This document shows, one piece after another, positions 1 to 64,000 of a stretch of DNA of 64,000 nucleotides. Made by a program: the position numbers and the translations under genes. The stretch comes from Spirochaetae bacterium HGW-Spirochaetae-2. GTDB taxonomy: Bacteria; Spirochaetota; Spirochaetia; Sphaerochaetales; Sphaerochaetaceae. The notes beneath the pieces were generated by a model that saw nothing but the letters and a program-made list of their open reading frames with translations, ran no database searches and was not told the origin of the DNA. Numbering within the stretch: the first letter of the stretch is position 1; the number at the start of each line of letters is the position of its first letter. Location: contig PGXW01000017.1 of assembly GCA_002839355.1 (NCBI GenBank), positions 1-64,000 on the forward strand, given 5' to 3'.

Positions 1-81
1 GTTGCGGACCTTTCGGAATCCTTGCTTTGTATGTATGCGTTCTTTACTGACACACTCCAGCAGACAGGTTACGAGTTCTAG
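1..81 (+). CDS. Possible C-terminal end of a gene cut by the window edge
   Basis: The first frame is open from base 1 to a TAG at 79-81 and would give a 26-residue tail ending in TGYEF. Frame 2 is also open here, so the assignment is weak. No function can be proposed from so short a tail. Confidence 0.25.
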   Translation, partial: VADLSESLLCMYAFFTDTLQQTGYEF

Positions 82-110
82 ACTGCCAAAATGGAGCAAT
101 AATTTTGTGA

Positions 111-126
111 ACAGGCTTATGCCTGT
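111..126 (+). promoter_or_regulatory. Perfect hairpin just before the RRM gene ribosome binding site
   Basis: ACAGGC (111-116), loop TTAT, GCCTGT (121-126). It ends one base before the AAGGA Shine-Dalgarno at 128-132 and has no T-run, so it is not a terminator. It could modulate translation of the RRM gene, for example with temperature. That role is inference. Confidence 0.4.
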
Positions 127-140
127 GAAGGATGCTTATC

Positions 141-419
141 ATGGCAAAGAAAATTTATGTTGGTAACATGAGTTACAACACCACCGAAGAACAACTTTGG
201 GACCTTTTCGCTCAGTACGGTACCGTTGTGAGTGCAAACATCATCATCGATCGTGAAACACGTCGCCCCAAGGGTTTCGGTTTTGTCGAGATGGAAGATG
301 ACAGTGCAGCAGTTGCTGCAATTTCCCAGCTTGATGGTCAGGACCTGGATGGTCGCAATCTTCGTGTAAACGAAGCAATTGCAAAGCCCCGGACCCCCCG
401 CAACGACTATCGCTATTAG
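141..419 (+). CDS. Single-RRM RNA-binding protein
   Basis: A 92-residue protein made of one RNA recognition motif. RNP2 is IYVGNM (residues 5-10) and RNP1 is KGFGFVEM (44-51), including the aromatic residues that stack on RNA bases. The tail after about residue 80 is short and basic. Such small RRM proteins in spirochaetes and cyanobacteria are thought to act as RNA chaperones. The ATG at 141 is preferred because AAGGA at 128-132 is 8 bases upstream; the in-frame ATG at 132 overlaps that site. A strong terminator follows, so the gene appears monocistronic. Confidence 0.93.
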   Translation: MAKKIYVGNMSYNTTEEQLWDLFAQYGTVVSANIIIDRETRRPKGFGFVEMEDDSAAVAAISQLDGQDLDGRNLRVNEAIAKPRTPRNDYRY

Positions 420-441
420 TTCCTAATAGTTCGGATAATCG

Positions 442-472
442 ATTGGAGCCAGAAATGGCTCCAATTTTTTTC
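442..472 (+). terminator. Rho-independent terminator of the RRM gene
   Basis: ATTGGAGCC (442-450), six-base loop, GGCTCCAAT (457-465), then a run of T. It lies between the RRM stop and the convergent acetolactate decarboxylase stop at 475. The A-run on the other side may let it serve both strands. Confidence 0.85.
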
Positions 473-474
473 CA

Positions 475-1302
475 TTAGTCCTTACCTTCAACCTTGAGGG
501 TCTGCGCCTGCAGGTCTGTTGAGACGGCCAGGTTCGCAAAGGATTCCCGATCAGGCAAAACCATTTCGAACTCCCGGATCTCATCGAGCGCAAAGGTTCC
601 TCCCTGCATGGTGGCATCCAACAAATGTCCACCCTTCGACTTGTCTTCCGAGATAAAATGAAGATGCCACCCCGGCAGGTTGATCTTGTCCACATATTCG
701 GGGCTGCGGAAGGCTACAATGGTTCCCTCAATATCTTCATAGATGTATTCGGGCTGGGTGGCAGCGATTTGGGACAGTGGCTTGTATGGTTTCTCTTGAG
801 GCGGAACACTGCGCACATGGATCATGGAAAATGTACCGGTTATTGTTGCGGCATAGAAGCAATTGAAGTCCGCCGAATTGGATTCGATCAGGGCCTCCAA
901 CTGCTTTTTAAACGCTTCGATGTCCTTGAACAATGCTGTGGTTTCCAATCCGAAGTCCCTGGTGAAGAATGTGGCGACTGCAAACGGAGTGGTTTCATCC
1001 ATCGGTTGTTGTTCCACTGCCCCGGTATGCAGCGCCTTGTACATCACCCCATCGAGGAATATCATTTCACCATCGAGTCCGTCGAAGGTTCCTATTCCGA
1101 GGTTGCCCTTGGTCGACAGCTCCGCGAGTGTGACAAACCCATCGTAATCACCAAGCATCAGGGCATTGAGCATGGACACCTGATAGAGGCTGTCCGATTC
1201 CGTATCGATACCTGAAGTTGAAGAACAACCTAAAAAACCTATCACCAGAATTGTCAGTACGATAGTTGCTAGACGAGTAACGTAAGTACGGGTATGCGGC
1301 AT
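475..1302 (-). CDS. budA: Alpha-acetolactate decarboxylase with a lipoprotein signal
   Basis: A 275-residue protein of the BudA/AlsD family, which converts acetolactate to acetoin and CO2. Family motifs are clear: SMLNALMLGDYDG (43-55), GTFDGLDGEM (71-80), and the zinc ligand pattern HxH plus H at H213, H215 and H226. The 11-residue gap between the last two matches the characterised enzymes. The N-terminus is a hydrophobic signal ending VIGFLGC, with Cys26 as probable lipidation site, so the enzyme is predicted to be exported and membrane-anchored. Most cytoplasmic homologues lack this; some Bacillus-type enzymes are secreted. No acetolactate synthase gene is in the window. Confidence 0.88.
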   Translation of the reverse strand: MPHTRTYVTRLATIVLTILVIGFLGCSSTSGIDTESDSLYQVSMLNALMLGDYDGFVTLAELSTKGNLGIGTFDGLDGEMIFLDGVMYKALHTGAVEQQPMDETTPFAVATFFTRDFGLETTALFKDIEAFKKQLEALIESNSADFNCFYAATITGTFSMIHVRSVPPQEKPYKPLSQIAATQPEYIYEDIEGTIVAFRSPEYVDKINLPGWHLHFISEDKSKGGHLLDATMQGGTFALDEIREFEMVLPDRESFANLAVSTDLQAQTLKVEGKD

Positions 1303-1754
1303 GAAAGACCCCTTTTGTACACGATCAGTCCATTTGGATGTTCATATCATACCATGGAAAATTGGATTTTCCCGATAGGATTCTGCGAAAAAGGGGGGGA
1401 ATGTGAGAAGATAATATGAATGTTATAGGTATGTACGGTGTTTACTTATGACATGTGGATGATGGCATTTTCACTTTCAATGCAGCGAATGACGGAGGAT
1501 CGCCAGGGTTTCTCCTATACTTATTGGAATTATTCCATATTTAATAGCACCTTATTGGCATTACTCCAACCGGACTGTCCGCTGCCGTCCATACACTTCC
1601 CCAGACATCTTACATTCCACTGTGGAATTTTTTCCCTATCAAAGTGTTGAAATATCTTCAATTGTCATAAGTACTTCCCACTTAATAGTAAATATTTGCC
1701 GGATGCGGGTAATTTTTGCTTTCCTCTGCCTTTTTATCGTTTCCAGGTCTGAAA
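1303..1754. other. Gene-free region with an orphan terminator-like hairpin
   Basis: No convincing coding sequence lies in these roughly 450 bases. The start should hold the promoter of the decarboxylase gene (minus strand). On the plus strand ATTCCAC (1614-1620) and GTGGAAT (1622-1628) form a compact stem followed by six T, although no plus-strand gene precedes it. A small untranslated RNA ending near 1633 is possible but not demonstrated. Confidence 0.4.
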
Positions 1755-1790
1755 CAAAAAACAGGCCCTGACAGATTGCTCTGAAAGGGC
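1755..1790 (-). terminator. Rho-independent terminator of icd
   Basis: Read on the minus strand: GCCCT, then an inner CAGA-GCAA-TCTG stem with a GCAA tetraloop, then AGGGC, followed by CTG and six T. It lies 24 bases past the icd stop codon. Confidence 0.8.
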
Positions 1791-1813
1791 ATGTGTGTAG
1801 AAGAGGCAGGAAC

Positions 1814-3022
1814 CTACATGTGTGCGATTATGCACTCGCCGAATTTGCTGCAGGATACTTCGGTCGCGCCGTCCATGAGCCGTGCGAAGTCATACGTGAC
1901 TTCCTTGGCCAGCAACGCACCGGTAACACCCTTGTCGATCAGGGCGGCCGCTTCAGACCAACCCATGTAGTCGAGCATCAGCATGCCGGAAAGGATTACC
2001 GAACTGGGATTGACCTTGTCCAATCCCGCATACTTCGGGGCTGTGCCATGGGTTGCTTCGAAAACGGCATTTCCTGTCTCGTAATTGATATTCGCTCCAG
2101 GAGCGATTCCGATACCTCCGACCTGGGCTGCCAGCGCATCGGACATGTAATCTCCATTGAGATTCATGGTTGCGATCACATGGTATTCGCTGGGTCGGGT
2201 GAGTATCTGCTGAAGGAATGCATCGGCAATGACATCTTTGATCAGGACCTTGCCCTCGGGAACCTTTCCGTCCACCAGGTCGTCCCAGGTAACCGTGTAA
2301 TCCCCGAACTCCTCGCGGGCGATCTCATATCCCCACTCGCGGAAAGCTCCTTCGGTATATTTCATGATATTTCCCTTGTGCACCAGTGTCACAGTGGGCT
2401 GCTTGTGTTCGATCGCATACTTGATCGCAGCACGGATAAGCCGCTTGGAGCCTGTCTCGCTCGCCGGCTTGATCCCAATTCCGCTGTCGAGGCGGATATC
2501 CCAACCATAGCGTTGCTTCAGGTGGGCAATCAGTTCCAATGTATCCTTCTCCCCAGCCTTCAGCTCATATCCGGCATAGACATCCTCGGTATTCTCGCGG
2601 AACACGACCATGTCTACAAGCTCGGGTCTCTTCACAGGTGAAGGAATCCCAGGATAATACTTGACCGGACGTAAACAGACAAACAGGTCGAGGCGTTGGC
2701 GGATCGTTACATTGAGGCTACGGAATCCACCTCCGACAGGTGTGGTCAACGGGCCCTTGATACCGATCAAATAATCTTTGAGGGCATCTTCGGTCGCTTT
2801 CGGCAACCACTCCCCGGTTGTCTTGAATGCCTTCTCACCGGCAAGGACTTCCTTCCATGCTATCTTTCTCTTCGTACCATAGGACTTCTGGATCGCGGCA
2901 TCGAAGACTTTGACAGCGGCTGCCCAGATATCGGGACCGATTCCGTCGCCTTCAATATAGGGTATGGTCGGATTGTCAGGGACAACCAGGCCCCTGCTGC
3001 TCATGGTCACTCTTTGTTCCAT
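1814..3022 (-). CDS. icd: NADP-dependent isocitrate dehydrogenase
   Basis: A 402-residue homologue of E. coli Icd, which oxidises isocitrate to 2-oxoglutarate with NADP+. The substrate loop [10 protein letters not shown] and RSLNV are present; Ser102 corresponds to the E. coli Ser113 that AceK phosphorylates. Metal ligands appear as NLNGDYMSD (D291, D295). NADP specificity is indicated by K330-Y331 in HGTAPKYAG and by Y377/R381 in TYDFARL. The ATG at 3022 has GAGGA about 7 bases upstream and gives the family length; longer starts only add unrelated residues. Aconitase is encoded at 55 kb, so the citrate to 2-oxoglutarate branch is complete apart from citrate synthase, which is not seen here. 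Confidence 0.96.
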
Positions 3023-3493
3023 TGGTATTCCTCGTAGTTTGATTATTTGTATCGGTAGCAATTTGATAACATGGGCAATTCTATCAGAAAGGAATGGGCT
3101 TGTTAATCCCCTTCGGTTTTCCACCATGACCAACCTAGGACATTTTTTGTCGCATGTCATGTGCGAGGTTGTGACAAGTATGAACAAAGCTCACACATGT
3201 CATCTGACGATGAACCAATAGAAGGAATATCCTGGGTAGTGACAAAAGTGCCGGAGACCTGAGAAACAAGTATCTTATTTGTTGCTATACGTTTAATCAG
3301 ATATCACACATGTTTGTTCTGGAATTTTTTGCATATACATTGTGCATCTGACACCTCTTCCTACCCTTCCGACACCAGTTCGGACAACGCGATGTATGGA
3401 GTGCGGAAGAGGTGCAATCGGCCAATTAGCAAATTTTTGCGCTATACGGGTAATTTTAAAAACTTGTGATCTTTTCGTCACTCGCGTATGTAC
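3023..3493. other. Intergenic region upstream of icd
   Basis: About 470 bases without a supported gene. It holds the icd 5' leader and a long inverted repeat at 3352-3414, listed separately. Short open frames here lack ribosome binding sites. Confidence 0.5.
3352..3414. repeat. Long inverted repeat with an inner hairpin
   Basis: CACCTCTTCC (3352-3361) and GGAAGAGGTG (3405-3414) are perfect 10-base complements about 43 bases apart. Inside them, TCCGA and TCGGA can form a second stem. There is no T-run. It could be a structured RNA downstream of the lipoprotein gene or a degenerate mobile sequence; no known family is recognised. Confidence 0.45.
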
Positions 3494-3958
3494 CTATTTG
3501 GTATCCGGCACATCATACGCTAGATAGTCGCCGGTTACCTCGAAGGTGTAATCTGGAAAGTCGATATTTCCATCGTTGATCAATCTGATGGTAACCGGGC
3601 TCTCAGACACTTCGGGATAATCGATAATAACAAGTTTGTCCATTGAGTAGTCCATTCCATCATTATCATATATCACACGTACCTCGATCCGATATATATA
3701 GGGAGAAAGAACTATGGAAAACGTATCTCCCACTTCCAATGCGTCTTCATCGTACATATGGAAAGTTCCAGACGACAAGGGCGCTCTTTGCCCAAAGGGA
3801 AACGGTGTGATCCCAATGGACACAATCTGTGCATCCGTTGTGCCATTCACCACAACCAGATCCCTAGGTTGTGGGACAGCTTCAGCTGCTTCACATCCAA
3901 CAAACAACAGGACCATCAACGCACACATCACGAGCAGCAACCACTTCTTCAAATTCAT
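3494..3958 (-). CDS. Small lipoprotein of unknown function
   Basis: A 154-residue protein beginning MNLKKWLLL with a hydrophobic signal and lipobox LFVGC, so Cys22 is the probable lipidation site. The mature part is rich in beta-type sequence and acidic residues, with no recognised domain. The ATG at 3958 is preceded by AGGTAGG at proper distance, which favours it over an upstream in-frame start at 4000. No partner gene is adjacent. Confidence 0.72.
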   Translation of the reverse strand: MNLKKWLLLVMCALMVLLFVGCEAAEAVPQPRDLVVVNGTTDAQIVSIGITPFPFGQRAPLSSGTFHMYDEDALEVGDTFSIVLSPYIYRIEVRVIYDNDGMDYSMDKLVIIDYPEVSESPVTIRLINDGNIDFPDYTFEVTGDYLAYDVPDTK

Positions 3959-4098
3959 GTAGAACCTACCTTTTATCGTATGCTCCATAGCATACAACAA
4001 TTTTGGTTAAAGTGTTGAATAACTGTAATTTATTTTTAGTTATAATCATCCAAATATTATATTTATTCAATAATTGACTATCCTGCACATCCCGCTCA

Positions 4099-4181
4099 GA
4101 TCCGTTGGGTTTGGATCAATCTGCCACTTTCTGTCGGAACGGAGAAACCCCTCTCCCTTGGGGCGACTTGGGAAAAAACCC
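4099..4181 (+). promoter_or_regulatory. Possible structured leader upstream of the LysE-type exporter
   Basis: Several stems can be drawn: GATCC/GGATC (4099-4103 with 4113-4117), the competing TCCGTT/AACGGA (4101-4106 with 4138-4143), CCCC/GGGG (4148-4151 with 4160-4163) and GGG/CCC around six A (4170-4181). Two pairings exclude each other, as in switch-type leaders. No known riboswitch class is recognised. Confidence 0.25.
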
Positions 4182-4240
4182 TTCCTGTTTCAGTGTCCCG
4201 GTACCTTTAATTCTTTTACAAATCCCAGTAGGATACCGGT

Positions 4241-4846
4241 ATGAATATTGATTTTGCGGCATTGATTCCTTTTGCCATCATAACGACATTCTCACCGGGG
4301 CCGAACAACATAATCGCCGCGACCATGGGTATCAACCATGGCTATAGGAAGACGTTCCCCTTCCTTATGGGTATTTGGGTCGGGTTCGTCCTCATCCTCA
4401 CCTTCTGCGCCCTACTGTCCAATACACTGCTGCATGTGGTGCCACAGTTCGAGCGTGTCCTATCCATTATCGGTGCCATGTATATACTTTGGCTTGCCTA
4501 CCACACGTTCAGAGCAACATACGACGTGGACAAGGAACAAAAGAAACCCCTGCACTTCGTCAATGGATTCATCCTGCAAATGTTGAACCCGAAAGTGATC
4601 ATTTATGGACTTACGCTGTACGGCACGTTCCTTGTCGATCTACCGAAAACAGCAATCGCGTTCGTAGGAGCATCGATTGCGTTCGCGACCTTGAGCTTCT
4701 CGTCCACCACCACGTGGACATGCTTCGGTAGCGCAATAGCAAGGTTCATGCAGCAACCGAAGATCGCTCGCACGATAAATATGGTGCTGGCGATATTGTT
4801 GATACTGATAGCAGTGGATATGACCGGAATAGTCAATATCTTTTAA
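4241..4846 (+). CDS. LysE/RhtB family amino-acid exporter
   Basis: A 201-residue inner-membrane protein with about six hydrophobic segments. The N-terminal family signature FSPGPNN (residues 18-24) and the segment MLNPKVIIYGL are typical of LysE/RhtB exporters of amino acids or homoserine lactone-like compounds. Length matches the family. AGGA lies 8 bases before the ATG. Substrate cannot be deduced. A terminator follows, so it is probably transcribed alone. Confidence 0.9.
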   Translation: MNIDFAALIPFAIITTFSPGPNNIIAATMGINHGYRKTFPFLMGIWVGFVLILTFCALLSNTLLHVVPQFERVLSIIGAMYILWLAYHTFRATYDVDKEQKKPLHFVNGFILQMLNPKVIIYGLTLYGTFLVDLPKTAIAFVGASIAFATLSFSSTTTWTCFGSAIARFMQQPKIARTINMVLAILLILIAVDMTGIVNIF

Positions 4847-4875
4847 CTGCCAGACAAAGCGAGTGCAGGCAACGT

Positions 4876-4902
4876 AAGGTGACCGATGTTACCTTTCTTT
4901 TC
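4876..4902 (+). terminator. Terminator of the LysE-type gene
   Basis: AAGGTGAC (4876-4883), tetraloop CGAT, GTTACCTT (4888-4895) with one G-T pair, followed by a T-rich run to 4902. Confidence 0.7.
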
Positions 4903-4926
4903 ATATTTCCTGCACGGTATAGTGCA

Positions 4927-4955
4927 TGGACAAATGGGATTTCCCATATCATACT
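4927..4955 (+). promoter_or_regulatory. Promoter with a palindrome in its spacer, upstream of the B12 receptor operon
   Basis: TGGACA (4927-4932), 17-base spacer, CATACT (4950-4955). Inside the spacer ATGGGA (934-939 of this kb) and TCCCAT (942-947) form a 14-base palindrome, a position where a repressor would block RNA polymerase. Confidence 0.5.
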
Positions 4956-5000
4956 GTACATACGGACTATCCACCCGGTTGTCGCTAAGGAGGTGTCTAT

Positions 5001-6077
5001 ATGAGCTTGCTGGTTGGCATGGATGATCCTACCATTAATGAAATTGCACGAAAAGTATACGATATCCAATTCGCGCAGGATCCGAACCTCGACAGGTTGT
5101 ACGACGATCGGCAAAAACGGTTGTTTTACCAAGACATCCTGTACAATATCGGCTATTTGAATACTGCCATCAAACTGGAAGACAACTACATCTTCACCAG
5201 CTATGCCACGTGGCTCTACGAGTTGTTGTGCAGCCTGCTGAAACACTTGGATCGGGACCAGATCAAGAACCAAATGGTCGACCATTACTCCTTGCTCATC
5301 AACGAGGCGTCGGAACTTTTCACCGGAGAAGCTGTCCAACTCGCACAAACGTATCTCCGATCAGCCATCGCCGCGACGGAAGATGCGGTTACGAATATTC
5401 CGTATTCCGAGCGATTCCTATCAGGAAAGCATGTGGCCGTACGGCAAGCCTATCTGGGTGCCATGCTCCGAAGCAAAACCCATGAAGCGGCGAAAATCAT
5501 ATCCGATGCGGCAGCTTCAGGCATCCCCCTGGTGGAGATCTACGAGGATATCCTCGAAGAGACCATGCATGAAGTCGGAGAACTTTGGCACAAGAACCAG
5601 ATCACCGTGGACAAGGAGCACTATTGCACATCCACAACCCAAATGGTTCTCTCGCAATTCTATTCGGTCATTTTTTCCCAGGAACGTCGCAACCTCACGG
5701 TGCTGGCATGTTGTGTCGGCAGCGAATTGCATGAAATGGGTGGACGCATGGTCTCCGACCTGTTCGAGTACCATGGTTGGGACAGCATCTACCTGGGAGC
5801 GGCTGTTCCGCAAGTATCCATCTTGGCTGCTGTACAGGAACATAGTCCCGATCTGATCGCCCTGTCGGTAACCATGCCCCACTATCTCATCGATTGTCGG
5901 GACTTGGTGTATTCCCTGCATGAGAAGTTCCCCAAACTGAAGATCTCCGTCGGTGGGCGGGCATTCGAGACAACCGACCACCTCTGGCAAAAGTGGCCGA
6001 TCGATATCTACACAAAGACAGCCCGAGACCTTGTGGAATGGGCACAAGCACAGTTTGGACAGGGTAGCAACCAATAA
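5001..6077 (+). CDS. CarH-type cobalamin-binding sensor protein
   Basis: A 358-residue protein with an unassigned helical N-terminus (1-115), a four-helix-bundle B12 cap domain (about 125-225) and a Rossmann B12-binding domain (about 230-350). The cap shows the CarH photoreceptor signature Wx9EH as W196, E206-H207. The residue after the Trp is H197, the position that in Thermus CarH becomes the upper cobalt ligand after light. The B12 domain has ExHxxG (E242, H244, G247), with H244 the expected lower ligand. The DNA-binding MerR domain of CarH is absent, so output must be protein-protein. AAGGAGG precedes the ATG. The stop overlaps the next start by one base, linking it to a GGDEF protein. 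Confidence 0.9.
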   Translation: MSLLVGMDDPTINEIARKVYDIQFAQDPNLDRLYDDRQKRLFYQDILYNIGYLNTAIKLEDNYIFTSYATWLYELLCSLLKHLDRDQIKNQMVDHYSLLINEASELFTGEAVQLAQTYLRSAIAATEDAVTNIPYSERFLSGKHVAVRQAYLGAMLRSKTHEAAKIISDAAASGIPLVEIYEDILEETMHEVGELWHKNQITVDKEHYCTSTTQMVLSQFYSVIFSQERRNLTVLACCVGSELHEMGGRMVSDLFEYHGWDSIYLGAAVPQVSILAAVQEHSPDLIALSVTMPHYLIDCRDLVYSLHEKFPKLKISVGGRAFETTDHLWQKWPIDIYTKTARDLVEWAQAQFGQGSNQ

Positions 6078-7114
6078 TGGCTGTCAATTTTCTCATACGG
6101 ACAGACAGGTACGGCGTGTTGGAGGAGATTTTCTTCAGCGAGCCGATTTTCCTGATCACCGAACAACACTTGTCCATATTCGACATACTTCACCCTCAAG
6201 TCCTCCCGATTGCCCGCGAACATTTTCACCAAGCCCTGCTTTCCCCTACTGGTGTCTGTAGTGTCGAAGGCTTCAAGCTCCGGGCAATGGATGCGCGAAT
6301 CTATTGCCATATGGTCTCTGTCCAGGAGCATGTCATGATACTTGCCAGTGATACTCCCCTGCCCTTTGGAGGTGGCCAGACGGACCCCAGCTACCATTTG
6401 ATTGGACGCTGTATGGAAAAACTGCTGGAAAAGTCCATCGATACCGAAGACAAGTGGATATCAGCCGTTGCAAACCATTTCGATCAGATACAGATGCTCA
6501 ACAATGAATTGGTGAACACCCACCGCAAGCTCCAAAAGGCGAACGCACAACTGCAGCGGGTGAATGAAGACTTGAACAACAGGTTGGTCAAGGACCCGTT
6601 GACACACCTGGTCAGCCGGTATCAGTACCGGTCTGAAATGCAGATGCTGATCAAACAGAATCCCGATGCGCAAGGTGTATTCTGCTATATCGATATTGAC
6701 AATTTCAAAGGTGTAAACGACACGTATGGACATGCGACCGGCGATTTGTATCTGGTGGAGTTCGCCAAACGTCTCAAGGCTATCGATACGGTATATCCGT
6801 CTATCTGCATGCGCATCGCTGGCGATGAATTCGGCATCTATATCCACGGTATGCAAGAGGTGACGCAAGAATTTGTCGCTATGGTTTGGGAACGCTTCAG
6901 CGATACGGTGCTTTCAAGGCCTATCGAAGCCGAAACCTTGAAGCTGCCCATTTCCTGTTGCCTTGGCATGGCTATCTATGGCACCGACACCAATGATATC
7001 TATCTGTTGATCGATTACGCCGACTTCGCCATGTACACGGCGAAACGCTCGGGAAAACATACATACAGGCTATTCGACAGAATCACTTATCAGAAGGAAA
7101 AGGACCAGCGTTGA
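6077..7114 (+). CDS. GGDEF protein (probable diguanylate cyclase) coupled to the B12 sensor
   Basis: A 345-residue soluble protein: a PAS-like N-terminal region (1-110), a coiled coil (about 135-170) and a GGDEF domain (172-340). Metal and substrate motifs are YIDIDNFKGVNDTYGHATGD (204-223) and the signature loop AGDEF (248-252). Ala replaces the first Gly; some AGDEF enzymes are known to be active. No RxxD inhibitory site is obvious upstream of AGDEF. The start codon overlaps the stop of the B12 sensor gene, so translation is coupled and the two probably work as one signalling pair. An alternative is a degenerate c-di-GMP or GTP sensor. Confidence 0.9.
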   Translation: MAVNFLIRTDRYGVLEEIFFSEPIFLITEQHLSIFDILHPQVLPIAREHFHQALLSPTGVCSVEGFKLRAMDARIYCHMVSVQEHVMILASDTPLPFGGGQTDPSYHLIGRCMEKLLEKSIDTEDKWISAVANHFDQIQMLNNELVNTHRKLQKANAQLQRVNEDLNNRLVKDPLTHLVSRYQYRSEMQMLIKQNPDAQGVFCYIDIDNFKGVNDTYGHATGDLYLVEFAKRLKAIDTVYPSICMRIAGDEFGIYIHGMQEVTQEFVAMVWERFSDTVLSRPIEAETLKLPISCCLGMAIYGTDTNDIYLLIDYADFAMYTAKRSGKHTYRLFDRITYQKEKDQR

Positions 7115-7124
7115 TCTGATCCAC

Positions 7125-8216
7125 CTAGCCTTTCGGCGGATAGAACACCAATACTTCGAGTGGTTCGATTCCAGTGGATTCCCACTGTAGCGGTTCCGTC
7201 GTCACAGGCAGGAACAATTCCGTAGACCTCGAGACCGATATCGTCGAACCCGCATGGGAAAGCATCCCCTCTCCAGCGAGAACCACCGCTGTGCTGAAGG
7301 TATCGGTCGGGTCCAAGGAACACGTACCGGTTACGGTAAGCTTGTCCATCGCAAATCGGGTGGTATGGCGATCAGAGAGCAATTCGAGCAGAACATGCCC
7401 CTCCGACCTGGATTTTTCCCGTGGTTGGATCCTTGTCTGGGCCAACAGCTCTTCCAATGTGTAGGCATCGTAATGGAAGCACTCGAACATCTTTTCGTAG
7501 CCGATTCCCTGATGGTACACTTCCTCCGGATACGGGACCGAACCATTCATCATCTTCTCGACGCGGAAAGTAAAATCGGTGGGTTCTTGGATCTCGGCCA
7601 GGAAACACCCGGTCCCGATAGCGTGGGGCATACCACTCTCCACGAGAAACACATCACCCTTCTTGACTGGGATCCTATGGAGGCTGGCTTCAAGAGCCTC
7701 AATATCCTGTTCCTTGATCCATTTTACCCAATTGTCCTTCGTGATTCCGGGTTTGAATCCCAAATAGATATAGGGTTCCTGGTCTTCGATGATTCTGGTG
7801 TCTATGATATACCAGGCTTCCGTCTTGCCGAACGGCGAGTTGAAATATTCCATGGCCTTCCCATTGTCGGGATGGGTCTGTATGTTCAACCGCTTGTCCG
7901 AATCTATCAATTTGGCCAGGAATCCCATCGACTCGCCAAAGGTTGCCACGTGGGCGGTGCCCAAGTAGGCTGTCGAGTCGGTCGCGATCAATTCCCGCAA
8001 ATATCTTCGCGTGTCACCACCATCGTCGATGATACTCAATCCCGCGTTGGGATCGTCGGCATATCGTGAGGTTATGGTGGAGGCTACCCATTCTTCAGGA
8101 CGATTGCCATCGGTGCCAGGCGTTATTCCCTGCATCCGATCGAGCAGCTTGCCCCCGGTATAGGTTCGCACTACCCGCATCGTTTGTAATTTAACCGGAC
8201 CGTATACTTTTTCCAT
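7125..8216 (-). CDS. manA: Mannose-6-phosphate isomerase, class I
   Basis: A 363-residue cupin-fold zinc enzyme that interconverts mannose 6-phosphate and fructose 6-phosphate. Metal ligands appear in QTHPD (113-117), KTEAW (E133) and PHAIG (H198); DFTFRVE follows as in the family. The ATG at 8216 is preferred, with GGGGA upstream, over one 24 bases earlier. It lies 64 bases after TRAP system 1 dctM on the same strand, so it may be the last gene of that operon, hinting that the transported compound enters hexose metabolism. It converges with the GGDEF gene, 10 bases away. Confidence 0.92.
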   Translation of the reverse strand: MEKVYGPVKLQTMRVVRTYTGGKLLDRMQGITPGTDGNRPEEWVASTITSRYADDPNAGLSIIDDGGDTRRYLRELIATDSTAYLGTAHVATFGESMGFLAKLIDSDKRLNIQTHPDNGKAMEYFNSPFGKTEAWYIIDTRIIEDQEPYIYLGFKPGITKDNWVKWIKEQDIEALEASLHRIPVKKGDVFLVESGMPHAIGTGCFLAEIQEPTDFTFRVEKMMNGSVPYPEEVYHQGIGYEKMFECFHYDAYTLEELLAQTRIQPREKSRSEGHVLLELLSDRHTTRFAMDKLTVTGTCSLDPTDTFSTAVVLAGEGMLSHAGSTISVSRSTELFLPVTTEPLQWESTGIEPLEVLVFYPPKG

Positions 8217-8280
8217 ATCTACATTTCCCCATGCTGCCATATCATTCGTTCGCTGGACTATCGGAAATTACCCACTGATC

Positions 8281-9579
8281 CTAAAGGAATTGTGGAGCGA
8301 TCAATCTCGGCAGGAACAGCACCACATCCGGCACAAGCACGAGAAGTAGCAATATTCCCAACATGGGCAGCAAGATGATACCGACATCCTTGAGGACTTT
8401 CGGTACCTGCTGCTCTCCGATCCGCGACGCAATCAACAGGCACATCCCGTAGGGAGGAGTCACCAAGCCGAACGCAAGCGAAACGATACCGACCAGAGAG
8501 AAATGGATGGGATGTATGCCGGCTTGGATCGCGATCGGATAGAGTATGCTTCCCATGATGATGATCGCAGGGATCGCATCGATGAACATGCCGACGATAA
8601 GGAAAATCAACGATATGATCATCATGATTCCCACAGGGCCCAATTGCATGGCATTGACAAATGCAACGAGAGCCTGCGGAACCCGATGGTACGCCAACAA
8701 CCAACTGAAGGTCGAGGCGGTACCCACGCAGAACAGGGTGATACCGGTCAGTTTCGCGGTATCGTTGAGAACGGTGACAAGTTTTTTCCAAGTCATCGAT
8801 TTGTTGAAGACTCCGACAACCAGTGAATACAATACGGCGATCGCCGAGGCTTCGGTCGGGGTAAAGATGCCGAAGGCGATTCCGCCGATTATGATGATCG
8901 GTGTGACGAGACCGGGAATCGAGGTGATGGTTGCGATAACGACTTCCTTGAAAGTCGATCGTTCATAGACAGGATATTTGTATTTGATCGCATAGATGTA
9001 CACAGTGACCATCATGGAGAGCCCGAGAAGGATTCCAGGGACGATCCCGGCAAGAAACAGGGACCCGACGGAAATCGACATGGTTCCACCCCACACCAAC
9101 ATGAGGATGCTCGGTGGAATGATAACTCCCATGACCGCGGAGCACGCGGTGATGGCGATGGTGAAGTTGCGGTCATACCCCTGCTCTATCATGGCAGGAA
9201 TGAGAACTTTTCCGATACCTGCGGCATCGGCGTTGGACGAACCTGAAATCCCCGCAAATAGCATGGATACCAATACATTGATATGTCCAAGTCCACCGGG
9301 AAGGTGACCGACCGACACTTTGGCCAGATCGATCAGCTTTCTGGTGATTCCATTCTCGTTCATCAGGTTGGCGGCCAACAGGAAAAACGGAACCGACAGG
9401 AGGAGGAACGAGTTGAATGAGATATACGTCCTGTCGATCAAGGCAAAGAAGGTGACGCCGGGTGTCAGGAAGATGACCGGCAACGTTGCCAGACCCAGGG
9501 CGAAGGCTACCGGAACCCGGAGAAATACCAGCAACAGGAACGTACCGAAAAGAATCGCTGCGATTGTCAATGGTTCCAT
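8281..9579 (-). CDS. dctM: TRAP transporter large permease, system 1
   Basis: A 432-residue integral membrane protein of the DctM family, about 12 hydrophobic segments. Family segments such as LSVPFFLLAANLMNENGIT, MLFAGISGSSNADAAGIG and TPPYGMCLL are visible. It forms the sodium-coupled transport channel with DctQ and takes substrate from the periplasmic DctP. It starts 3 bases after the dctQ stop. Substrate is not deducible from this subunit. Confidence 0.95.
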   Translation of the reverse strand: MEPLTIAAILFGTFLLLVFLRVPVAFALGLATLPVIFLTPGVTFFALIDRTYISFNSFLLLSVPFFLLAANLMNENGITRKLIDLAKVSVGHLPGGLGHINVLVSMLFAGISGSSNADAAGIGKVLIPAMIEQGYDRNFTIAITACSAVMGVIIPPSILMLVWGGTMSISVGSLFLAGIVPGILLGLSMMVTVYIYAIKYKYPVYERSTFKEVVIATITSIPGLVTPIIIIGGIAFGIFTPTEASAIAVLYSLVVGVFNKSMTWKKLVTVLNDTAKLTGITLFCVGTASTFSWLLAYHRVPQALVAFVNAMQLGPVGIMMIISLIFLIVGMFIDAIPAIIIMGSILYPIAIQAGIHPIHFSLVGIVSLAFGLVTPPYGMCLLIASRIGEQQVPKVLKDVGIILLPMLGILLLLVLVPDVVLFLPRLIAPQFL

Positions 9580-9582
9580 GAT

Positions 9583-10068
9583 CTAAGCCTCCCGTGCGTT
9601 CGTGATGGTCTTGAGTATCTCTTCCACGAGAAAGAGCAGTGAGAGAATTCCAAATGAGGGGATGGCGGCACCAACCCAGATCATGGGGACCTGCGCAATG
9701 TCCGAAGTATCGTAGACGAGCACCATTGCGTACTTGAAACCCCGATAGGCGAAGATGGAGGCGACAGCGACCATTCCGATCGAGATGAACAGATCCCACG
9801 CCACCTGCAATACTTTCGATTTCACAGCCGGGAATATATCGACCAGGAAATGCGAATGCTCCTTCACACCGACCGCCCCACCAATGAATACCAGCCATGT
9901 AAGCAGGAATCTGGCAATCTCCTCCGTCCAAAGCATGTATGGAAGGAAAGGAAGCAATCTACCCGCAATCTGCAAGCTGACGATTACGACCAACAATCCC
10001 AATAGGATCGAGACCAGATGCGACAGGAACCAATGGAGCCTGTCCATGATGAAGCTGTACGTTTTCAT
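9583..10068 (-). CDS. dctQ: TRAP transporter small permease, system 1
   Basis: A 161-residue four-helix membrane protein of the DctQ family. The conserved WTEEIARFLLTWLVFIGGAV segment is at about 47-66. The ATG at 10068 has GAGGT 5-6 bases upstream; longer versions would read through the intercistronic hairpin. It lies between dctP and dctM. Confidence 0.92.
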   Translation of the reverse strand: MKTYSFIMDRLHWFLSHLVSILLGLLVVIVSLQIAGRLLPFLPYMLWTEEIARFLLTWLVFIGGAVGVKEHSHFLVDIFPAVKSKVLQVAWDLFISIGMVAVASIFAYRGFKYAMVLVYDTSDIAQVPMIWVGAAIPSFGILSLLFLVEEILKTITNAREA

Positions 10069-10107
10069 AATCACCTCGATGTCGGTTGGATGGAACTGCA
10101 CAGGAAA

Positions 10108-10135
10108 GCCATATCTCCGCAGTGGGAGATATGGC
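10108..10135 (-). promoter_or_regulatory. Intercistronic hairpin between dctP and dctQ, system 1
   Basis: A perfect 11-base stem, GCCATATCTCC (10108-10118) with GGAGATATGGC (10125-10135), loop of six. Only TTTCC follows on the minus strand, so full termination is unlikely. It probably protects the dctP message or attenuates permease expression. Confidence 0.75.
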
Positions 10136-10154
10136 GACCATGTACTACTGAACA

Positions 10155-11201
10155 CTACTTGATTGTCTGGATTTTCTCATAGAGCGAACGGAATCCCATT
10201 TCGTCGACATAGGAAAGCAGCGCCGGGGTAGCCAAACGGCGGAACTCGGCCTTGTCGGCATCGGAGAACTTGTGGTGGACAGCCAAACCGGCATCGACCA
10301 ACTTCTGCAATTCGCTGTCGGCCATATCCAATTCGAACTGGGCACCGTATGCTCCGGCTTCAGCTCCAGCCTTCAAGACAGCCTGTTGAACGGTTGGGGA
10401 AAGCTTCTGGTAAGCTGTTTCTGAAATGTAGAGCGGACGGACAGTAATGGAGTGGTCGTTCTCGGTGAAATGCTTTGCGACTTCAAAGAAGCGCATCTGC
10501 GCATACCCGACCTTCTCGTTCTCAAGTCCATCGATAACCCTGGTCTGGATAGCGCTATAGACTTCGTCATACGCTATGACAGAGGGAACCGCGCCGACGG
10601 CACTGAAGACCTTCGCCCAAATCGGTGCACCCTGGACTCTCAGTTTGAACCCCTTCAGCTCCTGCATATTCCGGATCGGATAATTGGAGATGATGTTTCT
10701 GGAAGCACCACCGGCATATCCGATCGGTCTGATACGAGCCTTCTTGATGATTTCTTCTGTAATGGAATCGAAAAGATTGCTGTTCAAGACCGCTTCACGA
10801 TGTTCGAAATCCCGGAACAACAGGGGCATATCCAGAATCGCGATACTGGGTACACGCTGTGCGGTGTGCGCGGGAGCGATGATTGCCAGATCGACAGATT
10901 CGCCTTGGCTCATGAACCGCAAGTAGTCGGATTCGATTCCAAGCGATCGATTGAGGTTCATCCGCACCTCGACAACAACCTCGTCCTGGTATTTGTTCAC
11001 CAATTCCTCAAACTTGATCAATGTCTGCGTGTAGGGATGGTCGACGTCGAACATGGATGCACCATTGAGCACGACAACCTTCTTCTCTCCACTTGCAGCC
11101 GGACTTTCAGCCGCTCCAGCGGCGAACACTACTGACTGGGCAAGGACCAACAGCATGAGTGCCACCAACAGGCGCATACCTGTCTTTTTACCTAATGACA
11201 T
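10155..11201 (-). CDS. dctP: TRAP transporter solute-binding protein, system 1
   Basis: A 348-residue secreted DctP-family protein. The signal peptide ends near VVFAAGAAES (about residue 25-30). The family region GFKLRVQGAPIWAKVFSAVG carries the Arg that binds the substrate carboxylate, followed by the VIDGLENE segment. The ATG at 11201 is chosen because GGAGG is 7 bases upstream. It is the first gene of dctPQM-manA and is divergent from a GntR/LacI hybrid regulator. Ligand is probably an organic or sugar acid, by family. Confidence 0.94.
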   Translation of the reverse strand: MSLGKKTGMRLLVALMLLVLAQSVVFAAGAAESPAASGEKKVVVLNGASMFDVDHPYTQTLIKFEELVNKYQDEVVVEVRMNLNRSLGIESDYLRFMSQGESVDLAIIAPAHTAQRVPSIAILDMPLLFRDFEHREAVLNSNLFDSITEEIIKKARIRPIGYAGGASRNIISNYPIRNMQELKGFKLRVQGAPIWAKVFSAVGAVPSVIAYDEVYSAIQTRVIDGLENEKVGYAQMRFFEVAKHFTENDHSITVRPLYISETAYQKLSPTVQQAVLKAGAEAGAYGAQFELDMADSELQKLVDAGLAVHHKFSDADKAEFRRLATPALLSYVDEMGFRSLYEKIQTIK

Positions 11202-11229
11202 ATACATACCTCCAATTATTAGATATGTC

Positions 11230-11258
11230 ATTATCAGAGAGGATTCCCCGGTTGTCAA
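11230..11258 (-). promoter_or_regulatory. Promoter of TRAP system 1
   Basis: On the minus strand TTGACA (11253-11258), 17-base spacer, GATAAT (11230-11235), close to the sigma-70 consensus and about 30 bases before the dctP start. Confidence 0.75.
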
Positions 11259-11353
11259 ACATTTTTTTCACATTTTTCGCGGTAATATCCTGGAAGACGA
11301 CTCATCGACATGCATCGATTTTTGATGAACCACCACAAATCCGTATATTTTAC

Positions 11354-11382
11354 TTGCTTATTGGATTCTGCCTCCCTATAAT
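11354..11382 (+). promoter_or_regulatory. Promoter of the GntR/LacI hybrid regulator gene
   Basis: TTGCTT (11354-11359), 17-base spacer, TATAAT (11377-11382). Just downstream, two TTATAA blocks six bases apart could be an autoregulatory operator. Confidence 0.6.
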
Positions 11383-11457
11383 GTTATAAATTTTATTATA
11401 ATTTTGGTATCCTTCATGTTTTTGATATAGCATTCAACCAACCCAGTGGAGCGCATC

Positions 11458-12642
11458 GTGGAAATAAAAGAAAATCCGTCCATGTACCAACAGATATTCC
11501 TCATATTGCAACAGCAGATCCTGCAAGGAGAGATTGCCGAAGGCAAGCGGATCCCTACGGAAAAGGAGTTGATGCAACAATACTCCACAAGCCGGATAAC
11601 CGCATCCCGGGCAGTACGTGAATTGGAGAACCTGGGCTATGTGAGGAGAATCAAAGCCAAGGGGACCTTCGTGAACTCCCGCTCCCAATGGCGTACCGAC
11701 GATGAAGTTCCCGCTGTATCGGGTAAACCATTCATCAGTATCGTCTTTCCGGCCCCCGTATCGAAAGTCGCATTGAACATGGAAGTTTTCTACGGAGTCG
11801 AATTGGCCTGTCGGAAAAAGGGATTCAACCTTTCGGTCACCAGTCTCGATATCGAAACGTTGGACAACTCGGTTCCACTGGTGAAGGAGAAGGACCTGAT
11901 CGGAGAAGTGATAGATAGTGGCGCACTGGGAGCCATCATCCTGCCCTATTCCACACAGAGCAGCCCCGAGATGTACAACCGGATGCACATCCATGCGTTT
12001 CCCTTCGTCCTGATAGACCGCATGGTATTCGGTGTCGAGTCTTCCTTTGTGGCATCCAACAATGTCAAAGGGTTCTATTCCATTGTCGAACACCTTATCA
12101 TGAAGGGACACAGGAACATCGCATTCCTTTCGGGAAACACCTACGAATCGAGCAGCCGTAGCGACCGGTTCTCCGGGTACCTGCAAGCCATGAACCACCA
12201 CAGGCTGCCGGTCAAGGACGATTACATCATCCACAACCTCGTTCCCTTCGATTACAACCGGGTCTTCTATGACCAGACGATCGCGGGAAACGAATTGTTG
12301 CGCAAATCGACATGCCAAACCCTCGACCGTCTTTTGAATCTGCCGGTTCCCCCGACGGCATTGGCAATGACAAACGACTATCTTGCCCTCTACACCATGA
12401 ATATCGCAAAGGACATGGGAATTCGGATTCCCGAGGACATATCCATCACCGGTTTCGACAACTTGCCCATCAGTTCGCTATTCAGGCCGAAACTCACGAC
12501 CATTTCACAGAACTTCTCGGAGATGGGCCAGATAGCGGTGAAACTCCTCGACAGGTCGATAAAGGACCCGCAACGGAAACCGGAGGTCGTCATGCTGGAA
12601 ACAGAGGTGGTAGAAGGGGAATCGGTAAAAGATCTCAGATAG
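11458..12642 (+). CDS. GntR-type regulator with LacI-like sensor domain (AraR architecture)
   Basis: A 394-residue regulator. The N-terminal winged helix (about 5-70) is GntR-type, with the recognition region around RIPTEKELMQQY and SRITASRAV. The rest (about 85-390) is a periplasmic-binding-protein-like sensor of the LacI/GalR type, including VLIDRMV, GHRNIAFLSG and ISITGFDNLP. This matches AraR-like sugar-responsive repressors. A GTG at 11458 has GGAG 6 bases upstream; a GTG at 11446 is less well placed. It is divergent from TRAP system 1 and is the obvious candidate to control it. Its 3' end overlaps the convergent flavodoxin gene by 8 bases. Confidence 0.88.
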   Translation: MEIKENPSMYQQIFLILQQQILQGEIAEGKRIPTEKELMQQYSTSRITASRAVRELENLGYVRRIKAKGTFVNSRSQWRTDDEVPAVSGKPFISIVFPAPVSKVALNMEVFYGVELACRKKGFNLSVTSLDIETLDNSVPLVKEKDLIGEVIDSGALGAIILPYSTQSSPEMYNRMHIHAFPFVLIDRMVFGVESSFVASNNVKGFYSIVEHLIMKGHRNIAFLSGNTYESSSRSDRFSGYLQAMNHHRLPVKDDYIIHNLVPFDYNRVFYDQTIAGNELLRKSTCQTLDRLLNLPVPPTALAMTNDYLALYTMNIAKDMGIRIPEDISITGFDNLPISSLFRPKLTTISQNFSEMGQIAVKLLDRSIKDPQRKPEVVMLETEVVEGESVKDLR

Positions 12643-13114
12643 CTTCGATTGCGGAGACAAAGGCTTGTACTGCTTCAGGTTGTTCCGCATGCACATCGTT
12701 CTCACCCTTCAGCATCTTCTTCAACACAAACCGCATGATTCCCTTCTGGTCGGCGAAAAGTATCCGCCCTCCGAACCATTTCTTTACAGCTGCCTTCTCA
12801 ACCAAGCCGGCAGGATAATTCGAATTGAATACCTTCTCATGGTTTTCCGGATCTGTTCCGCAGATGAACAAGCCTATGCGTTTCTGCTCCAAGGCAAATG
12901 CGTTCTTCAAGCAGTACCGGCGAAGTGCTCCAGGCAGTCTTCCAGCCAATATCCCCCCACCAAGTATCACCGTATCGTAGGATGCTATGTCTGTCTTGAA
13001 AGCATCCTTCTTCGCATCCACCACATCTGCCCCGTTTGTGAGTCCAGCGGCAATCTTCTGGGCACATTCACGCGAATACCCACCTTTCGATGCATACACC
13101 ACCAAAGTCTTCAT
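12635..13114 (-). CDS. Flavodoxin-domain protein
   Basis: A 159-residue protein with a flavodoxin fold. The FMN phosphate loop is YASKGGYSRECA (8-19), and VILGGGILAGRLP and LFICGTDPENHEK follow as in HemG-like or MioC-like flavodoxins. It probably carries electrons or acts as a small FMN oxidoreductase; a true protoporphyrinogen oxidase role is not supported by neighbours. AGGAGG precedes the ATG. Confidence 0.85.
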   Translation of the reverse strand: MKTLVVYASKGGYSRECAQKIAAGLTNGADVVDAKKDAFKTDIASYDTVILGGGILAGRLPGALRRYCLKNAFALEQKRIGLFICGTDPENHEKVFNSNYPAGLVEKAAVKKWFGGRILFADQKGIMRFVLKKMLKGENDVHAEQPEAVQAFVSAIEAI

Positions 13115-13220
13115 GGATCCTCCTATCGATAGAAAATAATCGATAGAGAGTATATACCACCAGTCAATTTTTTTACATACCTGTCGATACCTTTTTCCAC
13201 AACCTTGCGTAGGGTTTTTC

Positions 13221-13277
13221 TTGTCCCTGTTTTACTATCCATGGTAGTATCCAAGAACCAAAACGAACGGGTTCTTG
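13221..13277 (+). promoter_or_regulatory. Promoter and start-site inverted repeat of the PII/EIIA/Mrp operon
   Basis: TTGTCC (13221-13226), 18-base spacer, TAGTAT (13245-13250). Immediately after, CAAGAACC (13252-13259) and GGTTCTTG (13270-13277) form an 8-base inverted repeat over the expected transcription start. It could be a 5' stem-loop or an operator. Confidence 0.45.
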
Positions 13278-13310
13278 TGAAACGGCTTAAACGAGAGGGG
13301 CCACCATACG

Positions 13311-13658
13311 ATGAAACTATTGGTCTTTGTCCTGAACAACGAAGAGTTGCTGGAAGAAGTGCTCGAAGCATATGTCGAAGCCGGCGTGACAGGAGCGACC
13401 ATTCTCGATTCGGAGGGAATGGGCCGCTTCCTCGCCTACGAAGTACCTCTGTTCGCCGGATTCAAGGAATTCATGAAAGGCAACAAACCGTACAACAAGA
13501 CTATCCTGTCGGTTGTGGGGGATATGGCAACTGTGGAGCGGGTCCGCTCGTTGGTCGATCCATTGATCGGGGGATTGGACAATGCCGGAAGCGGTATCAT
13601 GTTCACCGTCCCGGTCGATTGGGTCTCCGGTTTGGTCCCGGAAGATGAAGAGGTGTAG
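13311..13658 (+). CDS. PII-like signalling protein
   Basis: A 115-residue protein with the ferredoxin-like beta-alpha-beta pattern of the PII superfamily: KLLVFVLNNEELLEEVLEAY (2-21), GVTGATILDSEG (25-36) and a C-terminal VRSLVDPLIGG. The T-loop is short and lacks the uridylylated Tyr of GlnB/GlnK, so it is PII-like rather than a classical nitrogen regulator. It heads an operon with an EIIA-like protein and an Mrp antiporter, which suggests control of ion transport. Nucleotide ligand is unknown. Two bases separate it from the next gene. Confidence 0.75.
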   Translation: MKLLVFVLNNEELLEEVLEAYVEAGVTGATILDSEGMGRFLAYEVPLFAGFKEFMKGNKPYNKTILSVVGDMATVERVRSLVDPLIGGLDNAGSGIMFTVPVDWVSGLVPEDEEV

Positions 13659-13660
13659 CA

Positions 13661-14119
13661 ATGGAAGGAATATGCAAACGATTGTCCCCGGACTGTATCC
13701 TGCTTGACTTGCACGAGCAAGACAAGGAACGAATCATACGAAGCCTTGTCGCCGCCTTGCACGAGGAACACCACCTCTCCGACCCCGAAAAACTCTTGGC
13801 GGATATCATGGAGCGGGAAGAACTCTCCTCCACGTGCCTGGGTTGCGGCTGTGCAATCCCGCACGCCCACTCCGAAACACTTTCCACCAGTCTGCTCGCG
13901 GCGGCCCGCATCACACCGCCAGCCGATCTCGAAACCCCCGACGGCCAGCCGATCTCATTGGTATTCCTTTTGGTCGGCCCATCGAGAAACACCGTTGTCC
14001 ATTTGAAATTGCTTTCCAAACTCGCAAGGTTGCTGCATGACGAAGTGTTCCGACAACAGTTGCTTGCGTCGGACTCCGCTGAAGTATTCCACGCGCTTAT
14101 TTGCAAACAGGAGGCTTAG
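13661..14119 (+). CDS. PTS EIIA (fructose/Ntr type) domain protein
   Basis: A 152-residue protein of the EIIA type-2 family. The phosphorylation motif is CAIPHAHSE, with His68 the expected acceptor, within the family form G-x-AIPH. No EIIB or EIIC is nearby, so it is likely regulatory, like EIIA-Ntr, which in E. coli controls potassium uptake systems. Here it lies between a PII-like gene and mrpE, with spacings of two bases on each side. GAGGT precedes the ATG. Confidence 0.87.
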   Translation: MEGICKRLSPDCILLDLHEQDKERIIRSLVAALHEEHHLSDPEKLLADIMEREELSSTCLGCGCAIPHAHSETLSTSLLAAARITPPADLETPDGQPISLVFLLVGPSRNTVVHLKLLSKLARLLHDEVFRQQLLASDSAEVFHALICKQEA

Positions 14120-14121
14120 CG

Positions 14122-14634
14122 ATGCGTGCGGAAAAGAAATGGGGGCTCATACGGTTCATATTCACCACCCTGTTCCTGTATGCCCTCTGGTTGCTCTTTA
14201 CCGCGAGTCTCGAACCCTACTCACTCATCTTCGGCGCATTGGGAGCCATTCTGATCGCTGCCTTGACCTACAACATCTTCATCGCCCGGCATCAGGCGAA
14301 TCTTCGGTATATCATCCCCAATCCCCTGCATCTGGTCCTCTACATATTCATCCTGGTATTCTTCCTGTACCAATCGAGCATCCATATGGTGCGCGCGGTG
14401 TTCACCGGAAAAGCCAGTCCACGTATTGTCCATTTCAGGACCCGGTTGAAATCGGATATCGCCCGCATGGTGCTTGCGAACTCCATCACCATCACTCCGG
14501 GGACGATAACCCTCGATCTGAACGATGACCACCTCACCGTCCACTGGTTCTTCTGCGATACCAGCCATGCAAAACTTGCAGGAGAAAAGGTGAAGGGAAG
14601 AATGGAGCGATTCATAGGAAATATCTGGTCATGA
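14122..14634 (+). CDS. mrpE: Mrp-type Na+/H+ antiporter subunit E
   Basis: A 170-residue protein with two or three N-terminal membrane helices and a cytoplasmic tail. The segments SITITPGTITLDL and VHWFFCD are hallmarks of MnhE/MrpE. AGGAGG (14108-14113) precedes the ATG. Its stop overlaps the mrpF start by four bases. It is a small accessory subunit needed for assembly of the antiporter. Confidence 0.92.
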   Translation: MRAEKKWGLIRFIFTTLFLYALWLLFTASLEPYSLIFGALGAILIAALTYNIFIARHQANLRYIIPNPLHLVLYIFILVFFLYQSSIHMVRAVFTGKASPRIVHFRTRLKSDIARMVLANSITITPGTITLDLNDDHLTVHWFFCDTSHAKLAGEKVKGRMERFIGNIWS

Positions 14635-14909
14635 CAAGCTTGTTGTTGCAATACATGCAATGGTTCCTCATAGTTTGTGCCGTCGTGTGCATCATCCGTC
14701 TGTTGTTGGGGCCGACGGCCGCGGATCGTCTGGTCGCATTGAACATCCTATCCGGTGTAGCGCTGGCCTTTTTGGTTGTCCGTGGAGTCGCCCAGGAACG
14801 GGTCCTCTACCTGGATGTGGCGTTGGTATACGATATCTTCGGTTTTCTTGGGTTCCTGGCTATCGCCCGATTTCTCAAGGACAGGATTTCCGATGGGGAG
14901 GAAATGTAG
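14631..14909 (+). CDS. mrpF: Mrp-type antiporter subunit F
   Basis: A 92-residue protein with three predicted helices. RLLLGPTAADRLVALN (23-38) is the MnhF signature. It overlaps mrpE by ATGA, a typical coupled arrangement. Confidence 0.92.
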   Translation: MTSLLLQYMQWFLIVCAVVCIIRLLLGPTAADRLVALNILSGVALAFLVVRGVAQERVLYLDVALVYDIFGFLGFLAIARFLKDRISDGEEM

Positions 14910-14911
14910 AC

Positions 14912-15253
14912 ATGTCGGTACGCGAGTGGTTCGCATTGATAGCCTTCGCCTCCTCTGTGATTTTCGGATCGGCCGGTCTGGTTGGCCTGTTCCGGTTCCC
15001 CGACCCCTATTCCCGCATGCAATCCGGTGGTCTGTGCGGTACGACAGCAGTGTTCTCAGCGTTCATCGGCGCCTTGATCCTTGCTCCGAATGCCGCCATT
15101 GCGGCCCGTATTGTGGTAATCATGGTATTTTTCCTCGTCAGTGCACCGACCGGGTCGTATATTGTCGCCAGGTTCACCTGGCAAGCGGGAACTCCCGCTT
15201 GGAAACCTTCGGTGAAAACCAAACGATTGTCCCGAAGGAAGGAGCATCCATGA
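14912..15253 (+). CDS. mrpG: Mrp-type antiporter subunit G
   Basis: A 113-residue protein with three helices. GLFRFPDPYSRMQSGGLCGT (25-44) corresponds to the MnhG/PhaG signature FPDxYxRLHA. The stop overlaps the next start by ATGA. The C-terminus is basic. Confidence 0.9.
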   Translation: MSVREWFALIAFASSVIFGSAGLVGLFRFPDPYSRMQSGGLCGTTAVFSAFIGALILAPNAAIAARIVVIMVFFLVSAPTGSYIVARFTWQAGTPAWKPSVKTKRLSRRKEHP

Positions 15254-15489
15254 CCACCATCCTGTTGATACTTATCGTCCTGCTTGCCGCCTATACGCTC
15301 TCCAGTACAGATTTGCTGCATGGAGTGATCGCCCTTTCCGCCATAAGTTTGCTGAGCGCGATCCTATTCTACATACTGCAGGCACCGGATGTCGCAATTA
15401 CCGAGGCTGCTGTCGGGGCTGGTGTCTCAACGGTTATCTTCGTGTGGGCAATCCGCCATTCCCAACGCAAGGACGACAACCATGGGTAA
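15250..15489 (+). CDS. MbhD/DUF4040-like small subunit (piece equivalent to the MrpA C-terminal part)
   Basis: A 79-residue protein with two or three helices. LHGVIALSAISLLSAILFYI and the segment APDVAITEAAVGAG match the MbhD/DUF4040 region found inside large MrpA subunits and as a separate protein in membrane-bound hydrogenase-type complexes. It overlaps both neighbours. Confidence 0.82.
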   Translation: MTTILLILIVLLAAYTLSSTDLLHGVIALSAISLLSAILFYILQAPDVAITEAAVGAGVSTVIFVWAIRHSQRKDDNHG

Positions 15490-16246
15490 ACGAAAAGCCT
15501 GGGGCACTATCCTGCAAGCATCCCTCGCGATTGGAGCTATGGGTGCGGTGCTGCTACCCATTTTCCTCTGCCAAACCCCTTGGCCTACGGTCGCGCGCGA
15601 TTATCTGGTGGAGCACGGACAGCATGAGAGCGGGGCCATCAACCTGGTCAGCGCCATATACCTGGGATACCGTGCATTCGACACGCTGGGAGAAACGATT
15701 GTCCTACTCGTGGCGGTTATCGGAACCATGGGATTGCTGTCGAGGGTCGAATCCATGGTCAATGCGGTTGGTGACGACGACAATACCATACAGACGGTAT
15801 CGGCATTCTCCCTACGTGGTGAAAAAAGAAGCTCCCATGTTCTTCGCACCCATCTGTTGGAGGTGGTGACGGGAAAAATCGGTCCGATTGTGCTCCTTTT
15901 CGGATTTTATGTGATGCTGTACGGACACCTTTCTCCAGGGGGTGGATTCCAAGGTGGTGTGATCATCGCCTCTGGAATTGTTTTTCTCGCGCTTGGCAAC
16001 CAACAGGACAACACCTCGGCGCTTTCCAAGTCTTCGATTCTGGGAGGTATCGAATCCGTTTCGTTCCTCCTGTTCATTATCGTAGCCATAAGCGGAATCT
16101 TTTTCGGCAAAGGCTTTTTCGGAAATCCGTTGGCCGATTCGGCATATCCGGTCGGATTCATTGTCCTCTTGAATTCGATCATCGGCCTGAAAGTCGGTGC
16201 AAGTATTGGATTCATGTGTATCGCGATGATGGGAGGGCATGATTGA
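15482..16246 (+). CDS. mrpB: Fused MbhE-like and MnhB-like antiporter subunit
   Basis: A 254-residue membrane protein with two parts. Residues about 1-90 resemble MbhE, with GAINLVSAIYLGYRAFDTLG. Residues about 120-254 are MnhB, with the signature YGHLSPGGGFQGGV. In most Mrp operons the first part is the C-terminus of MrpA and the second is a separate MrpB. The fused form is seen in Mbh/Mrp-like clusters of anaerobes. It starts within the end of the previous gene, with AAGGA upstream, and its stop overlaps mrpC. Confidence 0.88.
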   Translation: MGKRKAWGTILQASLAIGAMGAVLLPIFLCQTPWPTVARDYLVEHGQHESGAINLVSAIYLGYRAFDTLGETIVLLVAVIGTMGLLSRVESMVNAVGDDDNTIQTVSAFSLRGEKRSSHVLRTHLLEVVTGKIGPIVLLFGFYVMLYGHLSPGGGFQGGVIIASGIVFLALGNQQDNTSALSKSSILGGIESVSFLLFIIVAISGIFFGKGFFGNPLADSAYPVGFIVLLNSIIGLKVGASIGFMCIAMMGGHD

Positions 16247-16587
16247 TGGTAGAACGTGTGTTGTTGCTTTGCCTGCTGCTCATCGGTTTTTGGGGAGTGG
16301 TCGCCAAGAAGAATATCATCAAGAAGATTTTCGGGTTGAACATCCTCAACGCCGCGGCAGTCATGCTGTTCATCCTTGAAGGCAACCGGATCGGTACGGA
16401 AGCTCCCATTCTCGAGTCGGGTCTTGCCCAGGTTGTCGATCCCATTCCCCAGGCACTTATGCTTACCGCCATAGTGATCGGTGTCTGCGTCACGGCCCTT
16501 GCTTTGGCCTTGGCTGTCCATTTGTATCAGATCACCGGCTCCTTCGACATCGATACCATACGCGAGAGGGTGAAGGATGAGGCCTGA
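16246..16587 (+). CDS. mrpC: Mrp-type antiporter subunit C
   Basis: A 113-residue NuoK-like protein with three helices. GLNILNAAAVMLFILEG and PIPQALMLTAIVIGVCVTAL carry the conserved membrane features, including the Glu of helix 2. GGAGGG is 8 bases before the ATG. It overlaps mrpD by 11 bases. Confidence 0.93.
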   Translation: MVERVLLLCLLLIGFWGVVAKKNIIKKIFGLNILNAAAVMLFILEGNRIGTEAPILESGLAQVVDPIPQALMLTAIVIGVCVTALALALAVHLYQITGSFDIDTIRERVKDEA

Positions 16588-18343
16588 AGATATCGTCTTT
16601 GCCACGGTGATGCTGCCCCTGCTGGGCGCGTCCTTGGCTTTCTGTGCAAAAATACTGCCGAAAGGGCGAATCGCCGGTGTGGTGGAATACGCAGGAGCTC
16701 TTGTGGGACTGGGGCTGCCTCCATTGGTACTGATCCTATTGTTCCCCGTTGTTTTCAGTGGTCAGAGTGTGTCCGGAGTTGTCGGCCAATGGTTCGTCGG
16801 AGTAGGAATCACTTTCCGTTTCGACGCCTTGGCTTGGCTGGTCAACATGCTCGGATATACGATAGGTGCCGCAGCCTGGGTCTATTCGTTGGGAGCTGGA
16901 CCAAAAGGCCCCGCTTTCACCGGAGTGTTCCTTATCCAGACTGCAGCCCTATCCGCGACCATCATGACGACCGACCTCTTCAACCTGTTCGTTTGCCTCG
17001 AGATCATGGGTATCACCTCCTATGTCCTCATTCCGACCTCAAGAAAGCCTGGAGCTACCCTCGCATCGTTCTCGTATCTCATGGTGAGCGCTTCGGCAAT
17101 GGTGTTCTTCCTGCTCGGCACATACGGATTCTATCGGTTGACCGGAGCCCTCTCCTACGAAGGAATATCCTCCGGATTGCAGGCAATCTCTTCCTCCGAC
17201 ACCATGCTGTCCATCGTTTCATTGGCCCTGCTGGTATCGGCAATCGCGATCAGGGTTGCGGTCATGCCCTTGTACGGGTGGCTTCCCGATGCCCATGCGC
17301 TTGCTCCCCACGCCGTGTCGGCTGTACTCTCGGGAGTCTTGATCAAGACACCCCTGTTTGCCCTTTCCCGAATCCTATACCTGTTCCCGTTCGGCATGGA
17401 AGTCGGCGAACTCATGGGTATTGCGGGAGGTCTCACCGCAATCGTCGGTGTGGTTATCGCCCTCTCACAGGAAGATGCGAAACGGTTGCTTGCCTACCAT
17501 TCCATCAGTCAGATCGGATACGTCGTCGCAGCGTGGGGGATGGCGATCTCACTCGGCGTCGATACCCCGGCGGGAACGAGTCTCATGGTCGCGGCATTTC
17601 TGCACGCCTTCTACCATGCCTTGTTCAAGGGCCTACTTTTCCTCAGTGTGGGAACGACTGTCGATATGGCCAAGGAGAGGAATGTGTATGTCCTTCGGGA
17701 CGGTATTGGCAAATTGAGGGATGCGGGTGAAAAAATCCCTGTGACGTTCATTGGTTTTGTCGTCGGAGCACTGGCGATCAGTGCCATTCCTCCCCTGAAC
17801 GGCTTTGTCAGCAAGACTGCCATCACCTATGCCATGAAAGGGTCTCTCAGCTACTACTTGCTCTCAATGGCGGCAGTCGGGACAGTCGCCTCGTTCATCA
17901 AACTGTCCAGGATCTATTGGCCTACCCGGAAGCGTGGTAGCCTCCACCTTGAAACGGGTGTATCACTCGGCACCGGTTCGAATCCCCAATCCAAAGCCCA
18001 TGGACTTGTCGCCCGGTTGACAGCACAATCCGCGCTGGCGGTTCTTTGCATTGCCGGAGGCTTGGCAGCTCCACATATCCTGACAATTGTCGGTACCCTC
18101 CTGTCCCGCGGTGGAACCAACAGTGCTGTTCCACCCACACTCTATTCCACCGACAACCTGTTGAAGACAGGAGCAACCACGCTCGGTGGGATCTTGCTCT
18201 TCTTCATTGCGACATCGAAGATCGGATCCAGAGTCCTGCACACCATTCGGAACCGACCCCGTAGTTTCCAAGGGTTGTTCGTCTCCTTCTCTCTGGGGAC
18301 AGCGTTTCTTGTAGCATTCCTGGTGGTAGGAAAATTCTTATGA
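16577..18343 (+). CDS. mrpD: Mrp-type antiporter large subunit D
   Basis: A 588-residue NuoL/M/N-type proton-channel subunit with about 14 helices. Key family segments are DLFNLFVCLEIMGITSYVLI with the helix-5 Glu, VMPLYGWLPDAHALAPHAVS, and SQEDAKRLLAYHSISQIGY with the helix-8 Lys. It is the only large antiporter subunit in the operon; a full-length MrpA is missing. It is the last gene, and no clear terminator follows. Confidence 0.94.
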   Translation: MRPEDIVFATVMLPLLGASLAFCAKILPKGRIAGVVEYAGALVGLGLPPLVLILLFPVVFSGQSVSGVVGQWFVGVGITFRFDALAWLVNMLGYTIGAAAWVYSLGAGPKGPAFTGVFLIQTAALSATIMTTDLFNLFVCLEIMGITSYVLIPTSRKPGATLASFSYLMVSASAMVFFLLGTYGFYRLTGALSYEGISSGLQAISSSDTMLSIVSLALLVSAIAIRVAVMPLYGWLPDAHALAPHAVSAVLSGVLIKTPLFALSRILYLFPFGMEVGELMGIAGGLTAIVGVVIALSQEDAKRLLAYHSISQIGYVVAAWGMAISLGVDTPAGTSLMVAAFLHAFYHALFKGLLFLSVGTTVDMAKERNVYVLRDGIGKLRDAGEKIPVTFIGFVVGALAISAIPPLNGFVSKTAITYAMKGSLSYYLLSMAAVGTVASFIKLSRIYWPTRKRGSLHLETGVSLGTGSNPQSKAHGLVARLTAQSALAVLCIAGGLAAPHILTIVGTLLSRGGTNSAVPPTLYSTDNLLKTGATTLGGILLFFIATSKIGSRVLHTIRNRPRSFQGLFVSFSLGTAFLVAFLVVGKFL

Positions 18344-18370
18344 TCCAAACTGTGAAAAATTGTGACAGTC

Positions 18371-18387
18371 TGTGAAATTTTTTCACA
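18371..18387. promoter_or_regulatory. Inverted repeat TGTGAAA-TTT-TTTCACA
   Basis: A perfect 7-base inverted repeat between mrpD and the next gene. Similar TGTGA blocks occur just upstream (18352, 18361). It resembles a CRP/FNR-type half-site pair but with a 7-base rather than 6-base core spacing. It could alternatively be a weak terminator. Confidence 0.4.
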
Positions 18388-18436
18388 CATGTATTTACCT
18401 TACAAAGATTTAAAAAAAAAATTTATTAAAATTCGC

Positions 18437-18466
18437 TTGCCGTTTCCACTACTGATTACGTATATT
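18437..18466 (+). promoter_or_regulatory. Promoter of the secreted repeat protein
   Basis: TTGCCG (18437-18442), 18-base spacer, TATATT (18461-18466). Expected start near 18473, just upstream of the AGGAGG site at 18492. Confidence 0.5.
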
Positions 18467-18504
18467 TCATCTTGAGATACAACCAATATTCAGGAGGAAA
18501 CTGC

Positions 18505-18665
18505 AATGAAAGGTATCAATACTCCCGGGGCAAGAGCCAGCAAAGTGGAGGCGTCGCCTCTCGTGTCGTCCAAAGGGGCGAGGTATCAAACCTTACGTTT
18601 CCTGCACTCGCTCGGGAAAGTGGTCCATTCCATGGTCCCTCCCCACTCGCTTCGTTTGGAAATGA
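18505..18665 (+). repeat. Dispersed repeat, copy 1, inserted between a ribosome binding site and a start codon
   Basis: A 161-base element beginning AATGAAAGGTATCA and ending CGCTTCGTTTGG-AAATGA. A second copy lies at 29345-29503 in the same orientation. Both copies are bounded by AATGA. Inside, GAGGC-GTC-GCCTC is a 3-base-loop hairpin, and CCAT-TCC-ATGG a second. The block of about 26 bases reading GCGAGGTAT through CACTCGCTCGG is nearly identical in both. No transposase is encoded, so it is a non-autonomous or passive element. The strong AGGAGG at 18492 now sits 8 bases before the ATG inside the element, 156 bases from the host gene's own ATG. Confidence 0.8.
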
Positions 18666-19891
18666 GACACAAGAATACCATCCTTGTAACGTGTTTCCTG
18701 CTTTGTACCGGCCTCACCCTACTGTTTGCCGCGCCCATTGCAGAGGACACGTACGGAAAAATCCAATCCATGGATCTTGCTTCGCAGAGCATGGACACCA
18801 TCATGCAAGAGTATGACAAACTCTACTCCCAAGTGACAAAGATTGCACAAAATGCATTGGAGGACATGCAAAAGGCCCGCAGTGAGGGAAATCTCCAAGC
18901 TTATCGGGATGCACATGGACGCTACTCGTCATTGTCACGCTTTGTCCTGAACCAACAGGACACCGACCGGTTGCTCCAACGCATCCTGCGGGAACCCGAA
19001 GCGGAACGCACGAAGTATGCAACATGGCTGTACGGAAAAAGCAACTACTATCGCCCGGTCCTCTCGATCGACTTCTCCCTGAGTAGAGATGGATACCGCT
19101 ATAGCTATACGCAACGGTTGCAACAAAAACCTGGTACGGATATCGTGCTTCCCGATGCTTCCCAAGTCAGGGTAGACCGCAATCGGGCGGGGATTCTCGC
19201 CGGATGGGGCTTGCAGCCTGAGACTGTCGACTTCGAACCGGGACAAACCATTGCCATGCCACTGACAAACCAGACCTTGTATGCTGTGTGGAAAAGTGCG
19301 GTCCAATTTTCCGATACTATCGGCAATATCGAATCTGTGCAGGAGCAGGTTTCAGCTGGCGATGAAATCACAGTCCCTACCGTGACACCACCGGACCAAT
19401 CGTACCGGTTTGTCGGTTGGTACGACCGCAGTACCAGAACCCTTTTGGATGATGAGACAACCTACACCGTTTCGGGAAAGGGAGCTATCTTCGAAGGTCT
19501 GTGGAAGAACCTCACCTTCGACGCGTTCAATACCATCTACTATGGGTTTGATCGGCTTCCTGTGAAAACCCAGATCGGTATGGGCTTTAGTATCTCCAAC
19601 CAAGGAAATGTTCCCTTGAGCGGGTTGAAAGCCACACTTGCAACGGAAAGCTCCCATGTCTCGATTCTCCAGGACACCATTGTAGTCAGGGATATTCCCG
19701 CAGGTATGCACAGGACCAACAACAGCCGGTATGCGACCAATATACAGTCTACAATATCCGGGGAAGCCAACACATTCCGCTTTGTCATCGATGCTGCAAC
19801 ACCGGCAGGGACGGAGATTCCGTTTGTTGTGACAATCACCGATTCGGATGGGGAAAGCTGGACATCGCAGGTTGTTTTCAAGGTCAAGTAG
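18662..19891 (+). CDS. Secreted protein with InlB-type (Listeria-Bacteroides) repeats
   Basis: A 409-residue protein starting MRHKNTILV, with a signal peptide ending near LLFAAP, a helical region (about 25-110), two Flg_new/InlB-type repeats ending in YAVWK (about 205-218) and FEGLWK (about 275-280), and a beta-rich C-terminus. Function is unknown; such repeats are common in surface proteins. A dispersed repeat precedes it and is open in frame, so translation from the strong site at 18492 would begin at 18506 and add 52 residues ahead of the signal peptide. Removing the repeat would place AGGAGG exactly 8 bases before ATGAGACAC, so 18662 is the ancestral start. Confidence 0.75.
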   Translation: MRHKNTILVTCFLLCTGLTLLFAAPIAEDTYGKIQSMDLASQSMDTIMQEYDKLYSQVTKIAQNALEDMQKARSEGNLQAYRDAHGRYSSLSRFVLNQQDTDRLLQRILREPEAERTKYATWLYGKSNYYRPVLSIDFSLSRDGYRYSYTQRLQQKPGTDIVLPDASQVRVDRNRAGILAGWGLQPETVDFEPGQTIAMPLTNQTLYAVWKSAVQFSDTIGNIESVQEQVSAGDEITVPTVTPPDQSYRFVGWYDRSTRTLLDDETTYTVSGKGAIFEGLWKNLTFDAFNTIYYGFDRLPVKTQIGMGFSISNQGNVPLSGLKATLATESSHVSILQDTIVVRDIPAGMHRTNNSRYATNIQSTISGEANTFRFVIDAATPAGTEIPFVVTITDSDGESWTSQVVFKVK

Positions 19892-19909
19892 CCGATCTTG
19901 TGGTACTCG

Positions 19910-19941
19910 ATAACGGTATCGGATTGCTCCGGTACCGTTAT
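19910..19941. terminator. Strong hairpin after the secreted repeat protein gene
   Basis: ATAACGGTA (19910-19918) pairs with TACCGTTAT (19933-19941), with an inner CGGA/TCCG. The following bases are only moderately T-rich, so it may be a weak terminator or an RNA-stability element. Confidence 0.5.
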
Positions 19942-20003
19942 GGTTGTAGTTCGACCCGGTTCTTTCCCGACCGCTTGGCTGAATAAGCTCATGGAGGCTT
20001 CAT

Positions 20004-20363
20004 ATGGAGACGAGTAACAAACCATCTCCGATAGATGCATATATCTCGACCTTCCCTTCCAACGTGCAAGACCTGTTGAACCAGATGCGGCAAACCATCG
20101 CCCAAGCGGCACCACAGGCGGTAGAAAAGATAAGCTATGGGATGCCGACCTTCTTCCTGAAAAAGAACCTGGTCCACTTCGCCGCGGCAAAAAACCATAT
20201 CGGTTTGTATCCGGCACCCAGCGGTGTACAGGCTTTCAAAGACGAACTTGCACCCTACAAGACTTCCAAGGGAGCCATACAGTTTCCACTGGATAACCCC
20301 TTACCGAAGGACCTTATCACAAGAATCGTAGCATTTCGGGTCAAGGAGAACATGGGGTTGTAA
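20004..20363 (+). CDS. DUF1801 family protein
   Basis: A 119-residue protein of the DUF1801/YdhG-like family, with IDAYISTFP, EKISYGMPTFF and a C-terminal GAIQFPLDNPLP. Members resemble frataxin-like iron-binding proteins in fold, but a role is not established. GGAGG precedes the ATG by 6-7 bases. It is followed at about 80 bases by a helicase gene on the same strand with no evident functional tie. Confidence 0.85.
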   Translation: METSNKPSPIDAYISTFPSNVQDLLNQMRQTIAQAAPQAVEKISYGMPTFFLKKNLVHFAAAKNHIGLYPAPSGVQAFKDELAPYKTSKGAIQFPLDNPLPKDLITRIVAFRVKENMGL

Positions 20364-20443
20364 CCGAATTTTATGACTAAGCCCCTTTCCAGCTGCGGGA
20401 CAAGGTGGTATGCTGTGACAGTAAACACATGTTGGGGTATTCC

Positions 20444-22396
20444 ATGGAATTGAACGATCAGCAACGAACGGCAGTCACTTATTGTGGAGACAGGACCAAT
20501 ATCCTGGTCACCGCGGGAGCCGGTTGTGGAAAGACGAGGACAATCATTGCCAGGGCCGCACATCTGGTGAAACAAGGGACGGACGCTTCGAGAATCCTTA
20601 TCATGACGTTTACCAACCGGGCTGCACGGGAAATCAAGCAACGGCTTAAAAGTGAAGTTGGCGAAACAGCGGAGTCGATGCAGACCGGCACGTTCCATGC
20701 CTTCTGCCTCAAGGTCATGTCCCGCATTCCCAAAAGCTTTGAAATCAACGGGCTCAACATAATCGATGCCGACGATCAAAGCAGTCTCATGGGTCTGATC
20801 AGGAAAACAGCAGTGAAAAAACTGCAAGGTCCGAAACGGGGCTTCCCCTCGGCGGACCAACTGTTGTCCTATTACTCGTACAGCCGCAATACACTCAAGG
20901 ATCCGCACCTCTATCTCGAATCGGAGACGGATCTGGAAAAGGACCATATCTCACTCTGCATTGAAATCTTCGGCCTGTACCAACGGGCGAAGGAAGACCG
21001 CGGATACCTCGATTACGATGATCTCCTGCAGCATTTCACAGAGATGTTGGAAAAGAAGGGGCCGTTGCGGAAAGCCGTCTGTTCACTGTTCGACGAAGTC
21101 CTTGTGGATGAGATGCAGGATACGAACCCCATCCAATTCAGCATCTTGAAACACTTCAGCAGTGAGCAGGTACGGCTATTTTGCGTAGGAGACCCTGCCC
21201 AGTCCATCTATCGTTTCAGGGGAGCCCAATTCAAACATGTGCATGAGTTCGATTCGATTTTCGGCAACAGCATTATTTTCCCGCTTTCGGTAAATTATCG
21301 CAGTTACCAGGAGATCCTGGACTTCTCCAACTGGTTGTTGCACCGCTCCCCCTACGAATATCGGGATAATCTCGAGGCTTTCCGTGGTAAAGGGAACATC
21401 CTCCCTCGTGTAGAGGATTTCGAACACCAGTCCGATGAAGCCTCATGGATCGCCGATCATATCGTTTCCTGCACTGAGAGCAAGATTCCCATGACAGATA
21501 TCATGATCCTGTACCGGAGTGCCTATGAGGCCCGCTCCCTTGAAGCCGAACTTATCAGGAGGGGAATCCCCTATCGCTTTATCGGTGGTCTGGTCCTTAC
21601 AAAATCGGCACATGTGAGGGATATCATGGCCCTTCTCCGTTTGGCACGGAATCCGAAGGACGACCTCGCCTGGATGCGGTTCCTGCAACTCTGGCCACGG
21701 GTAGGAGAACGGACGGCTGAGCGGATACTCGAGACGATCAACACCAGCGATCTAAGCAACGACGGTGTGATCAGGATTCTGGAGGAATCGTTCGGACTCG
21801 ACAATCCCGTCACCTCAGCCTTCAGAGGTGCCGTACAGTCGTTTGGAAAACCTGTTGCTTGCGTCAAATCCATCACCAACAATTTGCGACCGATCCTTTC
21901 GCAACGGTATGACCATTGGCAACAACGTGCGAAGGATCTGGAACTACTGGAGAAAGTAGCGCAGAACTACCGCTCTACTTCCCAGTTCATCGACGACTTC
22001 ACCCTCGAACCCATGAACGACACGCAAATCAGCAACGAGCATAACGACGATGCGGTGACTTTGATCACCGTCCACAGCGCGAAAGGTACGGAAGCACCCC
22101 TGTGTATCGTTGCGGCTGCGACACAATCCAACTATCCCCATTTCCGCAGTCTTGGGGACTTGGAAGCCGAAGAGGAAGAACGCAGGGTCCTCTATGTCGC
22201 ATGCACCCGAGCGAAGAACGAGCTGATCCTCACCCGATCGTCATTCAACCGCAATGCATTTTGGGTTGAACATTCTCCAGCGCAAGGAGAGCCGTATTTC
22301 CTGCAAGATATTCCAAAAGAATTGATAGTGGAAACACAACATGGATGGTCCCCAAGCACCAGTGGTGGCTTGGAAGGATTGCAGGATATTTTCTGA
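20444..22396 (+). CDS. UvrD/PcrA/Rep-type superfamily 1 DNA helicase
   Basis: A 650-residue ATP-dependent 3'-5' DNA helicase. Motifs in order: Q motif LNDQQRTAV (3-11), Walker A TAGAGCGKT (23-31), Ia MTFTNRAARE (54-63), Walker B VDEMQD (221-226), III GDPAQSIYRFRGA (249-261), IV VNYRS (283-287), V TVHSAKG and VI RRVLYVACTRAK. It is shorter than PcrA (about 720) and lacks the usual C-terminal extension, so it is a short paralogue that may act in repair. The start at 20444 is chosen by homology; its ribosome binding site is weak and in-frame starts at 20405 and 20429 exist. Confidence 0.93.
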   Translation: MELNDQQRTAVTYCGDRTNILVTAGAGCGKTRTIIARAAHLVKQGTDASRILIMTFTNRAAREIKQRLKSEVGETAESMQTGTFHAFCLKVMSRIPKSFEINGLNIIDADDQSSLMGLIRKTAVKKLQGPKRGFPSADQLLSYYSYSRNTLKDPHLYLESETDLEKDHISLCIEIFGLYQRAKEDRGYLDYDDLLQHFTEMLEKKGPLRKAVCSLFDEVLVDEMQDTNPIQFSILKHFSSEQVRLFCVGDPAQSIYRFRGAQFKHVHEFDSIFGNSIIFPLSVNYRSYQEILDFSNWLLHRSPYEYRDNLEAFRGKGNILPRVEDFEHQSDEASWIADHIVSCTESKIPMTDIMILYRSAYEARSLEAELIRRGIPYRFIGGLVLTKSAHVRDIMALLRLARNPKDDLAWMRFLQLWPRVGERTAERILETINTSDLSNDGVIRILEESFGLDNPVTSAFRGAVQSFGKPVACVKSITNNLRPILSQRYDHWQQRAKDLELLEKVAQNYRSTSQFIDDFTLEPMNDTQISNEHNDDAVTLITVHSAKGTEAPLCIVAAATQSNYPHFRSLGDLEAEEEERRVLYVACTRAKNELILTRSSFNRNAFWVEHSPAQGEPYFLQDIPKELIVETQHGWSPSTSGGLEGLQDIF

Positions 22397-22418
22397 TGTA
22401 TTCGAGGAGGTAAACGAA

Positions 22419-23483
22419 ATGGCACGATATTTCAAGAATCGCAGCGCTGCCCAAGGCAAACCGCCAGGAGAATTAACTTTCATCGGACGCCAGAAGATGG
22501 AGAAGGTCAAAATCCATCTCATTCAATACAACGAACAATTGATTGAGGAAACGGACGTGGTCTCGTTGGCTGAAATCAAGGAGAAGCGGATTGCCGGTAC
22601 CATTGCGTGGCTCGATATAATTGGATTGCATGACACTGAAACCATTGCCACGGTCGGAGTGAACTATTCAATCCATCCGTTGACCCTTGAGGATATTATC
22701 AATACCGGCCAGCGACCGAAGGTCGAGGAATTTGAGGATTATATTAGCGTAATGGTAAAGATGTTGCGCCTGGAAAGTGCAGATAATAAGATACATGGCG
22801 AACAACTTGCCTTCGTCATGGGAACCGACTATCTGATTACATTCCAGGAACGTCCGGGCGATGTTTTCGATCCTGTTCGGGAAAGGCTTCGGCTCATGAA
22901 AGGAAGAGTGCGCCGTTCTGGTACCGATTATTTGATGTACGCGCTCCTGGATACCATTGTCGACAACTACTTGGTGCTCATAGAACGGTTGGGGGAACAG
23001 ATCGAGGCAATCGAGCCTATCATTATCGACAACCCGGGGCCGGGAATCCTCTCCCAGATCAACGAATATCGCAGGGAACTTCACTTCCTCAGATCCTCGA
23101 TCCGTCCGGGACGGGATGCGATACGGGATTTCAGCAGATTGGAATCGGATCTCATAACTTCCACCACCACAATATTCCTGAGGGATCTGAACGACTTGGG
23201 CACACATGCGGTCGAAGCAATGGACACCTATCGGGAGATTCTCAAGGACCAGTTGGACAGTTACTCCGCCAGTTCGGGAAACAGGTTGAACGAAGTCATG
23301 AAATTCCTCACTGTGTTCTCAGCGATATTTATTCCACTTACCCTTATGGCAGGAATATATGGAACCAACTTTTCATATTTGCCGGAACTATACTACAAGT
23401 ATAGCTATTTCATTTTCCTGGGAGTCCTTGCCGTACTTGCGATAATCATGATTCTTATCTTCAAACGGAAAAAATGGTTGTGA
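22419..23483 (+). CDS. corA: CorA-type divalent cation channel with GTN signature
   Basis: A 354-residue CorA/MRS2/ALR family protein: a large cytoplasmic alpha/beta domain (1-285) and two C-terminal helices (about 296-348). The pore signature normally reads GMN; here it is GTN at 315-317 (codons GGA ACC AAC) within IYGTNFSYLPEL, followed by the usual acidic loop and a basic tail. ZntB-type relatives also vary at this site, so magnesium specificity is uncertain. GAGGAGG lies 8 bases before the ATG. It starts 22 bases after the helicase gene. Confidence 0.9.
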   Translation: MARYFKNRSAAQGKPPGELTFIGRQKMEKVKIHLIQYNEQLIEETDVVSLAEIKEKRIAGTIAWLDIIGLHDTETIATVGVNYSIHPLTLEDIINTGQRPKVEEFEDYISVMVKMLRLESADNKIHGEQLAFVMGTDYLITFQERPGDVFDPVRERLRLMKGRVRRSGTDYLMYALLDTIVDNYLVLIERLGEQIEAIEPIIIDNPGPGILSQINEYRRELHFLRSSIRPGRDAIRDFSRLESDLITSTTTIFLRDLNDLGTHAVEAMDTYREILKDQLDSYSASSGNRLNEVMKFLTVFSAIFIPLTLMAGIYGTNFSYLPELYYKYSYFIFLGVLAVLAIIMILIFKRKKWL

Positions 23484-23576
23484 CCGCCTTTCCATCCAAA
23501 AGAAGCTGCCGCTCCAGTCTTCCGACTCTTGCGACAGCCCCATGAGTTGCGTGTGTACTATCCAGGACCTCTACCT

Positions 23577-24197
23577 CTACAACAATGCGGCCTCATATCG
23601 TTGGGTGACAGCATTCCAATCCACTACTTGCCAGAAGGCCTTGATGTAGTCGGCCCTCAGGTTCTTATACTTCAAATAGTAGGCATGTTCCCATACGTCG
23701 ATCCCAAGGATCGGGGTAAGGTTGCTGCCATCCATGAGGGGATTGTCCTGGTTTGGTGTTGAGGTGGCGGTGAGATTGCCCTTCGTATCAACAGAAACCC
23801 AAGCCCAACCTGAACCGAAACGAGTCGCGGCCAACGCCGAGACTTGTTCAACCAACCTGTCGAACGATCCGAAATCGGAGTCGATCCGTCCTAGCAGTGC
23901 CCCGGATGGTTTTGGCGAAGCTTCCGGCGATAGGATCGAAAAATAGAGGTTGTGATTCCAATACCCTCCTCCATTGTTCCGGATTGCGGTCCGGATAGCC
24001 GGATCCGATATTGAATCAAGCTTCCCCAAGATTTCTTCGATCGATGAGCCCGAAAGTTCAGGGACTTTCTCCACAGCTGCGTTGAGATTGTTGGTATACC
24101 CGGCGTGATGCTTGGTGTAATGGGTCACCATAGTCAGCTCATCGATATGCGGTTCCAAGGAACCATACCCATAGGGTAATGAATATTGAGTAAACAT
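23577..24197 (-). CDS. sodA: Superoxide dismutase, Mn/Fe family (Mn-type features)
   Basis: A 206-residue enzyme that converts superoxide to O2 and H2O2. Metal ligands are H26, H82, D167 and H171 (DVWEHAYYLKYKN). GGGYWNH (76-82) and Gln150 in STPNQDNP follow the Mn-type pattern rather than the Fe-type; cambialistic use remains possible. It starts 48 bases after the flavodiiron gene on the same strand, forming an oxygen-defence unit. No signal peptide is seen, so it acts in the cytoplasm. Confidence 0.94.
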   Translation of the reverse strand: MFTQYSLPYGYGSLEPHIDELTMVTHYTKHHAGYTNNLNAAVEKVPELSGSSIEEILGKLDSISDPAIRTAIRNNGGGYWNHNLYFSILSPEASPKPSGALLGRIDSDFGSFDRLVEQVSALAATRFGSGWAWVSVDTKGNLTATSTPNQDNPLMDGSNLTPILGIDVWEHAYYLKYKNLRADYIKAFWQVVDWNAVTQRYEAALL

Positions 24198-24245
24198 TGC
24201 GTACCTCCGTACCTAATGCTTGCGGAACATGCTTTTCCAGGCCTC

Positions 24246-25457
24246 TTACACATGTGCAATGTAGGACTGGGTTATCGCATCTGCCAAAACATCCAACTCC
24301 TTCTCCTGTTCCGCTTTCAAGGAGGAGTGGATATCCAGTGGTTCACCGATGAACCGTATATCTTTCATGGTCCCCAGCAATCCGGACATGAGTTTGACCG
24401 CAGCAGAAGACCATGTGTGGTTGCCGAGTAAAGCCACCGACCTGTTTTGCAGGTTCAAGGCGGCCATTTCCCGCAACAGCGATTCCATGGGAAAATAGAG
24501 GTGCATATTGTAGGTCGGACTTGCCAACACGATATGGCTGTACTTCCAGATATCTGAGATTATATACGAAGGATGGGTCTTGGACACATCGAACATGCGC
24601 AAGTCGGGTATTCCCCGTTCGGCCAATTTGTTCGCCAGGGCGGTCATTGCATGTTCCGTATTGCCATACATCGAGGCATACACCAGCACTACCCCGTTCT
24701 GTTCAGGGGTATAGGTACTCCACAACGCATACTTGTCGAGGATATACTGGATATCCTTACGCCAGATCGGGCCGTGGAGTGGGCAAATCATGGTAATCGA
24801 TTCGAGTGGAAGCCTCTTCAACACTGCTTGTACCTGGGACCCGTATCTTCCGACGATATTCGCATAGTATCGTCGTGTCTCATCCAGGAATGTCCGTTCA
24901 AAATCGGTCTCATCCGCAAAAATAGTTCCGGAATGGGCACCGAATGAACCGAAGGCATCGGCACTGAACAATATCCCGTTCTTCTGCTCGATCGTGAACA
25001 TTACTTCCGGCCAATGGACCATGGGAGCCATATGGAATTTCAACGTATGTTCTCCCACGTTGATCGTATCACCTTCTTTCACAACCAAGGCATTCTGGGA
25101 AATGTCCAGGGAATAATACTGTTTGAAGAATTCGAAAGTCTTCTTGTTTCCGACAACCTTTACCTTGGGATACATCCTGACGATGGTTTCGATGTTTCCA
25201 CAGTGATCGGGTTCCATGTGGTTTATGACCAGATAGTCAAGGGTCCTCTCCCCTAGAACGGCTGTAGTATTCTCGATGAACTGGTCTCGGATCGCCGAAT
25301 CGACGGTGTCCAACAATACTGTCTTTTCATCAAGTATGAGGTATGCGTTATATGCTACCCCATCGGGTAACGGAAACATATTCTCGAATCGTTCGATCCG
25401 TCTATCGTTCCCGCCGATCCAGTACACATGATCAGCGATTTTTCGTGTAATTCGCAC
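24246..25457 (-). CDS. Flavodiiron protein (FprA-type oxygen or NO reductase)
   Basis: A 403-residue class A flavodiiron protein: a metallo-beta-lactamase-like diiron domain (1-250) and a flavodoxin domain (255-400) with the FMN loop ASMYGNTEHA. Diiron ligands are complete: HMEPDH (H80, E82, D84, H85), H148, D167 and H228. It reduces O2 to water, or NO to N2O, with electrons from rubredoxin, which is not encoded nearby. The start is a GTG at 25457, with GAGGAG 7 bases upstream; this gives the family N-terminus. It is followed by sodA. Confidence 0.93.
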   Translation of the reverse strand: MRITRKIADHVYWIGGNDRRIERFENMFPLPDGVAYNAYLILDEKTVLLDTVDSAIRDQFIENTTAVLGERTLDYLVINHMEPDHCGNIETIVRMYPKVKVVGNKKTFEFFKQYYSLDISQNALVVKEGDTINVGEHTLKFHMAPMVHWPEVMFTIEQKNGILFSADAFGSFGAHSGTIFADETDFERTFLDETRRYYANIVGRYGSQVQAVLKRLPLESITMICPLHGPIWRKDIQYILDKYALWSTYTPEQNGVVLVYASMYGNTEHAMTALANKLAERGIPDLRMFDVSKTHPSYIISDIWKYSHIVLASPTYNMHLYFPMESLLREMAALNLQNRSVALLGNHTWSSAAVKLMSGLLGTMKDIRFIGEPLDIHSSLKAEQEKELDVLADAITQSYIAHV

Positions 25458-25501
25458 AGAGCATCTCCTCGCTTGCAACGACCATCCATTATGTATTTCT
25501 A

Positions 25502-25530
25502 AATATAATGATAGTAATCCGAATCGGCAA
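25502..25530 (-). promoter_or_regulatory. Promoter of the flavodiiron-sodA unit
   Basis: On the minus strand TTGCCG (25525-25530), 17-base spacer, TATATT (25502-25507). Confidence 0.6.
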
Positions 25531-25534
25531 GCAA

Positions 25535-25563
25535 TTGCAGTCCCCCAAATGGCGTGGTATGGT
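25535..25563 (+). promoter_or_regulatory. Promoter of the mscS gene
   Basis: TTGCAG (25535-25540), 17-base spacer, TATGGT (25558-25563), back to back with the divergent flavodiiron promoter. Confidence 0.5.
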
Positions 25564-25583
25564 ATGGACAAGAGGTATCACCA

Positions 25584-26546
25584 ATGATCGCACTCGCCGC
25601 ATCGGCCGAGACCAGGCCGTTGATATTTGGGGGCAACGTCGATATATTCATCTATGAACGCTTGTTGCCGAATCTTCTAGTTATCTTCCTATACATTGTC
25701 GTAGGGATGCTTCTTATAAAAATTGTCGGCAAGATCCTCGATCGGAGTATCCGGAAAAAGTTGAATCCGCAATCCCAGATGCTTATCAAGAAAGCAATCA
25801 GCTTTATCGGGACGTTCGTCATAGCAATCCTGGTACTCGACCGTTTGGAAGTTCCCCTCTCCGCCATGTTGGGAACTGCCGGTATCGCTACTGTTGCGAT
25901 AGGTATTGCCGCACAAAATAGTCTGGGAAATATTATCAGTGGAATTTTCCTGCTTAGCGAGCATTCGTTCCAAGTCGGAGACCTGATACAAGTGGGAACC
26001 TTCATTGGAAATGTAACATCCGTCGACCTATTGTCGGTCAAGATCAAGACGTTCGATGGACTGCATCTGCGCATTCCCAACGAGACCTTGATCAAATCGG
26101 AGATCACCACCATAACCAAGAACAAGATCCGACGGGTTCCGTTGGAAATAGGAATCTCTTTTTACGACAACATCGAGAAGGCACGGGATGTACTATTCTC
26201 GGTAGCCGAGGCAGAACCGTTGGCCCTGAAGGACCCTGCACCGTTCTTCATGGTCAGCGGATTCGGCAGCAGCAGCATCAACTTGTTCTTCGCCGTATGG
26301 GGAGAGACAGCCAACTTCGCATTGTTGAAGACAGCCTTGCTGATCAATATCAAGAAAGCCTTCGACGCGGAAGGTATCGAGATTCCATTCCCACATGTCA
26401 CCCTGCGTCCGGCGGTTTCTTTGAAGGGCATGGACACTACCGAATTGAAAAAGCGAAAGCTTGAAACTCAACAAACGCCAACGTTGCAGGAAGAACCGAG
26501 GATGGAGCCGCTGGCAGGGTATGAAGAAGGGCCTGTCAACCGATAG
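25584..26546 (+). CDS. mscS: Small-conductance mechanosensitive channel
   Basis: A 320-residue MscS-family channel that releases solutes on hypo-osmotic shock. Three helices occupy about 30-130; the pore helix includes the Ala/Gly-rich TAGIATVAIGIAAQNSLGNIIS region, typical of MscS. The beta domain and cytoplasmic vestibule follow, then a Lys/Glu/Pro-rich tail (about 285-320) longer than in E. coli MscS. GAGGT precedes the ATG at 25584. It converges with the next gene, three bases apart. Confidence 0.93.
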   Translation: MIALAASAETRPLIFGGNVDIFIYERLLPNLLVIFLYIVVGMLLIKIVGKILDRSIRKKLNPQSQMLIKKAISFIGTFVIAILVLDRLEVPLSAMLGTAGIATVAIGIAAQNSLGNIISGIFLLSEHSFQVGDLIQVGTFIGNVTSVDLLSVKIKTFDGLHLRIPNETLIKSEITTITKNKIRRVPLEIGISFYDNIEKARDVLFSVAEAEPLALKDPAPFFMVSGFGSSSINLFFAVWGETANFALLKTALLINIKKAFDAEGIEIPFPHVTLRPAVSLKGMDTTELKKRKLETQQTPTLQEEPRMEPLAGYEEGPVNR

Positions 26547-26549
26547 GAG

Positions 26550-27377
26550 TTACAGGACAGGAATGCTTCTTTCCCGCAGAACCGGAACATAATTCAGTAC
26601 AGGTTTATATGGATAGAGCGAATGCCTTCGGGTGAACCGCGGCTTGTCACGCAGTTCCAGTTCGATACCGACGACAAACAAGCGGATACCCAGGTCATGG
26701 AGCAAGTCCGCTACGTGTGGCATGCGTTTCAAGACGACAATCGAACGATCCTGATACGAACCTTCCAGCAACAGTACGGCACAACCCATAGTGACTTCCT
26801 TCGGGTCGACCGGTTTCCCATGTTCACCGACCAGCTTGTCCTGGTATGCCTGGATAAAACGATTGTCGTCCAGTGAATTTCGCATAGTCGCAATATCCAG
26901 CGAACATCGGAGCAAAGTTTCACGTTTCTCCTCATTGTACGCATAGCCGATCACAAACAGGGTGGAGGTCTCGGAATCGAAAGTCACCAGGTCAATCACT
27001 CCCAAGTGCTTCCCTTCGATATCGACAGGAACAAGATAATCGATTACTTTTCCCAATTTCCCAAGAATCTTGTGGTTGTACAGGGCAACTGCGACACGCG
27101 ATTCCTGTTGCAGCCCGAGAATCGTCGGATCAAGCGTGGTTCCATCGTGGTCCTTCGCAAGAAAATCGTGACCGCGGGGGATCTTTGGCAAAGCTTTCAA
27201 TACGTCCGGGAATGCATGGGTGTGCAACAGTCGTTTAGCGACAATCTCACTGTAGGGAACCTCGGTACCGAGGCAACGCCCCCTCCTGTTCACGATTTCA
27301 CCGAGGTATAGTGTTTGAGGATCCTTCATAAGAGCATCGAGGCGCTCTTTGGTTTCCCGTGCAGTCAATCTATTCAT
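26550..27377 (-). CDS. Hypothetical protein, 275 residues
   Basis: Not recognised. It is soluble, with an N-terminal helical part and a central segment GVIDLVTFDSETSTLFVIGY followed by NEEKRETLLRC, whose Asp/Glu and beta spacing vaguely resembles a PD-(D/E)XK core. That resemblance is weak. The C-terminus is rich in Arg, Pro and Tyr. AGGAG is placed 5-6 bases before the ATG, and codon use is like the neighbours, so it is a real gene. It is 64 bases past the diguanylate cyclase gene on the opposite side of its 3' end, same strand. Confidence 0.7.
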   Translation of the reverse strand: MNRLTARETKERLDALMKDPQTLYLGEIVNRRGRCLGTEVPYSEIVAKRLLHTHAFPDVLKALPKIPRGHDFLAKDHDGTTLDPTILGLQQESRVAVALYNHKILGKLGKVIDYLVPVDIEGKHLGVIDLVTFDSETSTLFVIGYAYNEEKRETLLRCSLDIATMRNSLDDNRFIQAYQDKLVGEHGKPVDPKEVTMGCAVLLLEGSYQDRSIVVLKRMPHVADLLHDLGIRLFVVGIELELRDKPRFTRRHSLYPYKPVLNYVPVLRERSIPVL

Positions 27378-27441
27378 AGCTTCTCCTGTGTTTGTATACA
27401 GAGAATATACAGAGGAATCGAAGCTCCGGCAAACGGAACCA

Positions 27442-29283
27442 CTACGCCAATTCTATCAGTTCGTATCGGTTCTTCCCGTTCGCTTTGGCAACCATCAGCG
27501 CTTGATCCGCACGTTGTATCATGAAGTCCACATCGGCTTCTCCCGTCTCCTGGACAACAATCCCCAACGAACTGGTCAGCTGACATTCGAGAGAATGCGG
27601 CAACGCGATACCCAACTCCTCCTGCAACGGTTTCGAGATACTCGAACAGAACGATTCCATCTCCCCTGACAACCGTCGAGCAAAGGATATGACTCCTTTT
27701 CGGTCGGTGTTGGGCAGAAGCACTACAAATTCGTCGCCACCTACACGAAAGACCAAGTCTGTGGCACGGGCCGATTTCAACAGCTTCGATGCAAAGGCCT
27801 GCAATACGAGGTCACCGGCTTTGTGCGAATAGAGGTCGTTCACTTGCTTGAAATTGTCCATATCCAAGTAGACCACCGAAACAGGTGCAGAAAAATGACG
27901 GGCCACAACCAATCGCATGAGCTCGTTTCGGTTCATCACTGCAGTCAATTCGTCATGCGATGCGATCCAGGTGAGGTGCTCGTTTGCGGCATGCAGTTGC
28001 CGGGTCCGTTCCGATACTTTCGTTTCCAATTCCGTCGAGGCCTTGCGCGCATCCTCCTTTGCCAGAAGGAACCTGTAGGAGAGGGTGTGAAAATTGACGA
28101 GTACGAAGAACACCATGCCGATCGCAGCCATATGGTTGAGGAACAGATTGGGAATGCCGTGTTCATAGTAGAAGGCCTGCATCACAATAGTGAGAAGCAT
28201 AACGACAATACCGAACACCATGAGACCCGGGACAGTACTCGATTTCACATACAATCGAATAACTTGGACTGTCCAGACGAGTCCCATCGCAATGATAAGG
28301 AAAATGCTTGGCATGAGGAGAGGATAGTAAAAGGGAATAGGCGTAATCAGAATCAATAGGATGTACAGGCCCAATATGGTACGAAAACCATACAGAATCC
28401 ACCTATGCACCTTGAACCCGAACACGATTTTCCAGTAGTAGGAAAATGCAAAGGCCGCCAATGGAATGGTGAGGTATTCAAACTTGGAGACCAGATGCAA
28501 GGGAATGCCCGGAAAGAACAGTCCCAATAAGGAATTCGACGCTGCGACTTTCAGGGCGAGTGCGAAACAGAACACAGCGAAATACACGAGGCTGCTATCC
28601 TTGTTCAACTTCCCATGGAAAAATAGGATGATGAAAACGGAAACGAGGAGAATCGAGACAAGTCCGACCGAAAGCGAGACCGAGCGGGCATACACCTGTC
28701 CGACCAGGTCACTCCTGCCGAAAATCGGAGCGACACCGATACCACCGACCGGGTGGTAATAATTACTTACCAAGAGGACAAGATCGACGTAGGGTTTCTC
28801 GGTCACGTCGAACATCGTCACAAGATCGGTGAAATCAGCGTGGCTTGCCGTTGCTTCGGTTGCAACCGTACCGCTCCCCCCGACAAATTGTCCGTCCACA
28901 TACAGTTCATAGGCGGTGTAGACGATATCGATCCAGAGACCATATCGCCCGGGAGGCACATGTTCCAACCTGATGTGGTATGAACCGTACCCATCGTTGA
29001 TCCCCCACGTTTTCGTTCTGTTTCCGAGGTTCCAGTCACCCGGGACCACCGTGGGGATTCCTCCCTCCAACGGGACGTTCTTGGGATCGATGAATCGATT
29101 CGGAAAAAAATTCCATGTTCCACCGATTACCACCGGTCCGTTGGAAAGCTGCGATGCATCGACACAAAACATCCTATCCTGTGAAAGTTCAGCTTCGGTC
29201 CGTTGCAGACCAAGATTGTTGAAGATCGACACGAGGCCCAATACCAACAAAGCAATTCCAAGGAAGACCATGACGTTTCGCAT
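27442..29283 (-). CDS. 7TMR-DISM diguanylate cyclase
   Basis: A 613-residue membrane sensor. An N-terminal helix (about 5-25) is followed by a periplasmic jelly-roll DISM domain (about 40-200), seven transmembrane helices (about 205-415), a coiled coil (about 415-445) and a GGDEF domain. The catalytic loop RVGGDEF and the metal motif YLDMDNFKQVNDLYSHKAGD are intact, so it should make c-di-GMP in response to a carbohydrate-like or other extracellular ligand. The start region has a poor ribosome binding site; a later ATG (residue 5) is an alternative. A dispersed repeat lies 62 bases upstream. Confidence 0.93.
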   Translation of the reverse strand: MRNVMVFLGIALLVLGLVSIFNNLGLQRTEAELSQDRMFCVDASQLSNGPVVIGGTWNFFPNRFIDPKNVPLEGGIPTVVPGDWNLGNRTKTWGINDGYGSYHIRLEHVPPGRYGLWIDIVYTAYELYVDGQFVGGSGTVATEATASHADFTDLVTMFDVTEKPYVDLVLLVSNYYHPVGGIGVAPIFGRSDLVGQVYARSVSLSVGLVSILLVSVFIILFFHGKLNKDSSLVYFAVFCFALALKVAASNSLLGLFFPGIPLHLVSKFEYLTIPLAAFAFSYYWKIVFGFKVHRWILYGFRTILGLYILLILITPIPFYYPLLMPSIFLIIAMGLVWTVQVIRLYVKSSTVPGLMVFGIVVMLLTIVMQAFYYEHGIPNLFLNHMAAIGMVFFVLVNFHTLSYRFLLAKEDARKASTELETKVSERTRQLHAANEHLTWIASHDELTAVMNRNELMRLVVARHFSAPVSVVYLDMDNFKQVNDLYSHKAGDLVLQAFASKLLKSARATDLVFRVGGDEFVVLLPNTDRKGVISFARRLSGEMESFCSSISKPLQEELGIALPHSLECQLTSSLGIVVQETGEADVDFMIQRADQALMVAKANGKNRYELIELA

Positions 29284-29344
29284 ACCCGATTCTAACTTGG
29301 AATTGATACCTGGGCAACCAAATTACCTCTGGCCTGGCATCGGA

Positions 29345-29503
29345 AATGAAAGGTATCACTACCCCAGGACTAGCCCTGGACCCAGGAGGCTTTGCCTCCT
29401 TTGTCGCCCCGAGGGGCGAGGTATGCAACCTTACGTTCCCTGCACTCGCTCGGAAGAGCAGACCATTACATGGTCCCTCTCCTCTCGCTTCGTTTGGCAA
29501 TGA
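29345..29503 (+). repeat. Dispersed repeat, copy 2
   Basis: A 159-base element matching copy 1 at 18505-18665 along its length, with AATGA at both borders. GGAGGC-TTT-GCCTCC is the hairpin matching GAGGC-GTC-GCCTC of copy 1: the stem is kept while the loop differs, so the structure appears conserved. GACCAT-TAC-ATGGTC forms a second hairpin. It lies just downstream of the YiaK-like gene (3 bases from its stop) and upstream of the 7TMR-DISM gene, outside coding sequence. Short open frames within it are not genes. Confidence 0.8.
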
Positions 29504-29506
29504 CAA

Positions 29507-30592
29507 CTACAAGATAAAGGAAACTCCCGACTCTTGGGCAATCTTTCGCAAACTCTCAACAACCTTCTCCGTCAATGGAACACCAGACCGATTGCTCTCC
29601 GCTTCGGCTTCATGTTCCTTCAGTCCGGCATAATAGACCCGGTCACAACCGTCGGCAACTTCGGTTGCAACCAACTCATCCAGCAACCTGCCCATATCTT
29701 TCTTGAATTCCTGGGGATCCCTGAAGACTTCCAACTTGATGGCACCGAAGAAATGACAGACCCGGGCACTGGTTGCCTCGCTGTCCATGACGGATTTGCC
29801 AAAATCGCCACCGCTGGTCACAGCTGTCAGGATATCGACCAGAACTGCCAATCCATATCCCTTGTGGCCGCCAAGCAACTCACCTTCCCCACCCAAGGGA
29901 AGCATACCGCCTCCACGCTGGTACAACATGTCGTCGAGCAGTCTGGTCGCGTCGGCAGTTCCCTTGCCGGTGGTATCCACAGCCCAGCCCTGGGGCAATC
30001 GTTTCCCTTCGCGAGCATATACCTCCACTTTCCCCCTGGTGACGCAGGTTGTGGCCATATCTAGCGTGAACATCCTGCCCTTTGTGGCAGGAACCGAGAT
30101 TGCTATCGGATTGGTACCGAACATGGCAGTCCTTCCGAATGTCGGAACCCCGAGGGCCGCGGTGTTGGTCATACAGATTCCAATCATATCTTCATGGGCT
30201 GCCAGTTCCGTGTAAAAGCCGGCGATACCGAAATGATTGGAGTTTCGGATCGACGCGAAGGAGGCTCCGATTGTCTTGGCCCGTGATATGACCTGTTCCA
30301 TGGTCTTCTTGCTGATTCCCATTCCCATTGCCCCTTGGGCGTCCAGAACCAGGGAAATCGGTGTGTCGCGCAGTATCTGCGGGGTTGCGGTCCCCAACAT
30401 GATGCCCTTCCGGATACCGTTGGCGTAGCGCCACAACCGGCCTACTCCATGGCTGCCGATTCCGCGTGCATCGGCGGCGACAAGGATCTTGGAGGAATCG
30501 ATCGCCTCTTGTTCCGGCAAACCGAGCTGCAAAAATACGTTCGTGCAGAATTGCTCAAGCTTTTCCCTTCCAATCCGTACTGTCGAGTCCAT
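29507..30592 (-). CDS. Malate/L-lactate dehydrogenase family oxidoreductase (YiaK-like)
   Basis: A 361-residue NAD(P)-dependent enzyme of the LDH2/MDH2 family, which includes 2,3-diketogulonate reductase, ureidoglycolate dehydrogenase and imine reductases. Family motifs are ADARGIGSHGVGRL (about 39-52), RNSNHFGIAGFY with the catalytic His, and GTNPIAISVP. It is divergent from TRAP system 2; the yiaK with yiaMNO pairing in E. coli handles 2,3-diketo-L-gulonate, so a sugar-acid reductase role is plausible. The ATG at 30592 has a G-run upstream. A repeat copy starts three bases after its stop. Confidence 0.9.
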   Translation of the reverse strand: MDSTVRIGREKLEQFCTNVFLQLGLPEQEAIDSSKILVAADARGIGSHGVGRLWRYANGIRKGIMLGTATPQILRDTPISLVLDAQGAMGMGISKKTMEQVISRAKTIGASFASIRNSNHFGIAGFYTELAAHEDMIGICMTNTAALGVPTFGRTAMFGTNPIAISVPATKGRMFTLDMATTCVTRGKVEVYAREGKRLPQGWAVDTTGKGTADATRLLDDMLYQRGGGMLPLGGEGELLGGHKGYGLAVLVDILTAVTSGGDFGKSVMDSEATSARVCHFFGAIKLEVFRDPQEFKKDMGRLLDELVATEVADGCDRVYYAGLKEHEAEAESNRSGVPLTEKVVESLRKIAQESGVSFIL

Positions 30593-30707
30593 AGCACCCC
30601 CCATATCGCTCAATTGTCAACCCGTCTAAGCATCACCCCAATATCATACCAACTCGGACGGCCCTCTTCCTAGTGGTTCAGGTATGTAAAAGCCTGGGAA
30701 GTTTTCG

Positions 30708-30752
30708 TTGACAACTGATATAAATCAAAATATCATATATCTAAGATATCAG
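30708..30752 (+). promoter_or_regulatory. Promoter and candidate operator of TRAP system 2
   Basis: TTGACA (30708-30713), 17-base spacer, TATCAT (30731-30736). CTGATATAA (30715-30723) lies in the spacer, and the inverse AGATATCAG (30744-30752) lies at the expected start. The same 9-mer CTGATATAA overlaps the -10 of the nearby FCD-type GntR gene. Confidence 0.7.
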
Positions 30753-30775
30753 CAAGCCAAAAAAGGAGGTCTGCT

Positions 30776-31783
30776 TTGAATTCGAAAAAACTGTTTTGCG
30801 TACTGCTTGTATGCCTGGTGGGAGCCTCGCTCCTGTTCGCCGCTGGGGCACAGGAGGAGACCCAGAAGAAGTATGTGTTAAAATTCAATCATGTACTCAC
30901 ACCACAAGATCCGTATCATGGTGCATTCCAGAAATGGGCGGCAGCGGTTTCCGAACGTACGAACGGCAATCTGACAATCGAAGTATTCCCGAGTGCACAA
31001 CTGGGTGTCGAGGAGGATATCCTGGAACAGATCCGTCAGGGGGCCAACGTCGGGCAGAACACGGATGCGGCACGTTTGGGCCAGTATGTACCGGATATGG
31101 CGGTGATGAATGCACCGTATTTTGTAAGTACCCTTGAAGAGGTTGAGAAACTCAACACGTTGCCCACAGTCCTGAAATGGAAGGAGGAATTGGAACGGAC
31201 CCAGGGATTCAAGGTCCTATCGTTCTTCTGGGTACAGGGATTCAGGCAAATGGTCACCAACAAACCCATAACGAAACCTTCCGATCTCTCGGGTCTTCGC
31301 ATCCGCACTCCCGGTGCACCGATTTGGCAGGAATCGATACGGGCAATCGGAGCCACTCCAGTCGCCATGAACTATGGGGATATGTATCCGGGATTGCAGA
31401 CAAAGGCAATCGATGGACTCGAACTCTCCTTTACAGCCACTTCCACAGGCAAATTCGACGAAGTCTGCGACTATGTCAGCGAGACAAAACACATCCTGTT
31501 GATCAACTTCGAAGTCATCAGCAGCAAGTGGTTCAACTCCCTGCCCGCGGAATACCAGAAGATTCTTGAGGAAGAATGCAACAAGGCCGGGCTCGAAGTA
31601 TCGCGTGCCTATCTCGAAGATATCGATCCCAAAAACAGAAAAGCTTTGGTCGATCGCGGTATGACGATAATCGATGAATCCCAAATCGATATGGATGCGT
31701 TCCGTAAGGCTGGTGATGCGGCGTACGTCAAATTGAATCTTCTCGGTGCCCGCAACCAGATCTATAAGGAACTCGGAAAATAA
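30776..31783 (+). CDS. dctP: TRAP transporter solute-binding protein, system 2
   Basis: A 335-residue secreted DctP-family protein. The signal peptide ends near LLFAAGAQEE. The binding region LSGLRIRTPGAPIWQESIRA contains the conserved Arg, followed by GLQTKAIDGLELS. The start is a TTG at 30776, with AAGGAGG six bases upstream; no better ATG exists. Ligand is inferred to be a sugar or organic acid. First gene of dctPQM-SDR. Confidence 0.94.
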   Translation: MNSKKLFCVLLVCLVGASLLFAAGAQEETQKKYVLKFNHVLTPQDPYHGAFQKWAAAVSERTNGNLTIEVFPSAQLGVEEDILEQIRQGANVGQNTDAARLGQYVPDMAVMNAPYFVSTLEEVEKLNTLPTVLKWKEELERTQGFKVLSFFWVQGFRQMVTNKPITKPSDLSGLRIRTPGAPIWQESIRAIGATPVAMNYGDMYPGLQTKAIDGLELSFTATSTGKFDEVCDYVSETKHILLINFEVISSKWFNSLPAEYQKILEEECNKAGLEVSRAYLEDIDPKNRKALVDRGMTIIDESQIDMDAFRKAGDAAYVKLNLLGARNQIYKELGK

Positions 31784-31847
31784 GGATTCGTCTTCGGCAG
31801 TCATTCGACTGAAATCGAACCGTATGGACTCACCGGAGTCTCCTTCG

Positions 31848-31874
31848 GAAGCAGGGCCCACCCGACCCTGCTTC
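31848..31874 (+). promoter_or_regulatory. Intercistronic hairpin between dctP and dctQ, system 2
   Basis: GAAGCAGGG (31848-31856), nine-base loop, CCCTGCTTC (31866-31874), a perfect 9-base GC-rich stem. No T-run follows. Confidence 0.75.
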
Positions 31875-31905
31875 TACGCGGAAAAGGTAAGACAAAGAGG
31901 CCTGT

Positions 31906-32400
31906 ATGCAAAAACTGTATGACCGTCTAGGCTCTATCGAATTGTTCCTCTCGGCTGTAGGTCTCGTTGCCTGCTGTGTGTTGATTTTCATCGCGGCGTT
32001 GGCCAGGGCTGTTGGCAAACCGTTCAATTGGTCCCAAGACCTTTCCCTCTTCCTATTCGCATGGAGTGTATTCCTCAGTGCCGATGTCGCTCTACGGAAA
32101 GACAAGCTGGTACGGGTCGAACTCCTTGTGGATATGTGTTCGATCCGTCTGGCAAAAATACTCTCCATCTTCTGTTACGGCATTATCCTATGCTTCCTGA
32201 TGGCCCTGATGTACTACGGTGTGAAACTCGCATTCATCAGCCACAAAAGGGTGTTCCAGGGTATTCCAGGCTTCAGCTACTCGTGGGTGATCGTCAGCAT
32301 TCCCATCGGATCATCGCTCATGGCAATCACAGCCATACGGAAATTATGGTTGCTGCTGTCCGGAAGTTCCATCCGAACACACCAGAGGGGTACCACATGA
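31906..32400 (+). CDS. dctQ: TRAP transporter small permease, system 2
   Basis: A 164-residue DctQ-type four-helix protein. WSQDLSLFLFAWSVFLSADV (43-62) is the conserved region after helix 1. AGAGG precedes the ATG. It overlaps dctM by ATGA. Confidence 0.9.
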   Translation: MQKLYDRLGSIELFLSAVGLVACCVLIFIAALARAVGKPFNWSQDLSLFLFAWSVFLSADVALRKDKLVRVELLVDMCSIRLAKILSIFCYGIILCFLMALMYYGVKLAFISHKRVFQGIPGFSYSWVIVSIPIGSSLMAITAIRKLWLLLSGSSIRTHQRGTT

Positions 32401-33674
32401 CACTTGTCTCCATAGTATTCATCGTGTTTCTCGCCATGGGAATGCCTGTCGCCTTCGCAATCGGAATTTCAGGCGTATGCTTCTTCTTGCAAAATAGCCA
32501 ATTGCCTTTCACCATGATTGTTCAGCTACCGATCTCACAGACACAAAACTTCGCCATGTTGGCGGTCCCTCTGTTTATTCTTGCCGGGAACCTGATGAAT
32601 GCTTCCGGAATAACACATAGGTTGATGAAACTCTCCAGTGTCCTCACAGGACATATGCGTGGCGGATTGGCGCAAGTGAGTGTAGTGCTGTCCACCCTCA
32701 TGGGTGGGGTGTCGGGATCTGCGATCGCCGATGCCTCCATGGAAGCCAGGATCCTCGCACCGGATATGATAAAACGTGGATATGCCCCCGGATTCACGGC
32801 GAATGTGATCAGTTGGACGGCACTGATTACCGCCACCATACCCCCTGGAGTCGGAATCATCCTCTATGGTACTGTCGGTGAAGTCTCCATCGGTCGCCTG
32901 TTCGCTTCCGGACTTCTGGTAGGACTGTTGATGATGATCGCCCTCATGTTCACTGTCTGGCTCGCTTCCATACACCATGGATATGCCGCCGAACGGGAGC
33001 ATGCCGCCAGACCGAAAGAGGTCTTCGCTGCGATCAAGGAGAGCATCTGGTCCCTGCTTTTCCCAATACTCTTGCTTTTCGGAATCCGTAGCGGATTGTT
33101 TACTCCAAGTGAAGTCGGAGCATTCGCCTGCATCTATGCCCTGACCGTTGGGTTTTTCTACAAGGAACTCTCTATCCAGAAGCTCATCAAGACACTCGGC
33201 GACTCTGTCGTGGATGTTGGAGCGATCATGTTCATTATCGCACTATCGGGAATCTTCGGGTACGGAATCCCCTATGAACAGATACCCGGCAAATTGACAC
33301 AGGCAATCCTCGGAATCAGCCAAAATAAATACGCCGTCATGGGAATCATCGTCTTTTTCTTGATTATCCTGGGCATGTTCATCGACGGTTCCGTGGTCAT
33401 ACTGCTTTTCACACCGATCTTTCTTCCGCTTGCCATGCAAGTGGGAATCGATCCGGTCCATTTCGGCATACTCTTCTGTACCATCATCACCATGGGCAAT
33501 ATGACGCCGCCGGTCGGACTGGCCATGTATGCGGTATGTTCAGTCATGAATATTTCCATCGGTAGGTATGTGAAGCACATGTGGCCGTTCATCTCGACGA
33601 TCACTGTCATGATTCTCATTCTTATCTTCTTTCCTCGGCTGGTCCTGTTCCTGCCGAATCTTCTGTTTGGTTAG
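32397..33674 (+). CDS. dctM: TRAP transporter large permease, system 2
   Basis: A 425-residue DctM-type permease with about 12 helices. FAMLAVPLFILAGNLMNASG, MGGVSGSAIADASMEARIL and NMTPPVGLAMY are family segments. GAGGGG precedes the ATG, which overlaps the dctQ stop. The SDR gene follows after 12 bases. Confidence 0.95.
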   Translation: MTLVSIVFIVFLAMGMPVAFAIGISGVCFFLQNSQLPFTMIVQLPISQTQNFAMLAVPLFILAGNLMNASGITHRLMKLSSVLTGHMRGGLAQVSVVLSTLMGGVSGSAIADASMEARILAPDMIKRGYAPGFTANVISWTALITATIPPGVGIILYGTVGEVSIGRLFASGLLVGLLMMIALMFTVWLASIHHGYAAEREHAARPKEVFAAIKESIWSLLFPILLLFGIRSGLFTPSEVGAFACIYALTVGFFYKELSIQKLIKTLGDSVVDVGAIMFIIALSGIFGYGIPYEQIPGKLTQAILGISQNKYAVMGIIVFFLIILGMFIDGSVVILLFTPIFLPLAMQVGIDPVHFGILFCTIITMGNMTPPVGLAMYAVCSVMNISIGRYVKHMWPFISTITVMILILIFFPRLVLFLPNLLFG

Positions 33675-33686
33675 GAGGCTCGAGCA

Positions 33687-34427
33687 ATGCAATTCCATGG
33701 AAAGACTGCTATTGTAACAGGGGCGGCAAGAGGAATCGGAAGAGAGATCGCGTTGATGCTCGCCGAACACGGGGCATATGTGGTTGTTGTCGATATTGGA
33801 GATACTTCGGAAATCATCGGCAAGCTACAGGCCAAGAAGTTGCAGGGGATGGCGTTGCGAGTCGATATCACCGACTACTTGGCTGTGGAAGTTGCCGTTC
33901 GGGAAATCTTGGATCGACGGGGAAGCATCGATATACTGGTGAACAATGCCAGTATTGTTGCTCGCGGAACTATACTCACCATGAGCGTTGAACAATGGAA
34001 CCGGGTGATGGAAGTCAATGTCAATGGCACATACTATTGGTGCAAGGCTACGATTCCTTCGATGATCTCCCAAAAATCGGGAAGAATCGTCAATATTACC
34101 TCCATTGCCGCCAAAACAGGTGATTTGACAGCTGCTCCGGCATATGGAACATCAAAAGGTGCTGTCACAACCCTTACCCGTTCATTGGCACGCCAATTGG
34201 CACACTATGGAATTACCGTGAATGCAGTCGCGCCGCATGCGATAGAGACGGACATGAGTGCCGAATGGTCAGAAGAGAAGCGGTCCGGAGTGGTCGAGTC
34301 GTTGCCGGTAAAACGGATGGGAACACCACGCGAGGTTGCTGCTGCAGTGTGTTACCTCGTCAGCAAGGACGCGGCTTTTGTTACAGGAGAAACGCTGAAT
34401 GTGAACGGCGGGTATCTCATGGATTAG
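33687..34427 (+). CDS. Short-chain dehydrogenase/reductase
   Basis: A 246-residue classical SDR. The nucleotide loop is TGAARGIG (11-18); the structural motif reads NNAS (86-89) instead of NNAG; the catalytic set is S139, Y153 and K157. It is the last gene of TRAP system 2, 12 bases after dctM, with TAGGAGG upstream, so it should oxidise or reduce the imported compound. Together with the divergent YiaK-like enzyme it gives two redox steps. FabG function is unlikely in this context. Confidence 0.92.
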   Translation: MQFHGKTAIVTGAARGIGREIALMLAEHGAYVVVVDIGDTSEIIGKLQAKKLQGMALRVDITDYLAVEVAVREILDRRGSIDILVNNASIVARGTILTMSVEQWNRVMEVNVNGTYYWCKATIPSMISQKSGRIVNITSIAAKTGDLTAAPAYGTSKGAVTTLTRSLARQLAHYGITVNAVAPHAIETDMSAEWSEEKRSGVVESLPVKRMGTPREVAAAVCYLVSKDAAFVTGETLNVNGGYLMD

Positions 34428-34462
34428 TTGGGGATTTCCTTTTCACCCGTACAGACAGGAAA

Positions 34463-35143
34463 TCATATCCCTTTTTTAAAAAATTCTCCGCTGAGAGTAT
34501 TGTGGCGGCTGGTTGCCAGATGTCTTCTGATGATATGCACTGCCACCGGGTCGTGCTGTTCCAAGGCCTCAAGCAACTGTATGTGGTCCTTGAACGTCTG
34601 CTCCACGTTGGGCACGATACCGATGTCGTACATGAAGTTCATATTCAGGTGCAGGTTCAATTCACGATAGGTCTTGTTGATAAATTCATTGTCAACGAGC
34701 GAACAGAGGGTGATATGGAATCGCCAGTCGTCCATGATATAGCGTTTCAAATCGAACTGCTCGCCATTGACCGAAGCGGCCATCCGATGGATAATCTCAT
34801 GCAACGGTGCCAACCTTTCCGCCGAGACGTCGGCATAGGTCGATTTCACACAATACACTTCAAGCAATTCGCGTACATCCAGGGCTGCCCGGATCGTTTC
34901 TTTCGTGGGAGTCTTGAAAACACACATGCTTCTCGGCTTGATCTCGACAATTCCTTCCAATTCCAGCCGTTTCAGGGCTTCCCGAATCGGCATCATGCTC
35001 ACCTTAAGCTCATCGGCAAGGTTCCTGGTACTGATGGTTTCACCATACCTGTACCGCCCACCAATGATTGCGTTGCAGAGGAACATGTATACCTGTTCCG
35101 CCAAACTTCGTCTTTCTATCGTGATTTCATCGCTATCTTCCAT
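34463..35143 (-). CDS. FCD-type GntR (FadR subfamily) regulator
   Basis: A 226-residue regulator: an N-terminal winged helix (about 10-75, with STRNLADELKVSMMPIREAL) and an all-helical FCD ligand domain (about 85-215), with candidate metal ligands in WRFH, DHIQ and RRH. This family senses carboxylic acids. It lies between TRAP systems 2 and 3. GGGAG precedes the ATG. It probably controls itself and TRAP system 2 through the shared CTGATATAA sites. Confidence 0.91.
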   Translation of the reverse strand: MEDSDEITIERRSLAEQVYMFLCNAIIGGRYRYGETISTRNLADELKVSMMPIREALKRLELEGIVEIKPRSMCVFKTPTKETIRAALDVRELLEVYCVKSTYADVSAERLAPLHEIIHRMAASVNGEQFDLKRYIMDDWRFHITLCSLVDNEFINKTYRELNLHLNMNFMYDIGIVPNVEQTFKDHIQLLEALEQHDPVAVHIIRRHLATSRHNTLSGEFFKKGI

Positions 35144-35160
35144 GAAAAGCTCCCTGAACA

Positions 35161-35211
35161 GTGATATCAGTTCCTAATATCTATTATATCAGCCTACTGG
35201 AATTGTGACAA
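35161..35211 (-). promoter_or_regulatory. Promoter and candidate operator of the FCD-type GntR gene
   Basis: On the minus strand TTGTCA (35206-35211), 17-base spacer, TATAAT (35183-35188). CTGATATAA (35184-35192) overlaps the -10, and TGATATCA (35162-35169), itself palindromic, lies just downstream. The same word occurs in the TRAP system 2 promoter. Confidence 0.7.
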
Positions 35212-35216
35212 TCGAA

Positions 35217-35243
35217 TAAAAAACCCGGAGGTGTACCCCGGGT
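35217..35243 (-). terminator. Terminator of TRAP system 3
   Basis: On the minus strand ACCCGG, nine-base loop, CCGGGT, then six T. It lies 20 bases past the dctM stop. Confidence 0.7.
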
Positions 35244-35263
35244 ACCGTACGGGGAAATTCCTG

Positions 35264-36547
35264 TCAGAATCCTAACAACGATGGGATGAACGTGGAGATA
35301 ATCGGCACATAGGCAATGATGAACAGTGCGATCACTTCGACTATTATGAATGGCAATATAGCCTTGCTGAGCGTAGAAAGCTTCAGTTTTGTGATACTAC
35401 AGGCAACGAATAGGCAGGCTCCCACTGGTGGAGTCATCAATGCTATGTTAAGTGACAACACCATGACGATACCGAAATGAATCGGACTCATTCCCATCCC
35501 TACCGCAATCGGGTGCAAGATCGGTCCAAGGATAATCAATGCGGCAGCGATATCCATGAACATGCCGACCACCAGCATGAGTAAGATAATCAGCAACAGG
35601 ATAACGGCAGGACTCCCTGTGGCGGCCAGGAGGAAGTCCGCGATCATTTGGGGAACCTGGTTTATAGCCAGTACCCAACTGAGGATGCTGGCGGTTCCGA
35701 TGATCAGGAAGACAACTCCCGTTATCTTGGCGGTATTGACGAACATAGAGGGAAGATCCTTGACCTTGATGCTCTTGAGAATGAAGAATCCGACAATCAT
35801 GGCATAGGCTACGGCTACTGCCGCCGCCTCGGTTGGAGTAAACACTCCGCTCAAGATTCCTCCGAGAATGATAATCGGCATAAGCAGGGGCAAGATCGCA
35901 TCCTTCAAGCCGAGTATCTTGTCCTTGAAGGTCGACTTCTTACCTTTGGGGTATCCCCGCCTATAACTTATTACGGACGACATGATCATGAGTACTATTG
36001 CCAACAAGATTCCAGGCAGGAAACCGGCGGCGAACAACCCGGCGATGGATACATTCATGAGCGATCCGTAGATGACCATCATGTTCGATGGCGGAATGGT
36101 CGGTCCGATGATGGAGGATGCAGCAGTGATCGCCGCTGCGAAGTCGAGGTCATACCCGTCCTCCTCCATGGCGGGAATCAACATGGTACCGATTGCAGCG
36201 GTATCGCTTACCGCGGCCCCTGTCATACCTGCGAAAAAGACACTTGCGATAATGTTGGCATGGGCCAATCCACCGCGAACATTTCCGACAAGGATATTGG
36301 AGAACTTCACCAATCGCCCGGTGATTCCGGTACGGTTCATGATCTCGCCGGCAAGGATGAAAAACGGCATGGCCATGAGGGTGAACATATCCAATCCGCT
36401 GAAGAATTGGAGTGGAGCCATGGTGAACATGGCCACATCGTTTGCCATCATGTACATGCCGACCATACCAGCTACACCGATGGTGAACCCGATTGGTATA
36501 CCCAACAACAAGAGCGTCACAAAGACTATGATAATAGATAAGAACAT
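35264..36547 (-). CDS. dctM: TRAP transporter large permease, system 3
   Basis: A 427-residue DctM-type permease. LMAMPFFILAGEIMNRTGIT, FFAGMTGAAVSDTAAIGTML and MTPPVGACLF are conserved segments. The ATG at 36547 has GAGGA about 8 bases upstream; a longer open frame upstream is only overlap with dctQ. Last gene of its operon. Confidence 0.95.
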   Translation of the reverse strand: MFLSIIIVFVTLLLLGIPIGFTIGVAGMVGMYMMANDVAMFTMAPLQFFSGLDMFTLMAMPFFILAGEIMNRTGITGRLVKFSNILVGNVRGGLAHANIIASVFFAGMTGAAVSDTAAIGTMLIPAMEEDGYDLDFAAAITAASSIIGPTIPPSNMMVIYGSLMNVSIAGLFAAGFLPGILLAIVLMIMSSVISYRRGYPKGKKSTFKDKILGLKDAILPLLMPIIILGGILSGVFTPTEAAAVAVAYAMIVGFFILKSIKVKDLPSMFVNTAKITGVVFLIIGTASILSWVLAINQVPQMIADFLLAATGSPAVILLLIILLMLVVGMFMDIAAALIILGPILHPIAVGMGMSPIHFGIVMVLSLNIALMTPPVGACLFVACSITKLKLSTLSKAILPFIIVEVIALFIIAYVPIISTFIPSLLGF

Positions 36548-36561
36548 ACGTATTTCCTCGT

Positions 36562-37101
36562 TTAGATGTCGATGATTTTTCGTTCCTGGGACACCGGAGC
36601 GTATCCTTTGGACAGGTTCAGGATGTGCGTGATTACAAGCTGGATGATGGCGAGGGTCATGGAAACGGGAATCGCCAATGACGGAAGTACCATCGTTATC
36701 CCAAGCCCCATGGAAAATTGCCATTTTGCTTCAACGGTCATCAATATCGAATAATAGATCATGACCGATAGAAAACCCAAGATCACCACGAAGATAATGC
36801 TTCCCAGGACGATACGTATCGTCTTCGATTTTGCTGCATCGAGCAGCACAGTCAACCCCACATGCTCATTGTCACGGACACCTATGCTGATTGCCAATGT
36901 AGCGGCCCAGATCATGAGGTAACGGGACAGTTCTTCCGACCAGCTGAGCGGCATGCGCAAAACATAACGGAACAACACTCCCAGCAAGACCACAGCTGTC
37001 ATGCCACCGATGGTGACAACGCAGAGCTGGTTGACAATCTTGTTGAGAATCTCTGAAATCTTATACAGAACACCAATAACCTTGTTTTCTTGTGAATCCA
37101 T
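36562..37101 (-). CDS. dctQ: TRAP transporter small permease, system 3
   Basis: A 179-residue DctQ-type protein with four helices and the segment WSEELSRYLMIWAATLAISI. AGGAG lies about 8 bases before the ATG at 37101. It ends 14 bases before dctM. Confidence 0.91.
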   Translation of the reverse strand: MDSQENKVIGVLYKISEILNKIVNQLCVVTIGGMTAVVLLGVLFRYVLRMPLSWSEELSRYLMIWAATLAISIGVRDNEHVGLTVLLDAAKSKTIRIVLGSIIFVVILGFLSVMIYYSILMTVEAKWQFSMGLGITMVLPSLAIPVSMTLAIIQLVITHILNLSKGYAPVSQERKIIDI

Positions 37102-37121
37102 GCGATGACTCCTAAGCAATA

Positions 37122-37141
37122 GCGCCGGCCTAAGCCGGCGC
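37122..37141 (-). promoter_or_regulatory. Intercistronic hairpin between dctP and dctQ, system 3
   Basis: GCGCCGGC (37122-37129), loop of four, GCCGGCGC (37134-37141): an all-GC perfect stem without a T-run. Confidence 0.75.
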
Positions 37142-37169
37142 CAATAGTGATTCTCGTATTCGAACGCGC

Positions 37170-38201
37170 TTAGTATCCGAGTTTCTTTTCCGCGGCTTCA
37201 ACGGCAGACACGAAGCGGTCGACCCAATACTTGCCCTGGTTCTTGTATGCTTTCTCCAAGAAAGCCCGGGCTGCCGGCATCGCAAGATCCCTGAACTGTT
37301 TCATTTCCGCTGCTGTAGGCACATACACATTCATCTTCTCCAATAACACGGGCAAGCCCTTCTCCGAAGAATCGATTACACGGCTGACTCCACGTCCCGC
37401 AAGAATTGCTGTCCTGGAAGCATCGTCGATGACTTTCTTCATATCTGTCGACAGGCCATTGTAGAAACGGGGATTCATGACCCATACGTACGGTGCATAC
37501 AGGTGGTTGGTCAAGGTAATGTAATTCTGAACCTCGTAGAACTTCGCCATATTGATTATGGAGATCGGGTTCATCTGGCCATCGACCACTCCCGTCTGCA
37601 ACGAAGTATAGACTTCAGCCCAAGCGACGACTGTCGGTGATGCGCCGAGGGACTTCACGACTTCCTGGTGGAGGGGCACAGCCATGACGCGCAACTTCAA
37701 GCCCCTCATGTCGGCTGGAGTCCTGATTTCACGCTTTGAGTTGGTGATTGCGAAGAAACCACCCGATTCGCCATATCCCAATACCTTGAACCCTGCCTGG
37801 CGTTCGATATCGGCAGCCAGATCAAGTCCAAAATCACCATCATAGACTTCATATCCAACATTATAGCTGGAGAAGGCGAACGGAAGGTTGGTAACATCGA
37901 TAAGTGGATAGAATGTGGAAAGACCACCGGAGGAGGAGATGAAGGAATGGACGATGCCACTCTTTACCTGCAACATGGTCTCACGTTCTTTTCCCAAGAC
38001 TCCATTCGGATAAATCTCGACAAGAATCTGTCCGTTGGAGTTGGCTTCGACTTCACTCTTGAAGGTTGCGGCCATGGCAGCGGATGGAACGTCGAACGGT
38101 TCTTGTGGATTCAAATGTGCGAGCTTGATGGTCAACGGAGCGGCCATCAACGGGACAACGATGAGCACCAGCAACAAAGCGACGGTAAGCAGTCTTTTCA
38201 T
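37170..38201 (-). CDS. dctP: TRAP transporter solute-binding protein, system 3
   Basis: A 343-residue secreted DctP-family protein with a signal peptide ending near VPLMAAPL. The binding region is MRGLKLRVMAVPLHQEVVKS, where Arg and the following helix match the family, then GVVDGQMNPISI. CAGGAG precedes the ATG. It heads the third TRAP operon; no catabolic gene accompanies it, so the ligand is unknown. Confidence 0.94.
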   Translation of the reverse strand: MKRLLTVALLLVLIVVPLMAAPLTIKLAHLNPQEPFDVPSAAMAATFKSEVEANSNGQILVEIYPNGVLGKERETMLQVKSGIVHSFISSSGGLSTFYPLIDVTNLPFAFSSYNVGYEVYDGDFGLDLAADIERQAGFKVLGYGESGGFFAITNSKREIRTPADMRGLKLRVMAVPLHQEVVKSLGASPTVVAWAEVYTSLQTGVVDGQMNPISIINMAKFYEVQNYITLTNHLYAPYVWVMNPRFYNGLSTDMKKVIDDASRTAILAGRGVSRVIDSSEKGLPVLLEKMNVYVPTAAEMKQFRDLAMPAARAFLEKAYKNQGKYWVDRFVSAVEAAEKKLGY

Positions 38202-38230
38202 ATACGACTCCTGATTTGTGATATGTGGGA

Positions 38231-38259
38231 ATGATATTACAACAAACTGCAACAGTCAA
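38231..38259 (-). promoter_or_regulatory. Promoter of TRAP system 3
   Basis: On the minus strand TTGACT (38254-38259), 17-base spacer, TATCAT (38231-38236), close to consensus, 30 bases before the dctP start. Confidence 0.7.
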
Positions 38260-38485
38260 AGGTTATTTTTTCTTTTCCGGAACAGTTGTTGCCACAAACC
38301 TTCTGTTTAGCATTTTTCAATGCACTTCATACCTGTATGCATTGCAATGACTAGGCATTCTTTATAGCACATTATTTGTACAGACTAGCACTATTTGTTT
38401 ATACAAGTATTTTATCGGATGTGAAATCAAAAATCGCCAAGCCGGACATATTGCCACAACCGACCGGCTTCGCCATACTCTCCAT

Positions 38486-39304
38486 ATGGACACACAACAC
38501 AAGATCAAAGCCATTGCCATCGATCTCGACGGCACATTGCTTACATCCGAAAAAAGAATAACAGAGGCAACGATACAGACACTCCGACAAGTCATGGAAA
38601 AAGGCGTGCATGTCGTGATCGCAACCGGCCGAAGCCTGGCCACGGCGATCAGGTTTGTAGAGCAGGTGGGTACCACCTTTCCAGTGGTTTGCTACAACGG
38701 TTCTTGCATCTACGACCCCGCCACCAAAAAGGACCTGTGGCATATATCCTTGGATCATGAAATTTGTGCCGAGATTGTCAGGATCGGAAAAGGTTCTCCT
38801 GCCCATCTTCACGCATTCATGGATCACGAACTGTATTTCACCAACTGTGGACGTGAGGCCGATTATCTCGAACCTTTGAGTAGCATTGTCGGCAAGTCCG
38901 TCGATTTCGAATCGTTCGATGACCTCCATTTCACCAAGGCAATGTTTATTGGAGAGATCGGGGAGACCGAACGGATCAGACGGCATATGCAACAACGGTT
39001 TGGAAATCAGCTCCACATGGTCTACTCGCATCCCGATTATTTCGAAATCATGACAGGAGGAGCCACAAAAGGTTCCGCACTGCAGCGACTCATGGAGATG
39101 TATGGCATATCCGCAGAGGAGACCATGGCCTTCGGTGATGCGGACAACGACAAGGAGATGCTTTCGTGGGCCCGGTATGGTATAGCCATGGGCAATGCGC
39201 ACGATGAGGTGAAAGCGATCGCCGCGGGGATTGCCGGGCACAACGATGATGACGGTGTCGCCAAAAAGATCCGGGAAGTATTCGCCCTCATCGATTCCGA
39301 TTAG
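38486..39304 (+). CDS. Cof-type HAD-superfamily phosphatase
   Basis: A 272-residue HAD subclass IIB phosphatase. Motif I is DLDGT (13-17), motif II is IATGRS, Lys of motif III is in ATKGSAL, and motif IV is GDADND. Such enzymes dephosphorylate sugar phosphates or flavin intermediates with wide specificity. The upstream ribosome binding site is weak. It converges with the DUF89 gene, 6 bases apart. Confidence 0.92.
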   Translation: MDTQHKIKAIAIDLDGTLLTSEKRITEATIQTLRQVMEKGVHVVIATGRSLATAIRFVEQVGTTFPVVCYNGSCIYDPATKKDLWHISLDHEICAEIVRIGKGSPAHLHAFMDHELYFTNCGREADYLEPLSSIVGKSVDFESFDDLHFTKAMFIGEIGETERIRRHMQQRFGNQLHMVYSHPDYFEIMTGGATKGSALQRLMEMYGISAEETMAFGDADNDKEMLSWARYGIAMGNAHDEVKAIAAGIAGHNDDDGVAKKIREVFALIDSD

Positions 39305-39310
39305 GTGGTA

Positions 39311-40207
39311 TCAAATCAATTCCTTGCGTTTGGAAACGAGAACCAGGTCCTGCAAGGAACTTCCCACCAGGTTCGCGACTACCTCGCATTTGGTGATGAA
39401 CAGGAAAAATATCCTTTGATCCGGAATTGACAACGACTCGAAGTTTCCTTGTCCCTTGCTGACAATCAGGTCGCAGGAATTGTAGATGGAGAGGAACTCT
39501 TCGGTTGCCAGGGACAACACCAATCCGGGAGTGGGTACACCGCTGGAGATGATAGTAGCTACCGAATCGATTCCCACCATGCATGCATCGTCCACCAATA
39601 CGTCGTTGAGAATCGGTTTCCCGCGCGTTGCAAAATAGATGCTCAGGTTCGGATACGTTCCCTTGATCGTCTCGAGCAATATCAAGTCAAATACAATCTC
39701 TCCCGCGTTGTCCCCAATGTAGAGAAGTCGTTCCGCCGTATCCAGGGCAGTGGAGAATTCGGCAAATTGAAACCTCCCGGTCGATTCGGACCCGATTTCC
39801 GCCAACTCCCGCACAAGTATCGATTCGATTTCACTTCGGACATCGATTCCACTCGAAAATACTCCATAGTCGATGATATTTCCAGCGCATGCGAGTGCCA
39901 CTGCCGTTTTCAAGGGATTGGAGGAATCCTCCACACTTGCACGCAAGTCTTCCACAACAGCCAATGCCTGTCGGTTGCTGTTGTGCTTTATCTCTTTATA
40001 CGGGTCGGCATTCCCCGTATATGACACTAGGAGGTCTTGTATGAAAACAGCCATTTCAGGTGGCGATCCGTTGTTATGGGATTCCTGGAGAAAGTATCGG
40101 AACCTGTCGTTCATCTCTGCGGTCGAGGCATCGGAAAGCCCGAACAGCCGTGCCGTCTGGTCTACCTGCTTCAAGAGACAAGGGATGCATCTATCGTGGG
40201 TATTCAT
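39311..40207 (-). CDS. DUF89 (ARMT1-like, damage-control phosphatase) family protein
   Basis: A 298-residue protein. The N-terminal RCIPCLLKQVDQTARL carries two Cys typical of subfamily I; the metal site is IGDNAGEIVFD and the later SKGQGNFE is also conserved. Family members are metal-dependent phosphatases that clear harmful phosphometabolites; substrate here is unknown. AAGGA precedes the ATG at 40207. The terminator of the glucarate operon lies just upstream, so it is transcribed separately or by read-through. Confidence 0.87.
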   Translation of the reverse strand: MNTHDRCIPCLLKQVDQTARLFGLSDASTAEMNDRFRYFLQESHNNGSPPEMAVFIQDLLVSYTGNADPYKEIKHNSNRQALAVVEDLRASVEDSSNPLKTAVALACAGNIIDYGVFSSGIDVRSEIESILVRELAEIGSESTGRFQFAEFSTALDTAERLLYIGDNAGEIVFDLILLETIKGTYPNLSIYFATRGKPILNDVLVDDACMVGIDSVATIISSGVPTPGLVLSLATEEFLSIYNSCDLIVSKGQGNFESLSIPDQRIFFLFITKCEVVANLVGSSLQDLVLVSKRKELI

Positions 40208-40226
40208 CCGTTTCCTTATAGCATAC

Positions 40227-40258
40227 AAAGAAAGGCCGTTTCTACAATGCAAACGGCC
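40227..40258 (-). terminator. Terminator of the glucarate operon
   Basis: GGCCGTTT (40234-40241) and AAACGGCC (40251-40258) form an 8-base stem; on the minus strand TTTCTTT follows. Confidence 0.7.
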
Positions 40259-40292
40259 GCTTTACAAGTATCCCATCGCTGGGGTAGTCGAA

Positions 40293-41201
40293 CTATTCCA
40301 CCACCACTGGAAACCCGCCCTCGACCAGCACATTCCGCAGCCGCTCCATCTGTTTGGGAGGAGACATCTTGCTGGGAAGAATTGGTTTGCCCACGCTGGA
40401 TCCGACGAGGTTCGCCAGATCCTTGGTGGCCACTGGAAAGCTCGAGTTGTCGGTCATCAGTCTGATCGGATTCAACTTGAACTGGGCCTCCAGGGCTCCC
40501 TTCAGATCCCCGGCGACATACTTCTCGTAGATCGAGCAGACGAGATGTGGAAGGTAATTGGCCGTCGAGCACACCGCACCGACAGCCCCCACGTTCAAAC
40601 CCGAGTAGATCAGCGTATCTTTGCCGCACATCACCCGGAAGCCCACGTCGGCGTTGCGGCGGATGAATTCGATAGTCTGGGTCATGTCCCCGCTCGAATC
40701 CTTCATGCCAACCAGGTTCGCCTCGCTGTGGGCAAGCTCCTCCACAATGTCCTGGCTGATGCCGTACCCGGTGCGTCCCGGATTGTTGTACAGCAACACC
40801 GGCGTGTCGGGAACAGACCGGGTAATCGTGCGGAGGTGTGTGCGCAGCTCGTCTTCACTGGGCTTGAGGAACATCGGTTGCAAGACCGAAACTCCCACGG
40901 CTCCTAGACGGACCCCCATGCGCGCTATGCGTACACAGGTGCTTGTCCTGATCGCCCCGACACCCATGTATACGGGAATCCTTCCTCCCACCTGGTCCAG
41001 GATGACCCGAAGCATCCCCTCCATCTCGTCCTCGTCGAGCATATAGAATTCCCCATTGGAGCCGAAGGCGAGGATTCCAGAGATACCCCCGTCGATCATG
41101 AAATCTATGTGGCGCCGAAGCGCCGTCTCGTCGAGCCGCTCGTCGTCTGTGAAGGGAGTGACTATCGGTGGGATGATACCCTTGATGAAATCGGTGTCCA
41201 T
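40293..41201 (-). CDS. DapA-family lyase, probable 5-keto-4-deoxyglucarate aldolase
   Basis: A 302-residue class I aldolase of the DHDPS/NAL superfamily. The Schiff-base Lys is K167 in GMKDSSG, the catalytic Tyr is Y138 in LLYNNPGRTG, and the substrate loop reads GSNGE (47-51) rather than the GTTGE of DapA. It is the last gene of the glucarate operon, after a tartronate semialdehyde reductase. This favours cleavage of keto-deoxyglucarate to pyruvate and tartronate semialdehyde. The alternative is 5-dehydro-4-deoxyglucarate dehydratase (decarboxylating), which would need a semialdehyde dehydrogenase that is not present. Base composition is richer in GC than in tctA. Confidence 0.83.
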   Translation of the reverse strand: MDTDFIKGIIPPIVTPFTDDERLDETALRRHIDFMIDGGISGILAFGSNGEFYMLDEDEMEGMLRVILDQVGGRIPVYMGVGAIRTSTCVRIARMGVRLGAVGVSVLQPMFLKPSEDELRTHLRTITRSVPDTPVLLYNNPGRTGYGISQDIVEELAHSEANLVGMKDSSGDMTQTIEFIRRNADVGFRVMCGKDTLIYSGLNVGAVGAVCSTANYLPHLVCSIYEKYVAGDLKGALEAQFKLNPIRLMTDNSSFPVATKDLANLVGSSVGKPILPSKMSPPKQMERLRNVLVEGGFPVVVE

Positions 41202-41221
41202 GGTCGTTCCTCCGTCGTTGC

Positions 41222-42106
41222 TTATTTGCCGATCCGCGTGCCCGATACCTTGGCGTAGTATTTCGCAAGGCCGCTGTGGTCATCCTGCCCGTTGCCATCC
41301 GCATGCAACGTCTCCATCATTTCCCGTACCGCGGCGGTCAGGGGAAGCGGGGAACCCACTGTGTGGGCAGTGTCCAGCGCGTTCGCCAGGTCCTTGATGT
41401 GCAAGTCTATCTTGAATCCCGGCTTGAAGTTCCCATCGATCATCATGGGAACCTTCGCGTTCATGACCGTCGATCCGGCCAGTCCGCCCTTGATCGCCTC
41501 GAACACCAACTGGGGATCGACTCCCGCCTTCCTTACCAGGGTGAAAGCCTCGGCTACCGCGGCGATGTTGAGTCCCACTATGATCTGGTTCGCCAGCTTG
41601 GTGGTGTTGCCCGCCCCAATCGCACCGCAGTGCACCGCAGTGGCTCCCATGACCAACAGGAGGTCCTTCACTTCCTCGAAGAGGGCCTTGTCCCCGCCGA
41701 CCATGATCGCCAACGACCCGTCTATTGCCTTCGGCTCGCCACCGGAGACCGGTGCATCGAGCATACGAACACCCTTGGCCGCACAGGCCTTCTCGACCTC
41801 TTGGCTTGCCAAGGGGGCGATGGAACTCATGTCGACCAGGATCGTCCCCTCGGCCGCTCCTTCCAGGATTCCCTTCTCGCCCATGACCACGCTCTTCACG
41901 TGCGGGCTGTTGGGGAGCATGGTGATCACCAGGGGAACCTGGGATGCGACATCGGCCGCCGAACTACCCGCAACCGCTCCCGCGGCAACGACCTCGGCGA
42001 CGTTTGCGTCCATGATATCGAATGCCACAACTTCATGGCCGGCCTTCAATAAATTCTTGGCCATGGGCTTGCCCATGATTCCCAATCCTACAAATCCAAT
42101 TTTCAT
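41222..42106 (-). CDS. garR: Tartronate semialdehyde reductase (2-hydroxy-3-oxopropionate reductase)
   Basis: A 294-residue beta-hydroxyacid dehydrogenase closely resembling E. coli GarR. The Rossmann loop is GLGIMG (7-12), the substrate motif is DAPVSGGEPKAIDGSL, and the catalytic Lys lies in GAGNTTKLANQ. It reduces tartronate semialdehyde to D-glycerate with NAD(P)H. It lies between a glucarate dehydratase and the aldolase, with 20-base gaps. No glycerate kinase is seen in the window. GC content is high, like the aldolase gene, possibly acquired together. Confidence 0.95.
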   Translation of the reverse strand: MKIGFVGLGIMGKPMAKNLLKAGHEVVAFDIMDANVAEVVAAGAVAGSSAADVASQVPLVITMLPNSPHVKSVVMGEKGILEGAAEGTILVDMSSIAPLASQEVEKACAAKGVRMLDAPVSGGEPKAIDGSLAIMVGGDKALFEEVKDLLLVMGATAVHCGAIGAGNTTKLANQIIVGLNIAAVAEAFTLVRKAGVDPQLVFEAIKGGLAGSTVMNAKVPMMIDGNFKPGFKIDLHIKDLANALDTAHTVGSPLPLTAAVREMMETLHADGNGQDDHSGLAKYYAKVSGTRIGK

Positions 42107-42127
42107 AACTGTTACTCCTTCAATTCA

Positions 42128-43468
42128 TTATCTGACCATACAGGGTTTCTTGCTGTCGAATTTCCAACCGGGAATGAGATATTGCATGCCGACCGCATCA
42201 TTTCTTGCACCGAAAGGAAGTTTCGTGTACACCTCATGCGCTTTCATCACCGCATCCATATTGATATCTATTCCAAGCCCTGGTGCCTTTGAGACGTGTA
42301 TTGCCCCATTTTTAATTTGATGTGGATTATTGGTAAGATATTGACCATCCTGCCATATCCAGTGGGTGTCCATCGCCGTGATATTTCCAGGTGCGGCCGC
42401 TGCGCAGTGGGCAAAGATCGCCAGCGAAATATCAAAATGATTATTTGAATGTGATCCCCAGGTCATACCCCAATCGTTAAGAACTTGAGCGATCCTTACC
42501 GAACCACCCATAGTCCAAAAGTGGGGATCAGCGAGCACAATATCAACAGACTTTTGGCCAATCGAATGGTAAAACTGTCTCCAATCGGTCGCAATCATAT
42601 TGGTAGCCGTCGGAATACCTGTCCTCATCTTGAACTCGGCCATGGTTTCCCTTCCGGAATACCCTGACTCGGTTCCACAGGGATCTTCGGCATAGGTGAG
42701 GCTGCTCCCTTTGCAGAGTGCAACCGCTTCGTCCAGTTTCCAAGCGCCATTGGGGTCGATATTGATCCGTGCATCGGGGAACCTCGCTGCAAGCGCTTCT
42801 ACTGCCTGCATCTCCTTCTCCCCTTCCAAGACCCCTCCCTTGAGTTTGAAGTCCTTGAATCCGTAATACTCCTTAAGTGCCAGTGCCTGTTCAACGATAG
42901 CATTCGCATCCATAGCCTCATTTCTTCTTACCCTAAACCAGGGATTGTCACTGGAGCTTTCATCGATATATTGCAGATCGGTCTTACGCTTATCTGCCTG
43001 GTAGAACAGGTATCCGAGTGTGACAACATCGTCCCGTTGTCTTCCATCACCCAGCAGATCACATACCGACATATTGAGGAATTTCCCCCACAAATCGAGG
43101 AGAGCACTTTCGATTGCGGTCTCCGAGTGCACCACATCCTTCAAATTTGCAAGTGATAGGTTTTGGAGGCCCTCACTATTTTTGGACCTATTGTTGTGGC
43201 GCTCGGTAAGTGTCCGCAATATAGAGCGGTATTCACTTATCTGTTTGCCGACAACGAAAGGTATCGACTCCTCCAGTGCCTTGGTGATCGCTTCGCCACC
43301 GTGAACTTCACCAAGTCCAGTCTGTCCCGATGAATCCTTGAGTATTACGATATTGCGGGTAAAGAACGGAGCATGGGCACCACTGAGCGATAGAAGCATA
43401 CTGTCATTCCCAGCGACAGGGATAACCAACATTTCGATTACGACGGGAAAAGTTTCTCTACCGTTCAC
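42128..43468 (-). CDS. gudD: Glucarate dehydratase, copy 1
   Basis: A 446-residue enolase-superfamily enzyme, the same length as E. coli GudD. N-terminal [11 protein letters not shown] and [11 protein letters not shown] match the family. Catalytic set: K208 and K210 in KLKGG, D238 in NIDPNG, E261 in AEDPCG, N290 in [10 protein letters not shown]340 in SHSNNHFD. It converts D-glucarate (or L-idarate) to 5-keto-4-deoxyglucarate. The start is a GTG at 43468, with AAGGGGG upstream, overlapping the tctA stop by four bases, so translation is coupled to the transporter. Confidence 0.95.
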
Positions 43469-44973
43469 GATTGTTCCCCCTTGGCGGCAGCTTTCGCCGA
43501 ATGCCTGATCTGCTTGATTATCGTCGATCCAAGCGACAGAACCGTAAGGATGAGAAAAACCGCACTGATAGGTCGGGTGAATACATCCATGACATTCCCA
43601 TTGGAATATTCGAGTCCCCGTCGGAGATTTGTCTCGAGTGCTCCCTCAAGAATAAATCCAAGAATGAATGGAGGAACGGGAATCTTGAATTTCGACATGG
43701 CAAGCCCGAGAATACCAAAAAGTATCAATCCCCACATATCGAACACACGGTTGCTCAGTGCGTAGGCTCCAATCGAGCAAAGTACAACGATGAGAGGGAT
43801 TAGGATATGGGTGGGGACCTTGAGAATCTTCACAAACATTCGCATGCCTGCCCACATGAGGATAGCCATGAAGAATGTGCCGAGGATCATCGAAGCGAAG
43901 ATATGGTACACCGTATCCCCATTTGTCTGAAACAATAATGGGCCAGGCTGCATACCATGAAGCATGAAGCCACCAAGCAGGATGGCGGTGGCACCATCTC
44001 CGGGAATTCCGAGGGTGAGTAGTGGGATCATGGCACCACCGACAGAGGCATTATTACTCGCTTCGGACGCAAGCAGGCCATCTGCGATCCCAGTTCCAAA
44101 CTTTTCAGGATGTTTGCTTGAATTCTTCGCTACCGAGTAGGCGATGATATTGCTCGTCGAACCTCCGATTCCCGGTAAAATTCCAATTCCAAGACCAATG
44201 AGCGAACTCCTGATCAAATTGACCCAATTCCCCTTGAGGTCCTTGCGGGTGAAACCGAGTCCCTTCATCGTGTAGTCGAGGACTTTAACTTGTTCCTGTT
44301 TCGCCGCTGCCGTCGACAAGACTTCGCTTATCGCGTAGAGACCTACCAAGACAATCAGAAGATGAAACCCACTGGTAAGTTGCAAAGAACCGAAGGTATA
44401 CCTTTTCGCACTGTCAATCGGAGAGAGCCCAATGGTTGCGACCATCATGCCGAACAAAGCACTCAGTAATCCCTTGACAACTGATTTCCCTGTCAATGTG
44501 GATATCAGGGTAAGGGCAAAGAAGGTGACCGAAAAGTATTCCCATGGACCGAACTTGAGAGTGAAAATTGCAAGTGTCGGAGAAAGCACGACCATAACAA
44601 GGACTCCGATGATCGTACCGATAAGCGAACCGAATACTCCGAGACCAAGAGCTTTTCCCGCCTGACCCTTCTTCGCCATGGGCGCTCCATCGAAGCATGT
44701 TGCGATCGAGGCTGGCGTTCCCGGAATATTGAGAAGTATCGCCGAGATGAGACCACCGGAGATTCCCCCGATATAAATCGCCGTAAGCATAGACAAACCA
44801 ATATTGCTCGCCATTACATAGGTAACGGGAAGGAACATCGACAAGCCCGCGACTGTGGTGAGACCGGGAAGAGCGCCGAAGATAATTCCTATGGTAACCC
44901 CGAAAAGTATCATGATGATGCCCGTCGGGTCGGTAAAGACGGATGCAAAACCTGAAATCAACATTTCCAACAT
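43465..44973 (-). CDS. tctA: Tripartite tricarboxylate-type transporter large permease TctA
   Basis: A 502-residue TctA-family permease with about 11-12 helices. [20 protein letters not shown] (33-52) and [21 protein letters not shown] are the duplicated signature regions. It works with TctB and TctC. In this operon the cargo should be glucarate or a related aldarate rather than citrate. It starts 12 bases after tctB and overlaps gudD copy 1. Confidence 0.93.
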
Positions 44974-44985
44974 ATTATGTATCTC

Positions 44986-45558
44986 CTAACCTAAGATTCC
45001 GCTGGGAAGGAACAATGAAAGGTATTTTGTAAAAATAAAATAGATAAAGACCGAGGCTCCAATCGAAAAGAGTATGATGAACACGGTCCACCTTTTCCGC
45101 TCTTCCCTTTTCACCAACAGAAAAGATTCGGCCATCAGGAAAAAGGTGCTGGAAATGATAAAACCAATTCCTTGATATGCGGCGACGTAGATTACCAGGT
45201 ACAGCAAGGATAAGATCAACTTCAACGGTACAACGGTATCGATGCGGGCAATTATCGAGCCTTTGGGAGATTCAATACATATGACCTCATCGGTATCGCA
45301 CACTTGATCCTTGTTTCCTGCAACCGGTTCAACAGAATTTTTTTTCGACTTCTTAACTTGGAGTAATACCTGTATCACATGGACACTACTCAATACAAAT
45401 ACGAGAAATCCAATCAGCTGAGGTACGGAACGAGAGTCGAGACCCCTGTTTCCGAATGGTGTGAATGTCGAGATATTTAATGTTCCCAACATGTAAGCGA
45501 CAGACAAAGCCAGGAAAAAGATTCCAACCCCTAGCTCTTTTTTTGAATCACTGGTCAT
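44986..45558 (-). CDS. tctB: Tripartite tricarboxylate-type transporter small permease TctB
   Basis: A 190-residue TctB-family protein with four helices. A long hydrophilic loop with a Lys run (VKKSKKNS) separates helices 2 and 3. The ATG at 45558 is chosen with AGGAG about 10 bases upstream; longer versions would run into the intercistronic hairpin. Confidence 0.85.
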   Translation of the reverse strand: MTSDSKKELGVGIFFLALSVAYMLGTLNISTFTPFGNRGLDSRSVPQLIGFLVFVLSSVHVIQVLLQVKKSKKNSVEPVAGNKDQVCDTDEVICIESPKGSIIARIDTVVPLKLILSLLYLVIYVAAYQGIGFIISSTFFLMAESFLLVKREERKRWTVFIILFSIGASVFIYFIFTKYLSLFLPSGILG

Positions 45559-45590
45559 CTCAGTTATTCTCCTATTCAAAAATACAGTGA

Positions 45591-45621
45591 GCTGGCCTGA
45601 AAACAGAAGCTTCAGGCCAGC
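45591..45621 (-). promoter_or_regulatory. Intercistronic hairpin between tctC and tctB
   Basis: GCTGGCCTGAA (45591-45601), nine-base loop, TTCAGGCCAGC (45611-45621): a perfect 11-base stem. The next T-run on the minus strand is 10 bases away, so it is not a standard terminator. Same position as the three dctP-dctQ hairpins. Confidence 0.78.
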
Positions 45622-45647
45622 GGAACACACCTGATACAGGCTACAGT

Positions 45648-46628
45648 CTATTTGCCCTGGAGTACATCGCTGATCGCCATCAACTCTTCACGTTCCTTAT
45701 ACCAATGGGCTTTCGAATCCTCGACATTCATCCATGTGAGTGGCTGAAACGCCTTGGCCATATCGGCCTGGTATGCAGCGTTGTTGTTGATCACTTCACC
45801 AACAGCGTTGGAGAACTTCTCGACGATCCGCGGGTCGGTACCCTTGGGGAAGAACATGGTGTTGAGGTAGTCATACCCCGCATTGATCCCACTCTCCCGC
45901 AGTGTCTTAACTTCAGGAAGGAGCTCAGACCTGTTGTTGCTCACATTTCCGATTGCTTTCAGCGTACCGTCTTCAAGATAGCTCTTGACCTGGCTGTAGT
46001 TGAGGGGAACGATATCGGCATGACCACCAAGGACCAACTGGAGTCTTTCCCCCGAACCACCGGAAGATACGATATTCAACTTTGCGCCAGCATTCTGCAG
46101 ACCGATTGCGATCCACATGGTTGAAGCACCGGTGTTCGCGGTAAGCTTGTACTTGCCTGGTTGCTTCTTGGAAAGTGCGATGAGCTCTTCAACTGTATCG
46201 AAGGGAGCATTGGCAGCTGCAAGAAGGATTTCAGGAGATGCATTGGAGAACACGGAACCGACTTCGAATGACTCGATACCGTAGTCAGCCATTCCAGCTG
46301 CCTCGGCGATGGTAAGGGAAAGCTGGTGGACAAGAATCGTATATCCGTCCGCCTTGGCGTCCTTTACTTGCGAAGCACCGATTGTTCCACCACTTCCGGC
46401 CACATTGGTAACGACCACCGGCTGTCCGAGAATCGCTGGCAAATATTTTGCGATGGCACGGGCGTTGAAGTCCGAGTTTCCACCGGCGGCATAAGGCACG
46501 ATAAGGTTTATCGGTTTTGTAGGCCAATTGAGTTCACCACTTGCTGGTGCCGCTTCTCCCTTCCCCTGGGCGCCCACAAATGAGAGTGCCAGCAAAAGAA
46601 CCATGAGTAATACGAGTAATCTTTTCAT
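45648..46628 (-). CDS. tctC: Tripartite tricarboxylate-type transporter binding protein TctC
   Basis: A 326-residue Bug/TctC-family periplasmic receptor. The signal ends near LSFVGAQGKG. WPTKPINLIVPYAAGGNSD (30-48) is the family hallmark for the loop that contacts dicarboxylates. GGAGGAAGG precedes the ATG. Likely ligand is D-glucarate or galactarate, from the neighbours. Confidence 0.93.
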   Translation of the reverse strand: MKRLLVLLMVLLLALSFVGAQGKGEAAPASGELNWPTKPINLIVPYAAGGNSDFNARAIAKYLPAILGQPVVVTNVAGSGGTIGASQVKDAKADGYTILVHQLSLTIAEAAGMADYGIESFEVGSVFSNASPEILLAAANAPFDTVEELIALSKKQPGKYKLTANTGASTMWIAIGLQNAGAKLNIVSSGGSGERLQLVLGGHADIVPLNYSQVKSYLEDGTLKAIGNVSNNRSELLPEVKTLRESGINAGYDYLNTMFFPKGTDPRIVEKFSNAVGEVINNNAAYQADMAKAFQPLTWMNVEDSKAHWYKEREELMAISDVLQGK

Positions 46629-46657
46629 TTCCTTCCTCCATATAGTATACCAACCAA

Positions 46658-46686
46658 AATTTGATTAGGTATTTTCTTATTTGATT
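46658..46686 (-). promoter_or_regulatory. AATCAAAT motifs upstream of tctC
   Basis: On the minus strand AATCAAATAA (46677-46686) and AATCAAAT (46660-46667) lie upstream of tctC. The same 10-mer sits just upstream of the gudD copy 2 promoter. A candidate regulator binding site. Confidence 0.4.
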
Positions 46687-46706
46687 GTCACCTTTTAAAT
46701 TCTATT

Positions 46707-48035
46707 TTATCGCACCATACAGGGCCGCTGCGGATCGAACTTCCACCCGGGTATCAGGTATTGCATGCCCATCGCATCGTCACGTGCTCCGAGACAATGT
46801 TCGTTGTACAACGCATGGGCTGCTTCCACCTGTGCCAGATCGACTTCGATTCCCAGACCTGGTTTCTTCGGTATGGCTATATGGCCATCTTCGATCTTCA
46901 ATGGTTCCACCGAGAGACGCTCGTCCCCTTCCTGCCAAATCCAGTGGGTATCGATTGCGTTCAAACGCCCAGGAACAGCTGCTGCGGTATGGCTGAACAT
47001 TGCAAGGGAGATATCGAAATGGTTGTTCGAGTGGGATCCCCACGACAATCCGAATGTCTCGCAAAGCTGTCCGACCCGCACAGATCCTTCCATTGTCCAG
47101 AAGTGGGGATCGGCCAACGGGATATCGACGGATTGCAACATGATCGAGTGGGCCATCTGCCGCCAATCGGTGGCGATCATATTCGTTGCGGTCGGCAATC
47201 CGGTCGCACGTCTGAACTCGGCCATAACTTCCCTTCCCGAAAAGGTTCCCTCGGCGCCGCAGGGATCCTCGCAATAGGTGAGCACATCATGCAAGTCCTT
47301 GCACAATTCGACCGCCTCGGACAATTTCCAAGCTCCGTTTGGATCGATAGTGATCCGTGCGGACGGATAAGCCTTCTTCAATGCCTTGATCGCCTTGATT
47401 TCTTCGGCTCCCTCCAAGACTCCACCTTTCAACTTGAAATCATCGAAGCCATAGAGATCTTTGCTTGCCCGTGCCAATTCGACGATAGCTTCGGGGGTCA
47501 TGGCTTCCTCGTGTCTGAGCCGGTACCAATCGACCGGCGAATCAAGATGGGAAACATACGGCAAATCGGTCTTCTTCCGATCCCCGATATAGAACAGGTA
47601 TCCAAGGATCTTGACCCTATCGCGCCGTTGGCCATCACCCAAAAGTGCGGCGACAGGAACCCCGAGGTGTTTGCCGAGCAAATCGAGCAGCGGAGCCTCG
47701 ATCGCCGTGACAACGTGGACGCCGGTGCGGAGGTCGAAGGTCTGCGCACCACGCACATCCTCTTCTTTTCCCGCCAGCGAATTGTGTACGGCAAGCAACG
47801 TATTCTTGTATGCTCCCACCGAAGAACCTAGTACCAGAGGTTTGACCTGCTCGAGGGCGGCTGTAATCTTTTGTCCACCAGGCACTTCACCGATTCCGGT
47901 ATTTCCACTGCTGTCAGTGAGGATCACCACGTTTCTCGTAAAGAAGGGTGCGTGGGCACCACTAAGATTCAACAACATGGAGTCCCTGCCCGCAACGGGG
48001 TACACAGCCATGGATTCTATGATTGGGGTCTTCAT
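46707..48035 (-). CDS. gudD: Glucarate dehydratase, copy 2
   Basis: A 442-residue paralogue of copy 1, with the same complete catalytic set: [27 protein letters not shown] and SHSNNHFD. It is the first gene of the operon and is separated from copy 1 by the transporter. Differences cluster in the N-terminal capping region (about 85-115), which shapes substrate choice, so the two may prefer different aldarates or be redundant. The ATG at 48035 has GGAGGTGG upstream; a longer frame to 48125 would include the promoter. Confidence 0.94.
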
Positions 48036-48096
48036 TCCCACCTCCGGTCTGTTAGCTTCCAAGGGGACCGTCATCGACTGTTCCCATGCAAGTGAT

Positions 48097-48138
48097 AGCA
48101 TATGGCCACTTTTTCCATCTGTCAATCTTTATTTGATT
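48097..48138 (-). promoter_or_regulatory. Promoter of the glucarate operon with upstream motif
   Basis: On the minus strand TTGACA (48120-48125), 17-base spacer, TATGCT (48097-48102). AATCAAATAA (48129-48138) abuts the -35 upstream, a place suited to an activator. It is shared with the tctC leader. Confidence 0.65.
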
Positions 48139-48387
48139 TTTCTTATCTTTTTTCTATAATTTTATAATGAAATTTAATTTTATATAAATAATTCAAATAC
48201 CATTATATTTGGAAAAAAAATTACCGAACGGGCTTACATCTGTTTCACATGCAAGTTATAAAACAGTTTACTTAGAATATGAACGAATGTGTCCAGACAT
48301 GTGAAAATATAATAATAATCAACAATCTTATAAATATTGTTGTTTTTTGCTTTGATTTTTCAATTTTATCATGTAGTATTTATAATC
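48139..48387. promoter_or_regulatory. AT-rich divergent control region with inverted repeats
   Basis: No gene. TTTCACATG (48243-48251) and CATGTGAAA (48298-48306) form a 9-base inverted repeat 46 bases apart, a candidate pair of regulator sites. CAACAAT (48320-48326) and ATTGTTG (48336-48342), followed by six T, look like a weak terminator. The region separates the glucarate operon from the IclR gene. Confidence 0.45.
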
Positions 48388-49126
48388 ATGGAAGCCAATG
48401 ATACCACCGACAAATACAATATCAAAGCAGTCATGCGCTGCTTTCAAATCCTCGACCTTGCCGCAGCCTCTGAGCATCCGCTGACAATCCAGAATGTCTG
48501 CGAATCCTTGGAGATCAACACGAATATGGCATTCCGCCTCTTGGCTAGTCTTGTCGCATCCGGCTATATGGTCAAGGACGACCATTCGGGGCATTATGCC
48601 ACTTCGTTGAAGGCCCTGCAATTGTCGCGCAACGCATTGGTCTCCCTGGAAATCAGAAAACTCACCATGCCATACCTCGAACTGCTTTGGAACCAATATC
48701 CCAAATCGAATCCTGAGCCTCCCCCGCACCTACTTTACGCCAGGCAAAGCCCTGCCGTTCCATTGCACGGGCTTGGGAAAAGTCCTGACCTGCGAGATGC
48801 CGGAAGAGCAACTGGACGAACTCATTGCGAAGAAGGGGTTGAAGAGCTTCACCAGCCGAACCATCACGGACTCTGCGAGACTCAAGGATGAATTGAAACA
48901 GGTCAAGGCGGATCAAATCGCACGGGACCGCAACGAATACATACTCAAGGACAACTGCAACGCCGCACCGATACGTGGCCGTGACGGTCGGATTATCGCC
49001 GCAATCAGCCTGTCAGCATTCGAGAACTACATGTCCATTGGCGAAATCGAGGATACGATTCCTGCTGTACAGGATACGGCCCGGAAAATTTCCTATATGG
49101 CAGGGTACCACAGCGGGCTCATGTAG
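48388..49126 (+). pseudogene. Broken IclR-family regulator
   Basis: The N-terminal part in one frame (48388 onward, MEANDTTDKYNIKAVMRC) is an IclR winged helix, with the NTNMAFRLLASLVASGYM region. From about 48710 that frame loses similarity. The C-terminal effector domain continues in the next frame, with ALPFHCTGLGKVLTCEMPEE to the stop at 49126. Compared with the family, about 12-20 residues are also missing at the joint, so a deletion with a length not divisible by three fits better than a single-base change. It lies divergent to the glucarate operon and would have been its regulator. An assembly error is the alternative. Confidence 0.8.
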
Positions 49127-49172
49127 ACCTCGGAAGCTTGCCGGGATGCGGTAAAACCGCTACCTTGACCGT

Positions 49173-49412
49173 ATGGAAGATACAACACACGAAAACACTC
49201 CGGAGAAAGTCGTCATCATGCATGGATTCACCAAGGAACAGGTCTTTACCCTCATGCGGGCTGTCAAAAGGGAATTCGGGACACAGGAAGATATCGCATT
49301 TGCCATGACCACCGCGCGTTCCTTGGAGAACAAGTTGGCCGATGTTGTCAACGATGTCGCCGAGGAACACGCGTACATGAAGAAGCACCCGCCGGGAGAA
49401 CGTCCGTCATAG
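49173..49412 (+). CDS. DUF3783-like small protein
   Basis: A 79-residue protein with KVVIMHGFTKEQVFTLMRAV near the start and a helical EEHAYMKKHP tail, like the DUF3783 family. Function is unknown. The ribosome binding site is weak. Its 3' end overlaps the convergent barrel protein gene by six bases. Confidence 0.7.
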   Translation: MEDTTHENTPEKVVIMHGFTKEQVFTLMRAVKREFGTQEDIAFAMTTARSLENKLADVVNDVAEEHAYMKKHPPGERPS

Positions 49413-49946
49413 CTTCAGCTTCAGGACAAGTCCCACATACGTATTGGCCATGACGTCGAATTCGTCCGAACCGTTCACTAGGCTTGGAATATCTGGAATG
49501 ATATGGTTCGCCTCAACTCCAAGGCAGAATACGGGAGTGATATTGAAGTCGAAACCAAGGCGGGCTCCATAGAGGATGTGTGGGGGCATGTCGAAATTGC
49601 CGCCATCCACCGTTATGGAGTATGCGGGACCGATGCCGAGATACGGTTCGAAGAATCCCAATGGCCAACGGAAGACCAGGGTGGTTGAAAGCAAGAATTG
49701 GTATCCTTCCAGATCCCCGCTGAACGGTTCTTTCACGATAACATCTCCGTTCAACCCGAACCACTCGGTGATATAGAAAGCCATCCTGACACCAGGTGTG
49801 TACCGGGAGTACTCCGAATCCGCGATATCCCCGATTGTATAATAGTTCAACAATCCCGCCTCGAACACACTCGGAGTATCCGCAATCAGGACGCCACCAC
49901 AAACCAACACCAAGATTACAACTGTAAGAACAATTCTCGCACGCAT
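49407..49946 (-). CDS. Outer-membrane beta-barrel-type protein
   Basis: A 179-residue protein with a signal peptide (about 1-20) and alternating hydrophobic strands with aromatic ends, for example FFEPYLGIGPAYSIT and HILYGARLGFDFNI, ending in VGLVLKLKL. This fits an eight-stranded OmpA/OmpW-like barrel. GGAGGG lies 4-8 bases before the ATG at 49946. Role unknown. Confidence 0.75.
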   Translation of the reverse strand: MRARIVLTVVILVLVCGGVLIADTPSVFEAGLLNYYTIGDIADSEYSRYTPGVRMAFYITEWFGLNGDVIVKEPFSGDLEGYQFLLSTTLVFRWPLGFFEPYLGIGPAYSITVDGGNFDMPPHILYGARLGFDFNITPVFCLGVEANHIIPDIPSLVNGSDEFDVMANTYVGLVLKLKL

Positions 49947-50153
49947 AAGACCCTCCATATCCCATCAAGTCTCTTCTTGCATGAAGTGTATCGCGACAAA
50001 AGTCAAATAGCAAACAAAAATCGCATAGATGTCATTGCCGATGACACCATCCGAACCGGTACACCACATAGCGGGACCGTGCTTTGAGAGCAGCTCTGTT
50101 GCACAACACAGGCAATTCTGGCACTATACGGAGATTCAACCAAGGAGCCCCAG

Positions 50154-51515
50154 GTGCAATCCGAACCAATCGCCGCTGTGATACCACCCAGACATGCAAA
50201 CCCACGAATCGCACGCCTTCCATTCTATTATGGATGGGTAATCCTGATTGTCAGTTCGATCGGTATATTGGCAAGCATTCCCGGGCAGACAATGGGTGTC
50301 TCGGCCTTCACCGACCACCTGATCGAAGCTCTGGGAATCTCCCGTGTCGCAGTATCGAGTGCCTATATGATAGGAACCCTCTTCAGCAGCCTGCTCACTC
50401 CATTCGCGGGCATGTTCCTCGACCGAACCGGGGCCCGTACAACAGGAGCCATCGCCACGGTCATGCTTAGCCTATTTCTGGTATTCCTCGCCTACTCGGG
50501 ACAAATCGCCTCCTCCCTTGCTTCGGTTGTCGCCATACCCGTCTTCATCATCGCATCTGTCGTCGCAGCCTTCGGGTTCCTTGGCATACGGTTTTTTGGA
50601 CAGGGAGTGATCACCATAGTCTCGCGTACCATGCTGGCCAAGTGGTTCGGGCCACGGCGTGGATTGGTCGTGGGACTCATGGGTGTGGTCACCGCATTCG
50701 GCTTCTCATATGCACCCCAACCGTTGCATGCCCTTATCGGACGATGGGGATGGATGGGCGCACTGTTCATGCTGGCGCTGCTGCTCACGGGAATCTTCCT
50801 TCCGATCGTGCTTGTCTTCTTCAGATCCGATCCCGAATCCTGCGGCATGACGGTTGAACAGGGTATGGCCCCCTTGACACTAGCCCAGCAGAAACGACAA
50901 ATGGATTCCGAACGGGAATTCACCGTGGGTGAGGCCCGCAAGCAGCTGAGATTCTGGATCATGGCAATCGCATTGGGATACTGGACGCTGTTCGGCACCG
51001 CCTTCACCTTCCATATAATCGCGATTTATGGCGAGATTGGAATCGGTGCCACCGATGCCGTCAAGATATTCCTTCCAATCTCGTTCATCTCGGTTGCCGC
51101 TCAATTTATCGGCAGCTGGTTGAGCGACCGGCTCCCGATCAAGGCAATTTTCCTTGCCTTCGGTGCCGCAATGTTCACAACGTCCGCATCCCTGGCCATC
51201 CTGGGAACGAAGTTTGGGGATATCACCTTGTTGGTTTCGTATGGTATCGCCAACGGCATGTTCAGTATGCTCAGCGTAGTGACGTGGCCCAAGTTGTTCG
51301 GCAGAAAGCATCTCGGGGCAATCAGCGGATTCGCCATGTCGATCCTGGTTGCCGGAAGCGCGATCGGACCCTGGTTGTTCAGCGTCGGCAGCACCTTCAC
51401 AGGTTCATACAAGATCATGGGGTATGCCGGTGCCGCAGCGTGCCTGATCCTCATTTCCTCCATGGCATGCATGCGGTTTATCGACCCTGACGAATTTCCA
51501 AGAAATAGCCATTGA
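50154..51515 (+). CDS. Major facilitator superfamily transporter
   Basis: A 453-residue MFS protein with 12 helices. The loop 2-3 motif appears as GMFLDRTGAR (about 85-94). General form matches the oxalate/formate or monocarboxylate branch; substrate is not deducible. The start is a GTG at 50154, with AAGGAG six bases upstream. A central loop (about 235-265) is hydrophilic. Confidence 0.88.
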   Translation: MQSEPIAAVIPPRHANPRIARLPFYYGWVILIVSSIGILASIPGQTMGVSAFTDHLIEALGISRVAVSSAYMIGTLFSSLLTPFAGMFLDRTGARTTGAIATVMLSLFLVFLAYSGQIASSLASVVAIPVFIIASVVAAFGFLGIRFFGQGVITIVSRTMLAKWFGPRRGLVVGLMGVVTAFGFSYAPQPLHALIGRWGWMGALFMLALLLTGIFLPIVLVFFRSDPESCGMTVEQGMAPLTLAQQKRQMDSEREFTVGEARKQLRFWIMAIALGYWTLFGTAFTFHIIAIYGEIGIGATDAVKIFLPISFISVAAQFIGSWLSDRLPIKAIFLAFGAAMFTTSASLAILGTKFGDITLLVSYGIANGMFSMLSVVTWPKLFGRKHLGAISGFAMSILVAGSAIGPWLFSVGSTFTGSYKIMGYAGAAACLILISSMACMRFIDPDEFPRNSH

Positions 51516-51631
51516 CGACGATTGGTCGGCGTTGCGGTTCAAGCATGTCGACCGGATCACCAAGCTTATCCGCAACCCTTCCATGGCAATTAGCCCGGAC
51601 GGCAAGAAACGAACCGAAAACCGTTAAGCCG

Positions 51632-52462
51632 CTACGCCAACAACACCAGACTCAATGCCATGACCACCATACCGGCAATCACTCCGCCGATAGCTATATG
51701 GTGTTCCCCATATTCTTCGGCTGTGGGAAGCAATTCGTCTAGCGAAATATAAACCATGATTCCTGCGACAGAAGCAAAGACAATACCAAAGGTGATATCG
51801 TTGAACCATTGGCGCAACAGGAAGAAGCCAATCAGGGCTCCAACCGGTTCTGCCATCCCCGAAAGCGAGGAGTACCAGAATGCTTTCTTTCGACTCTTGG
51901 TTGCATAGTAGATAGGCACCGATACAGCAACACCTTCCGGAATATTGTGGATGGCAATGGCCACGGCGATACTGATACCCAAGCTGGGGTCGGAAAGAGC
52001 TCCCATGAATGTAGCCAGGCCTTCGGGAAAGTTGTGTATCGCAATCGCGAGGGCACTGAAGAACCCCATCCGCAGGAGTCTGGGATCGTCAGGATCCTTT
52101 AGTGACATCTTCTCGCCCGGCAGTTTATGGATCTCATGGGGATTCTCATACGATGGAATCAGCTTGTCGATGAGCGCGATAATGGCGATCCCACCGAAAA
52201 AGGAAGCCGTAGTCACCCAATAACCGGGCTTTGCACCAAGAGCACCCTCCAAGGCAACCTTCGCCTTGAAGAATATCTCGATCAACGCAACATATATCAT
52301 GACCCCGGCCGAGAATCCCAACGCTCCGGCAAGGAACTTGGGATTGAATTTCTTGGAAAAGAACGCCATGATCGAACCGACTCCGGTAGCCATTCCCGCA
52401 AAAATCGTAAGGCCGAAGGCGAATAGGATTGTCGAAGTTTCCAAGGCAATTGAATTTTCCAT
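51632..52462 (-). CDS. zupT: ZIP-family divalent metal transporter
   Basis: A 276-residue protein with eight helices. The paired metal motifs HNFPEG (143-148) and HNIPEG (172-177) of helices 4 and 5 are intact, and a His/Glu-rich loop (about 105-130) precedes them. It imports Zn2+, Fe2+ or Mn2+. It is divergent from the metallopeptidase gene. Confidence 0.93.
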
Positions 52463-52551
52463 GTACGTAACCTATCATGAACGCGATTCCCTGGCAATAT
52501 TTCGTGGTGACTTTGCTTGCATGGAATCGACGATGGAATTATGGTGTAGGA

Positions 52552-55299
52552 ATGACAGTAAAAAAAATTGTATCCTTGTTGGTCTTCTGCATAGCTTGCA
52601 CCGTAGGAATATCCACCCTATCGGCACACGACGAGCAGATTCCCTATCGCGGCCACATGCAGATCCTCACCGACAATTTCCAGATAATCTTCGAGCCCCA
52701 CGACGAGTGGGCGGCCCAGCGGATCGCGGGATTCTCCGACCAGGTCCTTGCGGAAATTGTGCAAATGCTCGACCATACCCCGAAAAGACGCATTCCGGTG
52801 GTACTCACCAGTAGACCCGTGGTTGCCAACGGATACTACAGTCCGTTCCCCGCAAAGGTATTCATGTTCCTGACCAGAGCTTCGAACCGGTTCCTCGGCT
52901 CAAGGACCAGCGATTGGCTGCGCTCCCTTTTCACTCACGAACTCACCCACCATATCCATTTGACATCTCCTGTTGGACCGGCAAAATTCCTTACACCGAT
53001 TTTTGGGCCAGAAGTTCCCGCCATGAATTCCCCGCTCATGCCAGGCTGGTGGATAGAGGGAATCACCACCTATATGGAATCGACACGGGCTGAAGGTGGT
53101 CGGGGGGACTCTCCTACTTTCGCGTTGACCTATGAGGCGCCCCTGGTTGAACAATCCATGTGGAGCATATCGCAAGGAGCCTACTCCTCGAATTATCCAC
53201 CACGAGGAAGAATCTACAGCACCGGGTACATCATGGTCGACCATCTGGCGCGTACCTACGGGGAAGAGGCTTTCCGTGAGATCAACCGCAGATTCTCGAA
53301 CTGGCCGTTCTTCGGTATATCCCCCGCGGTAAGAAAGGTCACCGGCCGAACCTCGGCCGAGCTCTTTGGCGATGCATTGCAGGAATTGTGGGATGCCTTG
53401 CCGACCGTCACCAAGTTGCCACCCCTATTTTCCCCCGATTCGGTGGGCGATTTCCATCTTCCCTACCCAACCGACCGGGGACTTCTCGGATTCACCCGGA
53501 CACTTGATGCCGGCGGTGCGATCTCCATCCATTCTCCCGACGGCAAGAACCTATCGGAACTTATCAGGATCCCGGTAGATGCACCAGGTACGGTAACGGT
53601 CACCAGGGACGGTACGTCGGCATTCATCTCATACCTGTGGGGCGACCCCTACCATAAGGCATCGACCCAACTGGCCCCGGTCAGTTACTCCGACCTCTAT
53701 CGCGTCGACCTTGATAGCCACACCTATTCTCGAATCACTACGAAGGCACGACTGATGCACCCGGCCGTGAGCCCGGACGGCCAGCGTCTGGTTGCCATAG
53801 AATCTGTAGAAGACCGGTATCGTCTTGTCGAGATCGACATGGAGGATGGCTCGATATCAGTGCTCTATGAGAATCCTGACGGCAGCGTGTATGAACCGAA
53901 TTTCGCCCCCGACGGATCGGCATTGGTATTCGTCGAGATTGTGGATGGACAATCCACCCTGGTTGTAGTCGAGGAACAGGAACCCGGACGCATCCTCTGG
54001 CCCCATGCACCTGCGGAATTGCACTCGCCCCGTTTCATCACACCCGGCACCCTATGGGTTGGAAGCGACTTTTCCGAAAGGTTGTCCTTGTATGAAGTGG
54101 ATAGGACGAGTGGACACATCACGTTGTTGCTCACCGATCCGGTCGGTATCACCGGAGCGATTCCAGTAGGAGACTCGGTGATCTATTCCACCTACACATC
54201 GAAGGGTTATGCCTTGCGAAAGGCCGATTCCACCGCATTGGTAGCCGAGTCAATTGTCAAGCAGATACCGCAACCGAGGGGGACACCAAAAACCGTTGCA
54301 CCTCGACTCCCTATGACACCCTACTCGGATGCCCTCCGATTCAACCTCTGGTTACCGTTTCCAATAAACATTCCCTCTGAAATTGTTCCGGGTGCCTCGG
54401 TAGTGATGCGAAGTATCCTCGGCAGGCATACGCTCGGAGCCAGTACCGCCTGGAGCATTTCCGACTCGCTTCCCGTCGGAGTGCTGTTGTACCGCTATGC
54501 ACCGGGACCGTTCACCTTCACCGTGCAAGCCAATGCGAACGAAAAATACAGTACTACCGACCGGAGACACTCGGTTACCGGTTCCTTCGATATTCCCCTC
54601 TGGCACGAATCGCTTCCATCCGGTCGCAGATCCCTGGCTTCCGGGATAGCCATGAGGGGAACGTATGTGGAAGACCAGACGATCGGCACCCTCTTCGGGT
54701 ATGCGGGATATGGCTACCATGACCACGCAGGTCCGAAGGATTATTACGGCACCACCCGGTATTCGATTCTCGGCAGTCTGCAATACAACCACAACTTCAC
54801 CGTCGAGGATAGGAAATTGGTTCCGATAGCAAGAGTTACCGGGCAGGTACCGCTAGGACGCACCCACCAGATCCTCAGGTTGGAGCTGGACACGGCTTTC
54901 GTAGAATCTGATCCCAACAACAAAATCCTCACACCCGACTTGCTTGGCTTGCAAACAAAATCGGGAGAAATCAAGATGCTATTCAGCCTCCGTTATGGCA
55001 TCCCCCTGGGATTGTTCGACAAACCCGTCCCATACGGTGGGTTGGTGGCCGCCGGACTGCTCTTGCATGCACAGACAGCAACATACCTTACCTCCGGCTC
55101 TCCCGCATGGGAGGAGGATGTGTACGTCGGTGCCACGCTCAACGCGGATTTCGCCATAGGAGCCGCAGTCACACTCCGACCGTATGCGAGGTATGCGATC
55201 AGTACGGCAACTGGGCAGGGGGCTTTCACCATCGGTATCGATTTCGACTCTTTCTTCATAGGTTCCAACGGGATGGTAGCGCCGAAATTGCAGGATTAA
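52552..55299 (+). CDS. Gluzincin-type metallopeptidase with propeller and outer-membrane barrel
   Basis: A 915-residue surface protein in three parts. After a signal peptide (to about LSAHD, 26) comes a peptidase region (30-300) with the zinc motif HELTH (129-133) and a downstream WWIEGITTYMES (E169 a likely third ligand). A TolB/WD40-like propeller (about 340-590) shows repeated AVSPDGQRLVA and NFAPDGSALVFV units. The C-terminal 300 residues alternate as in a beta-barrel. Such proteins are found in Bacteroidota and spirochaetes, function unproven. The start is uncertain; 52552 gives a good signal peptide but a close, weak ribosome binding site, and 52477 is an in-frame alternative. Confidence 0.83.
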   Translation: MTVKKIVSLLVFCIACTVGISTLSAHDEQIPYRGHMQILTDNFQIIFEPHDEWAAQRIAGFSDQVLAEIVQMLDHTPKRRIPVVLTSRPVVANGYYSPFPAKVFMFLTRASNRFLGSRTSDWLRSLFTHELTHHIHLTSPVGPAKFLTPIFGPEVPAMNSPLMPGWWIEGITTYMESTRAEGGRGDSPTFALTYEAPLVEQSMWSISQGAYSSNYPPRGRIYSTGYIMVDHLARTYGEEAFREINRRFSNWPFFGISPAVRKVTGRTSAELFGDALQELWDALPTVTKLPPLFSPDSVGDFHLPYPTDRGLLGFTRTLDAGGAISIHSPDGKNLSELIRIPVDAPGTVTVTRDGTSAFISYLWGDPYHKASTQLAPVSYSDLYRVDLDSHTYSRITTKARLMHPAVSPDGQRLVAIESVEDRYRLVEIDMEDGSISVLYENPDGSVYEPNFAPDGSALVFVEIVDGQSTLVVVEEQEPGRILWPHAPAELHSPRFITPGTLWVGSDFSERLSLYEVDRTSGHITLLLTDPVGITGAIPVGDSVIYSTYTSKGYALRKADSTALVAESIVKQIPQPRGTPKTVAPRLPMTPYSDALRFNLWLPFPINIPSEIVPGASVVMRSILGRHTLGASTAWSISDSLPVGVLLYRYAPGPFTFTVQANANEKYSTTDRRHSVTGSFDIPLWHESLPSGRRSLASGIAMRGTYVEDQTIGTLFGYAGYGYHDHAGPKDYYGTTRYSILGSLQYNHNFTVEDRKLVPIARVTGQVPLGRTHQILRLELDTAFVESDPNNKILTPDLLGLQTKSGEIKMLFSLRYGIPLGLFDKPVPYGGLVAAGLLLHAQTATYLTSGSPAWEEDVYVGATLNADFAIGAAVTLRPYARYAISTATGQGAFTIGIDFDSFFIGSNGMVAPKLQD

Positions 55300-55304
55300 G
55301 GAAC

Positions 55305-55333
55305 TTGCGAAGCAAACCGGCTCCTTGTATGCT
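55305..55333 (+). promoter_or_regulatory. Promoter of the aconitase gene
   Basis: TTGCGA (55305-55310), 17-base spacer, TATGCT (55328-55333), 22 bases before the ATG. Confidence 0.6.
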
Positions 55334-55355
55334 GTGAATGGAATAGGAGGAACCC

Positions 55356-57989
55356 ATGGCCAAATCATATACCCGTACCATATTTGTCGGTGGATCGCCT
55401 TTTCGTTATTTCGACATCGGACGGTTTGCCGGGCAGCGAATCGATTCGGTGCCCTATTCATTGCGCGTGCTTCTTGAGAACCTCATGCGTCACATGGACT
55501 CCGGCCTTGTCGACGAACACACGCTCGAAGCGTTGGTCGACCGTACCGGTCAGGTGGAGCGACCCTCCGAAATACCGTTTTATCCGGCCAGGGTCCTCAT
55601 GCAGGACTTCACCGGTGTTCCGGCCATAGTTGACTTGGCGGCATTGCGCGATGCTGTTGCAGAGGCGGGGAAAGACCCGAAAAACATCAATCCGCAAGTC
55701 CCGGTGGACCTGATTGTGGACCACTCTGTCCAAATCGACAGCTTTGGTACACAAGATTCCCTCGCACACAACGTGCGAATGGAGTATGAGCGGAACCACG
55801 AACGCTACAGTTTGCTCAAGTGGGCCCAAAAGAGTTTTACCAATCTCCGCATCGTGCCTCCAAACTCGGGAATCTGCCACCAGGTAAACCTCGAGTACCT
55901 TGCGCAGTGTGTACGTGCCGATCAGGGCATCCTGTTTCCCGACTCCCTGGTCGGAACAGATAGCCATACGACCATGATCAACGGTCTTGGGGTCATGGGT
56001 TGGGGTGTCGGAGGAATCGAAGCCGAAGCCGTCATGCTCGGGCAGCCGTATTTCATGCCGATTCCCCGGGTGGTTGGAGTCCGACTCGCCGGATCGATGG
56101 ACCCGTTGTGTACCGCCACGGACCTTGTGCTCACCCTCACCCAGCAGTTACGGAAACTGGGGGTTGTCGGAGCATTCGTTGAATACTTTGGACCGGGGCT
56201 CGCATCGTTGGAATTGCCCGATCGGGCCACCATAGCGAATATGAGTCCGGAATATGGGGCCACCATGGGATTCTTCCCTGTCGATGCCCAAACCATCGCT
56301 TATCTCATGTTGACCGGAAGAAAGGAAGAAGCCGAACGAACCGAGGCGTACTGCAAAGCGAATGCCCTCTTCCACGATCCGACACGCGAGGCGACCTACG
56401 ACGAAATACTGGAACTCGACCTTGCGACAGTGGTTCCCAGTATTGCCGGACCCTCGCGCCCGCAGGATCGGATCGCTGTTTCGGATGCACCACAACAGAT
56501 AGCGAAAGCTACCGCTATCGAACAGGGAAAGATGGTTTCCGTCGAATTGGATGGCACACATGTGGATCTTCCCGACGGTGCCGTAGCAATCGCGGCGATC
56601 ACCAGTTGCACCAACACCAGCAATCCGGCCGTAATGATCGCAGCTGGCCTGGTCGCTCGGGAAGCGGTCCGGTGGGGCCTGAAGGTTGCTCCATGGGTAA
56701 AGACATCCCTTGCCCCCGGATCACAGGTTGTGGTCGACTACCTTTCACAATCAGGCCTGCTGAAGGACTTGGAAACATTGGGGTTCCATGTGGCAGCCTT
56801 CGGGTGCACCACCTGTATCGGAAATTCCGGCCCGTTGCATCCGGCTATCGAGGAAGCCCAACAGAAGGAAAACCTCACATTGGCTGCCGTATTGTCGGGC
56901 AACAGGAATTTCGAAGGCCGGATCCACAAGAATGTGAAGGCATCGTTTCTCATGAGCCCCCCGCTGGTCGTTGCCTATGCGCTTGCCGGTCGGATCGACA
57001 TGGACCTTGTCAAAGACCCGATCGGATACGACCACGGCGGTCGTCCGCTCTATCTCAATGAGTTGTGGCCCGACCCAAAGGAAATTTCCCGGTTGGCAAC
57101 CAAGCACGTATCGTCCGAGTCGTTTTTGGAAAAGTACCGTGACATTTTCAGCGGTGATGCCGAATGGGCCGAGCTACCGGCTCCCGAGGGTGACACCTTC
57201 AAGTGGGACATGGATTCCACCTATATCGCGAAAGTTCCCTTCTTCGACCATTTTCCAAAGGTCCCACCACATATTGGAGCAATCAAGGGGGCCCGGGCGT
57301 TGTTGGTCATGGGCGATTCGGTGACCACCGACCATATCAGTCCGGCCGGTTCGATAGACCCCACCTACCCGGCGGGAACATACCTCGTATCCCTCGGTGT
57401 CGGACCGGAGCAGTTCAACTCGTACGGCAGCAGGCGGGGAAACCACGAGGTGATGATGCGTGGAACCTTTGCCAATACCCGGATCAAACAGAAGCTCACC
57501 ACTCCGAGGGAAGGTGGGCTCACCCGAAAATTGCCTGAAGGCACCTTGATGCATGTGTATGACGCGGCCCAGTCATACGCCCAGGAAGGTATCGAGCTCA
57601 TCGTCCTGGCGGGAAGGGAATACGGTACAGGATCATCGCGCGATTGGGCGGCCAAGGGAACGAATCTATTGGGCGTCAGGGCTGTGCTGGCCGAATCCTT
57701 CGAACGCATCCATAGGAGCAATCTCGTCGGCATGGGAGTACTGCCGCTTGTCTTCGCGGCGGGCTCATCCATCGCATCCCACAACCTTCATGGTACGGAG
57801 AGCTATTCGCTCGAAATTCCCGAGGAAATCGCGCCGCAGATGGAGTTGACCATGACAGTGGTTCGCGAATCGGGCGTTGAAGAGCGATTCCCCGTGGTAT
57901 GTCGCCTCGATTCTCCCATCGAGGTCGCCTATTACAGGCATGGTGGTATCCTCCACTATGTATTGAGGAGCATGCTGTATTCCATGTGA
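55356..57989 (+). CDS. acnA: Aconitate hydratase A
   Basis: An 877-residue aconitase of the AcnA/IRP1 type, isomerising citrate and isocitrate. The 4Fe-4S ligands are Cys418 (TSCTNTSNP), Cys484 and Cys487 (FGCTTCIGNSGP). SDSVVTDHISPAGSI-like sequence and the C-terminal swivel domain with EYGTGSSRDWAAKG are present. AGGAGG precedes the ATG. It supplies isocitrate to Icd at 2-3 kb. A DUF4143 gene follows after 6 bases. Confidence 0.97.
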   Translation: MAKSYTRTIFVGGSPFRYFDIGRFAGQRIDSVPYSLRVLLENLMRHMDSGLVDEHTLEALVDRTGQVERPSEIPFYPARVLMQDFTGVPAIVDLAALRDAVAEAGKDPKNINPQVPVDLIVDHSVQIDSFGTQDSLAHNVRMEYERNHERYSLLKWAQKSFTNLRIVPPNSGICHQVNLEYLAQCVRADQGILFPDSLVGTDSHTTMINGLGVMGWGVGGIEAEAVMLGQPYFMPIPRVVGVRLAGSMDPLCTATDLVLTLTQQLRKLGVVGAFVEYFGPGLASLELPDRATIANMSPEYGATMGFFPVDAQTIAYLMLTGRKEEAERTEAYCKANALFHDPTREATYDEILELDLATVVPSIAGPSRPQDRIAVSDAPQQIAKATAIEQGKMVSVELDGTHVDLPDGAVAIAAITSCTNTSNPAVMIAAGLVAREAVRWGLKVAPWVKTSLAPGSQVVVDYLSQSGLLKDLETLGFHVAAFGCTTCIGNSGPLHPAIEEAQQKENLTLAAVLSGNRNFEGRIHKNVKASFLMSPPLVVAYALAGRIDMDLVKDPIGYDHGGRPLYLNELWPDPKEISRLATKHVSSESFLEKYRDIFSGDAEWAELPAPEGDTFKWDMDSTYIAKVPFFDHFPKVPPHIGAIKGARALLVMGDSVTTDHISPAGSIDPTYPAGTYLVSLGVGPEQFNSYGSRRGNHEVMMRGTFANTRIKQKLTTPREGGLTRKLPEGTLMHVYDAAQSYAQEGIELIVLAGREYGTGSSRDWAAKGTNLLGVRAVLAESFERIHRSNLVGMGVLPLVFAAGSSIASHNLHGTESYSLEIPEEIAPQMELTMTVVRESGVEERFPVVCRLDSPIEVAYYRHGGILHYVLRSMLYSM

Positions 57990-57995
57990 GGAGGT

Positions 57996-58922
57996 GTGGT
58001 GGACCTCATTGACTTCAGGACATTCCTGAGCATGACAGGAAACCAGAATCTTGAGGATTTCCTCTGCGATTGGCAAGATATCCAACCGATTCCCAAGGCG
58101 ATAGCGACTCGGCTGGCCCATCTGGTGCGCATACACATGGCAATCGGTGGATTGCCCCCGGTAATCGCCACTTGGATCGAGTCGCACGACTTTTCTGCGG
58201 TCGATTCAGCCCTTGATGCGCACATTGCCAGAATTGCCGATATCTGCGCAGAAAATTTGCATTTGGAAAGCAAGAAGTGCCTCGAGCTTTACAGACACGT
58301 TCCGAAACTCATGGCCCGCGAGAACACCCATTTCCACAATTCCCGGCAAAAGGGGACCACAGAAGGATTGTCTATCGAACCACTGATACTCCAATTGTTA
58401 CAGGAACAGGTTCTCCTCATGGTACGACGGGTGGAACGACCTCAGGATCCGATTGATTCCTACATATACAAGAGCGAATACAAATATTACTTTTCAGATA
58501 CCGGCGTCTTCCGAAGAATGGCGGGGCTTCCGGCAAGCAGTGTTGATTCGGGAAGTCCGTCGCTCAGTCGTTTCCGGGGAATCCTGACAGAGAGTTACAT
58601 CCTGCAATCGTTGAAACAACTCTATGGAGAAGATGTCTGGTATTGGAAATCGGGCAATCGGGCCGAGGTCGATTTCGTAATCCGAAACGGCAAGACCATT
58701 GTTCCGGTCGAGGTGAAGACGGCACGAAATGTCAAATCCCATTCGTTGGCGTTGTACCGCCAACTGTATGCCCCCGAGATCGCTCTTCGCTTCTCCCTCT
58801 TGAACCTTAAAAGTGACGACGACCTGCTCAATATCCCCATCTACATGGCCGGACACACACCTCGTCTCATACAGGTATCCTCTATGACGGGAACACACCG
58901 AACTTTCTCAGTCCCTCGATGA
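57996..58922 (+). CDS. DUF4143 protein lacking the AAA ATPase half
   Basis: A 308-residue protein equal to the C-terminal two-thirds of AAA+/DUF4143 proteins. The first residues (VDLIDFRTFLSMTGNQNLE) align with the region just after the P-loop domain, so Walker A and B are missing. The DUF4143 nuclease-like core is kept: RAEVDFVIRNGKTIVPVEVK contains the E-x-D and E-x-K pattern. It begins with GTG codons right after the aconitase stop, with GAGGAGG overlapping, so it may be translated with acnA. Either a remnant after a recombination or a reduced functional form. Its last 41 bases overlap the convergent sucrose-phosphate synthase gene. Confidence 0.78.
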   Translation: MVDLIDFRTFLSMTGNQNLEDFLCDWQDIQPIPKAIATRLAHLVRIHMAIGGLPPVIATWIESHDFSAVDSALDAHIARIADICAENLHLESKKCLELYRHVPKLMARENTHFHNSRQKGTTEGLSIEPLILQLLQEQVLLMVRRVERPQDPIDSYIYKSEYKYYFSDTGVFRRMAGLPASSVDSGSPSLSRFRGILTESYILQSLKQLYGEDVWYWKSGNRAEVDFVIRNGKTIVPVEVKTARNVKSHSLALYRQLYAPEIALRFSLLNLKSDDDLLNIPIYMAGHTPRLIQVSSMTGTHRTFSVPR

Positions 58923-61050
58923 CTCCTCCCGCGTACGAACGTTCCGCGAAGTACAGGTTCTTCATGCTCCGCAAGGAGTCGAGAGCCGGTTCATGGTTGG
59001 CGACCACAATTCCCTTCAACGGCTTGATCATCATGTCCGCATCGTTGCCCGAATCGCCGGCAGTCACCACCGCCTTCAGGTCGATATGCCATTTCCAGGC
59101 AATATACTTCACCGCAGTCCCCTTGGATGCACGGTACGGAAGTATATCGAGGAACCGGTCATGTGAAAGTACCAGGTGCCAGGAGGATTTTGTCTTTCCC
59201 AGGGCGTCCTTGATCTTTTGCATGAGCGAATCCATATCGGAATTATCCAGAACATTGTAGCTTACCTTGAAATCGCGTTGGGAACCTTCCTCCGGTTGCA
59301 GTTCCAAAGCACCGAAGCCGGACAAGGCCTCACGGATCCGCCTCGGGTGCCACCGTCTGCGGATGAAGTGCGACCACCCCTTGTCTGCTATCAGGTTCTC
59401 CCCGTAGAAGACTTCGGAACCGACCGATGTGATCAATACGTCGGGTTGTGGGAACCCGTACGTTTCCAATATCTCCTTGGCTGAATCCACATTCCGTCCG
59501 GTGGCTACACCGAAACCGACGGTATCGCGATATTCCTCCAACAGTTTCTTCAGCTCCTCGACCGAGTCGGCATCGCCAGTCAAGGTGTTGTCTATATCGC
59601 TGACCAGCAGGTACTTGAGCGAGCTCATCCGTTTGGCCATACTCCGCTCATACCGGGCATCGGGGGTCTTCTTGACCTTGTGCTCCTCCATGACCCGTTT
59701 CAACTGGGCAAGATACGTATCGCAATGGGTCTGCCAGTTGTAGACCTGCCGAATCCGCTCCACGCCATGCTGCGACAACGAATCCCACAACTCCGAATCG
59801 GTCAGGATCTTGTGGATGGCGTCATGGATTGCCTTCGGCTTGCTTATGTCCACCAATACACCGCTGTCACAATTCTTCCTGATATCCTGGACGCCACCCT
59901 TGTCGGTACCCACAAACGGCAAACCGACCGCAGATGCCTCGATAAAGGTGAGCCCGAAATTTTCCAAGGCTGCCGCGCTGACGAACACTCCCCGTTTCAT
60001 GGCCACAATCCGATACAGTTCCGGCACATCCCGCTCCGGGTTGTGGTGCTTCGGTATCGCCATCTTTCCATACAGGTCATAGCGGTCCATAAGTAGGAGC
60101 ATATCGGTGAGTACTTGCTTCTCACCCTCTTCCATGGTGTTTATATCGTCACGGATACCGGCGAATATCGCCAGGTTCGCAATGGCCTGCAGGTCCTTGC
60201 TCTTTCCATAGATTTCAATCAACAGGTCGATATTCTTCCGTGCCTCGGGTCTGCACAGGGCCATGATGATAGGTTTGTCCGGGACGGTGAAGAACCTCTG
60301 CAACTCCTTCATCATGGTAAACTGGGCCAGCTTCTGTTCCTCGGTCACCGAAGGATCCTGGATCTCGTAATGGTAGTACGGAAAGAACTTGTCCAGATCC
60401 AAGCCTGGGGGAACGACCACAAACCGTTCCAAATCCCTGTTCTTGTACGAACTGTACAACTCTTCCCGCTCATAGTTCGTGCTGGTGATCACCATATCCG
60501 CTTTCCGGATTGTCCTCTCCTCCTGGACGATTCGGGACGACATGGAATAATAGTCCTCGATCCTTTCGTCGGAGACCCCTGTCGACTTGAGGTAATCGAG
60601 TTTGTTCCTTCCGAGCGAATGCCCGGTAAACACCAACGGAGTGTGGAAATAACTGGCGATCTCTGTGGCGATGTATCCACCGTCGGCATAATGGCCGTGA
60701 ATGATATCAGGCACCCGTTTCTCGGAGCGGAAGAATTCGATCAGACTGTCGACGAACTCATCCACATGCGGCCAAAGCTTCTCCTTGCGGATATATTTCA
60801 CTCCACCGCACGGTAGCCGCACTATGCGTGCATTCCCACCGATCTCCTCGATCTGCTTGTTGTAATCCTTGCTTAGCCGCTTGTCGCCGATCTTCCTTGT
60901 GAAGAGATCTATCTCAACATCCTCCCGGGTAGACAACTCCTTGACCAGGTCGACCACATACCGCGTCTGGCCTCCGGTATCGGCATCCCGTCCCATTTCT
61001 ATATTGTTGCTTCTCACCAATCCATGGATGTTGATTATCGCTATATACAT
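58882..61050 (-). CDS. Sucrose-phosphate synthase with intact phosphatase domain
   Basis: A 722-residue two-domain enzyme. Residues 1-455 are a GT-B glycosyltransferase family 4 domain: GGQTRYV near the start, RPEARKN (268-274) for nucleotide-sugar binding, and the E-x7-E pair E363/E371 in ALENFGLTFIEAS. Residues 475-722 are a HAD phosphatase domain with DIDNT (485-489) and GDSGND. Since the HAD aspartates are intact, the protein could make sucrose 6-phosphate from UDP/ADP-glucose and fructose 6-phosphate and dephosphorylate it. A close alternative is a mannosyl-glycerate-like or other disaccharide-phosphate synthase. GAAGAGG precedes the ATG. Confidence 0.88.
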   Translation of the reverse strand: MYIAIINIHGLVRSNNIEMGRDADTGGQTRYVVDLVKELSTREDVEIDLFTRKIGDKRLSKDYNKQIEEIGGNARIVRLPCGGVKYIRKEKLWPHVDEFVDSLIEFFRSEKRVPDIIHGHYADGGYIATEIASYFHTPLVFTGHSLGRNKLDYLKSTGVSDERIEDYYSMSSRIVQEERTIRKADMVITSTNYEREELYSSYKNRDLERFVVVPPGLDLDKFFPYYHYEIQDPSVTEEQKLAQFTMMKELQRFFTVPDKPIIMALCRPEARKNIDLLIEIYGKSKDLQAIANLAIFAGIRDDINTMEEGEKQVLTDMLLLMDRYDLYGKMAIPKHHNPERDVPELYRIVAMKRGVFVSAAALENFGLTFIEASAVGLPFVGTDKGGVQDIRKNCDSGVLVDISKPKAIHDAIHKILTDSELWDSLSQHGVERIRQVYNWQTHCDTYLAQLKRVMEEHKVKKTPDARYERSMAKRMSSLKYLLVSDIDNTLTGDADSVEELKKLLEEYRDTVGFGVATGRNVDSAKEILETYGFPQPDVLITSVGSEVFYGENLIADKGWSHFIRRRWHPRRIREALSGFGALELQPEEGSQRDFKVSYNVLDNSDMDSLMQKIKDALGKTKSSWHLVLSHDRFLDILPYRASKGTAVKYIAWKWHIDLKAVVTAGDSGNDADMMIKPLKGIVVANHEPALDSLRSMKNLYFAERSYAGGVIEGLRKFGVFPS

Positions 61051-61160
61051 GCATTACCTCTTCTTACGTTACCATACAGCATCACATATTAAACGATTGC
61101 TGTCAAACCAACGGGAAATCCGGTCTTTTCAGGCCCCATGGGTGTGCGTCGGGAGCCAAT

Positions 61161-62039
61161 CTATTCAGGCTTGATCGGAATCAGGAAAACCGGTACCTGG
61201 GCCCTGCGGGCAATATACTGGCTCACGCTTCCCACAAACAGTTCACGTAGGAAACCGCGTCCTTGGGTCCCCATCATCACCATGGTGGCATCGCTCTCCT
61301 CAAGCTCACGTAGGATTTCCGTATGGGGATCACCATAGATCAACTTGGTTTCGATCTTCACCTTGTTTCCCGAAGAAAGACGGGTCTTCATCTCCTCGAG
61401 CCGATCCTTGTCGATCGTATTGAATTCCTCCAGCCGCTCGACCAGATGTGGTTCGATATGGCTACGGTCCTGCACATGCAATAGCGTAATCTGCTTGACA
61501 TTACCGGTGGCAATCAATTGTTCCAGGTGGGCAAACGCACCCTCCGCCCCTGGAGAGAAGTCGGTTGCGAACAGAATCCGCTTGGCCACTCCATCCTCGG
61601 AGATTCCCGTCACGGACAAATGCTTTTGTTCGTCCACCTGCAGACGGATGATCAACAACGGCTTGCGTGTACCCAGCATGACTTCATGTGCGACACCACC
61701 GAGAAAAGCTCCACCGAGCAGCGACCTGCCCTGTGAGCCGACGACAACGAGGGAGAACCCCTCCTCCTCGGCGATACGGTTGATTTCCCGTTTGGCGTTT
61801 CCCGGAGAGATCCGGGACTCGACGGCAAAGCCCAACCCTTGGAGATCTTCCTTTTGGCGTTCGATCGCCTCTGTCTGGATCGTCGCGACATACGGAAAGA
61901 CTTCCGAGGCGACCTCCTGATAATCGGGGCATTGGAGCAGCAATAGGGAAGTGACACCAAAGTCCTTCAAAAAACCCATATGCTTGACCATGATATCGGA
62001 AGCTTCTGAAAGGTCGGTTGCGATAATCGCTCGTTCCAT
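61161..62039 (-). CDS. Tandem universal stress protein
   Basis: A 292-residue protein of two UspA domains (about 1-145 and 150-292). Each ends with the ATP-binding pattern G-x2-G-x9-G: VGSQGRSLLGGAFLGGVAH in the first and MGTQGRGFLRELFVGSVSQ in the second. AGGAGGG precedes two consecutive ATG codons; the second (62039) has better spacing. It lies 110 bases upstream of the sucrose-phosphate synthase gene on the same strand, so a joint stress role is plausible. Confidence 0.92.
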   Translation of the reverse strand: MERAIIATDLSEASDIMVKHMGFLKDFGVTSLLLLQCPDYQEVASEVFPYVATIQTEAIERQKEDLQGLGFAVESRISPGNAKREINRIAEEEGFSLVVVGSQGRSLLGGAFLGGVAHEVMLGTRKPLLIIRLQVDEQKHLSVTGISEDGVAKRILFATDFSPGAEGAFAHLEQLIATGNVKQITLLHVQDRSHIEPHLVERLEEFNTIDKDRLEEMKTRLSSGNKVKIETKLIYGDPHTEILRELEESDATMVMMGTQGRGFLRELFVGSVSQYIARRAQVPVFLIPIKPE

Positions 62040-62235
62040 CATACATCCCTCCTGCGGCGGAGGCGGGTCGGCTTCCGTGATACCGGCAAATTCGCCGATA
62101 CCATATGCTCCCTCAGCGAAAGGCACGGTGGGAAACATATTCAAGCCGAACCAATATCGCCGCTACCCATAGTATACTGTCATATGTGTCCCAAGTCAAA
62201 AGAGAATACTTTCCAGCACACTGAGCCACACCGGC

Positions 62236-62748
62236 TCACCAGCGATCGGAAAAGCGGTCCACGGCAATGACCCCCAAGGGGACATCCAACCTCATGGACA
62301 ACTGTCCAGCCGCGGCATACCCGACCAACTTGACCTTATATCTGCCGGGAACCAACACCAGATAGTCCTGCTGGTTTTCCCGTGTCTGCACAACGGACAC
62401 GACCTCTCCGGTAGCCTCATTGACCAGCACCACCTTGAATTCGGACGCACGGAGATCGGAGACCACCAGGTCATACGGTACCATGACATTACAATTGGAT
62501 ATCAGTTCCCAGACCGTATCGCGGCCCGAGAATCCCTTGAACTCGATATCTATCGAGCTGGCATCGGCCGAACCCCTGCGCACCTGATAGGTATAGGAGT
62601 CTCCTACTTGGGAAATCCAAAACGGATCTCCACACTGTTGCCGACTGTATCGACTCGAATGCCCATCGGCAACCAATGAACAGGAGAACCCAAGAACCAC
62701 CAGCATACACACCAGGAACATACCCCGGTAACTTTTCATACGCAACAT
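62236..62748 (-). CDS. Exported protein of unknown function
   Basis: A 170-residue protein starting MLRMKSYRGMF, with a hydrophobic signal ending VVLGFSCS; the Cys could be a relaxed spirochaetal lipobox. The mature part looks beta-rich and repeats twice a pattern of valine-rich strands. AGAGG is 6-7 bases before the ATG at 62748. Not recognised otherwise. Confidence 0.68.
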   Translation of the reverse strand: MLRMKSYRGMFLVCMLVVLGFSCSLVADGHSSRYSRQQCGDPFWISQVGDSYTYQVRRGSADASSIDIEFKGFSGRDTVWELISNCNVMVPYDLVVSDLRASEFKVVLVNEATGEVVSVVQTRENQQDYLVLVPGRYKVKLVGYAAAGQLSMRLDVPLGVIAVDRFSDRW

Positions 62749-62844
62749 ATTGCACCTCTGCAGCAATACATGCCTCAAAAACCGGAATTACAACCATACG
62801 AATATGTTCGTATTAGGACAAAAACACGACAACCTTCTTGCCTG

Positions 62845-63813
62845 ATGGCGAACTCGATGATACAGTTCCCCACAGTGAAACATATTGTGTTGTTTACCTA
62901 CATCATCATCTTCTCAACCGGTTTCGGGGCCCTTGCGGCATTGATGGTGCTTTCCATACGCCTCAAACAACCATTCACCCGCCGGATGCTCCTGGTACAG
63001 GGACTATTTATTTCCAGCCTCGCGTTGGTGGCGATCTATTACTACCTCATGCAGGTCATGGGGCTGGTCGGTCCGAGACAACAGCAGGTTGAAACGGTGT
63101 TCGGCACTATCGGTACTCTACTCAATATAGGATTGTACCTGGGCATGTGGTGGATTCTAGGTCTCCGTGAATTTCGCAGGGCAATTGGGAAATTGAACCT
63201 GGGTGCCCGTATCAGCTGCCTGGTCTCCGTAGGGATCATGGTATCCGGCTTGGCAGGCTCCTTGTTGCCTACAAGTTTCCTCCATGCCATGACTCCGACA
63301 AGCCTGTGGCAAATCTTCGTGTATCTCACCGTTGCAGTGACCCTCTCGCTATTCGGCCTCAACCTTCTCAAGGCAGATATGCAACAACACCACCACGCAT
63401 ACCGGTTGCTGGTCCAAGGTATCGGGTATTGCACGCTCGCATTCGTCCCATTGAGCCTGCTGGAATTGTTCTTGAACCGGGCAACCCAAAACTTCCTGCA
63501 CCCCCTCTCTCTCGAATACCTGTTCTATCTTGGCATCAATATTGTCGTCCTCGTCGCTTCCATCCAATCACTGGCGAAGAATCCCAATTCCGCTACGGCA
63601 TTCGAACCCGTAAGCGATACCACATTGTCCCGCTTCTCCCTGACACCGAGGGAAAAGGAAATGACTGCCCTCATTGCCCAAGGATTGTCAAACAAGGAAA
63701 TTGCCGGCCATCTCGGCATTTCGGAAGCAACAGTGCGAACCCATATCTACAATCTGTTCCAGAAAGTGGGAGCACAAAGCCGCATCGAACTACTCAACCT
63801 CCTCCACGACTGA
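62845..63813 (+). CDS. Membrane-anchored LuxR-family transcription regulator
   Basis: About 322 residues: seven predicted helices (about 12-230), then a short linker and a C-terminal LuxR helix-turn-helix (about 255-320) with LTPREKEMTALIAQGLSNKE and ISEATVRTHIYNLFQKVGA. No receiver domain is present. Such 7-helix LuxR proteins act as one-component sensors in other phyla. The start is uncertain: ATG codons at 62845 and 62857 both lack a good ribosome binding site. It is divergent from the exported protein gene and upstream of another gene at the window edge. Confidence 0.85.
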   Translation: MANSMIQFPTVKHIVLFTYIIIFSTGFGALAALMVLSIRLKQPFTRRMLLVQGLFISSLALVAIYYYLMQVMGLVGPRQQQVETVFGTIGTLLNIGLYLGMWWILGLREFRRAIGKLNLGARISCLVSVGIMVSGLAGSLLPTSFLHAMTPTSLWQIFVYLTVAVTLSLFGLNLLKADMQQHHHAYRLLVQGIGYCTLAFVPLSLLELFLNRATQNFLHPLSLEYLFYLGINIVVLVASIQSLAKNPNSATAFEPVSDTTLSRFSLTPREKEMTALIAQGLSNKEIAGHLGISEATVRTHIYNLFQKVGAQSRIELLNLLHD

Positions 63814-63825
63814 ACCGTACAACTA

Positions 63826-63858
63826 ATTACGTAGTCCCCACCGCATCGATTACGCAGT
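63826..63858 (+). promoter_or_regulatory. Direct repeat ATTACGTAGT / ATTACGCAGT
   Basis: Two 10-base copies (63826-63835 and 63849-63858), 23 bases apart start to start, just after the LuxR gene and before the next coding start. The spacing of about two helical turns suits binding by a dimeric regulator, possibly the adjacent LuxR protein. A related GATTACGTA occurs at 18454 in front of the secreted repeat protein. Confidence 0.45.
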
Positions 63859-63930
63859 ATTTCCGATTGGAGACAGTCGGACAAATACGCATCATGACCT
63901 TACCGACAAACAGTCGGAAAGGAGATTGAT

Positions 63931-64000
63931 ATGAAACACAGCATACAGTGGGGAATCTGGATCGCATTGGCTCTTGTCCTGTTCCTGTTGGCATCCTCAT
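63931..64000 (+). CDS. Start of a gene cut by the window end
   Basis: ATG at 63931 with AAAGGAG 7-8 bases upstream. The 23 visible codons encode a hydrophobic signal or membrane segment (MKHSIQWGIWIALALVLFLL). The product cannot be named. The direct repeat upstream suggests control by the adjacent LuxR regulator. Confidence 0.7.
   Translation, partial: MKHSIQWGIWIALALVLFLLASS

Follow-up and report, generated by a model that had tools for sequence, protein, structure and literature searches.

The window analysed here, 64,000 nucleotides of contig PGXW01000017.1 of Spirochaetae bacterium HGW-Spirochaetae-2 (GCA_002839355.1), carries two overlapping genes that we read as a split photocobilin-diguanylate cyclase switch, in which light would convert an adenosylcobalamin (AdoCbl) sensor, the sensor would act on the helical stalk of its partner, and the c-di-GMP output would change; we give this reading a probability of about 60%. 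The main new result is the association of a particular stalk segment with the sensor gene, and from this co-occurrence we infer a putative contact site. The genes for sensor and partner are kept together in distant bacteria. Judging from its sequence, the sensor is probably a CarH-type AdoCbl photoreceptor domain that lacks a DNA-binding domain and is joined to a photoglobin, that is, a standalone photocobilin.

The B12 domain of the sensor

The sensor gene (5001..6077, + strand) encodes 358 residues, with the photoglobin first and the B12 domain second. Read directly, it runs from an ATG at 5001 to a TAA at 6075-6077, and a Shine-Dalgarno-like AAGGAGGTG (4987..4995, +, also read directly) ends 5 bases before the ATG. 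Pfam recognises the B12-binding_2 four-helix cap (PF02607, E 2.5e-13; residues 148-218, 5442..5654, +) and the B12-binding Rossmann domain (PF02310, E 7e-17; residues 233-328, 5697..5984, +). The adenosyl pocket motif Wx9EH (W196-H197...E206-H207; 5586..5621, +), read directly, has nine residues between W196 and E206 (WHKNQITVDKEH), and the lower cobalt ligand motif ExHxxG (E242-x-H244-x-x-G247, here E242-L-H244-E-M-G247) lies at 5724..5741 (+). Both motifs had been reported in a preliminary description of this DNA and are real and correctly placed, as W196, E206, H207, E242, H244, and G247 show no variation in 20 sensor homologues with 26-58% identity. Among the SignatureFinder motifs, GxxW is present as G193xxW196, EH as E206-H207, and GxxxP as G266xxxP270, while in place of GxxH there is SxxH, the nearest glycine (G240) lying one residue too far off.

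The preliminary description had also listed H197, the equivalent of CarH His132, as a residue for a bis-His adduct formed after light. The histidine is present but not conserved, close relatives having H, Y, or Q at position 197 and remoter homologues other residues. Such an adduct is no more than a possibility for this sensor, because the His is variable, the residue after the Trp is Gln in SasPcob and Tyr in AbDPcob, the solved photocobilins, and a bis-His state does not arise in illuminated SasPcob.

The closest solved structures to the sensor are the photocobilins 8j2w, 8j2x, and 8j2y (E ~1e-19, or 1e-33 to 2e-27 with the sensor family profile), ahead of CarH. The structure prediction against CarH that had been proposed as a check gave a confident AlphaFold model (mean pLDDT 89), and Foldseek superposed its B12 part, cap plus Rossmann fold, on CtMerR and the photocobilins as well as on CarH. 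No MerR or other DNA-binding domain was found in the sensor with Pfam, in agreement with the earlier view of a CarH-type sensor minus its DNA-binding domain; this view holds for the B12 domain, but the closest known proteins are photocobilins, and the photoglobin that makes up the N-terminal half had been missed. A divergent B12-domain protein in which the W is kept and the EH is lost was seen in a related locus (L083, 2299-3402), on the opposite strand and adjoining the 5' end of the sensor gene.

The N-terminal photoglobin

Judging from profile matches, profile-profile alignment, and the helices of the AlphaFold model, residues ~10-131 of the sensor (5028..5393, +), which are all helical, are a bilin-type photoglobin as in known photocobilins, placed at the opposite terminus. 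The match emerged only with a family profile and profile-profile comparison; Pfam recognised no domain in residues 1-~140 of the window sensor itself, and phmmer with the N-terminal 133 residues alone gave no useful match in the PDB. With the family profile, the domain matched the C-terminal globin of SasPcob and of AbDPcob, weakly in each. Alignment by hhalign to the globin of six actinobacterial photocobilins reached a probability of 96% (E 4e-9, score 55), against a maximum score of 19.8 in 200 column shuffles and scores of 9-10 for two wrong domains and a reversed profile. The Pfam Phycobilisome family matched this domain in 2 of the 20 sensor homologues (best 1.6e-5), and its helices are confident in the AlphaFold model. 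Whole-model Foldseek provides no independent test of the globin because the alignment covered mainly the B12 part.

Two residues of the chromophore pocket are invariant in the 20 homologues: D45 (5133..5135, +), aligned with Asp270 of SasPcob, the main biliverdin contact (PMC10979010), and W71 (5211..5213, +), aligned with Trp296 of SasPcob, which is adjacent to the corrin and to ring D of biliverdin. The equivalent of the photoglobin motif CXQD (PMC10151467) is FYQD (residues 42-45) in the window sensor, with the Cys replaced, and CAQD in one remoter locus (L012). The sensors of two other loci (L085 and L086) are ~670 residues long, with an N-terminal extension of ~350 residues, without a Pfam match, ahead of the photoglobin-B12 part.

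A conserved gene pair with a shared stalk

The partner gene (6077..7114, +; 345 aa) encodes an N-terminal alpha/beta domain, a helical stalk, and a GGDEF domain. As described earlier, the sensor stop and the partner start (ATG 6077-6079) share one base in TAATG (6075..6079, +). In related loci the two genes mostly overlap by 1, 4, or more bases or are separated by at most ~6 bases, and each close homologue for which sufficient downstream sequence is available is followed directly by a GGDEF-type partner. Such close pairs occur in Spirochaetota and in several Bacillota/Mycoplasmatota lineages. A similar gene arrangement is found in Ilyobacter (Fusobacteriota), where the sensor is divergent, the photoglobin profile fails to detect its N-terminal domain, and Asn apparently stands in place of the Asp. 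Some relatives depart from the pattern: the sensor of Azospirillum thermophilum has a kinase one annotated gene away, that of Skermanella has no adjacent signalling gene, and a divergent one (L014) showed no stalk partner within the short stretch examined. On Streptomyces plasmids (L070, L072, and L076), standalone photocobilins have a PP2C phosphatase gene on one side and an overlapping STAS gene on the other, which resembles a partner-switch setting.

The stalk of the window partner contains the motif FDQIQMLNNELVNTHRKLQKANAQL (6467..6577, +), which lies within helix 104-169, is coiled-coil-like, and is our proposed sensor contact. Its consensus over ~35 residues is xFxEIxxLNNELxNxQRxLxKxNxxL. 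This helical segment is common to most partners, whether of the GGDEF, GGDEF-EAL (L105 and L044), or histidine kinase type (L080, L012, L013, L082, L106, L107, L067, and L068), the last two types being found in remoter loci; the segment is missing in L015 and L016. Some partners (L082, L083, and L106) contain little beyond the stalk and a kinase or GGDEF domain. The N-terminal alpha/beta domain (residues 1-92, 6077..6352, +), which is PAS-like by the order of strands and helices in the AlphaFold secondary structure and has no Pfam match, was considered as a common receiver and dropped, being weak or missing in several partners in which the stalk is kept.

A search for the stalk in 492 genomes (101 relatives and 391 of the Alkalibacter class) gave 15 matches at E <= 1e-7, and all 15 directly adjoin a sensor gene; most of them are in, or close to, the search alignment, with those of G087, G090, and G577 outside it. 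In G577 the sensor shows the B12 signature, and its N-terminal domain is too divergent for the photoglobin profile. The next matches were at E 2e-4 or weaker, and one of these (G594) also adjoins a sensor. Within the window genome the motif was found in none of 16 other GGDEF/EAL loci, which cover about a third of its 38 GGDEF domains. The top Foldseek match of the partner model was SiaD in complex with SiaC.

Proposed mechanism and chromophore supply

The preliminary description had suggested that the sensor acts on the diguanylate cyclase in trans, and it probably does: the operon conserved across lineages fits this, as does a published case in which an isolated photocobilin altered the activity of a separate diguanylate cyclase by protein contact in vitro (PMC10979010). 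AdoCbl would lie at the interface of the four-helix cap with the Rossmann domain, with H244 below and W196, E206, and H207 around the adenosyl group, and a bilin may occupy the neighbouring globin. The Co-C bond would be broken by green light, or by red light via the bilin, upon which the cap helix would move and the assembly of the sensor change; in SasPcob, the cap helix shifts on photolysis of AdoCbl and the dimer comes apart (PMC10979010). The sensor would then dock on, or leave, the LNNELxNxQRxLxKxN segment of the coiled-coil stalk, and the stalk would shift between inactive and active forms, as with SiaC on SiaD. By analogy with AbDPcob, the cyclase activity of which rises more than tenfold in light (PMC10979010), light would be expected to increase c-di-GMP synthesis. 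In the relatives, the same stalk would carry the signal into a histidine kinase or a protein of the GGDEF-EAL type.

As to the cobalamin chromophore, the window genome has a BtuR-type cobalamin adenosyltransferase, and an adenosyltransferase of one or other type is present in 15 of 18 pair-bearing genomes (G000, which is the window genome, G004, G007, G024, G054, G058, G088, and the genomes of L035-L045). A globin ligand is likely because the Asp (D45) is kept, but no canonical heme oxygenase, and no HutW over the cut-off, was found that would account for biliverdin. The heme oxygenase search covered 22 genomes, the 18 with the pair and 4 relatives without a full-length sensor match (G001, G002, G037, and G048); three control genomes did yield the family. 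Because the 18 include several draft or metagenome assemblies, single absences are weak evidence, but the uniform absence is not. HutW had no match over its curated cut-off in the 18 genomes. Matches under the cut-off occurred in all 18 and in all control genomes as well, and we do not read them as an anaerobilin route. This raises the question of which ligand a bilin-type globin holds in bacteria without canonical heme oxygenase.

A broader proposal, which we consider somewhat less likely than not, is that free-standing photocobilins have in the stalk a docking site of their own, and that this stalk marks a class of two-gene switches for light or B12 in which cyclase, GGDEF-EAL, and histidine kinase outputs can be exchanged. 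Such switches would be used by bacteria without heme oxygenase, where the globin would hence use an outside bilin or another ligand, or AdoCbl status would be read in the dark.

The last of these options leads to the main rival of the light-driven switch, namely that the window pair reads AdoCbl or bilin status in the dark, the apo and AdoCbl-bound sensor engaging the stalk differently and photolysis being incidental. We consider it unlikely, though worth keeping in view because AdoCbl binding alone lowers the cyclase activity of AbDPcob relative to the apo form (PMC10979010) and because several hosts look like anaerobes of dark habitats in which, moreover, no heme oxygenase was found. Some host record names suggest sediment, a place with little light. 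[Clostridium] asparagiforme, the host of L044, is a gut organism and thus also lives where there is little light. Against a dark role, no lineage departs from the W, E, and H that are the hallmark of light-responsive domains; the window also contains no cobalamin riboswitch or other Rfam family, although this says little about the protein.

The output domain

The GGDEF domain of the partner (PF00990, E 3.8e-27; 6590..7057, +) has the active-site loop AGDEF (A248-F252, within RIAGDEFG; 6818..6832, +), which the preliminary description had taken as a possible sign of degeneracy. That suspicion is weakened: among close relatives the GGDEF partners keep AGDEF or SGDEF, R246, G249, D250, E251, and F252 are invariant in 15 partners, and the catalytic and metal residues (D206, N214, D215, R246, and G249-F252) are conserved in the same 15. 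An AGDEF loop does not imply inactivity, because VCA0965, which has one, is an active diguanylate cyclase that makes c-di-GMP (PMC3974145). By its sequence, then, the partner is a stalk-GGDEF protein with its catalytic residues in place, and cyclase activity is predicted. The window genome has 38 GGDEF and 8 EAL domains in 3.6 Mb, a large c-di-GMP network for its size.

The conserved residues and the VCA0965 precedent speak in the same way against a reading in which the GGDEF partner binds GTP or c-di-GMP, or serves as a scaffold, instead of acting as a cyclase, with output by protein contacts only. What favours that reading is the AGDEF loop itself, the absence of an RxxD product-inhibition site ahead of it (sequence read), and the degenerate GGDEF loop of the GGDEF-EAL partner in L044 (7044-8794), in which the reading frame also changes within the gene, before the EAL part; altogether we regard it as improbable. 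Hardly credible is a methyltransferase corrinoid carrier with a GGDEF gene as an accidental neighbour, which would account for the same two Pfam domains and for the best NCBIfam match of the sensor, a methyltransferase corrinoid family far under its cut-off, but not for the N-terminal photoglobin, the conserved pairing with signalling genes, or the set of W, EH, and ExHxxG, which in our comparison of fetched B12 domains separates photoreceptor-type domains from MetH and corrinoid methyltransferase proteins, these having F/Y for W, no EH, and the DxHxxG form, a pattern that the sensor lacks.

Comparison with known systems

The SiaC protein of Pseudomonas aeruginosa binds motifs in the stalk of SiaD and activates it (7E6G, PMC8457831). 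As proposed for the window pair, a stalked diguanylate cyclase is there under the control of a small protein from the same signalling network, and the resemblance is one of working principle only. To our knowledge, SiaC is not a B12 or light sensor.

BBAG-2 and other photoglobins (PMC10151467) resemble the window sensor in that the globin adjoins, or is fused with, a B12-binding protein. They differ in that the genomes carrying BBAG-2 have heme oxygenase, and BBAG-2 lies close to bilin reductase genes (PMC10151467), whereas no heme oxygenase was found in the window genome. CarH of Thermus thermophilus shares Wx9EH, ExHxxG, the His after the Trp, and the cap plus Rossmann fold with the window sensor; its MerR DNA-binding domain gives an output on DNA, whereas the window sensor has no MerR domain, has an additional photoglobin, and would act on a partner protein.

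The nearest known systems are the photocobilins SasPcob (8J2W/8J2X) and AbDPcob (8J2Y), which combine a CarH-type AdoCbl domain with a biliverdin-binding globin (PMC10979010). Like the window sensor, photocobilins unite a CarH-type B12 domain and a bilin-binding globin, retain the key B12 and biliverdin residues, and are linked to a diguanylate cyclase. In SasPcob and AbDPcob the globin is C-terminal, whereas it comes first in the window sensor; this order is not new, because standalone photocobilins have already been noted, as have variants in which the B12 domain is at one terminus or the other (PMC10979010). The cyclase is fused in AbDPcob and encoded by a separate overlapping gene in the window, and the window host differs from known photocobilins in that heme oxygenase was not found in it. 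The stalk of the partner is a feature of the window family, of which we found no description in the literature consulted.

What standalone photocobilins do has been described as less clear, and contact-based control was demonstrated only with test-tube pairings (PMC10979010). The window pair offers such a protein a natural, conserved partner with a specific predicted contact site, and a sensor that drives cyclases or kinases via one short helix would be a useful optogenetic part. Photocobilins and their in vitro action on a separate cyclase are already published, and the window pair would be one of a larger group of two-gene switches in which the output is exchangeable.
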